From Cenarchaeum sp. SB0675_bin_21 (GTDB lineage: Archaea; Thermoproteota; Nitrososphaeria; Nitrososphaerales; Nitrosopumilaceae), in contig VYCS01000036.1 in NCBI GenBank assembly GCA_009843815.1, positions 1 through 43,627 of the forward strand: a DNA stretch of 43,627 nt, given 5' to 3'. Position 1 is the stretch's first letter. Each line of letters begins with the position of its first letter. The notes below the pieces were generated by a model, which searched no databases, had not been told where the DNA came from, and worked only from the letters and a program-made list of their open reading frames with translations. Both the position numbers and the translations under genes were made by a program. This document shows positions 1-43,627 of this stretch, in pieces.

Positions 1-960
1 AATTTATTTCGTATTTATTGTCTAAAAATCATTGATGAATGTTATACGTATGGCCTCCAAAGATTTTACCAGTATCTTTTCAGTTGCATCTACAGGTCTT
101 TGCGATGTGCATAATGGGTAAAAAACCTGTCATAAAAAGTCGCTCAAATATTCCCCGCATTTGATCTTGTGTATGACTGTATTGTATTTTCGCTCTTAAT
201 TTTGCAAAGTTGGCCATTATACCGTGAGGAACGATGGAGGAATGATTTGCTAGATGGTATGGAGCTTATTTTGCAGTCTTTAATTTCAAGTTTTTTTTAA
301 AATTTGATATATGATATTGACACTATTTTCAAATTTTTCTAAAATCCCTTTGGTTGTTGTCAAGCGACTCTTGAGTTCAATCATTATTATAACGATACAT
401 GTCGCACCCTTTAGACCGGATTCATTGATGACTGTGTTTCCTACGACGAGACTTGAGTACCTCAAATCTAATGCATTGTATGGTTTTTGAGATGACCCTT
501 ACTGGAAATTATTCTATTAATAAGAAATTTTATGCGTGATTAACATATAGTTGGTACTCTGAATAACTAGATATGTCACTTGTAGTATGAAATCCGAACT
601 GTAATACATATGCTGTAATTTGTCAGACAAAAAATATCTAGCCTATAATATTCTCAAAACATAATAAATCAACGGTGTATCGTGAGTATCCTACTCAATA
701 AATCAGAGCAATAGATGTTGCGCAAATCAGCTTTTGTGAATGTGTATTAGATATGATGCGCCCTGTGATGAGGCTGTCATACTATCACTCTTTGAACCAC
801 TAATGCATCCAGTATAGAAATTCTATCTGTCAATACCATTTAGAAACCTGCAGGTCACCAACCTGTATGACTATCCTCATGATACCAAATAATACTCTAC
901 AGAACACTCTTTTGGTATATCCTGACGTTTACCCTATGTAGCTGCAAAGCTGTTAAATCC
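1..960. other. Long AT-rich stretch without a convincing gene
   Basis: No recognisable gene is seen. On the minus strand one frame is open from 498 down to a stop at 286-288 (about 70 codons); its middle reads IELKSRLTTTKGILEKFE, coherent and helix-like. A second minus-strand reading, ATG at 217 to TGA at 80, gives 45 residues (starts MANFAKLRAKI). Neither has a good start context and stops separate them, so they look like remains of an older coding region. A loose likeness of the first to the RLTT segment of thaumarchaeal CdvB (ESCRT-III-like) proteins is speculative. The stretch next to 960 carries the hisB promoter. Confidence 0.3.
951..959 (+). promoter_or_regulatory. TATA-like element of the his operon
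   Basis: The sequence GTTAAATC is centred about 27 nt before the ATG at 982. That spacing fits a leaderless archaeal transcript starting at or near this ATG. The element is a weak match to the consensus. Confidence 0.35.
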
Positions 961-981
961 CTGATTGTTTTGTATAATGTA

Positions 982-1566
982 ATGGAGAGAAAGGCTGAGA
1001 TGACCAGGGAAACATCTGAGACTGGAATATATGTATCTGTAAATCTAGATGGTACCGGCCAGGCGAACGTAGACTCGACTGTTGGATTTATTGATCACAT
1101 CATCACATCATTGGCTCGCCATTCGATGATTGACATTACAGTGAAGAGCAAATCCCATGATGGGATGCTACACCACGTTATAGAGGATACAGCCATAACA
1201 CTGGGAATGGCGCTACGCGATGCTCTGGGAGAGAGAAATAATATACTTCGTTTTGCGCACTGTTGCATACCGATGGACGAGTCATTGGCAGAATGCTCTA
1301 TAGACTTGGTGCGCCGCCCATATAATGTAGTGCAACTTGGCTTGTCCGGACCTGCCACTGAAGGAGTCCCACAGGAGGATTTGGAGCACTTTTTCACCTC
1401 ACTCTTGCAGAATATGGAAGTATGCGTACACATACGAGCGATACACGGCAACAACGATCATCACATTGCCGAAGCTGCCACAAAAGCACTGGCCGTCTCA
1501 TTGCGCAATGCCGCATCGCTTGATGTCAAGAGGATGGGTCCTGCCAGTACCAAGGGTAAGATGTAA
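982..1566 (+). CDS. hisB: Imidazoleglycerol-phosphate dehydratase HisB
   Basis: This enzyme dehydrates imidazole-glycerol phosphate to imidazole-acetol phosphate in histidine synthesis; it acts in the cytosol and needs Mn. The 194-residue product has the family's usual length and two pseudo-repeats, each with a metal-binding His cluster: HHVIEDTAITLG in the first half and DHHIAEAATKAL in the second. A TTG at 970 could add four residues, but the ATG at 982 gives the normal family N-terminus and lies 27 nt after a TATA-like element. It is the first gene of a tight hisBHAF operon; its stop overlaps the hisH start by one base (TAATG). hisG, hisD and hisC are not in the window, so the first steps are encoded elsewhere. 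Confidence 0.93.
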   Translation: MERKAEMTRETSETGIYVSVNLDGTGQANVDSTVGFIDHIITSLARHSMIDITVKSKSHDGMLHHVIEDTAITLGMALRDALGERNNILRFAHCCIPMDESLAECSIDLVRRPYNVVQLGLSGPATEGVPQEDLEHFFTSLLQNMEVCVHIRAIHGNNDHHIAEAATKALAVSLRNAASLDVKRMGPASTKGKM

Positions 1567-2168
1567 TGGTCCGTCTGGCCTTGTATGATTATGGTGCGGG
1601 TAACATATTCAGCCTTAAAAACTCCTTTGAGAAGCGGGGTGCTACTGTGCAAGTCATAAACTCATTGTCTAATGATGATAATAATTATTCAGGATTGTTG
1701 CTACCGGGCGTGGGGAGCTTTGACACTGCCATGCATTCACTATCTGCTGATATGATACATTCGTATGTGAAAGATACAATGCCGGTTCTGGGCATCTGCT
1801 TGGGTATGGAGATGTTCTTTGAGCGTAGCCAAGAGGGTTCATGTAAGGGACTGTCCATAATGAATGGTGAGGTTGTATCACTCCCTGATACGATGAAGGT
1901 GCCCCACATGGGCTGGAATTCATTACACATACAACACTCTGGAACCCTTTTGGATGGTATGGATGATGGTTCATGGATGTACTTTGTGCACTCGTATATG
2001 GCCAAACCTAATGATGACTCTTTGGTAACGGCTACATCCGATTATGGGATAAGAGTACCTGCTGTAGTAGAGTATCGCAACTATTTTGGTACACAATTTC
2101 ATCCTGAAAAATCAGGCGCGTCTGGCGGCATAATACTTGACAACTTTATGCGGGAGTGCTCACACTGA
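1566..2168 (+). CDS. hisH: Imidazole glycerol phosphate synthase, glutaminase subunit HisH
   Basis: HisH hydrolyses glutamine and passes ammonia to HisF, which makes imidazole-glycerol phosphate and AICAR. It is a 200-residue class I glutamine amidotransferase. The nucleophile Cys78 sits in GICLGM and the other triad members are His179 and Glu181 in FHPEKSG; the oxyanion-loop motif PGVGSF is at residues 47-52. The ATG shares one base with the hisB stop, which suggests translational coupling. The partner HisF is two genes downstream, with hisA between, a common archaeal order. Length and motifs are normal. Confidence 0.95.
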   Translation: MVRLALYDYGAGNIFSLKNSFEKRGATVQVINSLSNDDNNYSGLLLPGVGSFDTAMHSLSADMIHSYVKDTMPVLGICLGMEMFFERSQEGSCKGLSIMNGEVVSLPDTMKVPHMGWNSLHIQHSGTLLDGMDDGSWMYFVHSYMAKPNDDSLVTATSDYGIRVPAVVEYRNYFGTQFHPEKSGASGGIILDNFMRECSH

Positions 2169-2857
2169 AGATAATTCCCGCCATTGATATAATGGACGGC
2201 AAGGTGGTGCGCCTCTTGCGTGGAGACCCAAAAGACAAGACCATATACTATAACGATCCCATACGCATTGCAAAACAATGGGAGGGTCAAGGTGCTCATA
2301 TGTTACATGTGGTGGATTTGGATGCCACACTATCCTTGGGAGATAATACCGATATAATACAGGATATGGCAAGTACCATCTCAGTCCCAATACAGGTTGC
2401 AGGTGGGCGACGCAGTGAAGATTTAGTACATGACACTTTACAGTATGCAGATCGCGTTGTAGTGGGTACACTGGCACTAAACACCAAAGTATTGCACAAA
2501 CTGATACAAAGATACGATGATCGACTGGTGGTGTCATTGGACCACAATGATGGCCATATTATGAGTCACGGCTGGCAGCAGGCCACAGACAATATGATAA
2601 TCCCCACCATGAAGTCACTGGTAGCATTGGGTGTTACTCAATTTTTAATCACTAACATTTCACGTGACGGCACACTATCTGGCCCTGACATTCAAACACT
2701 CTCAAAGGCGTGTCGCATATCTAATGTTATAGCCAGTGGTGGCGTGTCGGGCGTTTCGGATGTACGGGATGTGGCAGAGCTGTCCCCGTACGGCATAATA
2801 CTCGGAAAGGCACTATACGAGGGTTTAATCACCATCCCTGAGGCACTGGAATGTTAA
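2156..2857 (+). CDS. hisA: ProFAR isomerase HisA
   Basis: HisA opens the ribose of ProFAR (Amadori rearrangement) to give PRFAR. The 233-residue TIM barrel has the paired catalytic aspartates: Asp11 in PAIDIMDG on strand 1 and Asp129 in VSLDHNDG on strand 5. The phosphate-binding motifs VAGGRR and ASGGVS are present. The start is a GTG inside the end of hisH (13-nt overlap); no better start exists, and the following KIIPAIDI is the normal HisA N-terminus. It also overlaps the hisF start, so hisB to hisF are very probably one transcript. The second phosphate loop reads GGRR, where many family members have GGIR; this is a minor difference. Confidence 0.93.
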   Translation: MLTLKIIPAIDIMDGKVVRLLRGDPKDKTIYYNDPIRIAKQWEGQGAHMLHVVDLDATLSLGDNTDIIQDMASTISVPIQVAGGRRSEDLVHDTLQYADRVVVGTLALNTKVLHKLIQRYDDRLVVSLDHNDGHIMSHGWQQATDNMIIPTMKSLVALGVTQFLITNISRDGTLSGPDIQTLSKACRISNVIASGGVSGVSDVRDVAELSPYGIILGKALYEGLITIPEALEC

Positions 2858-3654
2858 CAAAGAGAGTGATCCCCTGTTTGGATGTCAAGTCTGGCCGCGT
2901 AGTCAAGGGTCTAAGGTTTCGTTCCATACGTGATGCTGGAGACCCAGTTGAGTTAGCCACCAGATATGGTGCTGAGGGTGCTGATGAGCTTGTGTTTTTG
3001 GATATTACCGCCTCTGAGGAGCGACGAAAGACTTTAGCCAAACTGGTCCGTGATGTGGCATCAGTCTTGGACATACCATTTACTGTGGGGGGCGGCGTAT
3101 CATCTGTTGATGATGCCCGGACCATCCTACTAAATGGTGCCGACAAGGCCGGAACCAATACCGGCGCTGTGAAAAATCCAAGATTGATTACATCCATGAT
3201 GGAGACGTTTGGTCGTCAATGTGTGGTGGTCGCCATTGATGCCCAACGTAATTATGGTCCGCCTCCTACAAACCATACACTATTCTGCGAGGGCACAAGA
3301 GAGTTCTGGTTTGAAGTGTACATATACGGTGGAAAGAAGCCTACTGGATTGGATGCCGTACAATGGGCCTGCCAGGCTGCAAGTTTGGGAGCTGGTGAGA
3401 TTTTATTGACTAGCATAGACGCTGATGGCACGCGCCAAGGGTATGATGTGACGCTGACTGGTGCAGTATCTGATGCAGTCTCTATACCAGTTATAGCCTC
3501 GGGGGGTTGTGGAGAACCTGATCACATGGCTGATGTTTTAATACATACTGATGCATCCGCAGCCCTGGCCGCATCCATATTTCATTATAAAGATGATGCC
3601 ATCAAATCTGTAAAAGAATATCTGCAGAAACGCGGAGTCTCTGTCAGGTTATAA
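2851..3654 (+). CDS. hisF: Imidazole glycerol phosphate synthase, cyclase subunit HisF
   Basis: HisF is the TIM-barrel cyclase that uses ammonia from HisH to convert PRFAR to imidazole-glycerol phosphate and AICAR, linking histidine to purine synthesis. The catalytic pair is Asp11 (IPCLDVKSG) and Asp130 (VVAIDAQRN). The phosphate-binding segments FTVGGGV and VIASGGCGE are intact. One difference from the usual motif is GADKAGTNT at residues 97-104, where most HisF proteins have KVSINT; the general fold should not suffer. The gene starts 7 nt inside hisA. At 267 residues it is slightly longer than the typical 250-255, mainly in a loop after Asp130. Confidence 0.94.
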   Translation: MLTKRVIPCLDVKSGRVVKGLRFRSIRDAGDPVELATRYGAEGADELVFLDITASEERRKTLAKLVRDVASVLDIPFTVGGGVSSVDDARTILLNGADKAGTNTGAVKNPRLITSMMETFGRQCVVVAIDAQRNYGPPPTNHTLFCEGTREFWFEVYIYGGKKPTGLDAVQWACQAASLGAGEILLTSIDADGTRQGYDVTLTGAVSDAVSIPVIASGGCGEPDHMADVLIHTDASAALAASIFHYKDDAIKSVKEYLQKRGVSVRL

Positions 3655-3769
3655 GCATGGTTTGTTGTTTGGCCTTGCCCATCTGTATTATTTTAGATAG
3701 ATCACACGTTATATCCTTAACCGAGTAGTCAGGCGATATTTTATCAGATGGGTCTACCAAGCCAGACAT
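3644..3769 (-). CDS. Possible 41-residue protein antisense to the hisF end
   Basis: An ATG at 3769 opens a frame that starts MSGLVDPSDKISPDYSVKD and stops inside the last codons of hisF. It fills half of the hisF-hisI gap, and its composition (acidic N-terminal half, basic tail) resembles a real small protein rather than random sequence. I do not recognise a family. No convincing TATA element lies 25-30 nt upstream. It may equally be the remains of a longer gene or chance. Confidence 0.3.
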   Translation of the reverse strand: MSGLVDPSDKISPDYSVKDITCDLSKIIQMGKAKQQTMLIT

Positions 3770-3870
3770 GTGCGGTATCATGATACACTAATCATCTATG
3801 TGTCAATCCTGCTCAAACTCATGTAGACTGGAGTTGCCTTACATTTAGAAAAAAGACTGCACGACCCCCA

Positions 3871-3880
3871 AGTTATAAAT
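3871..3880 (+). promoter_or_regulatory. TATA box of hisI
   Basis: AGTTATAAAT is centred about 31 nt before the ATG at 3907. This favours that start over the in-frame GTG at 3892, only 16 nt away, and shows that hisI can be transcribed separately from hisBHAF. Confidence 0.55.
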
Positions 3881-3906
3881 TTACAACATGTGTGATATAT
3901 GATACG

Positions 3907-4233
3907 ATGAAGGTGGAAATCGCAAGCTTGGACTTTAACAAAGGTGATGGCTTAATCCCAGTAATAGTACAAGATGAAAAGACCCGAGAGGTACTGACAC
4001 TGGCATACTGTAACCGTGAGGCGTTGGAGCGTACAATTAAAACTAAAAAGTCATGGTTTTGGAGTAGATCCAGGCGAAAACTCTGGATGAAGGGTGAAGA
4101 GTCCGGCAATATTCAGAATATAACTGGTATACTCTCTGACTGTGATTTGGATGCTATCATATATCTGGTAAACCCAACTGGCCCTGCCTGCCATACTGGG
4201 CGTAGACTCTGCTTTTTTAACACAATAATGTAA
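3907..4233 (+). CDS. hisI: Phosphoribosyl-AMP cyclohydrolase HisI
   Basis: HisI hydrolyses the purine ring of phosphoribosyl-AMP, the third step of histidine synthesis. The 108-residue product carries the family signatures: LAYCNREAL, the SRSRRKLWMKGEESG substrate/metal loop (53-67), the DCDLDA aspartates for Mg (78-83), and zinc cysteines Cys79, Cys95 and Cys102 (CHTGRRLC). It is the single-domain form: there is no fused HisE pyrophosphohydrolase domain and no hisE gene in the window. The start is set by the TATA element 31 nt upstream. A 252-nt gap separates it from hisF. Confidence 0.9.
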   Translation: MKVEIASLDFNKGDGLIPVIVQDEKTREVLTLAYCNREALERTIKTKKSWFWSRSRRKLWMKGEESGNIQNITGILSDCDLDAIIYLVNPTGPACHTGRRLCFFNTIM

Positions 4234-4288
4234 TTTTATTGAATATTATTAGTATAAAATTAAGTATAACTAAATTTAATATTAGGAC

Positions 4289-4296
4289 AATATATC
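4289..4296 (+). promoter_or_regulatory. TATA box of threonine synthase
   Basis: AATATATC is centred 29 nt before the ATG at 4321, inside a very AT-rich intergenic stretch. It supports this ATG rather than the GTG at 4306 as the start of a leaderless transcript. Confidence 0.5.
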
Positions 4297-4320
4297 AATG
4301 GTAATGTGTCACTGAACACC

Positions 4321-5532
4321 ATGAGTGTAAAGTCTCTAAAATGTAGAGAATGCGGGCGCGAGCATGATATGAAGTTCCATTATATCTGCGAAGAATGTTT
4401 TGGACCACTTGATGTATCGTATGATATACCGACATTATCCCCTGATCTATTCACACATCGGGAGCAGACGTATTGGCGTTACCATGAACTACTTCCCATA
4501 CGTGACAAATCCAATATTGTGAGTATTGGCGCGGGCATGACGCCATTGATTCGTGCCGAACGATTAGGCGAAAAGTTAGGACTACACAATTTATACATAA
4601 AAAATGACTCTGTCAATCCAACATTTTCATTCAAGGACCGCCCTGCTGGGGTTGCCGTCTCAAAGGCTAGAGAGTTGGGCCTCACTGCAGTGGGATGTGC
4701 GTCCACAGGAAATTTGGCATCGGCTACTGCGGCGCATGCTGCCAAAGCTGGTTTGGACTGCCACATATTTGCACCTAGTGATATAGAGATGGCAAAGACA
4801 GTACAGGCCATGTCGTACGGAGCTAACTTTGTGGCTGTTGAGGGTACGTATGATGATGCAAACACAATAGCTGCGCAGATAGGAGATCGCTATCGTATAG
4901 GAATTGTGAATATTAACATGAGATCATACTATGTAGAAGGATCAAAGACGCTGGCATTTGAGGTGGCCGAACAGCTAAACTGGGAGATGCCAGATCATCT
5001 GGTAATTCCTGTGGGTAGCGGCGCCATGCTAAACGCCATATGCAAAGGGTTTGAAGAACTAGAGGCTGCCTCACTGGTTGATGATGCGTCCAGAATGCAC
5101 CCCTACGCTGCGCAACCTCATGGCTGTGCACCTGTCGTTGATGCCTTCCAGAGTGGCGGTACTGTAACTCCAGTATCTGTCCCCGATACAATAGCCAAGA
5201 GTCTTGCCATTGGAGACCCAGGAGATGGCAGATACGTTCTGAAACGACTACAACAATATGGTGGTAGTGCTGCTGAGTGCACCGACGATGAAATTTTAGA
5301 TGCGCTCACATTACTGGCCAAAACTGAGGGTATATTTACAGAGCCGGCCGGTGGTGTCGCCGTGGCAGTGCTTCAAAAGATGGTTCAGGAAGGCATGATA
5401 TCTGCCGATGAGACTACCGTTTGTTATATTACCGGCAACGGACTAAAGGCTACTGATACTGTAATGTCCGTATTACCAAAACCTCATGTGATGCGCCCCG
5501 ATGTGGCAGCGATAGCAGCGGTGATAAAGTAG
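4321..5532 (+). CDS. thrC: Threonine synthase (PLP-dependent)
   Basis: The enzyme converts O-phosphohomoserine to threonine and phosphate with pyridoxal phosphate. The 403-residue product opens with a small zinc ribbon (Cys8, Cys11, Cys23, Cys26), common in archaeal threonine synthases. The PLP lysine is Lys105 in NPTFSFKDRPAG, followed by the CASTGNLA phosphate loop and a C-terminal YITGNGLKATD segment. Related fold-type II enzymes (threonine dehydratase, cysteate synthase) are less likely, because the zinc ribbon and the SFKDR motif fit ThrC best. The next gene begins directly after the TAG stop, so the two are probably co-expressed. Confidence 0.9.
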   Translation: MSVKSLKCRECGREHDMKFHYICEECFGPLDVSYDIPTLSPDLFTHREQTYWRYHELLPIRDKSNIVSIGAGMTPLIRAERLGEKLGLHNLYIKNDSVNPTFSFKDRPAGVAVSKARELGLTAVGCASTGNLASATAAHAAKAGLDCHIFAPSDIEMAKTVQAMSYGANFVAVEGTYDDANTIAAQIGDRYRIGIVNINMRSYYVEGSKTLAFEVAEQLNWEMPDHLVIPVGSGAMLNAICKGFEELEAASLVDDASRMHPYAAQPHGCAPVVDAFQSGGTVTPVSVPDTIAKSLAIGDPGDGRYVLKRLQQYGGSAAECTDDEILDALTLLAKTEGIFTEPAGGVAVAVLQKMVQEGMISADETTVCYITGNGLKATDTVMSVLPKPHVMRPDVAAIAAVIK

Positions 5533-5811
5533 ATGGCCAGCATAGCATTTGTAGTCCCCTCTGTATTGAACAAAGGTGGCGGTGAACGACGACTAGATTT
5601 GGATGCATCATCATTATCTGATGCGTTTACAAAATGTACTGATATAATGGGTGATGACTTTGCCCGGCGGGTACTAGAACCGGATGGCAGTCCCCGTTCG
5701 CTGATAAACGTGTACATAAACGGTAAGAATGCAAAATTTACAGGAGGAATGGACGCGCCACTGAAAGATGGCGATGAGGTGTATATATTGCCTGCAGTTG
5801 CTGGAGGCTAA
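5533..5811 (+). CDS. Ubiquitin-like/MoaD-ThiS family protein ending in Gly-Gly
   Basis: This 92-residue beta-grasp protein ends in PAVAGG, the exposed di-glycine tail that E1-like enzymes adenylate in MoaD, ThiS and archaeal SAMP modifiers. NVYINGKNAKFTGG and DGDEVYILPAVAGG match the MoaD/SAMP pattern. Its ATG directly follows the threonine synthase stop with no spacer, so expression is probably coupled. It could act as a sulfur carrier (molybdopterin, tRNA thiolation) or a protein modifier; the sequence alone does not decide. No E1, MoaE or ThiF gene is seen here, and the link to threonine synthesis is not explained. Confidence 0.8.
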   Translation: MASIAFVVPSVLNKGGGERRLDLDASSLSDAFTKCTDIMGDDFARRVLEPDGSPRSLINVYINGKNAKFTGGMDAPLKDGDEVYILPAVAGG

Positions 5812-5839
5812 CAAGTACAATCCATATGGTATTTTATTA

Positions 5840-6997
5840 CTAATCTTGGACACGTTCCGAGCTGACCCTCTCTAATCTTCTACGAAACACTACCACCATT
5901 ACTGTCACCATCATACCTAGTATACAGAACAACCAATACGGCGACGCCTCGCCAAATGCATCTGTGGCATAACCATTGATAGCCGGACCTGCAGCCCAAC
6001 CCACACCGAATATGGCCTCATAAGCACCAATCATCCTACCCGAGGCACTCTTCTTTGTACCTGACAGAATGACTTCCAGTGCCAATGGGTATAATATAGA
6101 ACATCCAAATCCTAGTAGTAGTAAGGCGATGGTAAAATCGATAAATGATGTACCAATGGCTGTTATCCCCATTCCAACTGATACCAAAATTGTCGATGCT
6201 GCAAAGGTAGGTACTGCCCGTTTGGACAAAAATCCTGCAACTAACAGTGCACCTACTCGCGTTATGCCAAATATGAAGAACAATAACAGTATGCTGTTAT
6301 CGCCCATGCCACGATCACTCATGAATGCCGGATATATCGTAAGTATCACACCAAAAGCTGCAGTGCTGTATAACAGCAGTGTTACTACTACCGGGAATCT
6401 GGCTATTGCACCAAAGGATTTGAGATTCAAGCCTCCATGTACCGGCTTTGAGGTCTTTGGGGATGCAATTACTGAGGTTGTCATGGCTACGGCCATCACA
6501 AATGCAGTAATCTGGAATAACATACGATAGTCCGACCCAACCATATCTAGTACTACTGAGCCTAGAAGTGGACCCACCATGAATCCCACCACAAAGAACA
6601 TGATAAACCACGAGATGTACTTTACACGAGACTCCTCATCTCCTGACAGTATGGACTCTGAGGTTGGCCAGAAGAAAGCATGAGCCACACCTGCTATAAG
6701 ACGATAGGCTATTATCTCCTCTACTGTATTTGCTGTGGATGTCAGGTATAGTGATATCGCATTGAGTATCACGCCAACGGTCAACAAGTATCTGTTGTTA
6801 ATGCGGTCTAGTAGTATGCCCACAAAGATGGGAATTATCATGTATGGGAGAAAGTTGGCCATTCCAATCAGTCCCAGCTCGGCGTATGTGGCACCCACAC
6901 TGTCCTTGGCAAAGACTGGCACTACTGGCCCGTGCATACCATACGATACTCCTAGTACGAGCGCTGTTACAAATACCAACACAACAAATCGGTTCAT
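5840..6997 (-). CDS. Major facilitator superfamily transporter
   Basis: A 385-residue integral membrane protein with about 12 hydrophobic segments in two halves. The first half has the MFS cytoplasmic-loop pattern GILLDRINNRY after TM2 and an acidic/charged segment SILSGDEESRVKYISW before TM5. The second half has FLSKRAVP in the matching position and GYATDAFGE late. The family is broad (drug or metabolite efflux, sugar or ion uptake), and the sequence gives no clear substrate. It is divergent from csl4 and shares a 128-nt promoter region with it; a TATA-like tract lies about 28 nt before its ATG. The 3' end converges on the Gly-Gly protein gene with a 28-nt gap. Confidence 0.85.
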   Translation of the reverse strand: MNRFVVLVFVTALVLGVSYGMHGPVVPVFAKDSVGATYAELGLIGMANFLPYMIIPIFVGILLDRINNRYLLTVGVILNAISLYLTSTANTVEEIIAYRLIAGVAHAFFWPTSESILSGDEESRVKYISWFIMFFVVGFMVGPLLGSVVLDMVGSDYRMLFQITAFVMAVAMTTSVIASPKTSKPVHGGLNLKSFGAIARFPVVVTLLLYSTAAFGVILTIYPAFMSDRGMGDNSILLLFFIFGITRVGALLVAGFLSKRAVPTFAASTILVSVGMGITAIGTSFIDFTIALLLLGFGCSILYPLALEVILSGTKKSASGRMIGAYEAIFGVGWAAGPAINGYATDAFGEASPYWLFCILGMMVTVMVVVFRRRLERVSSERVQD

Positions 6998-7020
6998 ACA
7001 GTATCATTCATTATACCATC

Positions 7021-7032
7021 AATATTTTTATC
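7021..7032 (-). promoter_or_regulatory. TATA-like tract of the MFS gene
   Basis: Read on the minus strand as GATAAAAATATT, centred about 28 nt before the ATG at 6997. It is one half of a divergent promoter region shared with csl4. Confidence 0.45.
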
Positions 7033-7097
7033 ACTTTTATGAGTGAACGCACAAGGGTTTTGTCGTATCAACCGCGTTTGCGACAGAACCCTAACAG

Positions 7098-7106
7098 TTA
7101 TAATCA
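7098..7106 (+). promoter_or_regulatory. TATA box of csl4
   Basis: GTTATAATC is centred 24 nt before the ATG at 7126. It identifies this ATG as the start, although the frame is open far upstream to about 6844 through the MFS gene. Confidence 0.55.
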
Positions 7107-7125
7107 CAACAAAGATATTTTTACT

Positions 7126-7695
7126 ATGTCTCAGGTACTGCCCGGCGACACTATAGCCTCCATTGAGGAGTACGAAGCTGGTTCCAACGCTTTTGATGAC
7201 GGTGATATGATCCGCTCCACAGTGGTGGGACATACTTCCATTGATGCGTCTAACCATGTTGCCAACATATTGAGTCACAAGAGGACCAGTGTACCTGAAC
7301 CTGGTGATATCATTATAGGAACAGTGGCGGCGGTCATGTCCATGATGTTTGCCGTATCGATACAATATGTCAACGGTAGACGCACACTATCCAATGTAGA
7401 GTGTATATGTTCAACCCGACACATACGTCGAAAAAATATAGCGTTGGTGAATGATATTGTCATGCTTCGTATAGAGTCTCATCTGAATGGCACCATACAT
7501 GCTGTTATGGATGATCACTCGTTGGGCGTTTTACAGACAAAGTGCGTAAAGTGTGGCGGTGGTGTGGTCCCTGTACGTGATGCAATAAAATGTATCGAAT
7601 GCTCGTGGATTGATGAGAGGGTACTCTCCAACAAATTCGGCACATCTGACTTTTTGGTCTTTGATCAAGACTCTTTTCATAAACACAGACAGTGA
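7126..7695 (+). CDS. csl4: Exosome RNA-binding cap protein Csl4
   Basis: Csl4 sits on the cap of the archaeal RNA exosome and guides RNA into the Rrp41/Rrp42 ring. The 189-residue product has the three Csl4 parts: a short N-terminal domain opening VLPGDTIASIEEYEAG (4-19), an S1 RNA-binding domain (about 59-125, from PGDIIIGTVAAV), and a C-terminal zinc ribbon with Cys140, Cys143, Cys156 and Cys159. The start follows a TATA box 24 nt upstream. Another exosome-associated protein is encoded at 11914-12339; the core subunits are not in the window. Confidence 0.9.
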   Translation: MSQVLPGDTIASIEEYEAGSNAFDDGDMIRSTVVGHTSIDASNHVANILSHKRTSVPEPGDIIIGTVAAVMSMMFAVSIQYVNGRRTLSNVECICSTRHIRRKNIALVNDIVMLRIESHLNGTIHAVMDDHSLGVLQTKCVKCGGGVVPVRDAIKCIECSWIDERVLSNKFGTSDFLVFDQDSFHKHRQ

Positions 7696-7933
7696 ACTAG
7701 TTGTACAATCTTGTGTGTGGTGTATAATTCATTTGTATAATATGTGCATCTAAAAACATACCAATCTTTGGTATACCTTTTGCCATATGGTGTAGATGTG
7801 TTGAGGCCGTCATGCTATACTACTAGAAAACCACCCCTGATAAATTCTGCCCCTGAAGTCATATGGAACAGACAGGTATAACGATTTGTTTATGGCGATT
7901 ATCGTGTATATGTGCAGAAGGTTATGACCACAT

Positions 7934-8407
7934 CTAAAACCCTCTAGGCTTTCTAACACTGAACCCCAAACTCAAACCGATTATTATCACACCAGTTGTT
8001 ATGACTACCAATCTATATGCAAACCATAAGGGATCTTCGGATATCTCCAGTGTTGCATCTATGTTCATTACATCCTCACCAATGTTTTGTATCTGTATCA
8101 GTGTACGGCCTGACTCTTGGTGTACCCACTCCATACTGTGGAAGTCTTCAAACTCACTTGAAGGTATGCTAAAGCCCTCGCCAGGGCTCTCTAGTTTTAA
8201 TTGGAACCTGTCCGCCGTTATGGTCATGGAGTGAACGGCACCCTCATCTCCTGTTATCGAATATGATGCAGTCTCACCTATACCATACTCTTCGGATATT
8301 ACAAGAGGGCCTCCTGTCAGGTCTACTACCAAGGATACTAGTGGGACACCAACTATGACAGCTCCCACAGCTATACCTATTATGGTACGAGTACTGAACA
8401 TCACCAA
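7934..8407 (-). CDS. Hypothetical protein with an outside domain between two membrane helices
   Basis: I do not recognise the family. The 157-residue product has a hydrophobic N-terminal helix (about 8-28, GIAVGAVIVGVPLVSLVV), an extracytoplasmic beta-rich domain of about 95 residues with many Ser/Thr/Glu, and a C-terminal helix (about 132-148) followed by the basic tail RKPRGF. This fits a small pseudoperiplasmic domain held at both ends, with both termini inside. ATG codons at 8407 and 8401 are both possible starts. It stands alone, with gaps on both sides, downstream of the guaB end. Confidence 0.6.
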   Translation of the reverse strand: MVMFSTRTIIGIAVGAVIVGVPLVSLVVDLTGGPLVISEEYGIGETASYSITGDEGAVHSMTITADRFQLKLESPGEGFSIPSSEFEDFHSMEWVHQESGRTLIQIQNIGEDVMNIDATLEISEDPLWFAYRLVVITTGVIIIGLSLGFSVRKPRGF

Positions 8408-8508
8408 ATACTTGGAGTATCAGTATTAAAGACATTTTGGTTGTGTTGACTATTGGTTATGATCTTTTTGATGTATCTGTAAGCGAGGACCTGACCACAC
8501 TTTATACA

Positions 8509-9942
8509 TCACATAACTGAAACGTCGTGTGGCTGACTCTCGGCTAAGCCGGCCCGGGATATCTTTATGAATTCAGACTCTTGTTGCATAGCAGATATTG
8601 TATGTGCTCCACAATAACTCAAGCCAGACCTGACCCCGCCAGTCAACTGCTTTAGTATGTCTGTTACACTACCTTTGTAGGGAACCATGGCTTCCACACC
8701 CTCGGCCACATAGTCATTGAGGTCATCCTCTAATGCTGTCATGCCGGTCTCTTTTGACTTGCGCCCTATAGATGCGGCCAATGATGCCATTCCTCTATAC
8801 ACTTTGTAGCGTTTATTGTTCTTTGTAAGTACTGTCCCTGGTGATTCGTCAGTACCGCCTAGAATGCTACCTAGCATCACAGTTGATGCTCCTGCCGCCA
8901 AGGCTTTTGTGGCATCCCCCGATGTTCGCGTACCGCCATCCGATATTATGGGTATGTCGTTCTCTTTGCCTACCCGGGCGCAGTCCATTACGGCAGTAAG
9001 CTGAGGTACGCCAGAGCCGGTTATGACTCGAGTTATACATATGGAACCGGACCCTACGCCCACCTTTACCGCGTCTACCCCTGCCCGGATTAAATCTAGT
9101 GTACCTGCTGCAGTGGCAACATTCCCAGCTATTATCTCACAATCTGGAAATGCTTTCTTTATGTTTTTGACAGTTCTGATGGCATTCTGACTGTGCCCAT
9201 GAGCTATATCTACAACTAGGACATCCACCTCTGCCTCCAGTAACGCTTCTGCCCGTTCCATAAAGTCTCCCTTGACTCCCACAGCAGCACCCACCATGGG
9301 TCTGCCCTTGGCATCCTTGACTGCCATGGGATAGTTTTCCATATTGGTAATGTCCTTGGAGGTGAAAAGACCCCGAACGTACCCATCACTATCAACGATG
9401 GGTAGCTTCTCTACTCGGTTGTCTCGAAGCATTCTTTTGGCATCTTCAGCCGTTGTACCTGGTGGTGTGGTTACTACATCCTTTGTCATGATATCTGAGA
9501 CCCGTAGATCATTGTCTCCACAGAAGAGAAAGTCTCTGTCGGTAACTATGCCCACCAGACGATTATCATCATCTAAGACCAACAGTCCAGACACGCCCAT
9601 ATCATCAGCATAGTCGTATGCCTTGCGCACGGTACTGTTCATGGATATTGTGTATGGATTTTCTATCACCACACTACTGGATCTCTTTACCTTGAGTACC
9701 TGAGCACTCTCCTCTTGTATTGTAAGGAACCTGTGTATGATACCAATACCTCCGGCCCGAGCCATGGCGACTGCCATGGATGCCTCAGAGACCGTATCCA
9801 TATTGGCACTGATAAATGGTATGTTAAGGCTTATGTTTCTGGAAAGTTTTGTAGATAGGTTGGTCTGACTGCGGGTAGTAACATCTGAATACTTTGGGAC
9901 CAAAAGCACATCATCAAATGTTAGGCCCTCTCTGATCTCCAA
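8509..9942 (-). CDS. guaB: IMP dehydrogenase GuaB
   Basis: GuaB oxidises IMP to XMP with NAD, the committed step of GMP synthesis. The 477-residue TIM barrel contains the catalytic loop GSGSICITR with nucleophile Cys302, the phosphate loops (ISDGGTR, MLGS), and the flap [10 protein letters not shown] Bateman module of two CBS domains is inserted at about 92-205, where adenine or guanine nucleotides usually regulate the enzyme. A TATA-like element lies in the 35-nt gap after the upstream reductase gene, so guaB can be transcribed on its own. Confidence 0.95.
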
Positions 9943-9968
9943 ACCGTATATTCGAAGGCGTAGAAGAG

Positions 9969-9976
9969 ATTATAAG
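9969..9976 (-). promoter_or_regulatory. TATA box of guaB
   Basis: Read on the minus strand as CTTATAAT, centred about 30 nt before the guaB ATG and overlapping the end of the upstream gene. Confidence 0.5.
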
Positions 9977-9977
9977 C

Positions 9978-11432
9978 CTATTGATATTTTTTCAAATTTG
10001 TATTTGATTCATCTAGTACTTGGTGTAGTCTTTTATGCCAGTCTGTAAAACCATCGGGCGTATCTGGAAAGTTGTAGTAGTGAGCAGTGAGTTTCTTGTT
10101 CTGCTTTGATGTAAATCGGAGGCCATCGGCCAGTCTTTTATTTAATGCACCACGAATTATCATACCTAACTTTCCCAACGTACCAAAGTCTGGATGTTCA
10201 CCTTTGGATATTGCCTCCACATCCAAATTTTTTAGAAAGTGTTTCATGCCGTAGTTGATCTGCTCATTACTCAAGGTCTGTATGAGGCGCCGAAATATCT
10301 CTAAACCTGCCGTCTTGTATCCATATTCATTGATGAACTCTTTGTTGTACTTCCACAAACCTGCTTCGCTGGTATCTCCGGCTTCTAGGGCCTCGGCGAT
10401 ACACTTGCCCGCTATTGTTCCTGCCACCAGTGCAGGACCTATCCCCCCAGCATCCAAAGGCTTTGGCATCCATGCTGAGTCTCCCACTAAAATGAATCCG
10501 CCTGCCACAAGACAGTCATTCTGCCTTCTCACAGACACCTGAAAGTTACCAGTGGCATTGTTGATATCTTCCTGATCCGTAGAGAGGCGGGGATTCTTAA
10601 TGGCTCGGTTTCTCTGCACATACTCCTCAATGAGAGTCGTTACGTTGTCATTTCTTTTTAGTCGCTTGTTGCGTTTGGTCAGTAGTGTCTTTTCAACGCC
10701 TAATCCTATGTTGACCTTGTCATCTCCCTTTGGAAAGACCCATCCGTATCCGCCCGGGGCAATATCCTGATCCAAGTGTATTATGCAATAGTCGGGATCA
10801 AACTCGGTGAGATCTCTCTCCCCTTTCTCAAAGTACATTATGTGTCTGCCTGTGGATTCTACATCCTGACGATCCACCTTTCTCTCCATCTTGTCCGTGT
10901 TGGATATCTGGTTGCGCAGCATAGATGTCATACCCGTTGCATCAACTACCACCTTACAGCTCCTTTTGTAGATGTTCTTAGATTTGTCTATACCAGTAAC
11001 CCCAACAACCTGTCCATTATCATACATTAGACCTGTGAGATTTATCTCGTAATCGAACTGTACTCCCATATCTATGGCTCGTTGGTTCTGTCGCTCTGGC
11101 AACAGTTGACGGTTCAACATATATCCATCTCCATCAAAAGGTATGGCCGTTGATTTGTCTGGCGAGAATGCCATCACACCCTTGACTTTGTGCTCTATCT
11201 CGGGTTCTCCCCAGGACACTCTTATCTTCTCTGACATGTAATCAACGGCTTCTTTACTGACGGCATCCCCGCATATCCATCCACTGACACTCTTTCTACC
11301 AGGCATAAAGGGTGGACTTCGGTCTATCACAAGTATGCTTGCTCCATCAGCATATCGGGCCACCGCTTGCGCCGCCACGGTACCGGCCAATCCCCCACCC
11401 GCTACTATAACATCATAGTCCAATATGCGCAA
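9978..11432 (-). CDS. Geranylgeranyl-reductase-family flavoprotein
   Basis: This 484-residue FAD enzyme probably saturates the isoprenoid chains of archaeal membrane lipids or a related polyprenyl compound. It starts with a Rossmann dinucleotide site, VIVAGGGLAGTVAA (9-22), and has the family signature YGWVFP at 229-234 followed by GLG at 243-245. A second FAD contact, ILVGDSAWMPKPLDAGGIGPAL, is present in the C-terminal half. Thaumarchaea usually carry several paralogues, so the exact substrate (digeranylgeranyl lipid, menaquinone tail or other) cannot be set from sequence. An AT-rich TATA-like stretch lies at 11447-11457. It lies just upstream of guaB in the same direction, but guaB has its own promoter. 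Confidence 0.85.
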   Translation of the reverse strand: MRILDYDVIVAGGGLAGTVAAQAVARYADGASILVIDRSPPFMPGRKSVSGWICGDAVSKEAVDYMSEKIRVSWGEPEIEHKVKGVMAFSPDKSTAIPFDGDGYMLNRQLLPERQNQRAIDMGVQFDYEINLTGLMYDNGQVVGVTGIDKSKNIYKRSCKVVVDATGMTSMLRNQISNTDKMERKVDRQDVESTGRHIMYFEKGERDLTEFDPDYCIIHLDQDIAPGGYGWVFPKGDDKVNIGLGVEKTLLTKRNKRLKRNDNVTTLIEEYVQRNRAIKNPRLSTDQEDINNATGNFQVSVRRQNDCLVAGGFILVGDSAWMPKPLDAGGIGPALVAGTIAGKCIAEALEAGDTSEAGLWKYNKEFINEYGYKTAGLEIFRRLIQTLSNEQINYGMKHFLKNLDVEAISKGEHPDFGTLGKLGMIIRGALNKRLADGLRFTSKQNKKLTAHYYNFPDTPDGFTDWHKRLHQVLDESNTNLKKYQ

Positions 11433-11913
11433 ATGTTTTCTCTCCGTATTTAAAATAATTGCATGTTTTGAGGTATCTGTTCAACATACTATTGCAGATG
11501 TATTAGATTTCATACAAGCGGTCCCCTCTTACACAAACTTTGGTGATACTACATCTCTATACATTTGGTATACAACAAATTGAACAATGGTACTCTTGCT
11601 CATTACAGTGATACTCTGCTAATATCAACTCCCGATACGTCTTTTGGTGTGATACATACATCTGTAGACATCTAGATAATAGATGACTTGATTTCCTGTT
11701 AAATGATGAGTACATGTTAAGGGGCATACAATATGGTAGACTTTTACGCGTCCCAAAATAACAGACTTGGGACTTTCATATCTGTCTGTATCTGATGCTG
11801 AGCGTGTACTTGTATATTTTGGGTCAGGTCGTCGCGGGATCCTCAAAGCATTATGCTCGGTCTGGAGCGGCTACTATCTCCTCATTCCCATATGTGTATT
11901 GTTTCTGACCTTA
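11433..11913. other. Intergenic region, 481 nt
   Basis: The left end holds the promoter of the reductase gene (TATTTAAAATA at 11447-11457). On the minus strand a frame opened by TTG at 11846 runs for 73 codons, but its composition is not protein-like and it lacks a promoter. I see no RNA gene or repeat here. The right end holds the 3' region of the RNA-binding protein gene. Confidence 0.5.
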
Positions 11914-12339
11914 TTAATATAGACACAATATGTCCGCAAATACATCCTCGGCGCGCCTGTTATGGATGGGCACGTGTATTTTGATCCTTATCGTACCCGA
12001 ATCTTGTAGTATCACACTTCCATTACGTATTATTTCTTGCCTATCTAACCTCAAGTATAAAGAAGAGTTGCTTATCCGGGTAGAGATTGTCTGTGTGATC
12101 TCATCTCTTTGATAAATACCTAACTTATCAGAGAATATACTGATGAATCGAGTTGCATCTGTCTTACGTAGGGTGGCTGTGGCCATTATTATGGGATTGC
12201 GATAGTGGCCTCTGGTTTGAGTAGTATCAAAGATCTCTGGATTAATACCCAAAGTTTGATAAATTGACTCAAAGATTTTGTCTGCATCTTCTGTAGCATG
12301 TATTATGATGTCTAGACGTATAACTGGAGTGTCTGTCAC
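11914..12339 (-). CDS. RNA-binding protein, exosome-associated family (COG1325-like)
   Basis: The 141-residue product fits the archaeal RNA-binding family linked to the exosome: an N-terminal ferredoxin-like half (IRLDIIIHATEDADKIFESIYQTLG) and a C-terminal half with a KIHVPIHNRRAEDVFADI segment. It lies three bases after the S3Ae stop in the same direction. Pairing of a ribosomal protein with an RNA-processing factor is common in archaea and suggests a role in rRNA maturation or RNA decay. No catalytic motif is seen. The family assignment comes from overall pattern and context. Confidence 0.65.
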   Translation of the reverse strand: MTDTPVIRLDIIIHATEDADKIFESIYQTLGINPEIFDTTQTRGHYRNPIIMATATLRKTDATRFISIFSDKLGIYQRDEITQTISTRISNSSLYLRLDRQEIIRNGSVILQDSGTIRIKIHVPIHNRRAEDVFADILCLY

Positions 12340-12342
12340 AGC

Positions 12343-12954
12343 TTAGGCCTCAAGCAACGTTATCTGCTTTTCGGCAGTACGTACCAACTTTACCTTCTCT
12401 AGACCTACATGTCTGAGTCGGACGAGTTTTTTACCTTCGGAGAGTATACTGGCATGCATATCCCCATAACATGTCTTTTGGACAAACTGATGTATGTCTA
12501 ACTTTGGTATATCCCTGTTTAGTATTCTTTGAGCAGCTAGTCGAAGAGCATGCTTTCGGGAACTGTTCAATCGCTTGTGTGTGAGGGCTATGATGTTTAT
12601 ACGAAAGACATAACCGTCTTTGGTCTCGGCATCCATTATGAAATTGATCTTTGAGGAGTCCCGACGTACCAAGCTCTTGAGATACTCTTTTGAGTACTCG
12701 TATCTCTTGAATATGGTATATGCCGTATCTCCCTCTATACGGTCTATCTGAAAGTATAGCTTTACGCTGTACTGGGTCGGGTCTCCTTTGAGTATATCAT
12801 GTAGTGTCTTTTCGATCACACGGCCCTTTGCTCCCTCATCTGTGGTTATGGGAATGTGTGCCAATTGTATATGGTTCATGGATTCAGGTGCCACTACATT
12901 TATCCAACGCTTATCTCGCCACTTATCTCGTGTTCGACCTTTTCTACGTACCAT
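12343..12954 (-). CDS. rps3ae: Small-subunit ribosomal protein S3Ae (eS1)
   Basis: This is the archaeal/eukaryotic 30S protein eS1. The 203-residue product has the basic N-terminus RRKGRTRDKWRDKRW, the motif WINVVAPESM, and a central LTHKRLNSSRKHALRLAAQ stretch, all typical of the family, and the length is normal. It is the first gene of a two-gene unit with the RNA-binding protein. A TATA box (12976-12983) lies 26 nt before the ATG. Confidence 0.93.
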   Translation of the reverse strand: MVRRKGRTRDKWRDKRWINVVAPESMNHIQLAHIPITTDEGAKGRVIEKTLHDILKGDPTQYSVKLYFQIDRIEGDTAYTIFKRYEYSKEYLKSLVRRDSSKINFIMDAETKDGYVFRINIIALTHKRLNSSRKHALRLAAQRILNRDIPKLDIHQFVQKTCYGDMHASILSEGKKLVRLRHVGLEKVKLVRTAEKQITLLEA

Positions 12955-12975
12955 TTTCTTTTTCTTTTATCACCA

Positions 12976-12983
12976 AAATATAA
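12976..12983 (-). promoter_or_regulatory. TATA box of rps3ae
   Basis: Read on the minus strand as TTATATTT, centred 26 nt before the ATG at 12954; it fits a leaderless transcript. Confidence 0.55.
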
Positions 12984-13127
12984 GGGTATACTGACAAAGG
13001 GTGGTACCTATGTTGTCCCAAAGGCGGAAAAGTTATGCGCGGTTTGACGCTATAAGGAATCTCTAAAACTACAATAATATGCGAATTTGACGCCAAATCT
13101 GTCCTATTGGAAAAGAAAAAAAGTGTA

Positions 13128-14018
13128 TTAAGGACCCGGCATTGAGGTTTCCAGCATATTCTTCTCCATCTCTTTTTCGCGCTCAATGGCCAGTCTTTCT
13201 AGATCAAGCTGATTGTACCCTTCTGCCAGCTCCAGGTTGACATTTGTTACGGCATCGTTTATGGTCTCGTATGCGCTTCCTATCCGCTCCGGCAAAGCAT
13301 CGGCCTGCTCTTGGGTGACTATGACCGCCCCCGGTGGCACGAACTTGCCGTCGGCGATGGATACGCCGCCGGTGATGGTGGCCGATACCCCCACTGCTAC
13401 GTTGTTTCCCACCTTTGCGTTAAAGACCAGTGCCTCCATGCCTATGAAGGTGTTGCTTCCAACCCATGCCGGACCATGAATAAGGGATCCGTGGGCAAGA
13501 CTGGTATTGTTCCCTACATACACGGCATAGCCGTCCAAAAATGCAGGATCATCCCCCTTTAGTCTTTCTCCGTCCATGGAGAACCTGCGGTCGTCAATGT
13601 TGTGTCCGTGCTCTACGGTCTCCAACGCGTGCAGGAGTACGCCGTCTTGAATATTGGAGCCGTCTCCTATCAATATGGGTGTGCCCTCGTCCGCCCTGCA
13701 TACGGCGGTCGGCGACATGGCTACCCACTTCCCGATGTGGCAGTTTCCGATGACAATGGCGAACGGGTGTATGAACGCGCTGGGTTCCACGGACGGTTCG
13801 GCTATTTCCGGATTGAAACTGGTCACCACGTTGGCGTGCATGTTGGGCCACTCCAAATTAGTATCGGTGTAGTTGTGGCCGTTGGGCATATCATCCGTTG
13901 TCTGGTCTCCGGCACCCTGCAGTATGGCTAGGTCTCCCCCAGATGGTTGAAGTACCACGGTCAGCGCCGCTACAGACGCAATTGCGAGAATTGCCGTTAT
14001 TATGATCTTCTTTCTCAT
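13128..14018 (-). CDS. Exported gamma-class carbonic anhydrase
   Basis: The enzyme interconverts CO2 and bicarbonate. The 296-residue product has a signal or anchor segment (about 5-23) and then a left-handed beta-helix domain (about 78-225) closest to Methanosarcina Cam. The key residues line up: Arg108, Asp110 and Glu111 in CRADEG, Gln124, metal ligands His130, His176 and His181 (LAHGSLIHG), and the proton-shuttle position Glu133 in LLHALE. Many gamma-class homologues lack the shuttle loop, so this one is probably active. A long helical tail (about 235-290) should trimerise. It acts outside the membrane, where it could supply bicarbonate for carbon fixation. The gene is GC-richer than its neighbours and has its own TATA box. 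Confidence 0.92.
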   Translation of the reverse strand: MRKKIIITAILAIASVAALTVVLQPSGGDLAILQGAGDQTTDDMPNGHNYTDTNLEWPNMHANVVTSFNPEIAEPSVEPSAFIHPFAIVIGNCHIGKWVAMSPTAVCRADEGTPILIGDGSNIQDGVLLHALETVEHGHNIDDRRFSMDGERLKGDDPAFLDGYAVYVGNNTSLAHGSLIHGPAWVGSNTFIGMEALVFNAKVGNNVAVGVSATITGGVSIADGKFVPPGAVIVTQEQADALPERIGSAYETINDAVTNVNLELAEGYNQLDLERLAIEREKEMEKNMLETSMPGP

Positions 14019-14040
14019 TACCCTGACGCCAATCGAATTC

Positions 14041-14049
14041 TATATAATT
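14041..14049 (-). promoter_or_regulatory. TATA box of the carbonic anhydrase gene
   Basis: Read on the minus strand as AAATTATATA, centred 27 nt before the ATG at 14018, at the junction with the broken Cache gene. Confidence 0.55.
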
Positions 14050-14490
14050 TAATATCGTGTCACGGCCATTCGGGTGTGGCCTACCGCATGTGATCAACGG
14101 GTATGGGACCGCCCCGAATATGTGGCCATCATGCCCCTTTATCCAAGATACCTTGTATTCGGCACTCCTGCTGACCGGGTTCTCCTCTATATGTGGGGCC
14201 AACACTTCGGACGTGTCATCATGTGGTATTTGTAGCGTTGCCGCACCGCTTGTAGCGTCAGGTGTGTAACACGATGTGCATACGGCCCCCACTGCGCCGG
14301 GATCTGCGCCGTGCGCCACTATGATATGGTTCTCGTTCACCACAAGGACGTATAACTCGGCATCGTGGTATGTGGTGTCGCGCGGGCCATTCAGAATTTG
14401 AAATATTGCGTCTCTACCTTTGTCGTACTAGGCCATGGCCGACTCCCTGGCAGGCCCAAGGCTGTCATTACAAATCGCATGTGCAAGATG
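14044..14490 (-). pseudogene. Broken Cache-domain sensor gene
   Basis: The minus-strand reading from 14427 down begins YDKGRDAIFQIL, continues YVLVVNENHIIVAHGADP, and later reads YKVSWIKGHDGHIFG. This is the pattern of the extracellular Cache sensor domains common in thaumarchaeal signalling proteins. It is not a working gene: an in-frame TAG at 14428-14430 sits where the family continues upstream (the preceding codons read ARESAMA). There is no start or signal peptide before it, and the domain runs out at the carbonic anhydrase promoter. The rest up to 14619 holds no other gene; a 75-codon minus-strand frame at 14391-14618 is not protein-like. Its GC content matches the carbonic anhydrase gene, so both may belong to one transferred or ancestral block. 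Confidence 0.6.
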
Positions 14491-14619
14491 GATTGATATG
14501 CGTCGGACAGTACCAGATAGGTGCGGTAGAAATAGAAAAGGACCTGAGCATATACCTTTCTTGCATTCATCACGTATATTTGGTAGGAGACTCTGTCTAC
14601 ACAAAATCTGTAATACATT

Positions 14620-15867
14620 CTATATTATTTTGAGATTCATGTATGACTGTAGAGGCTTTGGTACATCAATGTGGCCGTCTCTCCTTTGGTGGTTCTCCAT
14701 TATGGCCACCATGGTTCGTGTAGTAGCCACCAATGTGCTGTTTAGGGTGTGCAGATACTGGGGTTTGTCGTTGGTGCGATCCCTATATCGAATCATCAAT
14801 CTTCTGGCTTGATAGTCTGTACAGTTGGAGCATGACACTATCTCCCTATATGCAGACTGTCCTGCCATCCATGCCTCTATATCATATGTTTTGGATGCCA
14901 CCTTGCCCATATCTCCACTGGATAGTATGACTGTTCTGTATGGTATGCTGAGACTTTCGTAGAACTTTTCGGATATGCGCAACATTCTTTGATGCTCAAC
15001 CCAGGACTGTTCGGGCCTTGCATACACAAACTGCTCTACCTTCTCGAACTGATGTACACGAAATATGCCCTTCTGATCTTTACCATGGGCGCCCGCCTCC
15101 TTGCGAAAACACGGACTAACTCCGGCATACCTGACAGGTAACGTATGACCATCCATTATCTCATCTGAATGCATAGCCGCCATGGCATGCTCGGAGGTCC
15201 CAACCATGTATAGGTCCTTATCCTGAATTTTATAGATTACATCTTCAAAGTCCTCGGCAATAATGGCTCCTTCCATGGACTGGCGATTGATCATATATGG
15301 CGGCTGTACCAAAGTATATCCATACTCCAAGAGATGATCCAGCGCATATGATATAATAGCATAATTTAGTCGTACTAGACCATCTTTGAGATAATAGAAT
15401 CGGGATCCCGCAACCTTGGCCGCCCGCTCAATATCTAAGAGATCTCCGGCCACATCTACGTGGTTTTTAGGCTTGCTATCTGTCAGGCCCCATCTGTTTA
15501 TCTCTACATTGGTCGTATCGTCTGGACCCAAAGGTACAGTATCGTGTATCATGTTGGGCATGGCGCGAATCAATCTCTGATACTTTTCTTCATTTGCAGT
15601 CTGCATACTCTCTTGAGCTCGTAGTTCTGCTGATACCCTCTTCATATGGTTTATCATATCGGTCGCATCTTCTCTAGACTTTTTCAGCTCTGATATTGTC
15701 TTGCCACAGTCATTTCTCTCCTGTCGCAACTTGTCCGTATCTGCTATGTATCTACGTCGCTCTTGCTCACACAGTATGAGCTCATTAAGATCATAATCCA
15801 CTACCCTAGACTGCAACATGCGCCGAATGTCATCTGGCCTCTCGCGTATGATGTATGGATCAATCAT
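14620..15867 (-). CDS. serS: Seryl-tRNA synthetase
   Basis: SerRS charges tRNA-Ser with serine. The 415-residue product has the N-terminal antiparallel coiled-coil arm (about 30-102) that grips the long variable arm of tRNA-Ser, and a class II catalytic core: motif 1 around GYTLVQPPYM (183-192), motif 2 from FRKEAGAHGKDQKG to FEKVEQF (254-280), and motif 3 with TLNSTLVATTRTMVA. This is the common bacterial/eukaryotic-type SerRS, not the rare methanogen type. It is the last gene of the S15-DHH-Pcc1-SerS operon; its start overlaps the Pcc1 stop by 4 nt. Confidence 0.95.
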   Translation of the reverse strand: MIDPYIIRERPDDIRRMLQSRVVDYDLNELILCEQERRRYIADTDKLRQERNDCGKTISELKKSREDATDMINHMKRVSAELRAQESMQTANEEKYQRLIRAMPNMIHDTVPLGPDDTTNVEINRWGLTDSKPKNHVDVAGDLLDIERAAKVAGSRFYYLKDGLVRLNYAIISYALDHLLEYGYTLVQPPYMINRQSMEGAIIAEDFEDVIYKIQDKDLYMVGTSEHAMAAMHSDEIMDGHTLPVRYAGVSPCFRKEAGAHGKDQKGIFRVHQFEKVEQFVYARPEQSWVEHQRMLRISEKFYESLSIPYRTVILSSGDMGKVASKTYDIEAWMAGQSAYREIVSCSNCTDYQARRLMIRYRDRTNDKPQYLHTLNSTLVATTRTMVAIMENHQRRDGHIDVPKPLQSYMNLKII

Positions 15868-16106
15868 GTCTGAGTCACATCCAATATCATTTGAGCATGA
15901 GATAGTATCTCATCGACTGTGTGTGTAACCCGGGATGGATTATTCGAACTACTCACCATTATACAGAGTACGTCATTGGTCACATTCATCTTTATGTCCA
16001 TATCTGATGGTATCTTTACATTGTCAGGGCCCAAAGACTTGTACAGCATGTCGGCTACACCCTCATTAAGATTTAGGAGTATGGTCACTCTGGATGTTAT
16101 TGACAT
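15864..16106 (-). CDS. pcc1: KEOPS complex subunit Pcc1
   Basis: Pcc1 is the small dimerising subunit of KEOPS, which with Kae1, Bud32 and Cgi121 makes the t6A modification at A37 of ANN-decoding tRNAs. The 80-residue product fits the family in size and pattern: a beta-strand start (ITSRVTILLNL), the YKSLGPDNVKIP segment, and a final helix with VTHTVDEILSHAQ. It overlaps the DHH gene by 41 nt and SerS by 4 nt, so the four genes are one transcript and serve translation. The assignment rests on size, pattern and context. Confidence 0.72.
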   Translation of the reverse strand: MSITSRVTILLNLNEGVADMLYKSLGPDNVKIPSDMDIKMNVTNDVLCIMVSSSNNPSRVTHTVDEILSHAQMILDVTQT

Positions 16107-17487
16107 TGGCTTCTAGATAGTCTAAATACTCGTCCAATTTCTCTTTATCTATACGGGCACCTGCTGCCATATCATGCCCTCCACTCATTCCGCCAAAACG
16201 TTCTGTCCCCTTCTGTAATAGATCACTCAAACTGACTGCGATGGTACACCTTTGAGCCTTGCGGGACGAAAACTTGATGGTGTTCTCTGCACCACTGGTT
16301 CTTAATATTATTATCTTTCCATTATACTTTGGTGAACCTGATATCATTGATGCAATTGTGCCACTCATGGTCTCGGGAACTACGCCCTCGGCATTGACCA
16401 TCACTAGATGGTCATGTACAGTTACCCTCCATCGATCATTAGATATTATATTCATGTACTCTCTTATGCGACCCTTATACTCTTTGAGTGTCTCCTCGGC
16501 CGCAGTCAACATATTGTTTCTATCGCCCATACTGACGGCTATACCGACACCAGGCTTTCCTATACGCCCACACGAATTAAGCATGGTTCCAAACTCCCTA
16601 CAATCTCTCAGGAAACTCCCACTCTCCTCGCCAATCAAAGTATAAGTGTGACCTATTATCTCTGCCATCGACTCGGTAATCCCAGGGCCGGATGCATACT
16701 TGGCAATTGCGTCTATGATGGCAACCTTCTCGTCCTGCGTCAACTCGGCAGGGACGCGCCACCTGCCACTCTCCTTTAGTTCTATACCTGCGTTTTTGAG
16801 TAATGAGGCGCAATTCCCTCGTTCCCAGGTTACTCCCTTTATGTATGGCTGTGATGTATAAGCCAACGCATCTGCTATAGGGCGAGTCTCTCGGCCATAC
16901 AAAAGCAGATCCATATCAATCTCTAAGAGTTCTAACTCCTCGGCTACTTTGGATATCTCTTTATTCTTGCCAGTTAGTGACCTTTTTTCGCCTTGGTCTT
17001 GCCGGTCTCCTAATGCAGCAACAACTGCCAATGGCGATAGGTCTGAGTTGTTCTTGTCCAAAGAGACTGCTGCTAAATACGTCATACCCCCGGCGCATAT
17101 GTCTACCCCACCATCTATGTCAAACTTCCAAGAGTTTATCACCCGCTCATTATCGAACTCTGTATCTGGTATGTGGTGATGGTCTAACACTAGCCATTGA
17201 TCTCCCAACTCCCTGTCTAGATCATCTGCAAATCCACCTCCCAAATCTGTTATTATGTGGAATGCCCTACTATCTTTGGATAGTGATTTGGCTACTTTGG
17301 GGCTAAACTCTATGGATGAACGTATGGTACAGTTGGCACCAGCTCGTATGAGGGCCTTGCCGATTATGGAACCGGATGTCAACCCATCACAGTCCATATG
17401 TGTGAGCACCATTATTGGCCTCTTACTCTTTATGCAGTCCATCGTTCTGTCCGCAAACATGGACAGTGATTTGGACAGGGATGTCAT
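16066..17487 (-). CDS. DHH-family phosphoesterase, archaeal RecJ-like nuclease
   Basis: The 473-residue product has the full DHH and DHHA1 pattern: motif I LTHMDCDGLTSG (28-39), motif II around DLGGG (81-85), motif III LDHHH (101-105) with the namesake Asp102-His103-His104, and the C-terminal MSGGHDMAAGARI of DHHA1. Archaeal relatives include the GINS-associated nuclease GAN and other RecJ-like exonucleases acting on single-stranded DNA or RNA ends. Thaumarchaea usually carry more than one, so a role at the replication fork or in RNA decay are both possible. It is joined to S15 by a 4-nt overlap, a conserved archaeal arrangement. Confidence 0.85.
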   Translation of the reverse strand: MTSLSKSLSMFADRTMDCIKSKRPIMVLTHMDCDGLTSGSIIGKALIRAGANCTIRSSIEFSPKVAKSLSKDSRAFHIITDLGGGFADDLDRELGDQWLVLDHHHIPDTEFDNERVINSWKFDIDGGVDICAGGMTYLAAVSLDKNNSDLSPLAVVAALGDRQDQGEKRSLTGKNKEISKVAEELELLEIDMDLLLYGRETRPIADALAYTSQPYIKGVTWERGNCASLLKNAGIELKESGRWRVPAELTQDEKVAIIDAIAKYASGPGITESMAEIIGHTYTLIGEESGSFLRDCREFGTMLNSCGRIGKPGVGIAVSMGDRNNMLTAAEETLKEYKGRIREYMNIISNDRWRVTVHDHLVMVNAEGVVPETMSGTIASMISGSPKYNGKIIILRTSGAENTIKFSSRKAQRCTIAVSLSDLLQKGTERFGGMSGGHDMAAGARIDKEKLDEYLDYLEANVNNIQSDHTPKS

Positions 17488-17933
17488 TCCAGCTGAGCCA
17501 CTACTGACTTGTATTTCCAGTTACTAGGTATGCTCCCCATTCTTTTGTAGTATACTGAGAGCCTGTGTACCTTGGCTTCTATCAACTCTAACGATCTCAC
17601 ATTTCTTCTATCTCCTCGATTCTCGCGAAGGTGCCTCTGCAGACCCACCGCCTTCTTCACTATGTTATCCAAGTCCTCTGGCATATCTGGTTTTAACTCA
17701 TTCTGCTCTAGTATACTTCCAATTGTCTTTCCCACTATGGGTTTTACCAGCGGTATGGCATGTTGGTCTCGCAACTTTATGCCTATCTGACTGGGCGTCA
17801 GACCGTCCCGGGCATACTTTACAACCAACTCCTCCACCTGTTTTGGCGTATATGGTATCCATTGTGGTATACGAACCTCTACAGGCCTTCGAGAGTGTGA
17901 CTTACCATGTCGGTGTGTATGCATCCTTCCCAT
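17484..17933 (-). CDS. rps15: Small-subunit ribosomal protein S15 (uS15)
   Basis: The 149-residue product is the archaeal long form of S15: an N-terminal extension (MHTHRHGKSHSRRP, PYTPKQVEELVVKYARDGL) followed by the conserved helical S15 core with LQRHLRENRGDRRNVRSLEL and VHRLSVYYKR. It binds the central domain of 16S rRNA. It heads the operon S15-DHH-Pcc1-SerS. The ATG at 17933 lies 27 nt from an AT-rich TATA-like element; a second ATG three codons later is also possible. Confidence 0.93.
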   Translation of the reverse strand: MGRMHTHRHGKSHSRRPVEVRIPQWIPYTPKQVEELVVKYARDGLTPSQIGIKLRDQHAIPLVKPIVGKTIGSILEQNELKPDMPEDLDNIVKKAVGLQRHLRENRGDRRNVRSLELIEAKVHRLSVYYKRMGSIPSNWKYKSVVAQLE

Positions 17934-17955
17934 AATACCGTATCATTATGGTTAC

Positions 17956-17965
17956 AAAATTAAAC
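17956..17965 (-). promoter_or_regulatory. TATA-like element of the S15 operon
   Basis: Read on the minus strand as GTTTAATTTT, centred 27 nt before the S15 start. Confidence 0.45.
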
Positions 17966-17993
17966 GTTTGCGCTTATATGAGCTGATCAAAAG

Positions 17994-18838
17994 TTATCTT
18001 GGAGTTATATAGTTTGTTATGATCAACTCTTGGTGTCCAACCCTCTTTGTTCCCACCGAATTAATGGCCCTGGCCGCCCTTACCCTTTTGATGTACCAGA
18101 TCTCTCTGTCGAATAACTGCTCAACAGCATCCACATTTGAGTTGGATAACATCACCATGCAACCGGCACTGTGCAGAGTTTCACACACTCTTGCCAACCT
18201 CTTCAAATCCTCGTATGAAAAACCATACCTTGTATATTGAGTAAAGCTGCTGGTGCTGTTTACTGGCTGATATGGCGGATCAAAGTATATCATATCTCCA
18301 CTTTTGGCATACTTTACAGACTCCTCAAAGTCACCACATCGTATGGTTACATTGTCCGAGTTTAAGATGGCATTAATGCTTCTTAGATTGTCTTCGTGCA
18401 CTATCTCGGGATTGTGATAACTGCCCATGGGAACGTTGAATTGGTTCTTGCTGTTTACACGATACAGACCATTAAAACAGGTCTTGTTTAGGAATAGTAG
18501 TCTGGCTGCCTCTTCCACCCGTCTGTCTGGACTTTGACTGCGCACTCTGTTATAATACTCTCTGCTGTTGTTGAAGGAAACCGCATGCTCCTTTAGTATT
18601 TTGATGAGATCATCGACATTGTCTCGAATCGCCTCATAGGCAAGTATCAACTCTTGATTCAAGTCGGACACAAAATATTTGCGGGATGGTTGGTGTCTTA
18701 GCATGTCGAGGAATACGGCACCGCCACCCAGAAATGGCTCATAATACGCCCCATACTTTGCGGGAAGCATGCTTCTTATTGTGTTTAGTAACTGCCTCTT
18801 TCCTCCAGCCCACTTGACAAAAGGTTTTGGTATGACAC
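17994..18838 (-). CDS. Dam-type DNA adenine methyltransferase, start apparently frameshifted
   Basis: This is an N6-adenine methyltransferase of the D12/Dam class. The frame from ATG 18770 to 17994 (258 residues) contains EPFLGGGAVFLD for SAM binding and the catalytic FDPPYQP. The family's first motif is missing from that frame, but the same frame read upstream gives VKWAGGKRQLLNTIRS directly before the ATG, so the real protein starts earlier. No ATG, GTG or TTG lies in that frame before the stop at about 18873. A GTG at 18836-18838, with AAGGAG five bases before it, would encode SYQNL and then join if one base were added in the CCTTTT run at 18819-18824. Either the gene carries a one-base frameshift, the sequence has an error there, or an unusual start is used. 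No restriction partner is adjacent. Confidence 0.8.
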
Positions 18839-18867
18839 TGAAGCTCCTTCCACAAAGTTGAGTTATA

Positions 18868-18984
18868 CTACATCACCCCTCTGTGATATGGTCTGTCCGC
18901 CCTCCAGAATGTGCGGTGTTGCATCATGCCACGGCGAACTTTCAGACTGGCCAAAACCTCACGGCCATATCTTGATACGTACAT
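18868..18984 (-). CDS. Possible 38-residue basic protein upstream of dam
   Basis: ATG at 18984 opens MYVSRYGREVLASLKVRR and closes with TAG 29 nt before the presumed dam GTG. The peptide is strongly basic and coherent. It is not a family I recognise. It could be a small gene co-transcribed with dam, or the remains of a longer one. Confidence 0.35.
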   Translation of the reverse strand: MYVSRYGREVLASLKVRRGMMQHRTFWRADRPYHRGVM

Positions 18985-19307
18985 AGCCTACATCTGCAAA
19001 CAATATTATTTCTACTTATTTCTTGTATGGCAGTCTGGGTTATGGTAAATATGTTTTGGGGCCAGAACCACAGATTATGTCATATTGATATAGTGGACGT
19101 TCTTACATGCATTGGTGCTGCCATATGCTAGACATGACTTTATGCCCCTTTTTCAGTATGGGCGTGTTATTGTTCGACTATTCTTCTCATACGATGTAAT
19201 ATAATACGGTGTTAGACTATGACTCTATTCATTATGTATGATAATTCATCATACTCCGCCCCAACTCTGGGGGCAGAACCAAGAATAATAAAATGAAAGA
19301 AAAGGGA
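18985..19307. other. Intergenic region downstream of amoA, 323 nt
   Basis: No gene is recognised. The amoA side (19285-19303) reads on the minus strand as a T-rich run (TTTCATTTTATTATTC), as expected for an archaeal terminator. A 34-codon plus-strand frame from 19027 is not convincing. Confidence 0.4.
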
Positions 19308-19958
19308 TTAATCCCACTTGGACCAGGCTGCCATCCACCTATACGTCCACGTATTCAGCTTACAGCCCAGCGCTGCCATGGTTACAGATAGCACTGCTCC
19401 TGCTCCTGCACCTAGCGCTACTGGGCTATTATAGAACTTGCCTACTTGAGGCTCTATTGGTGTCATGTATGGTGGTAATGTCGGCCTTGGATACTTGAAT
19501 GCGGTTTCAAGCGGGTCTGCCACTGTGATCAAGTTCACCATGTTGAACAATGGTAGGGACATTCCTACCAGCACACCTCCGAATAGTATCAGACTGTGCT
19601 TATTCTTTTTGGTGGCCCAGTATACCAAGTCAAGAAGCATCCCTGAAGGTAACCAGACTGGTGTCACTATGAAGTCGTATGGGTATCCTAGTGCGAACCA
19701 AGCGCCTTTGGCTACCCACGTATATACCGTCATTATCAGACAGTAGTAAGTGGCTGTTCCAGGTACCCCTGTAAACGTCAAGTAATACGTTGCACCAACT
19801 ACAAGCATCAAGGTCTGTGATATTGAGAATACCACATATGATGTCCAAGCCCAATCAGTGTAGAAGATATAGTCTCCTGCATTGATCGTAAGCAGTGTAG
19901 AGTTTACTGCAACTACCACTATGAACAAGTAGTGGGTACATCGTCTAAGCCATACCAT
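19308..19958 (-). CDS. amoA: Ammonia monooxygenase subunit A (archaeal AmoA)
   Basis: AmoA is a membrane subunit of archaeal ammonia monooxygenase, which oxidises ammonia to hydroxylamine in the first step of nitrification. The product from ATG 19958 is 216 residues, the standard archaeal length. It begins MVWLRRCTHYLFIVVVAVNS and has about six membrane helices, and the strings TINAGDYIFYTDW, KGAWFALGYP and TWTYRWMAAWSKW mark the archaeal type. The frame is open to 20042, but a strong TATA box 27 nt before 19958 fixes the start. amoX and amoC lie upstream on the same strand, each with its own promoter, so they are not one simple operon. Confidence 0.98.
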   Translation of the reverse strand: MVWLRRCTHYLFIVVVAVNSTLLTINAGDYIFYTDWAWTSYVVFSISQTLMLVVGATYYLTFTGVPGTATYYCLIMTVYTWVAKGAWFALGYPYDFIVTPVWLPSGMLLDLVYWATKKNKHSLILFGGVLVGMSLPLFNMVNLITVADPLETAFKYPRPTLPPYMTPIEPQVGKFYNSPVALGAGAGAVLSVTMAALGCKLNTWTYRWMAAWSKWD

Positions 19959-19979
19959 TATATCAATCACATACACACC

Positions 19980-19989
19980 GTATATAAAA
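19980..19989 (-). promoter_or_regulatory. TATA box of amoA
   Basis: Read on the minus strand as TTTTATATAC, centred 27 nt before the amoA ATG; followed immediately downstream by AT-rich sequence and no ribosome-binding site, so the mRNA is probably leaderless. Confidence 0.65.
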
Positions 19990-20228
19990 TTTTTTAAAAG
20001 GACTGGATGGTGCTGCATGCTCCAACAAAGACGAATGGTCATCTCTTGCAGACAGTCTGTTTATCTGAATTGTTCCTAATGAGTAGTATTGTGTAGAGAT
20101 CTTCAATCCGAGCAGGCTTTGAAAGAATTCGTCTATTGCCAAATACACAGTCCATTGAGTAGCTTGATACAGACCAAGCCAAAACGGCTATTTTAAAATG
20201 AAAAAGAGGTTTTCTGAAGGGTACCCTT

Positions 20229-20591
20229 CTAATTGCCTACGTATAGTGAGATGAATATTGTTCCCACCGCAGTTCCTGCTACAGCTGCAGCAACCATTCC
20301 ATTGCTGTTCTTATTGGAGCCTTCCTGCATAACTTTTACGCAGAATATGTAGCCTATGGCTTCGATGATTGTTAGGACTATGAATGCATAGTGTCCACTA
20401 GGTGTTGGGTATGCCCATGGGTAGTAAAAGTATCCTGCAGCTGTTCCACCGAACGTTGCCAACCATGCAGCAATGTAAGAGGCTGTAATTATTCCGGCCA
20501 TATTCTCGACGCGTCTGCCGATCATGCGCTCTACATCAGCGCTTGACGTTCCGCCCGAGCCGCCTGAACCAAATCCTTTTGGTAATGTCAT
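20229..20591 (-). CDS. amoX: Ammonia monooxygenase-associated subunit AmoX
   Basis: AmoX is a small membrane protein found with archaeal AMO and regarded as an additional subunit. From ATG 20591 the product has 120 residues: a Gly/Ser-rich N-terminus (TLPKGFGSGGSGGTSSA), then about three membrane helices (about 33-52, 61-80, 98-117), with YFYYPWAYPTPSGHYAF between the first two. A GTG at 20606 would add five residues, but the TATA box lies 29 nt before the ATG and only 14 nt before the GTG. It sits between amoC and amoA in the same direction, the usual Nitrosopumilales order. Confidence 0.92.
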   Translation of the reverse strand: MTLPKGFGSGGSGGTSSADVERMIGRRVENMAGIITASYIAAWLATFGGTAAGYFYYPWAYPTPSGHYAFIVLTIIEAIGYIFCVKVMQEGSNKNSNGMVAAAVAGTAVGTIFISLYVGN

Positions 20592-20614
20592 TCTGTGTTT
20601 CTTCACACAAGAAT

Positions 20615-20625
20615 CCTTTTAAATC
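20615..20625 (-). promoter_or_regulatory. TATA box of amoX
   Basis: Read on the minus strand as GATTTAAAAGG, centred about 29 nt before ATG 20591. Confidence 0.55.
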
Positions 20626-20832
20626 TTTCTAGATTTTCAAAATTAGTGGATACTCTTGTATTAACCAAGCGATGTATGGCCACTGGCAATGTCAAATCAA
20701 TGTATCAGTCAACTCATGTATGTCCCAACCTATGTGGTCAGAGTTGACATGCGCAGATTATAATCGCAAGATCATCCGACCCCTGATACCAATAATTAGC
20801 AAAGACCAACTACATGATACAAGAAGTATCTT

Positions 20833-20855
20833 TTTGAAATTAAAAAAAATGCAGA
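20833..20855 (-). terminator. Poly-T terminator after amoC
   Basis: Directly downstream of the amoC stop the transcript strand has a run of eight T followed by further T-rich sequence, the usual archaeal termination signal. No strong hairpin is seen. Confidence 0.45.
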
Positions 20856-20861
20856 AAGCGT

Positions 20862-21425
20862 CTAAGGTATTGCCCTGCTGTACAGTTTGCCCTCTAGGGC
20901 CATCTTGTACATCTCGGCTACGTATGGATTCTCACCAGGAGTCTCCGCACCGAGCTCTACGAGTCGAGCATATACTCGAACTACATATGCGAGGGCACCC
21001 ATAAATGCTACAACTACACCCATGTTGAACATCCAGTGATTTGGTACTGCGAATATCTCTTCCACGAACCAAAAGTGCCACATCTCGTTAACTCCAATCG
21101 TGAACATGGTTGCTAGATAACCTAGTATGGTCATCTTTAGACCGGTGTTCATAGAGTTGTTTGGACCTCGGAGAACTGGTACCTTACGATCGTAGATAGC
21201 AGCTGCACCCCAACCTAGTGGCAATGCCACAAAGTGGCTGTATAGCCACCAGTGAGCTGGTGTAAAGGCGCTATCACGAATAGATGTCTGGTGCAATGAA
21301 CCGTCGACAAAGTTGTCTACTTCGACGGATGCAGCGGTTGATCCCATTGCGATTACGATGAGCCAGATCTTCTTGAGTCTCTGAATCTCGACCTCTTTTG
21401 GGATAAGTGCGGGCATTTGTGCCAT
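20862..21425 (-). CDS. amoC: Ammonia monooxygenase subunit C (archaeal AmoC)
   Basis: AmoC is the membrane subunit that carries the Asp/His metal site (the CuC/CuD region) of copper membrane monooxygenases. The 187-residue product has about five helices and the conserved ligand region: SVEVDNFVDGSLHQTSIRDS, TPAHWWLYSHF and GVNEMWHFWFVEEIF. The length is normal for archaeal AmoC. Its own TATA box lies 25 nt before the ATG, and upstream of that is a strikingly AT-rich tract. amoX and amoA follow downstream with gaps of about 270 nt each. A T8 run about 15 nt after the stop (minus strand) is a probable terminator. Confidence 0.97.
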   Translation of the reverse strand: MAQMPALIPKEVEIQRLKKIWLIVIAMGSTAASVEVDNFVDGSLHQTSIRDSAFTPAHWWLYSHFVALPLGWGAAAIYDRKVPVLRGPNNSMNTGLKMTILGYLATMFTIGVNEMWHFWFVEEIFAVPNHWMFNMGVVVAFMGALAYVVRVYARLVELGAETPGENPYVAEMYKMALEGKLYSRAIP

Positions 21426-21445
21426 AATATAGGTTGGTGTCTATT

Positions 21446-21454
21446 CTATATATT
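21446..21454 (-). promoter_or_regulatory. TATA box of amoC
   Basis: Read on the minus strand as AATATATAG, centred 25 nt before the amoC ATG. The tract from about 21475 to 21620 further upstream is almost only A and T. Confidence 0.6.
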
Positions 21455-21959
21455 GACATTGATTAGCTTTCTTGTAACTTTTCTATGATTTTTACAATTT
21501 ATATTGTTTATTTATATGAAAAAATTTTTATTTATTTATAATTTTAGTAATTTTTTTACTATATTTTTAACATGTTTCATTGTTTAGCATTGTAGTTACA
21601 CATTATTGCATTACATAATAATATACATTCTGGCCTTGTACATCAGACGTCTCTTACAAATACAAATAATAACCTAAAAGGCTTATCACCGCTGTTCACA
21701 TCCTCTCTTTCTGGAGTTTTGCGATCCTCGTTACTCAGTTGTCGAGCAGTACGTCTGCCATCAAGTTGCTTCTTTCCACTAAGAGGTGGCTGAGTCATGT
21801 TAATCTCCGTCATGGGTTCAGTCTCTGCAGTTGGAGATTTATCGATCCAGTGGGGGCGCCCGCTTCGGGCCACCCTTGGGCGCCGGCTCGGGCATGTAGC
21901 CGCGGCCCGGCCTGTTGCAACATGCAATGGAGCGTCCATTGGGATGCGCAATGGCGCCC
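21455..21959. other. Boundary between AT-rich amoC upstream tract and GC-rich block
   Basis: From about 21475 to 21620 the sequence is nearly pure A+T, with many short T runs. From about 21840 it turns sharply GC-rich with short fold-backs (for example GGGCGCCCGCTTCGGGCC at 21845-21862). A 57-codon minus-strand frame from about 21816 (MTEINMTQPPLSGKKQLDG) is possible but not recognised. The change in composition marks the left edge of the inserted block. Confidence 0.4.
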
Positions 21960-24900
21960 CTATCTGAGCTGCTCCAGATGGTGGAGGGGTGGTATTAAGG
22001 ACATGTCCACCGGTCCGTATGGGTCTGTTATGTCCAGTAGCGGCGTGATGTTTCCGTCAATGGTCTGGAACAGCACGTACCAGTCGGCGCCTATCTTGAC
22101 TATCTCGACATCGGTGGTGCCGTATATGGAAGAGCCGTTTACCATCCCTATCGGGGCTGCCAATACCGGCCGGAGCGGATCCGTAATGTCCATCAGCTGG
22201 AGGCTGTCGTTGCCGTTGGCCACAGCAACGAATACGCCGTCCCCTATGGCCGCCACCTGCAGGCTCTCAGGACTGTGGAGGTAGTGTCCGCCCTCGCCGC
22301 CCTGTACCGATGAGAGCAGCACGGGATTGAGCGGATCCGTAATGTCCACCACAGAGACGGTGTCCGTCTTGTAACTGGATATGGCGGACAGCGTCCTGGT
22401 TCCAATGGTTATCGAGTCTAGGTCGGTCACCGCCTGCAGGTACTTCTCGCCGGATATGGCCGAGACCTGATGGGGGTTGGCAGGATCGGTGATGTCTATG
22501 ATATGCACTGTATGGTGATCAAAGCTGAAGACCAGCGCCAGGACTTTCTCGGCCGTCCGGATCACATCCACACCCTGTGCAGATGAGATGACATCGGGCA
22601 GGACTGCCACGCGCTCGGGACCGGCAGGATCGCTGACATCCATGATGTGTAGAGTATCATTCGTCCTGTCCACCATCACCAGGTACGGCATCCGGTCTAT
22701 CAACAGAAACTCCGTCTCGACCACCCAGCCCAGACCGTCCCTCATCAGGTATACTGGCTTGGGATCATCAGGTTCGCTGATGTCTACCACCTGTACACTC
22801 TCGCTGTCCACTCCAGCGACAAACGCGTAATGTCCGCCAGATATCTCCCCTACCTCTATACCCGCCGGGTTGTCCATCACAAAGCCGTCTTCCCCGTGGC
22901 GGATCAACGACACCGCGGTGGGGGTGATCGGGTTGGTGATGTCCGTTATCTGCACTACGTCCTGCGCCGGGGATGCAGTAAGGGCGTACGTCCTGCCAGA
23001 TATGGTGGCCGACTGCACCCCGGTGGTGATTGCCAGAGGCAGAGACTCCTGCGGCCCGGCGGAGACGGTCGAGGCCGCCTTCAGGGACAGGCCGTCTATC
23101 TCCGCAATCTGGATGCCGTTTCCAAAGTAGTCTGCCACTGCCACGTATGCTATCCCTCCGTGGCTAGCCACTGCCACATCCGTGGGGCCTACCAGAGCGT
23201 CGAACCCGTCCTGGCCCTGCACCGCCGAGGGGAGTGGCTCCGGAGCGCGGGGGTCCGTTATGTCCGCCAACTGGACCGTATGGTCAAAGTAGCTGGTGGC
23301 GACCAGCAGTGTGCGGTCCCCGTGGCTTACCACATCCAAATACTGCACGGTATCGAGGTGGTCAAAACCACCGCGGCCGTCAGTCATCCTGGACGCCAAC
23401 GACGGCGAGCGGGGGTCGGTTATATCTATAATGGATATGCTGCTGTCGTAGGCGGCTGCCACGACTGCGAACGTCTCGCCGCCAATCTGGACCGCCTTAA
23501 TCTCGTGCGGGCCGCCCAGTGTATACCCGTCTATTCTATCAAACAGCGCCGCGGTCGGAACCGGCGAGTCGGGGTCGGTGACATCTATGACCTGTACCGC
23601 GTTCTCAAAGTAACTACTTACCAGTATATATGAAGAATTCCCGATGGTGACTGCGTCAAGGCTCAACGGATCCCCGACGGCCTCAAACCCGTATTGGCCG
23701 TCCCGTATCAACACTCCTAGGACGGGCGCGCCAGGATCCGTTATGTCCAGAAGCCGTATGCTCTCAGCATAGTGGCCGGCCACCGCCGCATACTTGGATG
23801 ATCCTGAGTCGAATATCGCCACCGAGGTGGGAACCCTTAGCGTCGGGAACTCCACGTTCGACTCTATGGTGGGGCTGCGCGGGTCAGTTATGTCCAGGAT
23901 GGCCATGCTGTTGCTGTACACGTTGGGCACCACCGCGTACGTCCTGCCGTCCGCCTCGGTGACCGCCACATCATGCGGGCCGTGAATTATCCCGTGGGCG
24001 TGCTGTCCGCCGACCACAGCCGATACGGGCACCGGGTTGGCCGGATCTGTAATCTCCGTTATCTGTATGGTGCTCCGACCAACGCTGGCCGTCAGGACGT
24101 ACAGGTCCCCATCTATGACGGCGATCTCCGTCGCTTCGGGCGCGTAGGAGAACCCTCCCTCCCGCACGTACGCGGGCATCGGCGATTCGGGGTTAGTGAT
24201 ATCCAAGGCATCTATGGTCTCACCCACCGACAGCGCCCAGAGGCGCCCATCCGCCTCGATGCCCGCTACGTCGGCGGTGGAAATGGGGATGTCGGAGATC
24301 TCCACGGGGCGATTCGGGTCGCGCATATCTATAATGTGCATCTTGTCTATGCACATGGCCAGTGCATATGAGGTATCCTCGGTCTGCAGCACGTCCATGT
24401 CGACCAGATTCATATGCACGAAAGTGTCCACGTGGACAGGGTGCCCAGGGTCCGTTATGTCGGCCACCATCACAGAGTGCGCCCCCATTATCAGCGCGTA
24501 CACACCGGACTCCGACGCCGCTATATCTACATCCAGCAGGCCCCCCACCGTTCCAAAGCCGTACTCACCCTGTCTTATGACTGATATGCCCTCAGGCTCG
24601 GTCGGAACATCAAATCCTATGATCTGGACGGCATCGGACCCGGCCACGATCAGATATGGCATCTGATCCGCCCAGAACTGCTCGGCATCTACTACTCCGC
24701 CCAGCGCGTCAATGCGCCGCTCGCCGTTCCGGATCTCCCCCGTCCTGGACGGGTTCTGCGGGTCGGTCACATCTATTACATGGATGCTGTCCCCGGCGGA
24801 TATCAGCGCGAACGTCCTTCCGTCAGCCTCCGCCCAGTCCACGTCCGTGACCCCCAGCGGGTCGTCCCCGATGGGTGCTGGCAGCGAGGAGGCTGGAACC

Positions 24901-25232
24901 GGTCTGTACGGCACGGTCACATCCCATATGTGTAGGATGTCGTCAGTTCCCATCGCGACCAAGTAGGTGTTCCCGTTGACGGGCACTTGCGAGAGCTCCC
25001 ATGACTGGATGGGTATTGTAGCGACCTCCAGCGGCACATACGGCTGGGTAACATCCACGACCTTGACGGGGTCGCCGGGAACAAACACGAAGGCGCTGCC
25101 ATCAAGGTCTGTCGTCTCGGCCGCATACGCGACGGCGGGGGCCAAGGCAACCACGGCTAGGAGCATTACTACTGTTCCCCTCATGCGGCACGGCCACCAC
25201 ATCTTTGCCTCATCGCAGAAGTACGTAGACAT
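21960..25232 (-). CDS. Secreted LVIVP-repeat beta-propeller protein
   Basis: The 1090-residue product has a signal segment (about 18-37, MRGTVVMLLAVVALAPAVAY) and then about 21 copies of a unit near 50 residues long, each closing with a form of DITDPxxP (for example VIDVTDPQNP, ILDITDPRSP, VVDITDPLNP). This is the LVIVP repeat, which folds into beta-propellers on exported proteins. One copy, near IAEIDGLSLK, has lost the motif. There is no membrane anchor or enzyme motif, so it is probably secreted or held on the cell surface for binding. A TATA element 26 nt before the ATG at 25232 supports that start although it places 17 residues before the signal; the ATG at 25184 is the alternative. The gene is much richer in GC than the amo genes. 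Confidence 0.85.
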   Translation of the reverse strand: MSTYFCDEAKMWWPCRMRGTVVMLLAVVALAPAVAYAAETTDLDGSAFVFVPGDPVKVVDVTQPYVPLEVATIPIQSWELSQVPVNGNTYLVAMGTDDILHIWDVTVPYRPVPASSLPAPIGDDPLGVTDVDWAEADGRTFALISAGDSIHVIDVTDPQNPSRTGEIRNGERRIDALGGVVDAEQFWADQMPYLIVAGSDAVQIIGFDVPTEPEGISVIRQGEYGFGTVGGLLDVDIAASESGVYALIMGAHSVMVADITDPGHPVHVDTFVHMNLVDMDVLQTEDTSYALAMCIDKMHIIDMRDPNRPVEISDIPISTADVAGIEADGRLWALSVGETIDALDITNPESPMPAYVREGGFSYAPEATEIAVIDGDLYVLTASVGRSTIQITEITDPANPVPVSAVVGGQHAHGIIHGPHDVAVTEADGRTYAVVPNVYSNSMAILDITDPRSPTIESNVEFPTLRVPTSVAIFDSGSSKYAAVAGHYAESIRLLDITDPGAPVLGVLIRDGQYGFEAVGDPLSLDAVTIGNSSYILVSSYFENAVQVIDVTDPDSPVPTAALFDRIDGYTLGGPHEIKAVQIGGETFAVVAAAYDSSISIIDITDPRSPSLASRMTDGRGGFDHLDTVQYLDVVSHGDRTLLVATSYFDHTVQLADITDPRAPEPLPSAVQGQDGFDALVGPTDVAVASHGGIAYVAVADYFGNGIQIAEIDGLSLKAASTVSAGPQESLPLAITTGVQSATISGRTYALTASPAQDVVQITDITNPITPTAVSLIRHGEDGFVMDNPAGIEVGEISGGHYAFVAGVDSESVQVVDISEPDDPKPVYLMRDGLGWVVETEFLLIDRMPYLVMVDRTNDTLHIMDVSDPAGPERVAVLPDVISSAQGVDVIRTAEKVLALVFSFDHHTVHIIDITDPANPHQVSAISGEKYLQAVTDLDSITIGTRTLSAISSYKTDTVSVVDITDPLNPVLLSSVQGGEGGHYLHSPESLQVAAIGDGVFVAVANGNDSLQLMDITDPLRPVLAAPIGMVNGSSIYGTTDVEIVKIGADWYVLFQTIDGNITPLLDITDPYGPVDMSLIPPLHHLEQLR

Positions 25233-25253
25233 CTTTGATATTTGTGATAACTC

Positions 25254-25263
25254 TTAATATTAA
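25254..25263 (-). promoter_or_regulatory. TATA box of the LVIVP-repeat gene
   Basis: The palindromic TTAATATTAA is centred about 26 nt before ATG 25232. Confidence 0.5.
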
Positions 25264-25329
25264 ATTTTTTTTAGAAAAAGCTTTAGGGCTCGATCTTACC
25301 CAATTATCAGATGTTAACAACAGAATTAG

Positions 25330-25475
25330 AGAAGAATACTTGATGAATATATACAAGAAAAGAATGCCGATCCCGCCAAACATCTACAACTAATCATACT
25401 CATCTAGGTCGACGGAAAGAATGTGTCTAAAGCGGCAAAGACTCTGCACATGTCTAGAACTGGGGTCTCAAGTGG
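25330..25475 (+). pseudogene. Decayed helix-turn-helix protein (transposase-like N-terminus)
   Basis: Between the two large secreted-protein genes one plus-strand frame reads LDEYIQEKNADPAKHLQLI, then an in-frame TAG at 25405-25407, then VDGKNVSKAAKTLHMSRTGVS. The last part is the HTH pattern found at the N-terminus of IS630-like transposases and related DNA-binding proteins. After it the frame loses any protein-like pattern. Family name uncertain; that it is a non-functional remnant is better supported. The rest of the 357-nt gap holds only promoters. Confidence 0.45.
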
Positions 25476-25560
25476 TACAAACACCGGGTCATCCGGCCGC
25501 GCAATACCAGAGACGCAGACACCAACACCTGACATACAAGAATGCGCCGCCAATATACTG

Positions 25561-25567
25561 TTATATT
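25561..25567 (+). promoter_or_regulatory. TATA box of the double substrate-binding protein gene
   Basis: TTATATT is centred 26 nt before the ATG at 25590, and decides between that ATG and the one at 25542. Confidence 0.55.
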
Positions 25568-25589
25568 GCATCTTTGGTCTCCAGTACCC

Positions 25590-28037
25590 ATGTATGGTAC
25601 CGTCGTTTCCCCCCACTCATATGTACCCATACTCGTACTCGCGCTCGCGGGCTCCCTTTTCACGGTAGCGGCCGCGGCCGATGCCCCGATGTCCCCGGAG
25701 ATTAGAGCCATTGGACTGCTGGTGCCAGATACCGGCAATGTGCCGACCGTGCTCTCCAACCAGGTCAACGGAGCCGTGGACTTTGCCCTAGCCGAGTTCA
25801 ACAGGTATCTTTACGAGAGCGGTGCGGATTGGAGGCTTGATGTGGTGAAGCGGGACACAAAATCTGATCTCGCCGAGACCCTGGCGCTAGTCGAGGAGTT
25901 TGACGGCATGGGAATCAAGGCATTTCTGGGCCCGGCCACGAGCTCAAACTTGAGGGGGATACAGGACTATGTGGCCGCCAACGGGATGGTGGCCATAAGC
26001 TACGCCTCGGGCGCATCAGACCTGTCAATACCAGGCGACCGGATATTCAGGACCATATCTGATGCCACCACATACGCCCGCGCCGAGCACGCACTGCTTC
26101 GAGACGACGGTATCCAAGAGGTCGTCGTGATATTCATGGACGATGCCATAGGGCATTCCGTCAACAATACGATATATGAGGCGATTGAGGCGGACATGAC
26201 AGACGGCATCAGCATACGGGACACGATTAAATTCCACCCGGACACCGGCGATACATACGCGGTGGCCGCCCAGCTCGGCGCCGTACTTGCCGCCGATCCG
26301 CCGGTTGACGACTATTCCCAGCTGGGAATAGTGGTCTTTGACTACACCGGCAAGATTGTAGAGATAATACGGCATGTGGCTGAAGCATCCATTCTGGGCA
26401 TGAACGATACCCGGTGGTATGGCCCCGATCACCTGATGACCGAACTCCATGCGGATGATACGGTCCGGCCCTTCCTGATCGAGACTGACTACCAGGCGCT
26501 CTCGCTAGCGTATCCCGAGAACGACCTCAACATACGCATAGACTCGCTGGTCAACGACGCGGGAACGTATGCATACGCTGCGTATGACGCGCTGTTCATC
26601 ATGGGTAATGCCATAACCATGGCTGGAAACGCCACCCATGGGGATGCCATAGCCGCCGCAATCCCCGAGGCGGCGCGTCTTGGGCACGGTCCCGGATTAC
26701 ACCAACACATACGGGATCCGCTGACACACGGATCCGGCAACTTGTTCGAGTACGCGGGCGCCCTGGGGACAAACATCGAGCTTAACGGGGCGGGGGATCT
26801 GGCCAGGTCGGACTATGACATATCCTCGATAGGGGACGACGGCTTTAGTATCACTCATAGGTATGATTCGGCCACCGACAGCGTACGTGAGTTCACCCAC
26901 CCAGAGAAGATAAAGATCGGAGTTCTGGTGTCCGAGACCGGATCCCTCGCCGAGGGGTTAGGGATAGCCGCAAGCGATGCCATCAGCCTTGCCACGTACC
27001 ACTACAATCTGGACCTGGCAGGGGAAGGGGCGGACTGGCGGCTTGACATATTGAAGAAGGACGACGGGACCCACCCACCCGCCACTCTGGAGAACGTAGA
27101 GGCATTCCATATGGACGGTATAAGGGCCCTGATAGGACCGCTGAGCAGCGGCTCGACGGTCCAGGTGATGGACTTTGTCAACGACAACGGCATGGTGGCC
27201 GTCGGCTATGCATCCTCGTCACCGTCTCTGGCCCTGACCGACAACATATTTCGAATGCGGGTCAGCGACGAGAAGGTGACGGACGTCTACACAAGGCTTT
27301 TGCACCATGATGGCATTACCGATCTCATCATAGTGTACCGGGATGATCCCTGGGGCAGATCTCTCAACGAGCGTATAATCGAGCGCGCCTCTCATATCGG
27401 CGCCATTACGGTACACCCCGGCATAAGCTACGCCCCCATCTCCGAGGATTCCGCGACGGACTATCGTGTGGTGGTAGACGCGCTAAAGTCCAGGCTCGTT
27501 GGCGTGGATATGTCCGGTGCGGCCGTGATGCTGTTTGGATTCTCCGAGAGCTGGGATATCGTGGATATAGCCAGGACGGATCCTGCCCTGCAGGAGGGTC
27601 GGTGGTACGCCTTCCTCACTTCATCCGACGTACGACCATCACCCGAACAGATACAATGGATGGAGAAGGTCGGATACTCTAGCGTTATCACACTGCCCGT
27701 ATCGAACACCCTCAGCCGCCACATTGACGCAAACGTTCCGGGCGCGAACTTTTACTCGTACCACGCGTATGACGCGCTACATGTGCTGGCAGATGCTATA
27801 AAACAGACCGGCACAGGCCAGAACGCGGAGGCGCTAGCGACGGTCATTCCGGAGGTGGCCCGGCTCCTGCCGGCGGCGATAGGGTTCCAGACTACGTTCA
27901 ATGAGGCCGGCGATCTGGTGGGCTCTGACTACAACGTGTATGAGATGAAGGATGGCGCGTTCCAGGTAAGGGCGCTGTATAATCATGCGACAGACAGCCT
28001 CTACGCGCTGGTGTCGGGACCCTCCACGTCTGATTAG
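25590..28037 (+). CDS. Exported protein with two type-I substrate-binding domains
   Basis: The 815-residue product has a signal segment (about 10-30, YVPILVLALAGSLFTVAAAA) and two tandem domains of the leucine/branched-chain amino-acid receptor type (Peripla_BP_6). Domain 1 opens IRAIGLLVPDTGNV and domain 2, about 390 residues later, opens IKIGVLVSETGSLAEG; both then share GADWRLD and later an AALIGP/ALIGP-type loop and SYHAYDALH/AYAAYDALF. The two copies have diverged, so the duplication is old. There is no lipobox or C-terminal anchor, and no ABC permease or ATPase gene is near. It may feed a distant transporter, capture solutes or peptides outside, or act as a sensor. The GC-rich composition matches the LVIVP gene. 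The start is set by the TATA box at 25561. Confidence 0.85.
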   Translation: MYGTVVSPHSYVPILVLALAGSLFTVAAAADAPMSPEIRAIGLLVPDTGNVPTVLSNQVNGAVDFALAEFNRYLYESGADWRLDVVKRDTKSDLAETLALVEEFDGMGIKAFLGPATSSNLRGIQDYVAANGMVAISYASGASDLSIPGDRIFRTISDATTYARAEHALLRDDGIQEVVVIFMDDAIGHSVNNTIYEAIEADMTDGISIRDTIKFHPDTGDTYAVAAQLGAVLAADPPVDDYSQLGIVVFDYTGKIVEIIRHVAEASILGMNDTRWYGPDHLMTELHADDTVRPFLIETDYQALSLAYPENDLNIRIDSLVNDAGTYAYAAYDALFIMGNAITMAGNATHGDAIAAAIPEAARLGHGPGLHQHIRDPLTHGSGNLFEYAGALGTNIELNGAGDLARSDYDISSIGDDGFSITHRYDSATDSVREFTHPEKIKIGVLVSETGSLAEGLGIAASDAISLATYHYNLDLAGEGADWRLDILKKDDGTHPPATLENVEAFHMDGIRALIGPLSSGSTVQVMDFVNDNGMVAVGYASSSPSLALTDNIFRMRVSDEKVTDVYTRLLHHDGITDLIIVYRDDPWGRSLNERIIERASHIGAITVHPGISYAPISEDSATDYRVVVDALKSRLVGVDMSGAAVMLFGFSESWDIVDIARTDPALQEGRWYAFLTSSDVRPSPEQIQWMEKVGYSSVITLPVSNTLSRHIDANVPGANFYSYHAYDALHVLADAIKQTGTGQNAEALATVIPEVARLLPAAIGFQTTFNEAGDLVGSDYNVYEMKDGAFQVRALYNHATDSLYALVSGPSTSD

Positions 28038-28309
28038 ATCCCACGGGATCCGGGCGCTTTCATATGTTCTGAATACGCCAAAGACCCCTACTGCAGAGAT
28101 GCGCGGCATCTGGCGCGTTGCAACATCCGAGGCGCGCCATATGCCATGATGGACGGGAGAAGATCTAATAATCTCAAGTGTGGGAGGATGATGGACGGGT
28201 GATCTGATGGGGGTTGGCGGAGTCGGCGGCTAGCGAGTTAATGTCACACCATCTTACCACTTCCCGCCCTACCTCGCCCCGTTAACTTGCCAGAGCCCGC
28301 CAACCGAAA
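28038..28309. other. GC-rich region with repeats between receptor gene and AmoY-like gene
   Basis: A 12-base direct repeat ATGATGGACGGG occurs near 28147 and 28191. From 28212 to 28305 the sequence can fold back on itself (separate entry). No coding frame of note is present. The region ends abruptly at an AT-rich promoter at 28310. Confidence 0.45.
28212..28305. ncRNA. Candidate structured element, two-part 94-nt stem
   Basis: GGTTGGCGG at 28212-28220 pairs perfectly with CCGCCAACC at 28297-28305. Inside, GCGAGTTAA (28233-28241) pairs with TTAACTTGC (28282-28290) with one G-U pair, leaving an apical loop of about 40 nt. Two nine-pair helices one within the other are unlikely by chance. It lies just before the promoter of the AmoY-like gene and after the receptor gene, so it may be a terminator/3'-end structure of the receptor mRNA, a small RNA, or a DNA-level mobile-element end. 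The strand is unknown because the structure is symmetric. Confidence 0.4.
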
Positions 28310-28318
28310 TTTATATAA
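28310..28318 (+). promoter_or_regulatory. TATA box of the AmoY-like gene
   Basis: TTTATATAA is centred 28 nt before the ATG at 28342 and only 13 nt before the ATG at 28327, so the shorter reading is favoured. Confidence 0.55.
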
Positions 28319-28341
28319 CTTAGAATATGGTGAATAGTAAC

Positions 28342-28611
28342 ATGATACCAATCATTGGGGCACTGGTAAACATTCTACCGGCCATAACAGGACAGCTGGG
28401 ACCGAATTACGATCCATTGTTCTACGATGTAATGATATACATCTTTGGAACCATCATGTTTACAGTATTCCTGCTAGGAATAATTGCATTCTGGTTGCGT
28501 GTTCACGGATGGGCCTATAAGGACAATCGTGAGAGATGGGTTGACGAATTGGACAGGCATTTCGAAAGAGAAGGTATCGGTCTAATTCCAGACAACGGTA
28601 AATATTGGTAA
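28342..28611 (+). CDS. Small one-helix membrane protein, possible extra AMO subunit (AmoY-like)
   Basis: The 89-residue product has an N-terminal hydrophobic stretch (IPIIGALVNILPAITG), a clear membrane helix (about 29-51, VMIYIFGTIMFTVFLLGII), then a charged cytosolic-type tail (YKDNRERWVDELDRHFERE). It lies between amoC and amoB. Small one- to few-helix proteins named AmoX, AmoY and AmoZ are reported as extra subunits of archaeal AMO; size, helix and place make this a candidate for AmoY, but I cannot confirm it from sequence alone. A longer start at 28327 is possible. A stem-loop with a T run follows the stop. Confidence 0.6.
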   Translation: MIPIIGALVNILPAITGQLGPNYDPLFYDVMIYIFGTIMFTVFLLGIIAFWLRVHGWAYKDNRERWVDELDRHFEREGIGLIPDNGKYW

Positions 28612-28634
28612 CACCATTTTTTCATTCTTTTTAC

Positions 28635-28680
28635 ATGGTATGGGCGTGAGTCGCCCCATCTTTACCATCAGATTTTTCTA
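28635..28680 (+). terminator. Stem-loop and T run after the AmoY-like gene
   Basis: ATGGTA (28635-28640) pairs with TACCAT (28663-28668) and GGGCG (28642-28646) with CGCCC (28652-28656), giving a two-part hairpin followed by GATTTTTCT. It looks like a transcription terminator or an mRNA 3'-end structure. The remaining sequence to 28911 holds no convincing gene. Confidence 0.5.
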
Positions 28681-28911
28681 GACAATATTTGTAACAACAC
28701 ATCTATGATAAAACACCAACTGCGGCAGTCGATACAATGATACTTGTGTGGTGGCATAAAGCACTATGCCCTACTACAAAGTCATAGCTTGCGGCCCAAT
28801 TCTGTCTCTGGAACTTTGGTGTATTAGATTTGGAGTATCGTTGGTCTCCCTAGAGCGCCAAGCGCAATACAACTTCTGGAAATCATATGATGGGGCAGAC
28901 AAGCCTGCTAA

Positions 28912-29463
28912 CTATTCATCACGTGATGGTGGTAGAAAGTCCATATCTTGACTATCGTCGTATTCCTTTGATACAAATTCGGCCTTGTAATGATAGCCGT
29001 TCTGGAATGGCGCATTTATGAAAAGATCAGATCTCTCACCGTTTACATATATGACTGACTCGGATTGTACCATGTCCCGTAACGGAAACTCCCACATCCA
29101 CAAAAAGTGTCCGATCTCAAACGGATAGGATTCTTCCCATTCGGCGTAGATGGTTCCATCATCAGACAATGTGTACATTGTTCTCTGACAGGACCCGACC
29201 TCTCCCTCTGTAAATCCAACATTTGCTGGAATCTCGGCCTGGTTACCGTCCACCCACAACTCTAAGGTGGCTGTTACTCTGTAAGGTGTGGTTCTATCAT
29301 TAATGCAAGCCTTAAGAGGATTGTCCTCGTTTATAACCAATTGTATGACGGCGCTGGCTGCTGCTACCGATACTCCTATTATTGCTGTAATTATGAGAAA
29401 GCGTATGGTCTTTTGTCGCTTGTATGGATCAGCTGTGCCTGGCCATTTCATATTGTTATACAT
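28912..29463 (-). CDS. Hypothetical membrane-anchored protein
   Basis: I do not recognise this 183-residue protein. A basic N-terminus (YKRQKTIRF) precedes one membrane helix (about 23-45, FLIITAIIGVSVAAASAVIQ), so the rest lies outside the membrane. The outer domain is beta-rich, has two cysteines (CINDRT and CQRTMYT) that could form a disulfide, and many aromatic residues near FLWMWEFPLRD. It lies beside amoB in an amo-linked region but on the opposite strand to the AmoY-like gene. ATG codons at 29463 and 29451 are both possible. Confidence 0.6.
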   Translation of the reverse strand: MYNNMKWPGTADPYKRQKTIRFLIITAIIGVSVAAASAVIQLVINEDNPLKACINDRTTPYRVTATLELWVDGNQAEIPANVGFTEGEVGSCQRTMYTLSDDGTIYAEWEESYPFEIGHFLWMWEFPLRDMVQSESVIYVNGERSDLFINAPFQNGYHYKAEFVSKEYDDSQDMDFLPPSRDE

Positions 29464-29579
29464 AACACATCATTAAAAAATTATTCCGTCTTGGGTTGCC
29501 CCCTTAGATATGCTATATGGCATGATGTGGTACCGAGAGTTGCTAGACTATTTGAAGCCACACGTATATTTCTGGAATC

Positions 29580-29891
29580 TTAATCCATTATCTCAATAGA
29601 GTCAAACCTATCCTGATGATCTGCTACAAAATAGGTTATTGCGTCAGAGTCTATCTCTAGCCATTCGGACTCTCCCTTGTATGGTAGATAGTCTTCCACA
29701 AATATGTCACCTGGACCGCTTAACCGTACTATGACATTCTTCTTTTTTGGAACTATGTCGAATGGGAGCTTGAGTACTTTGCCCCGCCTCTCTGCTTGAA
29801 TGTTTACCTTGTAAGAGTCTCCACGAAATTTTGTGCTACCAAAGAAGTAACTCTGAAATATATCCAACTTTGTAATCTCGAAGTATAGCAT
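29580..29891 (-). CDS. Hypothetical 103-residue beta-rich protein
   Basis: No family is recognised. The product alternates short beta-like strands with basic patches (KVNIQAERRGKVLKLP, IVPKKKNVIVRLSG) and ends acidic (DHQDRFDSIEIMD). There is no signal peptide or membrane helix, so it is probably cytosolic. It follows amoB on the same strand, 70 nt after the stop and past a hairpin terminator, so it is probably transcribed separately. Confidence 0.55.
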   Translation of the reverse strand: MLYFEITKLDIFQSYFFGSTKFRGDSYKVNIQAERRGKVLKLPFDIVPKKKNVIVRLSGPGDIFVEDYLPYKGESEWLEIDSDAITYFVADHQDRFDSIEIMD

Positions 29892-29917
29892 TATACATAA
29901 TATTGCAAGTACCTAGT

Positions 29918-29937
29918 AAAAAAATATCCCGAAGGAT
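29918..29937 (-). terminator. Hairpin terminator after amoB
   Basis: On the minus strand ATCC-TTCG-GGAT forms a short stem with a stable TTCG loop, followed at once by ATTTTTTT. It lies 25 nt after the amoB stop. Confidence 0.55.
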
Positions 29938-29961
29938 GAGTTTAATAAAATTAAAAAGCGA

Positions 29962-30531
29962 TCAGATGACTTGCCAGGGCCGGGTTGCAAACGTGATTAC
30001 GTATCCTACACCGATTAGTATTGATTGATATGCGATGTTGGTATAGGGAATTGGTTTGATTATTGGTTCACCTTCCACAACTACTGTCTGTCCTGGACCA
30101 AGACCTGGGCCTACGGTCGCTACATTGAGTTGCGTGTGGACGTGATACACACCTGCTTCCAGTGCTCTTGCTGAGATTGAGTATGCTGTCACACTATTTC
30201 CTGGAATATCAAAGACATTACCAGGTGGATCTCTAGCCATTATCTCCCATCTGTTTCCTGCATTAGTAGATTCTGAGAATATTGATATCCAACCACGCAG
30301 ATCTCTCTCTACCAGACTGACAAGCTCACCTTGCAGTGTTAATATTTCGCCGGTCTGTAGAGACTGTCGATTGAATGTCTCACCTTCTATTCTAATAAAA
30401 CGGCTCTGAAGCTGTGCTTGGACACCGTGGGCTTCTGCAGATGGGAAGAGTGTCTCTACCCAATTAAAGCCCAATGTACCGGCTACCAGCACTACACTCA
30501 GGCCTAATACAATTATCTTTTGGTTGATCAT
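29962..30531 (-). CDS. amoB: Ammonia monooxygenase subunit B (archaeal AmoB)
   Basis: AmoB is the AMO subunit with the large soluble domain and the CuB site. The 189-residue product has an N-terminal helix (about 7-24) followed by SAEAHGVQAQ, which supplies the first His ligand, and the His-x-His pair in VYHVHTQLN. A C-terminal membrane helix (about 167-184, IAYQSILIGVGYVITFA) ends the protein; archaeal AmoB is short and lacks the second cupredoxin domain of the bacterial form. The gene is about 8.5 kb from amoC, separated by the GC-rich block, while in many relatives amoC and amoB are adjacent. Its TATA element is 34-39 nt upstream, so a leader of about 10 nt is likely. Confidence 0.96.
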   Translation of the reverse strand: MINQKIIVLGLSVVLVAGTLGFNWVETLFPSAEAHGVQAQLQSRFIRIEGETFNRQSLQTGEILTLQGELVSLVERDLRGWISIFSESTNAGNRWEIMARDPPGNVFDIPGNSVTAYSISARALEAGVYHVHTQLNVATVGPGLGPGQTVVVEGEPIIKPIPYTNIAYQSILIGVGYVITFATRPWQVI

Positions 30532-30564
30532 GTTATCCCTTGAAAATAGTGTTACATGCAGCTG

Positions 30565-30570
30565 TTATAA
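30565..30570 (-). promoter_or_regulatory. TATA box of amoB
   Basis: TTATAA lies 34-39 nt before the amoB ATG, which suggests a short leader (AAGGGATAAC) instead of the leaderless arrangement of the other amo genes. Confidence 0.45.
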
Positions 30571-30857
30571 GCATTACGATAAGAGGGGGGTTGTTGCGTA
30601 ATTTGATCCTGATCCCATTGACACCCACCCGATAGATTTTTTGATCGCTGATCCCCCATACTCTGCAATGAATAGACGAACGGACTATTGAGTATACTGC
30701 CACCTGAGACACAGCAGCGAGACATCCCTCATGATTTATGCCGTGCGGTCTGGGATCTGCATGGCGGCCAGACTATCCAGATTGCGTTAGGTCACAAATT
30801 ATGAAACGCCACTCGCGACGCATAACCTTTATTCGACGTTGTCTGTCATGATATGTT
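30571..30857. other. Intergenic region between amoB and the EVE gene
   Basis: This is the shared upstream space of two divergent genes. I see no small gene, repeat or RNA. The right end has a weak T/A-rich element (ACCTTTATT) about 25 nt before the EVE start. Confidence 0.4.
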
Positions 30858-31274
30858 ATGGTATCATATTGGTTGGCAAAACAAGAACCAGCTGGCCCTA
30901 GAGGATACCCTATAACACAACTACAAAGAGATAACAAGACGGTTTGGGATGGCGTTCACAACAATCTGGCATTAAAGCATATACGCATGATGCAACCTGA
31001 TGATCTGGTAATATACTATCATACTGGCAAGGAACGGCAGGCTGTGGGCATCATGAGGGTGATATCTGAACCATATTCTAACCCCGAAGAGACCAACCCT
31101 CGATTTGTAGTCGTAGATGTAGAGTTTGATCATATATTCAAAAAACCGGTAACCTTAGAGCAGATGAAACAACAACCAGAGTTTGAAGACTGGCAGATGC
31201 TCAAGATAGGTAGACTCTCAGTAGTGCCAGTCCCATCCCACATTTGGGACAAGATAATTTCATTATCAAAATAG
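30858..31274 (+). CDS. EVE-domain protein
   Basis: EVE domains belong to the PUA/ASCH-like fold and are thought to bind modified bases in DNA or RNA. The 138-residue product is one complete domain: YWLAKQEPAGPRGYP at the start, the aromatic/charged core VWDGVHNNLALKHIRMMQPDDLVIYYHTG, and KIGRLSVVPVPSHIWDKI at the end. The length is normal for a single-domain EVE protein. No McrBC-type restriction gene is attached, so a housekeeping role such as RNA surveillance is equally possible. A small Lrp/AsnC-type gene follows in the same direction. Confidence 0.8.
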   Translation: MVSYWLAKQEPAGPRGYPITQLQRDNKTVWDGVHNNLALKHIRMMQPDDLVIYYHTGKERQAVGIMRVISEPYSNPEETNPRFVVVDVEFDHIFKKPVTLEQMKQQPEFEDWQMLKIGRLSVVPVPSHIWDKIISLSK

Positions 31275-31348
31275 TGATTTATGTAATAATGTCGACACTA
31301 GAATATAATGTCGTTTTGTTGATATATGCCGCTATATGACATACTATA

Positions 31349-31588
31349 ATGGCAACGGCGTTTGTTTTAATAAATTGTGAATTGGGTTCTGAACAGTCAA
31401 TCATACAACAACTTCGTGGAATAGATGGCCTCAAAGAGGTTCATGGTACCTTTGGAGCGTATGATATACTAGCCAAGATAGAGTCTGACACCATAGAGAA
31501 GCTACGGGAGACGATCACATGGAAGATAAGAAAGATTGAGAAGATTCGGTCTACCCTTACCCTGATGGGCATAGAAGGTCAGAACTGA
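31349..31588 (+). CDS. Stand-alone Lrp/AsnC effector-binding (RAM) domain
   Basis: The 79-residue product is the alpha/beta effector domain of Lrp/AsnC regulators without the DNA-binding HTH. It shows the family pattern AFVLINCELGSEQSIIQQL, then EVHGTFGAYDILAKIES, ending in IRSTLTLMGIE. Such domains form dimers and higher rings and bind amino acids or other small molecules. It may modulate a full-length Lrp protein by mixed assembly. The next gene starts two bases after its stop, so the two are coupled. Confidence 0.85.
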   Translation: MATAFVLINCELGSEQSIIQQLRGIDGLKEVHGTFGAYDILAKIESDTIEKLRETITWKIRKIEKIRSTLTLMGIEGQN

Positions 31589-31590
31589 TC

Positions 31591-32154
31591 TTGAATCTCC
31601 ATTTTATTTTTCTTATAAAGCAAGAGGACTTAAAATCACGTACCATTGAGTTTGAGTATATAAAAGAGATGGCAGCATTCTTTGGCTTTTGGACTCATAA
31701 GGTATTTGATGTACAGTTTGATGTGTATTCGGACATTATGGTAAGCGCACCTAGGGGCTTGTTGCAACGGGCCGACACACACTTACTACTACAAGATCAT
31801 GAACAACGCGGCAATGACATATACCACTTTTACCTAACGTACTTTAGACCATTATGGACTGACTGCACATGCGAAGGATATCATGCAGAAAACTTTGGTA
31901 TGGTGTGGTGGCAGCGACCTACTCGGGGTGATGACATACCCTTTATGGCCCAAACAAACTGTCCGGTCGTCTCTCATATACTGACCCATGAACTACTTCG
32001 ACAGAGAGGTGTACGAAAGTTCATACCCATAGTTCATGATGTGTGGACAGAACACCTCTTTGCCGATCTGCCGTTTGTAGGATATGATGAAGATTACAGA
32101 CAGGTAAAGTCAAACCCTAGGTTTCTCACTATGGATACCTCTAGTATCCTCTAA
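31591..32154 (+). CDS. Unrecognised 187-residue protein coupled to the RAM domain gene
   Basis: The product is soluble, without signal or membrane segment. Notable strings are TDCTCEGYHAENFGMVWWQRP, VSHILTHELLRQRG and HDVWTEHLFADLPF; the His, Cys, Glu and Asp residues could form a metal site, but no known catalytic pattern is complete. The start is TTG at 31591, two bases after the RAM-domain stop; the next in-frame ATG (31672) would remove 27 residues. Its 3' end overlaps that of the convergent gene by 4 nt. Function unknown. Confidence 0.6.
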   Translation: MNLHFIFLIKQEDLKSRTIEFEYIKEMAAFFGFWTHKVFDVQFDVYSDIMVSAPRGLLQRADTHLLLQDHEQRGNDIYHFYLTYFRPLWTDCTCEGYHAENFGMVWWQRPTRGDDIPFMAQTNCPVVSHILTHELLRQRGVRKFIPIVHDVWTEHLFADLPFVGYDEDYRQVKSNPRFLTMDTSSIL

Positions 32155-32843
32155 CACTTGGTGATGGAGTATATGTTATTCTCAAAGTTGGCAACCCTAA
32201 AGTCTATTCTATTCTCCTCATCAGAGGGTCGTTGACTGCTGAGGTGGCGCAGCTCTTCTATACTCTCTTGTTTTATCCCTACCGATGAGCCGTATATGGC
32301 CTCGGATATCATCGTGCCATGCTCACCGTGTTTTATGTCGCCTACTGCCTCATAGAATCTAGTGATCTCTTTTTTGGAGACTGGGTAACCTGTAGCCTTG
32401 TTGTCTGCTACTGCGATGTACATGCCTTTGTTCTTTACGGCAACATGAAACTTGTGATTTTTTCCTGATCCACCAGGAATGGATTCATTTACTAATACTT
32501 CACATTTATGAAATGCACTAGATACATACGCAAAGAAGCGGTACTGGGCAAATCTCCCCTCGGCATCTATCTCGCAACCCACAAATATCTTGTATAACAT
32601 CTTGAGGGCTTGTTCATTCATACTCTGAAGCCTGTCATCCATACGCCCCTTCTCCAATAGATCCGAATCACACTCGGCAGCAACCATCTTTAGTATGAAA
32701 TCTGGAAGATTGTAGTTTTTTAGTGTAGAAACATGTACTCCATCTTGCGTGGTACCAAAAGTTGGAAACCCTTTGTTAACCATGTCTATAATATAAGATA
32801 TGTTCTCTATATGACTGTTGGGCGTTGTGCGCCTAAACCACAA
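32151..32843 (-). CDS. Unrecognised protein, possible nuclease-like fold
   Basis: The 230-residue frame contains AVKNKGMYIAVADNKATG and ITRFYEAVGDIKHGEHGTMIS, which recall restriction-endonuclease-like (PD-(D/E)xK) proteins of the Mrr type, where a Glu/Asp-x-Lys sits on a strand before an Arg-Phe-Tyr helix. Here the key acidic residue would be in ADNK, so activity is uncertain. The only start in place is TTG at 32843 (next ATG 32783), with no clear promoter. The same frame continues upstream past a TAA (32865-32867) into a further coherent stretch, so the gene may have lost its N-terminus. Confidence 0.5.
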   Translation of the reverse strand: MWFRRTTPNSHIENISYIIDMVNKGFPTFGTTQDGVHVSTLKNYNLPDFILKMVAAECDSDLLEKGRMDDRLQSMNEQALKMLYKIFVGCEIDAEGRFAQYRFFAYVSSAFHKCEVLVNESIPGGSGKNHKFHVAVKNKGMYIAVADNKATGYPVSKKEITRFYEAVGDIKHGEHGTMISEAIYGSSVGIKQESIEELRHLSSQRPSDEENRIDFRVANFENNIYSITKC

Positions 32844-32864
32844 AGCATACGTTCCGACACCCAG

Positions 32865-32972
32865 TTACCTGTATATGTCATGGCCTAGCCCGATGCCCAG
32901 TAACTCCAAAATTTCTATACCATAGTTGTCCAGAACATCATACAAAAGTCGATAGTATACAAACTTGTACAT
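32865..32972 (-). pseudogene. Small frame in phase with the downstream gene, ending in TAA
   Basis: ATG 32972 to TAA 32865 encodes 35 residues (MYKFVYYRLLYDVLDNYG start) in exactly the same frame as the gene at 32151-32843. Reading through the TAA gives LGVGTYALWFRR and then the downstream protein. It could be the former N-terminus of that protein cut by one nonsense change, or an independent small gene. The rest of the 417-nt gap up to the aconitase start holds no recognisable gene. Confidence 0.35.
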
Positions 32973-33260
32973 GTATTATCCCATTGAGAGTCACTCATGT
33001 GTAATGCTGCGCAGCTCATAGGATGTTATCAGTATCATTTTATCTTGCGACATTTTGGCTGACTTTTGGAAGCCACATGCCATCAGTTTTCATCTATTTG
33101 ATCACTTTTGTCTGTGCGTCCCTTATGATTTTTGTATTGTCTTACCTTGTGTCTGCAATAATTATTACTGATATTTAAGATCATTAACATAATTTTGTTT
33201 ATTCGCACCCAATCTTATGGGGCCGAACCCTAAAATGTCAAGTGTTAAATTTGGTTAGAG

Positions 33261-35534
33261 ATGCCGGCAGTCATGGAGATTGCCAGTACTACAGAGATGG
33301 TCTGCGCAGCATATGATAGAATACACAAGAACGCAGAGTTATACCGAGATACTGTAAAGCGGCCTCTAACACTTACAGAGAAGATACTTGCAGGCCACAT
33401 GATAAGTGTCCCTAACTCAAGTCTGGATGGAAAACATAACTATGTACATTTGAAGCCAGACCGTGTGGCCTTGCAGGATGTCACCGGACAAATGGTGATG
33501 CTTCAGTTCATGCAGGCGGGCCTAGACTGCGTGGCACTACCTGTAACGGTTCACTGTGATCACTTGATTCGTGCCCGAACAGAGAGTGATTCGGATATGA
33601 AGATATCATTAAACGAGAACAACGAGGTCTTTGAGTTTCTAAAGTCTGCAGCTGCCCGATACGGATGTGGCTTTTGGAAGCCGGGAGCTGGAATCATACA
33701 TCAAGTGGTACTAGAAAATTATGCATTTCCTGGCGGTCTTATGATTGGAACTGACTCTCATACGCCTAACGCCGGCGGGTTGGGAATGATTGCAGTGGGT
33801 GTGGGTGGTATTGATGCCGCCGAAGTGATGGCTGGCCTTCCATGGGAGGTGCTGTATCCTCGCAGAATCGGTGTATACCTGACAGGTAAGCTGCAATCCT
33901 GGGCATCTCCAAAAGATGTAATACTAAAGGTATTGGATAACCTAAGTGTCTCTGGGGGAACTAACGCCATAGTGGAGTACTTTGGACCTGGCGTCTCTAG
34001 TATAAGTTGCACCGGAAAGGCAACCATAACAAATATGGGTGCTGAGATGGGAGCTACATGCTCAATATTTCCATATGATGCTAGAATGGAGACTTATCTA
34101 AAGTCCACAAACCGCGCAGAGATTGCAAATCTGGCAAACCAAAACCGTGATATTCTAGTACCCGATGCTGAGGTGGAGAGTGATCCATCTGCATACTACT
34201 CTGAAATAATATACATTGACCTATCAGAACTTGAACCACACATAGCAGGTCCTCACACCCCCGACCTTACACGACCAATATCTTTACTATCTGATGATGT
34301 TGTGCAAGGCGAGTATACTGATGTCATATCTGTTGCGTTGGTGGGTAGTTGTACCAACTCTTCATATGAAGATATGTCGCGGGCTGCTAGCATAGCTAGA
34401 CAGGCTCATGCTCGGGGAGTGATATCTAAAGTACCATTATTGGTAACGCCAGGTTCTGAACAGATACGATCCACAATTCAACGTGATGGTCAAATGCAAT
34501 CTTTAATGGATATAGGTGCCACAGTATTGGCCAATGCGTGCGGTCCTTGTATTGGCCAATGGAGTCGACCTGAACTAAAACAAGACGAGACAAACTCTAT
34601 AATCACATCGTTCAACCGCAACTTTCCAGGTCGAAACGATGGCCGTAGAAACACGCTCAACTTCATAGGGAGTCCTGAGATAGTAATTGCCATGGCATTG
34701 GGTGGACGTCTATCATTCAATCCTCTACAGGATACATTAGAGTCGCCAGACGGTACCAGTTTTATGTTGGAACCGCCCCCTGTCGCCCCTGAAGTTCCAG
34801 AAGGTGGTTTTGAAACTCCTACCGGCGTCTATGTGCCGCCTCCAAAAGATGGTATCAATGTAGATGTAATAATAGACCCTGCCAGTAAGAGGCTCCAACG
34901 AATCCAACCATTTGAGGCGTGGGATGGCAAAGATATGGCCAATCTACGTCTGCTGGTGAAGGCTCGGGGAAAGTGTACCACAGACCATATATCTCCGGCA
35001 GGCCTTTGGTTGTCATTTCGGGGACATCTTGACAATCTCAGTGATAACATGCTGTTGGGTGCAGTAAACGATTACACCGGTGAGGTGGGTACTGGCAAAA
35101 ATCTTCTTACTGATGATGTGGGTGACTTTTCTACCATTGCCCGGGAGTATCAAAAAGCAGGGTTACGATGGATTATAGTTGGCGATGAAAATTATGGTGA
35201 GGGTAGCAGTCGTGAGCATGCTGCCATGACACCGCGCTATCTGGGATGTGTTGCAGTTATTGCACGTAGTTTTGCGCGCATACATGAGACAAATCTGAAG
35301 AAACAAGGCGTACTAGCCCTTACATTTGCCGATAAATCTGATTATGATAAGATGCTTGAGGATGATCACATATCTATAACTGGACTCTTGGATATCTCAC
35401 CGGGCAATCCTGTATCGTGCGTATTGCATCACTCATCTGGCGATGAGGACACAATATCTTTGAATCATTCGTATAGTCAGTCTCAACTAGAGTGGTTCCG
35501 GGCCGGCTCGGCACTAAATACACTTAATGTTTGA
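33261..35534 (+). CDS. acn: Aconitate hydratase
   Basis: Aconitase interconverts citrate and isocitrate through a 4Fe-4S cluster. In autotrophic thaumarchaea it supplies 2-oxoglutarate and works beside the 3-hydroxypropionate/4-hydroxybutyrate cycle. The 757-residue product has domains 1-3 with cluster ligands Cys364 (VGSCTNSSYEDM), Cys427 and Cys430 (NACGPCIGQW), the DSHTPN motif (165-170), and a C-terminal swivelling domain with KCTTDHISPAG and GSSREHAA. The length matches the mitochondrial-type aconitase, longer than the archaeal split LeuC/LeuD form. The 3' end lies 2 nt from the convergent tRNA-Trp gene. Confidence 0.96.
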   Translation: MPAVMEIASTTEMVCAAYDRIHKNAELYRDTVKRPLTLTEKILAGHMISVPNSSLDGKHNYVHLKPDRVALQDVTGQMVMLQFMQAGLDCVALPVTVHCDHLIRARTESDSDMKISLNENNEVFEFLKSAAARYGCGFWKPGAGIIHQVVLENYAFPGGLMIGTDSHTPNAGGLGMIAVGVGGIDAAEVMAGLPWEVLYPRRIGVYLTGKLQSWASPKDVILKVLDNLSVSGGTNAIVEYFGPGVSSISCTGKATITNMGAEMGATCSIFPYDARMETYLKSTNRAEIANLANQNRDILVPDAEVESDPSAYYSEIIYIDLSELEPHIAGPHTPDLTRPISLLSDDVVQGEYTDVISVALVGSCTNSSYEDMSRAASIARQAHARGVISKVPLLVTPGSEQIRSTIQRDGQMQSLMDIGATVLANACGPCIGQWSRPELKQDETNSIITSFNRNFPGRNDGRRNTLNFIGSPEIVIAMALGGRLSFNPLQDTLESPDGTSFMLEPPPVAPEVPEGGFETPTGVYVPPPKDGINVDVIIDPASKRLQRIQPFEAWDGKDMANLRLLVKARGKCTTDHISPAGLWLSFRGHLDNLSDNMLLGAVNDYTGEVGTGKNLLTDDVGDFSTIAREYQKAGLRWIIVGDENYGEGSSREHAAMTPRYLGCVAVIARSFARIHETNLKKQGVLALTFADKSDYDKMLEDDHISITGLLDISPGNPVSCVLHHSSGDEDTISLNHSYSQSQLEWFRAGSALNTLNV

Positions 35535-35536
35535 TG

Positions 35537-35680
35537 TGGGGCCGACCGGAATCGAACCGGCGACCTACGGGTCACTACAGCTCCAAACTTACATCATCCT
35601 TTCATCAGTAGCTTAGTTCACCTCTGGAGCCCTTAGCGGTGACTTTGCACTGTCGCCCTACCAGGCTAGGCTACGACCCC
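35537..35680 (-). tRNA. trnW: tRNA-Trp(CCA) with two introns
   Basis: Exons at 35680-35652, 35632-35624 and 35572-35537 join into a 74-nt cloverleaf: acceptor GGGGTCG/CGGCCCC, D stem GCCT/GGGC, anticodon stem ACGGG/CCCGT, anticodon loop CTCCAGA, variable AGGTC, T arm GCCGG-TTCGATT-CCGGT and discriminator A. Every stem is paired. Intron 1 (35651-35633, 19 nt) lies at the unusual position 28/29 in the anticodon stem. It shows a fold of the splice type: GGCG pairs with CGCT, with three-base bulges AC^A and AA^G at the cut sites and a GTG/CAC helix inside. Intron 2 (35623-35573, 51 nt) is at the usual 37/38; its own bulge-helix-bulge is less regular. It contains CTGATGA and GATGATG, like the box C of C/D guide RNAs that occupy tRNA-Trp introns in haloarchaea. 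A TATA element lies 28 nt upstream. Confidence 0.9.
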
Positions 35681-35702
35681 ACAATTATTATCCGCTGTAT
35701 GC

Positions 35703-35713
35703 TTTAATTTAAA
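35703..35713 (-). promoter_or_regulatory. TATA box of the tRNA-Trp gene
   Basis: TTTAATTTAAA, the same on both strands in composition, is centred about 28 nt before the first base of the mature tRNA. Confidence 0.55.
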
Positions 35714-35826
35714 CGATCCAAGACCACTCATGAGTCGCACACAATCAAGCCCTACTATTTGTTCCCATATGCCACATGTGGTTCATCTAATTATACACCA
35801 AGGAGATATTCGTATTCCTGCTTGAG

Positions 35827-37303
35827 TAGAGTTTATGCGTAATTGCACAACTTGGCAACATTGGGCGGTCCCGGCCCGCTCTGGCCGGTATCGCCCACCC
35901 CGGTACAGCCCATCGGTTCACCGCCGACGGAATTCTGGCGTTCCGGTTTGTGCGCCCCCGACAGATGCCATTCAGCATCTGCACTACGGCCCTCTAACAG
36001 CCGCATGATGTTAAGAAGTGTAATGTTCAGGCCATGTGTGATTGCCCGGTCAGCGGCCGCCTCTTTCAGCAACCGTGTTATGTGATACAGTGTGGCGTTT
36101 GATGACATAGTGGTATTACACATCAGGGCCAGTATGGTACGAAATAGTATGTTGGCACCCGCATTGGCATCCCGTTCCCTAATTGTACGGCATGTATGGC
36201 ACCACATGCCGCGAGTAGGTATTTTACCGGTATTTGTACCGATATATTCTAGACTCCCGCCGCACTTGAGACATTTAGCGGACGTATTCCGTGGTTCGAT
36301 GCCTATACACGGCAGGCCCTCGGACTCGGCTGCGTTTTTGAGGGCGTTCTGTCTTTGGCCCGTATTCAGTGTGGACTTTGTTTTGCCACGCACAAATGGT
36401 GATGTTTTGCCGTTTTTGGTGTACAAGCGGTGTATGCCCAACGTTTCATGCCCTATACCGTATCCGGCATTGGCCATCTTCCGAGCTTCCACACACATAT
36501 CGTTGTGGATGCGATTTTTGTATACACTCCATGCCTTGTTTGTATATTTTGTCATGATGCGGTTATCACTACGCCGCTTTACCTTTAGCATCCTGCTGTG
36601 TGCCTTGTTGTATTCATGTGCATTGCGGTTGGGCCGCATAATTGCAGTACCATCGGCGAATGCATAGGTGTTGTTTTTGGCATTCATGTCCACACCGGCC
36701 CAGGATACAGGCTCACAATCCGGAATGCTTTCCTTGTATGTAATGTATATTTTATTGCCCCTTAGCAGTACAGTCTTTGGCGTTCTGCCAGGCTTGGTGA
36801 GCTCATCCACTACATATGGTGGTACCGGGAAGACCAGCCATGGCTTATCTGGACGGCCTCTGCCGTATATGGGTACATATATTGATGGTGTGCCATTCCA
36901 CCGCTTTGATGTATCATCAAATGCCAACTTGAACCTGTCTGTCTGCGCCACAGGGTTGTGATAGTGCGGCGCACGTACATGCATATCAGTCAACTGATTC
37001 GTACGCCATGCCTTGTGGTTTCCATGCACGTTTTGTATTATATAGTCGGCGAAGCGCGAGTGGTATACGCCGGTACGGTGAACTACAATATGATATAATT
37101 TCTTGCCACGCACACCCCTGCGTAATGCCTTCGCAGCATGGTTGGATGCAGCCTCCACATAATGTAACAAGCCACCCAAAAGATGCCCGTTGTCATGTGT
37201 TACATGGATGGTGCGTACTATCATACCCATACACATGATGTATGGTTTGTGCTATTTATGTGTACGGTATCATACCTCATAATTCGATTACGCATAGACT
37301 CTA
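35827..37303. mobile_element. TnpB-only element with 19-nt inverted ends
   Basis: TAGAGTTTATGCGTAATTG at 35827-35845 and the reverse complement of 37285-37303 agree at 17 of 19 bases. They flank a single gene, tnpB, and give an element of 1477 bp. The left copy overlaps the tnpB stop codon. No TnpA transposase is present. IS200/IS605 elements normally end in subterminal hairpins, not inverted repeats, so these ends are unusual for the family. The element lies between the tRNA-Trp gene and the cupredoxin-like gene. No clear target duplication is seen outside. Confidence 0.6.
35833..37236 (-). CDS. tnpB: TnpB-family RNA-guided nuclease (IS200/IS605-type OrfB)
   Basis: TnpB is an RNA-guided DNA nuclease related to Cas12. 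The 467-residue product has all three RuvC acids: Asp183 (AGVDMNAKNN), Glu264 (GHETLGIHR) and Asp356 (RERDANAGANI). The zinc ribbon Cys322, Cys325, Cys346 and Cys349 lies between the last two, as in the family. It is therefore probably active. A tail of about 110 residues follows the RuvC domain; in this family the guide RNA overlaps the gene's 3' end, so this part may serve mainly as RNA template. ATG codons at 37236, 37230 and 37224 are all possible. GC content is higher than in the aconitase gene. Confidence 0.88.
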   Translation of the reverse strand: MCMGMIVRTIHVTHDNGHLLGGLLHYVEAASNHAAKALRRGVRGKKLYHIVVHRTGVYHSRFADYIIQNVHGNHKAWRTNQLTDMHVRAPHYHNPVAQTDRFKLAFDDTSKRWNGTPSIYVPIYGRGRPDKPWLVFPVPPYVVDELTKPGRTPKTVLLRGNKIYITYKESIPDCEPVSWAGVDMNAKNNTYAFADGTAIMRPNRNAHEYNKAHSRMLKVKRRSDNRIMTKYTNKAWSVYKNRIHNDMCVEARKMANAGYGIGHETLGIHRLYTKNGKTSPFVRGKTKSTLNTGQRQNALKNAAESEGLPCIGIEPRNTSAKCLKCGGSLEYIGTNTGKIPTRGMWCHTCRTIRERDANAGANILFRTILALMCNTTMSSNATLYHITRLLKEAAADRAITHGLNITLLNIMRLLEGRSADAEWHLSGAHKPERQNSVGGEPMGCTGVGDTGQSGPGPPNVAKLCNYA

Positions 37304-37371
37304 GTGTACATCAAGATACTTTTAACTTTCTTATTTGTACCACAGATATTATTAATTAATAATACTATGAT

Positions 37372-38493
37372 ATGCTAATGAGAATAAAGGTTATATCGGC
37401 TACTGTACTGGCAGTACTGCTAGCAGTTGCAGCTGCGCCATCGTACTCAGATCATGTTCAGATAACCATAAGTTTGGTGTCGGGTACGGAGGATGAATGC
37501 GCATACTCTGTCACCTGCGTCAGCTTATCTGCTGCCACACTGGATGTTGGCGGTGAGATAATTTGGGCCAACGACGGTAGTGAGACTATCACACTTACAA
37601 GCGGCGAGTCTGGAGATCATCATGCTGGAGATGACTTTGGACCACTAGACCTGGCTCCAGGACAGACATACTCTCGCATCTTCAATGAGGCTGGCGAGAT
37701 AAACTTCCATATTGTGGATAGTCCATGGATGGCGGGCTCTATTACTGTGGTGTCGGATGAAGAACATACACACGATGAAGACTCAGACGGTCACATGCAC
37801 GCTACAATGGAGGCCTCAGAGCCACTAGCTATTGGCATAGATGTTGCCATAGAGGACGGCAGCGGCATCAACATACACATACTGACAGAAGGCTGGAGAT
37901 GGGCTCCGGAGAACGTAAACGAAGATCATGTCCCTGGTGAAGGACACGCTCACATATACGTAGATGGTGTAAAGACCCGTGCGTATACTCCATACTATCA
38001 TATTCCGGGGTTGGAGGCAGGTAGCCACCACATCCGAGTGACACTTAATGCAAACAGCCACGATGATATGTATGTCAACGGATTCCCTGTGGAAGCCGTG
38101 GCTACAGTGATAGTGGACGAAGACGATTATGAACATGAACCTGTCCCGGTGGACGGAACCGCCCTAATGTCCATTGATGCTACTGCCCATGTTGATGCTA
38201 AGAGTGGCTACAACTTAGAGGTGGAGGTGACCGACTTTGTCATATCTGGTGAGGGCGTTGACGGCGAGCATGTACCTGGTGAAGGGTATGTTGTGGTAAG
38301 CATTGATGGTGAATATCACAATCGCCTCTACGGAGACTGGATTCAAATACCCGCACTGGAACCGGGAGCACACACCATTACAGTAAGCTTGTTTGCCTAT
38401 GACCACAGTCCATACCACTGGGATGGCGAACCCATAGAGACTAGTGTTACCGTCGAGGTCTCAGATCATGATGACTCCGACCACATGCATTAG
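37372..38493 (+). CDS. Secreted His-rich protein with cupredoxin-like and duplicated beta domains
   Basis: The 373-residue product has a signal peptide (1-26, cut near PSYSDH). Part 1 (about 27-130) follows the plastocyanin-like cupredoxin pattern, LDVGGEIIWANDGSETITLTSG to EINFHIVDSPWMAGSITVV, but the copper Cys and second His of the usual C-x-x-H-x-W-M are replaced, leaving only Met. Part 2 (about 150-255) and part 3 (about 268-365) are a duplicated domain, each with HVPGEG and a tyrosine-rich turn. His/Asp/Glu-rich linkers (HTHDEDSDGHMH) and the tail DHDDSDHMH could bind copper or other metals outside the cell. Ammonia oxidisers use many copper proteins, but a type-1 copper site is not expected here. 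No anchor is seen. Confidence 0.75.
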   Translation: MLMRIKVISATVLAVLLAVAAAPSYSDHVQITISLVSGTEDECAYSVTCVSLSAATLDVGGEIIWANDGSETITLTSGESGDHHAGDDFGPLDLAPGQTYSRIFNEAGEINFHIVDSPWMAGSITVVSDEEHTHDEDSDGHMHATMEASEPLAIGIDVAIEDGSGINIHILTEGWRWAPENVNEDHVPGEGHAHIYVDGVKTRAYTPYYHIPGLEAGSHHIRVTLNANSHDDMYVNGFPVEAVATVIVDEDDYEHEPVPVDGTALMSIDATAHVDAKSGYNLEVEVTDFVISGEGVDGEHVPGEGYVVVSIDGEYHNRLYGDWIQIPALEPGAHTITVSLFAYDHSPYHWDGEPIETSVTVEVSDHDDSDHMH

Positions 38494-38720
38494 TCAGCAC
38501 ATATTTTTATCACTTTTATTTTTAGGAAATTATATACAAGAGTGGCGCTAACCGGTGCTGTCCACGCATTTTTCTGGTATTCCACACTGGAGCCGTCACG
38601 AGTGTTGATTCGTTGTCATAGTACATCTCCTATATAGGATGATGGTGAACTATGAAGTACGGTTGGTTGACAGATTATCTTGTATGATATATCATGTAAT
38701 CTGGCCTGACCGAAGCGTAG

Positions 38721-39221
38721 CTATAGTGAGTTTATAATGTCCTCAAATCCGGACACAGGCCGGTCAATGTGGGATGGCTTTTGTATATCCACAAGGAAGT
38801 TTACTTCACTACGGTAGTTTGTATAGTATACCTTCTTTGCATCTACTATCTTGACTTTTACCACCCCCTCCTTTATCATATCTGTAAGATATGTTGATAT
38901 AGTCGAGGGAGATTTTTTGCACCGTTCAACTATCTCTGTAAACCGAAGGTTATCATCTGCTGTTAGGGCTAGTAGTATGGCACGGGTGGTGGATCTCTGA
39001 AGTGCTCTTGCCACCTTGAACTGCTCTTCAGTTATGTTCAGCGAAGAATAATGCACCTTTCCTGGACCACGGGATACCCGAATCCTGCCTCTGTCCTCCA
39101 TGTGTCTGAGATGGTGGCTCAATACACCGTTCTTCAAACCAGATATGCGCATTATCTCTCGGAACCGAATACCCGGACTCTTCTCTATTATCTCAAGTAT
39201 GTGGTTCCGCTTGTCAGTCAT
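38721..39221 (-). CDS. Transcription regulator with two winged-helix domains
   Basis: The 166-residue product from ATG 39221 contains two HTH units. The first (about 1-60) reads ILEIIEKSPGIRFREIMRISGLKNGVLSHHLRHMEDRGRI; the second (about 75-130) reads ILLALTADDNLRFTEIVERCKKSPSTISTYLTDMIKEG. Both have the ArsR/MarR-like fold pattern, and there is no effector domain apart from a short tail. It starts inside the end of the 4-TM gene (8-nt overlap), so the pair is co-transcribed, and the membrane protein may be its signal source. An upstream start at 39242 is possible but lies deeper in the neighbouring gene. Confidence 0.8.
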   Translation of the reverse strand: MTDKRNHILEIIEKSPGIRFREIMRISGLKNGVLSHHLRHMEDRGRIRVSRGPGKVHYSSLNITEEQFKVARALQRSTTRAILLALTADDNLRFTEIVERCKKSPSTISTYLTDMIKEGVVKVKIVDAKKVYYTNYRSEVNFLVDIQKPSHIDRPVSGFEDIINSL

Positions 39222-39600
39222 TTCGAAACACCGCAATAGCAAGTAGTCCCAGCGCAGAGAATGCCAGTAGGTGGCCCAGCTCTTCTATGGGAAGTATTCC
39301 TATACTGTCCAGGAATGGCCATACTGCATAGATCAACAGCGCCACCTCCGAGGCAGCAAAACATGCAAACGCCAGAGTGCTTATCATGAGTCTTCTACTT
39401 CTGGTCCGTCGATATGATGCTACCGACAGAACTGTAAGGAATAATGCAAGCGTCAGACCTACTATGTGTAGCGCAATATGCGCCATATGATATCCGTGTA
39501 GTACATGTGGGATGATCACCGGAACGGCCAGAATTGCTATCACCACACCTGCCGTGACAGAGAAGAGTGCAGGTTTGTTCTCCAGCATGTGGCTTAACAT
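39214..39600 (-). CDS. Four-helix membrane protein coupled to the winged-helix regulator
   Basis: The 128-residue product has four membrane helices (about 12-30, 40-60, 71-93 and 104-124), with His-rich edges after the first (PHVLHGYHMAHIALH) and a basic loop YRRTRSRR between helices 2 and 3. The family is not recognised. The stop codon overlaps the regulator start, and similar pairs of HTH regulator and small membrane protein occur in archaea. The histidines could bind a metal or heme, but no known motif is complete. Confidence 0.65.
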   Translation of the reverse strand: MLSHMLENKPALFSVTAGVVIAILAVPVIIPHVLHGYHMAHIALHIVGLTLALFLTVLSVASYRRTRSRRLMISTLAFACFAASEVALLIYAVWPFLDSIGILPIEELGHLLAFSALGLLAIAVFRND

Positions 39601-39810
39601 GATGAAACATACGCTCCTCGATGTTTAAAGCATGTGGTGCAATCATCAAACATATGACTGTGGATTTTGTGCGGCATGATTATCGCCAAGCTGTATATTG
39701 TTACAGATGTATCTAATGTAGATTGGAATTACATGTTACAACATTGTAATCTACTCGCGGTCCCCACAGCCGAGACCGCGACAGAATCAATAAAATATAG
39801 AAAAAGAAGT

Positions 39811-40143
39811 TTAACCTCGTCCCATTGCAGCATACTTGCCAGAGCGCGCCCTTACGAAGAAGGCGGCGGCAATACCACCAAATACGGCTCCTGCAATGAT
39901 TGATGCTCCAACTACGCCACCAGCATCAAGATATGGTGTTCCTGAACCACTGGAGGGATTAGACTCGGCGGCTTCAATTCTTCTTTGGGCCAACAAGAGA
40001 GTCTCCTCTAATGTGTTTTGACCTGTTTCACCTTGTGAACCTATGTTTCCCATATATTGAGCAAATGCTACAGAGCTAGCTCCATAGTAACCCAACATAA
40101 AGACTGTCATTATAGCTACCGATAGGATTACTTTAGTATTCAT
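39811..40143 (-). CDS. Small exported protein with C-terminal membrane helix
   Basis: The 110-residue product has a signal peptide (1-28, ending SSVAFAQY), an outer segment rich in Gly, Glu and Ser (about 30-70, with ETLLLAQRRIEAAESNPSSG), and a C-terminal helix (about 77-96, VVGASIIAGAVFGGIAAAFF) followed by RARSGKYAAMGRG. The final positively charged tail should stay in the cytosol. The layout resembles small exported proteins common in ammonia-oxidising archaea; an AMO-linked role cannot be excluded but is not shown. A TATA-like TATTTAACT lies at 40170-40178, about 31 nt before the ATG. Confidence 0.65.
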   Translation of the reverse strand: MNTKVILSVAIMTVFMLGYYGASSVAFAQYMGNIGSQGETGQNTLEETLLLAQRRIEAAESNPSSGSGTPYLDAGGVVGASIIAGAVFGGIAAAFFVRARSGKYAAMGRG

Positions 40144-40382
40144 ATCTTTTACAGATTGACATTGTCTGCTATTTAACTTTTAGTTTTGGAAGGCGCTGTC
40201 AAATCTTGGGGGGATGATGTGTAGTGTCAAAAGAGGGGGATGGTATGCCATACTCCCAACGGGACGCATCGCACCATCTAAAAGGAATTGGGAAATTATA
40301 GGTACATAGAACATAGTGGGAGATAGGGTACATGGCCCAAAAAGCAAAACAATTATCTAACTTTGTGGTAAGATGACACAAT

Positions 40383-41234
40383 ATGACACAGAATGCAAGT
40401 GACGATGATCCAGAGTTTGGAGGTACCTGGACTCAAGACAAATTAGATATGTTGGAAAGTTATCTTAATGCCTACACGACTGCACTGAAGAATAAGAATT
40501 TTCGTCTTATCTACATAGACGGGTTTGCAGGTACGGGTAGTGTCAACGTACGGTATGACGATTATGTTACAGAGTATATCAACGGTTCAGTAATGAGAGC
40601 ATTGGCAGTTAAAGATAGACAATTTGACAAACTATATTGTGTAGAAAAAGATCATAACAGGTATATGTTGTTGAAAGAGAAACTAAAGACACAACACAGA
40701 TGTGAAGTCATAAAGGCTGATTTCAATGAGTATATAGAATCACTCGGTACTCTATCTAATGATACTAGAGGTGTAGTGTTTATTGATCCGTTCGGCGCGT
40801 CTGTTAAATGGTCAACCATAAAACGAATAGCAAGATTAAACGCTTTGGATATGTGGCTGCTTTACCCAACATCTGCCATCACTAGGATGCTCCCCGTGCA
40901 TAAACTGCCAAGTGAGATGGCGGGGTGGGAGGATAAGCTTACTGCCATCTTTGGTGGGAAAGAATGGACCGAGTTGTACGGCGATGACCCACAACGAACA
41001 ATAACGGGTGAAATACGTCCTTTAAGAGAAGAGGATGCTAAGACTATATCCAAACTATATCAAAGCAAACTAAAACGAGTGTTTGGAAGTAAGTTGCTTA
41101 ACAAGACGTACGAATTCAAAACACGTAACAACGCAGTGTTGTTTGAGTTTATGTTTTGTGTTGGCAGTCCTAGTCCGACAGCTATAAAACTAGCCAAAAG
41201 AATTGCTGGGCATATATTAAAAAAGTCTACCTAG
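40383..41234 (+). CDS. tcmP: Three-Cys-motif partner protein TcmP
   Basis: TcmP proteins are methyltransferase-fold proteins found beside three-Cys (Gp37/Gp68, DUF5131) proteins. The 283-residue product has the SAM-binding-type motif LIYIDGFAGTGSV, then VVFIDPFGASVKW, the DPFG equivalent of a catalytic loop, and a C-terminal helical domain (LYQSKLKRVFG, PTAIKLAKRIAGHIL). The partner gene is convergent with a 4-nt overlap of the two stops, the usual pairing. The pair is often found in defence or mobile regions; its chemistry is unknown. An ATG at 40373 is in another frame and was ignored. Confidence 0.88.
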   Translation: MTQNASDDDPEFGGTWTQDKLDMLESYLNAYTTALKNKNFRLIYIDGFAGTGSVNVRYDDYVTEYINGSVMRALAVKDRQFDKLYCVEKDHNRYMLLKEKLKTQHRCEVIKADFNEYIESLGTLSNDTRGVVFIDPFGASVKWSTIKRIARLNALDMWLLYPTSAITRMLPVHKLPSEMAGWEDKLTAIFGGKEWTELYGDDPQRTITGEIRPLREEDAKTISKLYQSKLKRVFGSKLLNKTYEFKTRNNAVLFEFMFCVGSPSPTAIKLAKRIAGHILKKST

Positions 41235-41959
41235 GTCTTTGGATATTCATTGTATATCCGACCATTAATATGTCGCCCGCCAGATTTTGGGCGTGGGCCG
41301 CCCCATTGCTTGAAGAAGACAGGTACGTGTTGCTGTTGGCATTGGGAGATGATATCGATAATCCATTCCTTCTTGACCGGTCGATAACCAGTTCCGCTTT
41401 CCCCTCCAATGATAACCCAGTGAATACCGTCTAAGTTGACCTGCCCAACAGGGCCAAGCAACGGCTCAAAACTAATGAACCTTGTCTTGCATCTAACCTG
41501 GCGGAGGTCATCCAATCGGTACAGGGTATTTGCATTCTCCACACTGGTACCCATCCAGATATAGTTTGGAATCAACACCCCAAAATATTTCTCAAACATA
41601 TGGGAAAAATCTCTCATCCGGTGTGGACGTTTGGTGAGAATTTGGTAGGTGTGCCAGTTTGCTTTGGTCATAACATCAAAACAACGTGCAATGAACTCAG
41701 TGGTGGCATCCTCATGGAATAGGTCAGACATACTGTTGACGAAGATTCGGCGTGATTTCTTCCAAGTCAAAGGAATGTCTACTGCTGATTTGTGTTCTGT
41801 GTAAGTGAACCCACTATCGTACTTTGGCATCCCCATGGCGTGGAGTCGTTTTGCCAGTGTTTCAGCATAGCAGTTAGCGCATCCTGAGGAGATCTTGGAG
41901 CATCCAGTGGTTGGGTTCCAAGTGGCTTCAGTCCATTCTATCGCAGATCCTACAGCCAT
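41231..41959 (-). CDS. Three-Cys-motif protein, phage Gp37/Gp68 family (DUF5131)
   Basis: The 242-residue product starts with IEWTEATWNPTTGCSKISSG and has cysteines 20, 27 and 30 in a C-x6-C-x2-C cluster. Spacing differs from classical radical-SAM C-x3-C-x2-C, but the family is thought to be related and may bind an iron-sulfur cluster. Further family strings are VNSMSDLFHED, ILTKRPHRM, WMGTSVENA and VIIGGESGTGYRPV, with KQWGG near the end. It is the partner of TcmP and overlaps it tail to tail by 4 nt. Members are carried by phages and defence islands; the substrate is unknown. Confidence 0.9.
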   Translation of the reverse strand: MAVGSAIEWTEATWNPTTGCSKISSGCANCYAETLAKRLHAMGMPKYDSGFTYTEHKSAVDIPLTWKKSRRIFVNSMSDLFHEDATTEFIARCFDVMTKANWHTYQILTKRPHRMRDFSHMFEKYFGVLIPNYIWMGTSVENANTLYRLDDLRQVRCKTRFISFEPLLGPVGQVNLDGIHWVIIGGESGTGYRPVKKEWIIDIISQCQQQHVPVFFKQWGGPRPKSGGRHINGRIYNEYPKT

Positions 41960-42111
41960 AGCACACCATAGTTATGGTGTGTGTGGGGGTAGTATATATC
42001 AACGGTGGTCATGCGGAATTGTCAAGAACGTGTGCGATGATACATGCTGTCAAATTTGTGTGATGTGGTTTTGTAAAGAAGTGATCTGTGTAATGGTGTA
42101 AAATTGGTGAC

Positions 42112-43479
42112 CTAATGGGCCACTATGCCCAGCTTGGTCAGTCTCACCTTTGCCTCTGCCATTGTCCCCTTGCCCTTAACACGGTTACAATGACCGCACA
42201 GTAGTTGTAGGTTGCCATCATCATCAGGTCCACCCCTTGCCTTGGGTATCTTGTGGTCGACTTCCATGTGGCGAAACTCAATCTCATGTCTGCATAGATT
42301 ACAACGGCCCTCTTGCACACCAAACAATTGGTGTTTAATATTCTTTGATCTATTGCCTTTGCGTATTGGTATGTCCGTCCTCTGGATTACCACACCAGCA
42401 CCTTTTGTCCACTTTTCTATACCTGCCTCACTAACCATCCTAGCGTTCATTAGTTCTACAGCTTTAGGTGATATGTCTATGCCGATCCATTTTCGGTTTA
42501 GTCGTTCGGCTGCTGAACAGGCGGTCGCACAACCGCAGAAAGGGTCTAAGATCATGTCATCTTTACGTGTGGATGCTTGGATGATCCGCTCTAGCAGCGC
42601 AAGTGGTTTTTGTGTCGGATACCCCAATCGTTCATTACCTAGCGCCATTGTAATATCAGTCCAAACATTTTGTAGTGGAATACCTAGAGCATCCTTGAGA
42701 TAGAGTTTGTATCTGGGGATACCTAGTCCTTTTTTTGGAAAATGTATTTTCCCATCTTTTTCTAATTGTTGCATGGATTCTAAAGATCGTTTCCACACGC
42801 GATGATGACCATGAAATTCATATTCATATCCGCCACCTTGTAGACTTTGTGCTGTTAATTGCTGATCTGAATATTTACCTTTTTCATCTTGATGCCTGAA
42901 GCTTTTTAGTATAAATTCTTCAGAATAAGGCACGTAAACTGTGTTCCATATGTACTTGTTCGACTTGGAATAAAATAATATGCTATCTGTTATTCTACCA
43001 TATTTTTTACCATCATTATGTGCATTATTTCGTTTCCAAACTATCTCATTGCGGAAATGATCACGATCGAATATCGCATCTAACACCATCTTGAGATAAT
43101 GACTCATGGTTTGGTCGCAGTGTAAGTATAAGGAACCCGTACTCTTTAGTATACGGTGCATCTCTAGTATGCGTATTGCCATGTAGATTAGATAGGACAT
43201 GGCACTCTTGCCTGCTGTATGTTTGGCAGCCTCTAGTGCCTTATACAGTGCAGTGTTTGTCTCGGCAATCTCACCCCACCATGATACATCAACATCTTGT
43301 AAAGTCCATGTATCCTTGAATGCGGCCCCGGCCGCCTTTGAACCTATTGGGGCGGCATAGTTATGTTTTGAATTAAACGGTGGGTCTAGATATATTAAAT
43401 CAACAAATTCATTTGGAAAGCCACGTAATATCTCTAGGTTGTCGCCTGTGAATATTGTCCGGTTCTTGATGCCGGACAT
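42112..43479 (-). CDS. DNA methyltransferase fused to an HNH endonuclease domain
   Basis: Residues 1-345 are a beta-class N4-cytosine/N6-adenine methyltransferase. The catalytic DPPF motif (32-35) precedes the SAM-binding DPFCGCAT (311-318), the order of the beta class, and a target-recognition region with many charged residues lies between (about 145-275). Residues 391-436 are an HNH nuclease: zinc-type Cys392 and Cys395, EVDHKIPKARGG with Asp407-His408, then Cys427, Cys430 and Asn431. Modification and cutting are thus on one chain, a possible single-protein restriction-modification system, or a methyltransferase with a nuclease for modified DNA. It lies beside the TcmP pair and 72 nt from a 19-bp tandem repeat. 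Confidence 0.9.
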   Translation of the reverse strand: MSGIKNRTIFTGDNLEILRGFPNEFVDLIYLDPPFNSKHNYAAPIGSKAAGAAFKDTWTLQDVDVSWWGEIAETNTALYKALEAAKHTAGKSAMSYLIYMAIRILEMHRILKSTGSLYLHCDQTMSHYLKMVLDAIFDRDHFRNEIVWKRNNAHNDGKKYGRITDSILFYSKSNKYIWNTVYVPYSEEFILKSFRHQDEKGKYSDQQLTAQSLQGGGYEYEFHGHHRVWKRSLESMQQLEKDGKIHFPKKGLGIPRYKLYLKDALGIPLQNVWTDITMALGNERLGYPTQKPLALLERIIQASTRKDDMILDPFCGCATACSAAERLNRKWIGIDISPKAVELMNARMVSEAGIEKWTKGAGVVIQRTDIPIRKGNRSKNIKHQLFGVQEGRCNLCRHEIEFRHMEVDHKIPKARGGPDDDGNLQLLCGHCNRVKGKGTMAEAKVRLTKLGIVAH

Positions 43480-43551
43480 TCACATAGACAGCCTCCGATG
43501 AGTTGATAAGGCAGTGTACAAATTGACTGGTATGCCGCCACTTGCATAATT

Positions 43552-43627
43552 TGGCCGTAGGCCTCGTATTTGGCCGTAGGCCTCGTATTTGGCCGTAGGC
43601 CTCGTATTTGGCCGTAGGCCTCGTATT
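43552..43627. repeat. Four perfect 19-bp tandem repeats running to the window end
   Basis: The unit TGGCCGTAGGCCTCGTATT repeats without change at 43552, 43571, 43590 and 43609 and is cut only by the end of the window. Each unit contains the small palindrome GGCC-GTA-GGCC, so the array can form multiple hairpins. It lies 72 nt before the start of the methyltransferase-HNH gene. True copy number is unknown because the sequence ends inside the array. Confidence 0.9.

Follow-up and report, generated by a model that had tools for sequence, protein, structure and literature searches.

The closest described counterpart of the locus analyzed here belongs to the phage defence candidates (PDCs), which were predicted by guilt-by-embedding (PMC12988326, PMC10855318). 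The pair formed by TcmP and DUF5131 (Gp37/Gp68) is already known among them as the PADLOC candidate PDC-M41, with PDC-M30 as its sister. PDC-M41 consists of the same two families as found here, TcmP being PDC-M41A and DUF5131 being PDC-M41B. It carries no mechanism, and antiphage validation of PDC-M41 was not found in the literature searched, where DUF5131, TcmP and the radical SAM mobile pair appear in passing annotations, the computational defence-candidate label being the sole description found. The present copy differs from PDC-M41 in its setting: it resides in an ammonia-oxidizing-type archaeon, within an IS6-type transposon, with the two genes convergent and beside a DNA methyltransferase-HNH gene. 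To our knowledge, few defence systems are known from ammonia-oxidizing-type archaea.

The window, a stretch of 43,627 nucleotides from Cenarchaeum sp. SB0675_bin_21, contains the three open reading frames at the coordinates given in Table 1, where all three were confirmed. The adjoining TcmP and DUF5131 genes match both the PDC-M41A and the PDC-M41B model of PADLOC, which places the pair in PDC-M41. Since these two genes are convergent and overlap by 4 bp at their 3' ends, the three genes do not constitute one operon. With somewhat more confidence than doubt, we favor the explanation that TcmP and DUF5131 form a self-contained, horizontally mobile two-enzyme nucleic-acid-modification module with a probable role in antiviral defence or mobile-element competition, which travels here as a transposon passenger together with an unrelated methyltransferase-HNH. 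Pairing, assignment to fold and superfamily, intact motifs and mobility are all shown by the sequence.

Table 1. Features of the locus in order along the element (positions marked C13 lie outside the window).
Feature	Position	Strand	Evidence or remark
8-bp target-site duplication TTTTGGAA, left copy	40184-40191	.	directly before left terminal repeat at 40192 (+)
Left terminal inverted repeat (GGCGCTGTCAAATC...)	40192-40244	+	a CTGTCAAA-type motif occurs twice, 28 bp apart
TcmP, predicted RlmJ/Trm1-like class I methyltransferase, 283 aa	40383-41234	+	TIGR04474 3.5e-45; PADLOC PDC-M41A 8e-62
TcmP motif I YIDGFAGTG (SAM-binding loop)	40512-40538	+	D46, G50 invariant; Y44, F48, A49, G52 nearly invariant (50 TcmPs)
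TcmP motif IV DPFG (Trm1-like, not DPPY)	40785-40796	+	D135 invariant, P136 nearly invariant (50 TcmPs)
DUF5131 (Gp37/Gp68, PDC-M41B), predicted divergent radical-SAM enzyme, 242 aa	41231-41959	-	PF07505 2.3e-90; PDC-M41B 2.2e-104; TIGR04471 rSAM_mob_pairA 6.7e-25
DUF5131 three-Cys motif C20-x6-C27-x2-C30	41870-41902	-	CX6CX2C in 168/169 homologues; aligns with CX3CX2C of archaeal intermediates
Inner end motif (GGAATTGTCAAG...CTGTCAAATTTGTGTGATG), bounding the TcmP-DUF5131 block on the right	42015-42065	+	G002 homology stops at 42068
One-chain N6/N4 DNA methyltransferase-HNH, 455 aa, separate passenger	42112-43479	-	PF01555; PF01844
HNH nuclease domain of methyltransferase-HNH (residues 393-437)	42169-42303	-	PF01844 4.2e-11
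19-bp tandem repeat (ATTTGGCCGTAGGCCTCGT, 4.2 copies, 100%)	43549-43627	.	runs into scaffold gap; about 3 further copies beyond gap
Right terminal inverted repeat	C13:46339-46391	-	79% over 53 nt to left repeat
8-bp target-site duplication TTTTGGAA, right copy	C13:46390-46397		directly after right terminal repeat at C13:46389 (-)

That TcmP and Gp37/Gp68 occur as a pair had been part of the original prediction, and the pair is indeed a recurrent one. DUF5131 is found within 1.5 kb of TcmP in 67 of 80 genome loci, where the two genes may share a strand, diverge or converge, and it adjoins TcmP in 77 of 79 viral TcmP loci. Two natural TcmP/DUF5131 fusions are known to us, one (L140) in the order DUF5131-TcmP and the other in L301, and the divergence of the two proteins is correlated (Mantel r 0.22 and 0.42; 0/2000 permutations). 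The pair has a wide distribution across bacteria, archaea and phages. Some genomes have DUF5131 without TcmP, as do about half of the viral DUF5131 loci (37–44 of 80). TcmP, in turn, rarely occurs without a radical-SAM partner. This asymmetry would be expected if TcmP were toxic, and a two-gene, mobile unit that is seen in all gene orders and is sometimes fused would also suit a toxin-antidote pair, with a harmful RNA modification made by one enzyme and averted or undone by the other. We regard this as quite unlikely: a toxin signature is absent, and the sister species (G002) has kept its DUF5131 (97% identical) intact next to a TcmP that is truncated, which means that DUF5131 is not a toxin restrained by TcmP.

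The partner of TcmP is not always a DUF5131 protein. Among 26 archaeal TcmP loci, a DUF5131-type protein adjoins in 13 and is fused in 1, and in 9 its place is taken by a radical-SAM protein resembling spore photoproduct lyase (SPL), six of these being above the cut-off of PF20903 and three matching Radical_SAM. Only 3 of the 26 fall outside both partner classes, and two of them are under TcmP's own cut-off. Rather tentatively, and with a little less than even confidence, we propose that TcmP with an exchangeable radical-SAM partner, either DUF5131 or SPL-like, represents a general class of two-enzyme nucleic-acid modification not described before, in which radical base chemistry would be coupled with methylation for virus-host conflict in bacteria, archaea and temperate phages.

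RlmJ is the N6-methyltransferase of A2030 in 23S rRNA, and Trm1 is the N2-dimethyltransferase of G26 in tRNA. As judged from its structure model and sequence, TcmP is an RlmJ/Trm1-like nucleic-acid methyltransferase, which is a new assignment and agrees with the methyltransferase fold that had been predicted. The AlphaFold model (pLDDT 91.1) has RlmJ as its best PDB match in Foldseek (E = 6.4e-8, TM ~0.49), followed by Trm1, and in profile comparison TcmP matches RlmJ at 1e-4. It agrees with RlmJ in its fold, its motif I and a GSP motif, and with Trm1 in its motif IV; the Trm1 encoded in this genome contains DPFGS. TcmP scores only 18.4 bits with PF04378 (cut-off 27) and has DPFG rather than DPPY, so it does not qualify as an RlmJ orthologue, and lacking the DPPY of RlmJ it may catalyze a different chemistry. 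In contrast to RlmJ and Trm1, TcmP has a radical-SAM gene as its partner in nearly all cases and is not a housekeeping gene.

For Gp37/Gp68 an iron-sulfur-type protein had been predicted, and homology to radical-SAM enzymes points the same way. By its sequence relationships DUF5131 is a member of the radical-SAM superfamily, again a new assignment, for which a [4Fe-4S]-cluster and cleavage of SAM are predicted. TIGR04471 (Radical SAM mobile pair protein A) was matched by all 11 DUF5131 members tested; it should be noted that the present protein, with 87.8 bits against a cut-off of 355, is far below the family threshold. An alignment of profiles (hhalign) relates DUF5131 to the SPL-like family with E = 2.8e-5 and a probability of 74. 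DUF5131 has the radical-SAM core in common with the TIGR04471 and PF20903 enzymes but has CX6CX2C where these have CX3CX2C. Three archaeal intermediates (L300, L305 and L301) carry TWNPxTGC, S/TDMxDL, LTK and SxEP as in DUF5131 but the canonical CX3CX2C. Because homologues with the same motifs have the canonical form, the wider spacing would be due to a three-residue insertion. Comparison of DUF5131 with PF20903/TIGR04070 and with the sequences of solved SPLs gave no match. The structure model, built from 11 sequences, is mediocre (pLDDT 75); it has no PDB match below E = 1e-3, weak TIM-barrel matches at most, and reaches spore photoproduct lyase in Foldseek only with E = 0.037 and TM 0.40.

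From these assignments we infer a joint substrate and an order of steps. DUF5131, as an SPL-like [4Fe-4S] radical-SAM enzyme, would start radical chemistry on a base, and TcmP, as a SAM-dependent methyltransferase of the RlmJ/Trm1 type (RNA purine amino-methyltransferases), would act either on the substrate of DUF5131 or on its product, RNA being a more probable substrate than DNA. The assignments make this chemistry testable, the expected product being a new methylated, radical-modified nucleoside. The alternative partners of TcmP share homology with spore photoproduct lyase, an enzyme of DNA repair, which lends a small but appreciable chance to mobile-element-borne nucleic-acid repair, with the radical-SAM enzyme reversing a base lesion and TcmP serving as accessory methyltransferase or damage-recognition protein. 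However, the similarity to SPL is limited to the radical-SAM core (66.8 bits versus an equivalog cut-off of 400 for the lyase), and the pair is sporadic and mobile (7 of 101 relatives), unlike housekeeping repair.

For the modification module, the main role would most likely be antiviral or in mobile-element competition. A defence context is plausible because of the listing as PDC-M41 and because DarT plus macro and an OLD-like nuclease are among the neighbors of the pair in archaeal relatives; the immediate neighbors of the pair are mostly not defence genes (119 flanking genes). In Gordonia phage Angelique the pair sits between the integrase and the immunity repressor, and in Gordonia phage Bakery DUF5131 lies in the replication region and has a 1-bp overlap with a C5 DNA methylase gene. 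A tail or structural role of Gp37/Gp68, the phage context that would have spoken against the original prediction, is unsupported by these positions. The overlap in Bakery and the abundance of the pair on viral contigs would also fit self-marking or anti-restriction, the DNA of the carrying element or phage being modified by the pair so as to evade host restriction. This we consider unlikely, as the nearest solved relatives of TcmP are RNA methyltransferases and the pair is frequent in cellular genomes too.

The original prediction went further and joined the pair with the methyltransferase-HNH in a modification-restriction trio, of which the pair, the folds and a plausible defence context stand and the third member does not. 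The third protein is, as predicted, a methyltransferase-nuclease in one chain next to the pair: PF01555 (E = 3.1e-42) covers residues 26–344 and is followed by the HNH domain, a combination of DNA methyltransferase and associated nuclease as in type II restriction-modification. Both domains seem intact and all three genes share one transposon, which speaks for a system in which this enzyme marks and cuts DNA and TcmP/DUF5131 adds a further base modification. Such a system is nevertheless highly improbable, and we rejected it on the neighborhood statistics and on the sister species. A similar methyltransferase occurs within 3 kb of TcmP/DUF5131 in only 4 of 80 genome loci, far from a conserved third gene; the closest homologue (G024; 55% identical, same architecture) stands alone, nowhere near a pair; and in G002 the block that contains the pair, whose DNA is 92% identical, ends without a methyltransferase-HNH beside it. 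A search of viral contigs for the full-length fusion found no match.

The physical clustering of the three genes is explained by their joint carriage, newly recognized here, in a transposon of ~6.2 kb, with terminal inverted repeats of 53 bp, an 8-bp target duplication and an IS240-type transposase (DDE_Tnp_IS240, PF13610, 4.6e-14). The cluster reaches beyond 43479, as the scaffold continues through a 10-N gap within the tandem repeat to the transposase; the right half of the transposon therefore lies outside the window, across the gap. Transposase family, GGNNCTGTCAA-type ends and 8-bp duplication are common to IS6-family transposons, from which the present element differs in being much longer, in its passenger genes and in long terminal repeats within which motifs recur. 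The motif GGnnYTGTCAA occurs five times in 55 kb, every time at the end of an element, and the inner end motif is present again at C13:45907-45957, where it forms the end of a second small element. That these motifs are simple promoters or operators is less likely than that they are transposon ends, because they coincide with homology breakpoints, with the target duplication and with ends of the transposase family. In G002, compared as a relative that might have the empty target site, synteny can be followed to 40188 and is lost from there on, and the right flank does not align. Among 2.9 million viral contigs the end motif has 10 scattered exact matches, which are uninformative. The intact element illustrates how such a module moves in ammonia-oxidizing-type archaea. 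A parallel case is a related element in G007, with ends of this kind and an 8-bp duplication (ATAAAACA). Four other pair loci are flanked by long direct repeats.

TcmP and DUF5131 (Gp37/Gp68) form a unit, and the trio with the methyltransferase-HNH protein (MTase-HNH) does not. All three open reading frames are present in the window sequence (see table), and TcmP and DUF5131 share a 4 bp overlap of their 3′ ends. Among 101 related genomes DUF5131 has a match in 13 and TcmP in 7, all of the latter also with DUF5131, which adjoins 8/8 TcmP loci. The pairing holds in GTDB species genomes, where TcmP lies ≤1.5 kb from DUF5131 at 67 of 80 DUF5131 loci (mostly touching; same-strand, divergent or convergent), and in viruses, where DUF5131 is adjacent at 77/79 TcmP loci. 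The converse is weaker: TcmP is present at only 36/80 viral DUF5131 loci. There are two natural fusions, one from Latescibacterota (L140, DUF5131 N-terminal to TcmP) and one archaeal (L301). Divergence within one family tracks divergence within the other (Mantel r 0.22 for 56 genome pairs and 0.42 for 35 viral pairs; 0/2000 permutations), shared descent contributing to the correlation. At four loci (L072, L178, L129, L080) the pair is flanked on both sides by direct repeats (24 to 95 bp; well above shuffled flanks), which may represent duplicated genes or duplications of an attachment site.

Features of the locus, its element and loci compared (C13, scaffold of the same genome containing the window and running beyond its right end; G000, this genome)
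Feature	Coordinates	Strand	Remarks
TcmP	40383-41234	+	283 aa; NCBIfam TIGR04474 3.5e-45; PADLOC PDC-M41A
DUF5131	41231-41959	-	242 aa; PADLOC PDC-M41B
MTase-HNH	42112-43479	-	455 aa; PF01555 DNA methyltransferase domain, PF01844 HNH domain C-terminal
Truncated TcmP + DUF5131, sister species	L032 698-1986 (G002:C28)		
Transposase	C13:43997-45217		IS240/IS6 DDE domain
GGnnYTGTCAA copies	40192, 42015, 45957, 46389, 46398	+, +, -, -, +	
8-bp target duplication TTTTGGAA	left 40184-40191; right 46390-46397 (C13)		immediately outside both inverted repeats
Small second block	L026 2908-3391 (C13:45907-46390)		0.48 kb; opposite orientation to TcmP-DUF5131 block
19-bp tandem repeat ATTTGGCCGTAGGCCTCGT	window 43549-43627; C13:43638-43697 (L026 639-698)		perfect copies both sides of 10-N gap
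TnpB-like gene	35833-37236	-	
Decayed DUF5131-like fragments	L002/L027 8568-8963 (G000:C14); L041		with stops
Two TcmP genes flanking one radical-SAM gene	L295/L311 (G207:C1:147156-150061)		
Phage Bakery DUF5131 and C5 methylase	L222 3421-5975		

MTase-HNH does combine methyltransferase and nuclease in one chain, as predicted, and the three-gene modification-restriction system built on it was rejected. A methyltransferase resembling it lies ≤3 kb away at 4/80 DUF5131 loci in GTDB species genomes, so that the expected recurrent partner did not materialize; no recurrent third family was seen in the neighbourhood survey of pair loci; and a 55% identical homologue in another genome (G024) sits next to uvrA/uvrC-type genes, with the DUF5131 of G024 lying far away. 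Moreover, the sister species (G002) has a block matching window 40192-42068 (92% DNA identity over 40865-42068), and no MTase-HNH was found after it. The counterpart of the left flank (38717-40188) runs on there into a metalloprotease gene instead, and the breakpoints, ~40189 and 42068, thus delimit exactly the TcmP-DUF5131 block. In this species TcmP has lost its N-terminal half (585 bp deleted), DUF5131 being intact and 97% identical to that of the window. This argues against DUF5131 as a toxin restrained by TcmP. A toxin-antidote reading of the pair is unlikely.

The three genes appear to travel together. Scaffold C13 runs past a 10-N gap, within a 19-bp tandem repeat (not found elsewhere in the genome with ≤2 mismatches allowed), to a transposase. 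The motif GGnnYTGTCAA has five copies in 55 kb, all at element ends; the outer ends are 53-nt inverted repeats (79%), flanked by an 8-bp duplication, the size expected for IS6, whose right copy is located in hairpin-like sequence. A related transposase in G007 (L270) has GGTTCTGTAAAC/GGTTCTGTCAAC ends on either side and an 8-bp duplication, ATAAAACA, which ties the window's end motifs to the IS240/IS6-type family. From ends, duplication and transposase, all three genes are therefore passengers of one putative element of ~6.2 kb, a length spanning a gap of uncertain size. Its right side consists of a second, short block, which shares the inner and outer end motifs of the TcmP-DUF5131 block and contains a 66-aa ORF. 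That the pair marks its own element or phage DNA is rather unlikely. Within a few kb of the element there is a gene for an RNA-guided nuclease of TnpB-like type (guided_TnpB 3.8e-10, under the family cut-off; Cas12f1-like TNB domain). Decayed DUF5131-like fragments at another place in this genome and three fragments in G024 suggest repeated gain and loss.

The iron-sulfur character predicted for DUF5131 is upheld by sequence comparison: its assignment as a radical-SAM member is well supported. Three cysteines spaced CX6CX2C occur in 168/169 homologues, and TIGR04471 (radical SAM mobile pair protein A) is hit by 11/11 close members. Searching archaeal phyla with TcmP yielded 26 loci: 13 with a DUF5131-type neighbour, one fusion, nine with a spore photoproduct lyase (SPL)/Radical_SAM-type neighbour and three with neither, two of these scoring below TcmP's own cut-off. 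The nine SPL-like neighbours have SPL PF20903 (up to 4.5e-19) or Radical_SAM (up to 7.7e-22) as best Pfam. Three DUF5131-type partners (L300, L305, L301) align to the window protein via TWNPxTGC, S/TDMxDL, LTK and SxEP; their cysteines have the canonical spacing, C-x3-C-x2-C, the window's CSKISSGCANC having three extra residues. DUF5131 and SPL-like partner profiles match with aligned cysteine motifs (E=2.8e-5, probability 74), although DUF5131 is not itself an SPL family member. The radical-SAM gene of L295/L311 is between both families in character, with an unusual cysteine cluster, CINGCYNDCRYC.

TcmP was rightly predicted to have a methyltransferase fold. Its AlphaFold model (50 sequences; pLDDT 91.1, pTM 0.89) best matches RlmJ (E=6.4e-8, TM 0.49; profile search 1e-4), then Trm1 (3axs), with RsmD-like methylases (2fpo) lower. 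Residues K20, D46, G50 and D135 are invariant, and motif IV is DPFG rather than DPPY, as in the DPFGS of Trm1 from the same genome. RlmJ, Trm1 and RsmD transfer methyl groups to the exocyclic amino groups of RNA purines, which makes RNA a somewhat likelier substrate than DNA; SPL-type partners suggest that DNA is possible. A nucleic-acid repair module is unlikely. In the likeliest mechanism, radical-SAM enzyme and methyltransferase would act one after the other on a single nucleic-acid substrate, with an antiviral or mobile-element-competition function. Joint action is supported by the fusions, by the near absence of TcmP without a radical-SAM neighbour, and by radical-SAM partners that swap while TcmP stays.

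The pair is already catalogued as phage defence candidate PDC-M41 in a guilt-by-embedding set (PMC12988326, PMC10855318), to which this locus adds one more case. In the open-licence literature searched (preprints outside its scope), we did not find the radical-SAM identification via canonical-motif intermediates, the exchangeable SPL-like partner or the IS6-type vehicle. Restriction and other defence genes are only a minority of 119 immediate neighbours in diverse genomes. Among the neighbours in archaeal relatives are a macro-domain DarT protein (L033), an OLD-like AAA/TOPRIM protein (L034) and a HerA/TraG-like ATPase (L030). Gordonia phage Angelique has convergent genes for DUF5131 and a PDC-M30A-type protein, with the integrase on one side of them and the immunity repressor on the other, and in Gordonia phage Bakery DUF5131 overlaps by 1 bp the gene of a C5 cytosine DNA methylase, a methyltransferase partner of another type than TcmP.
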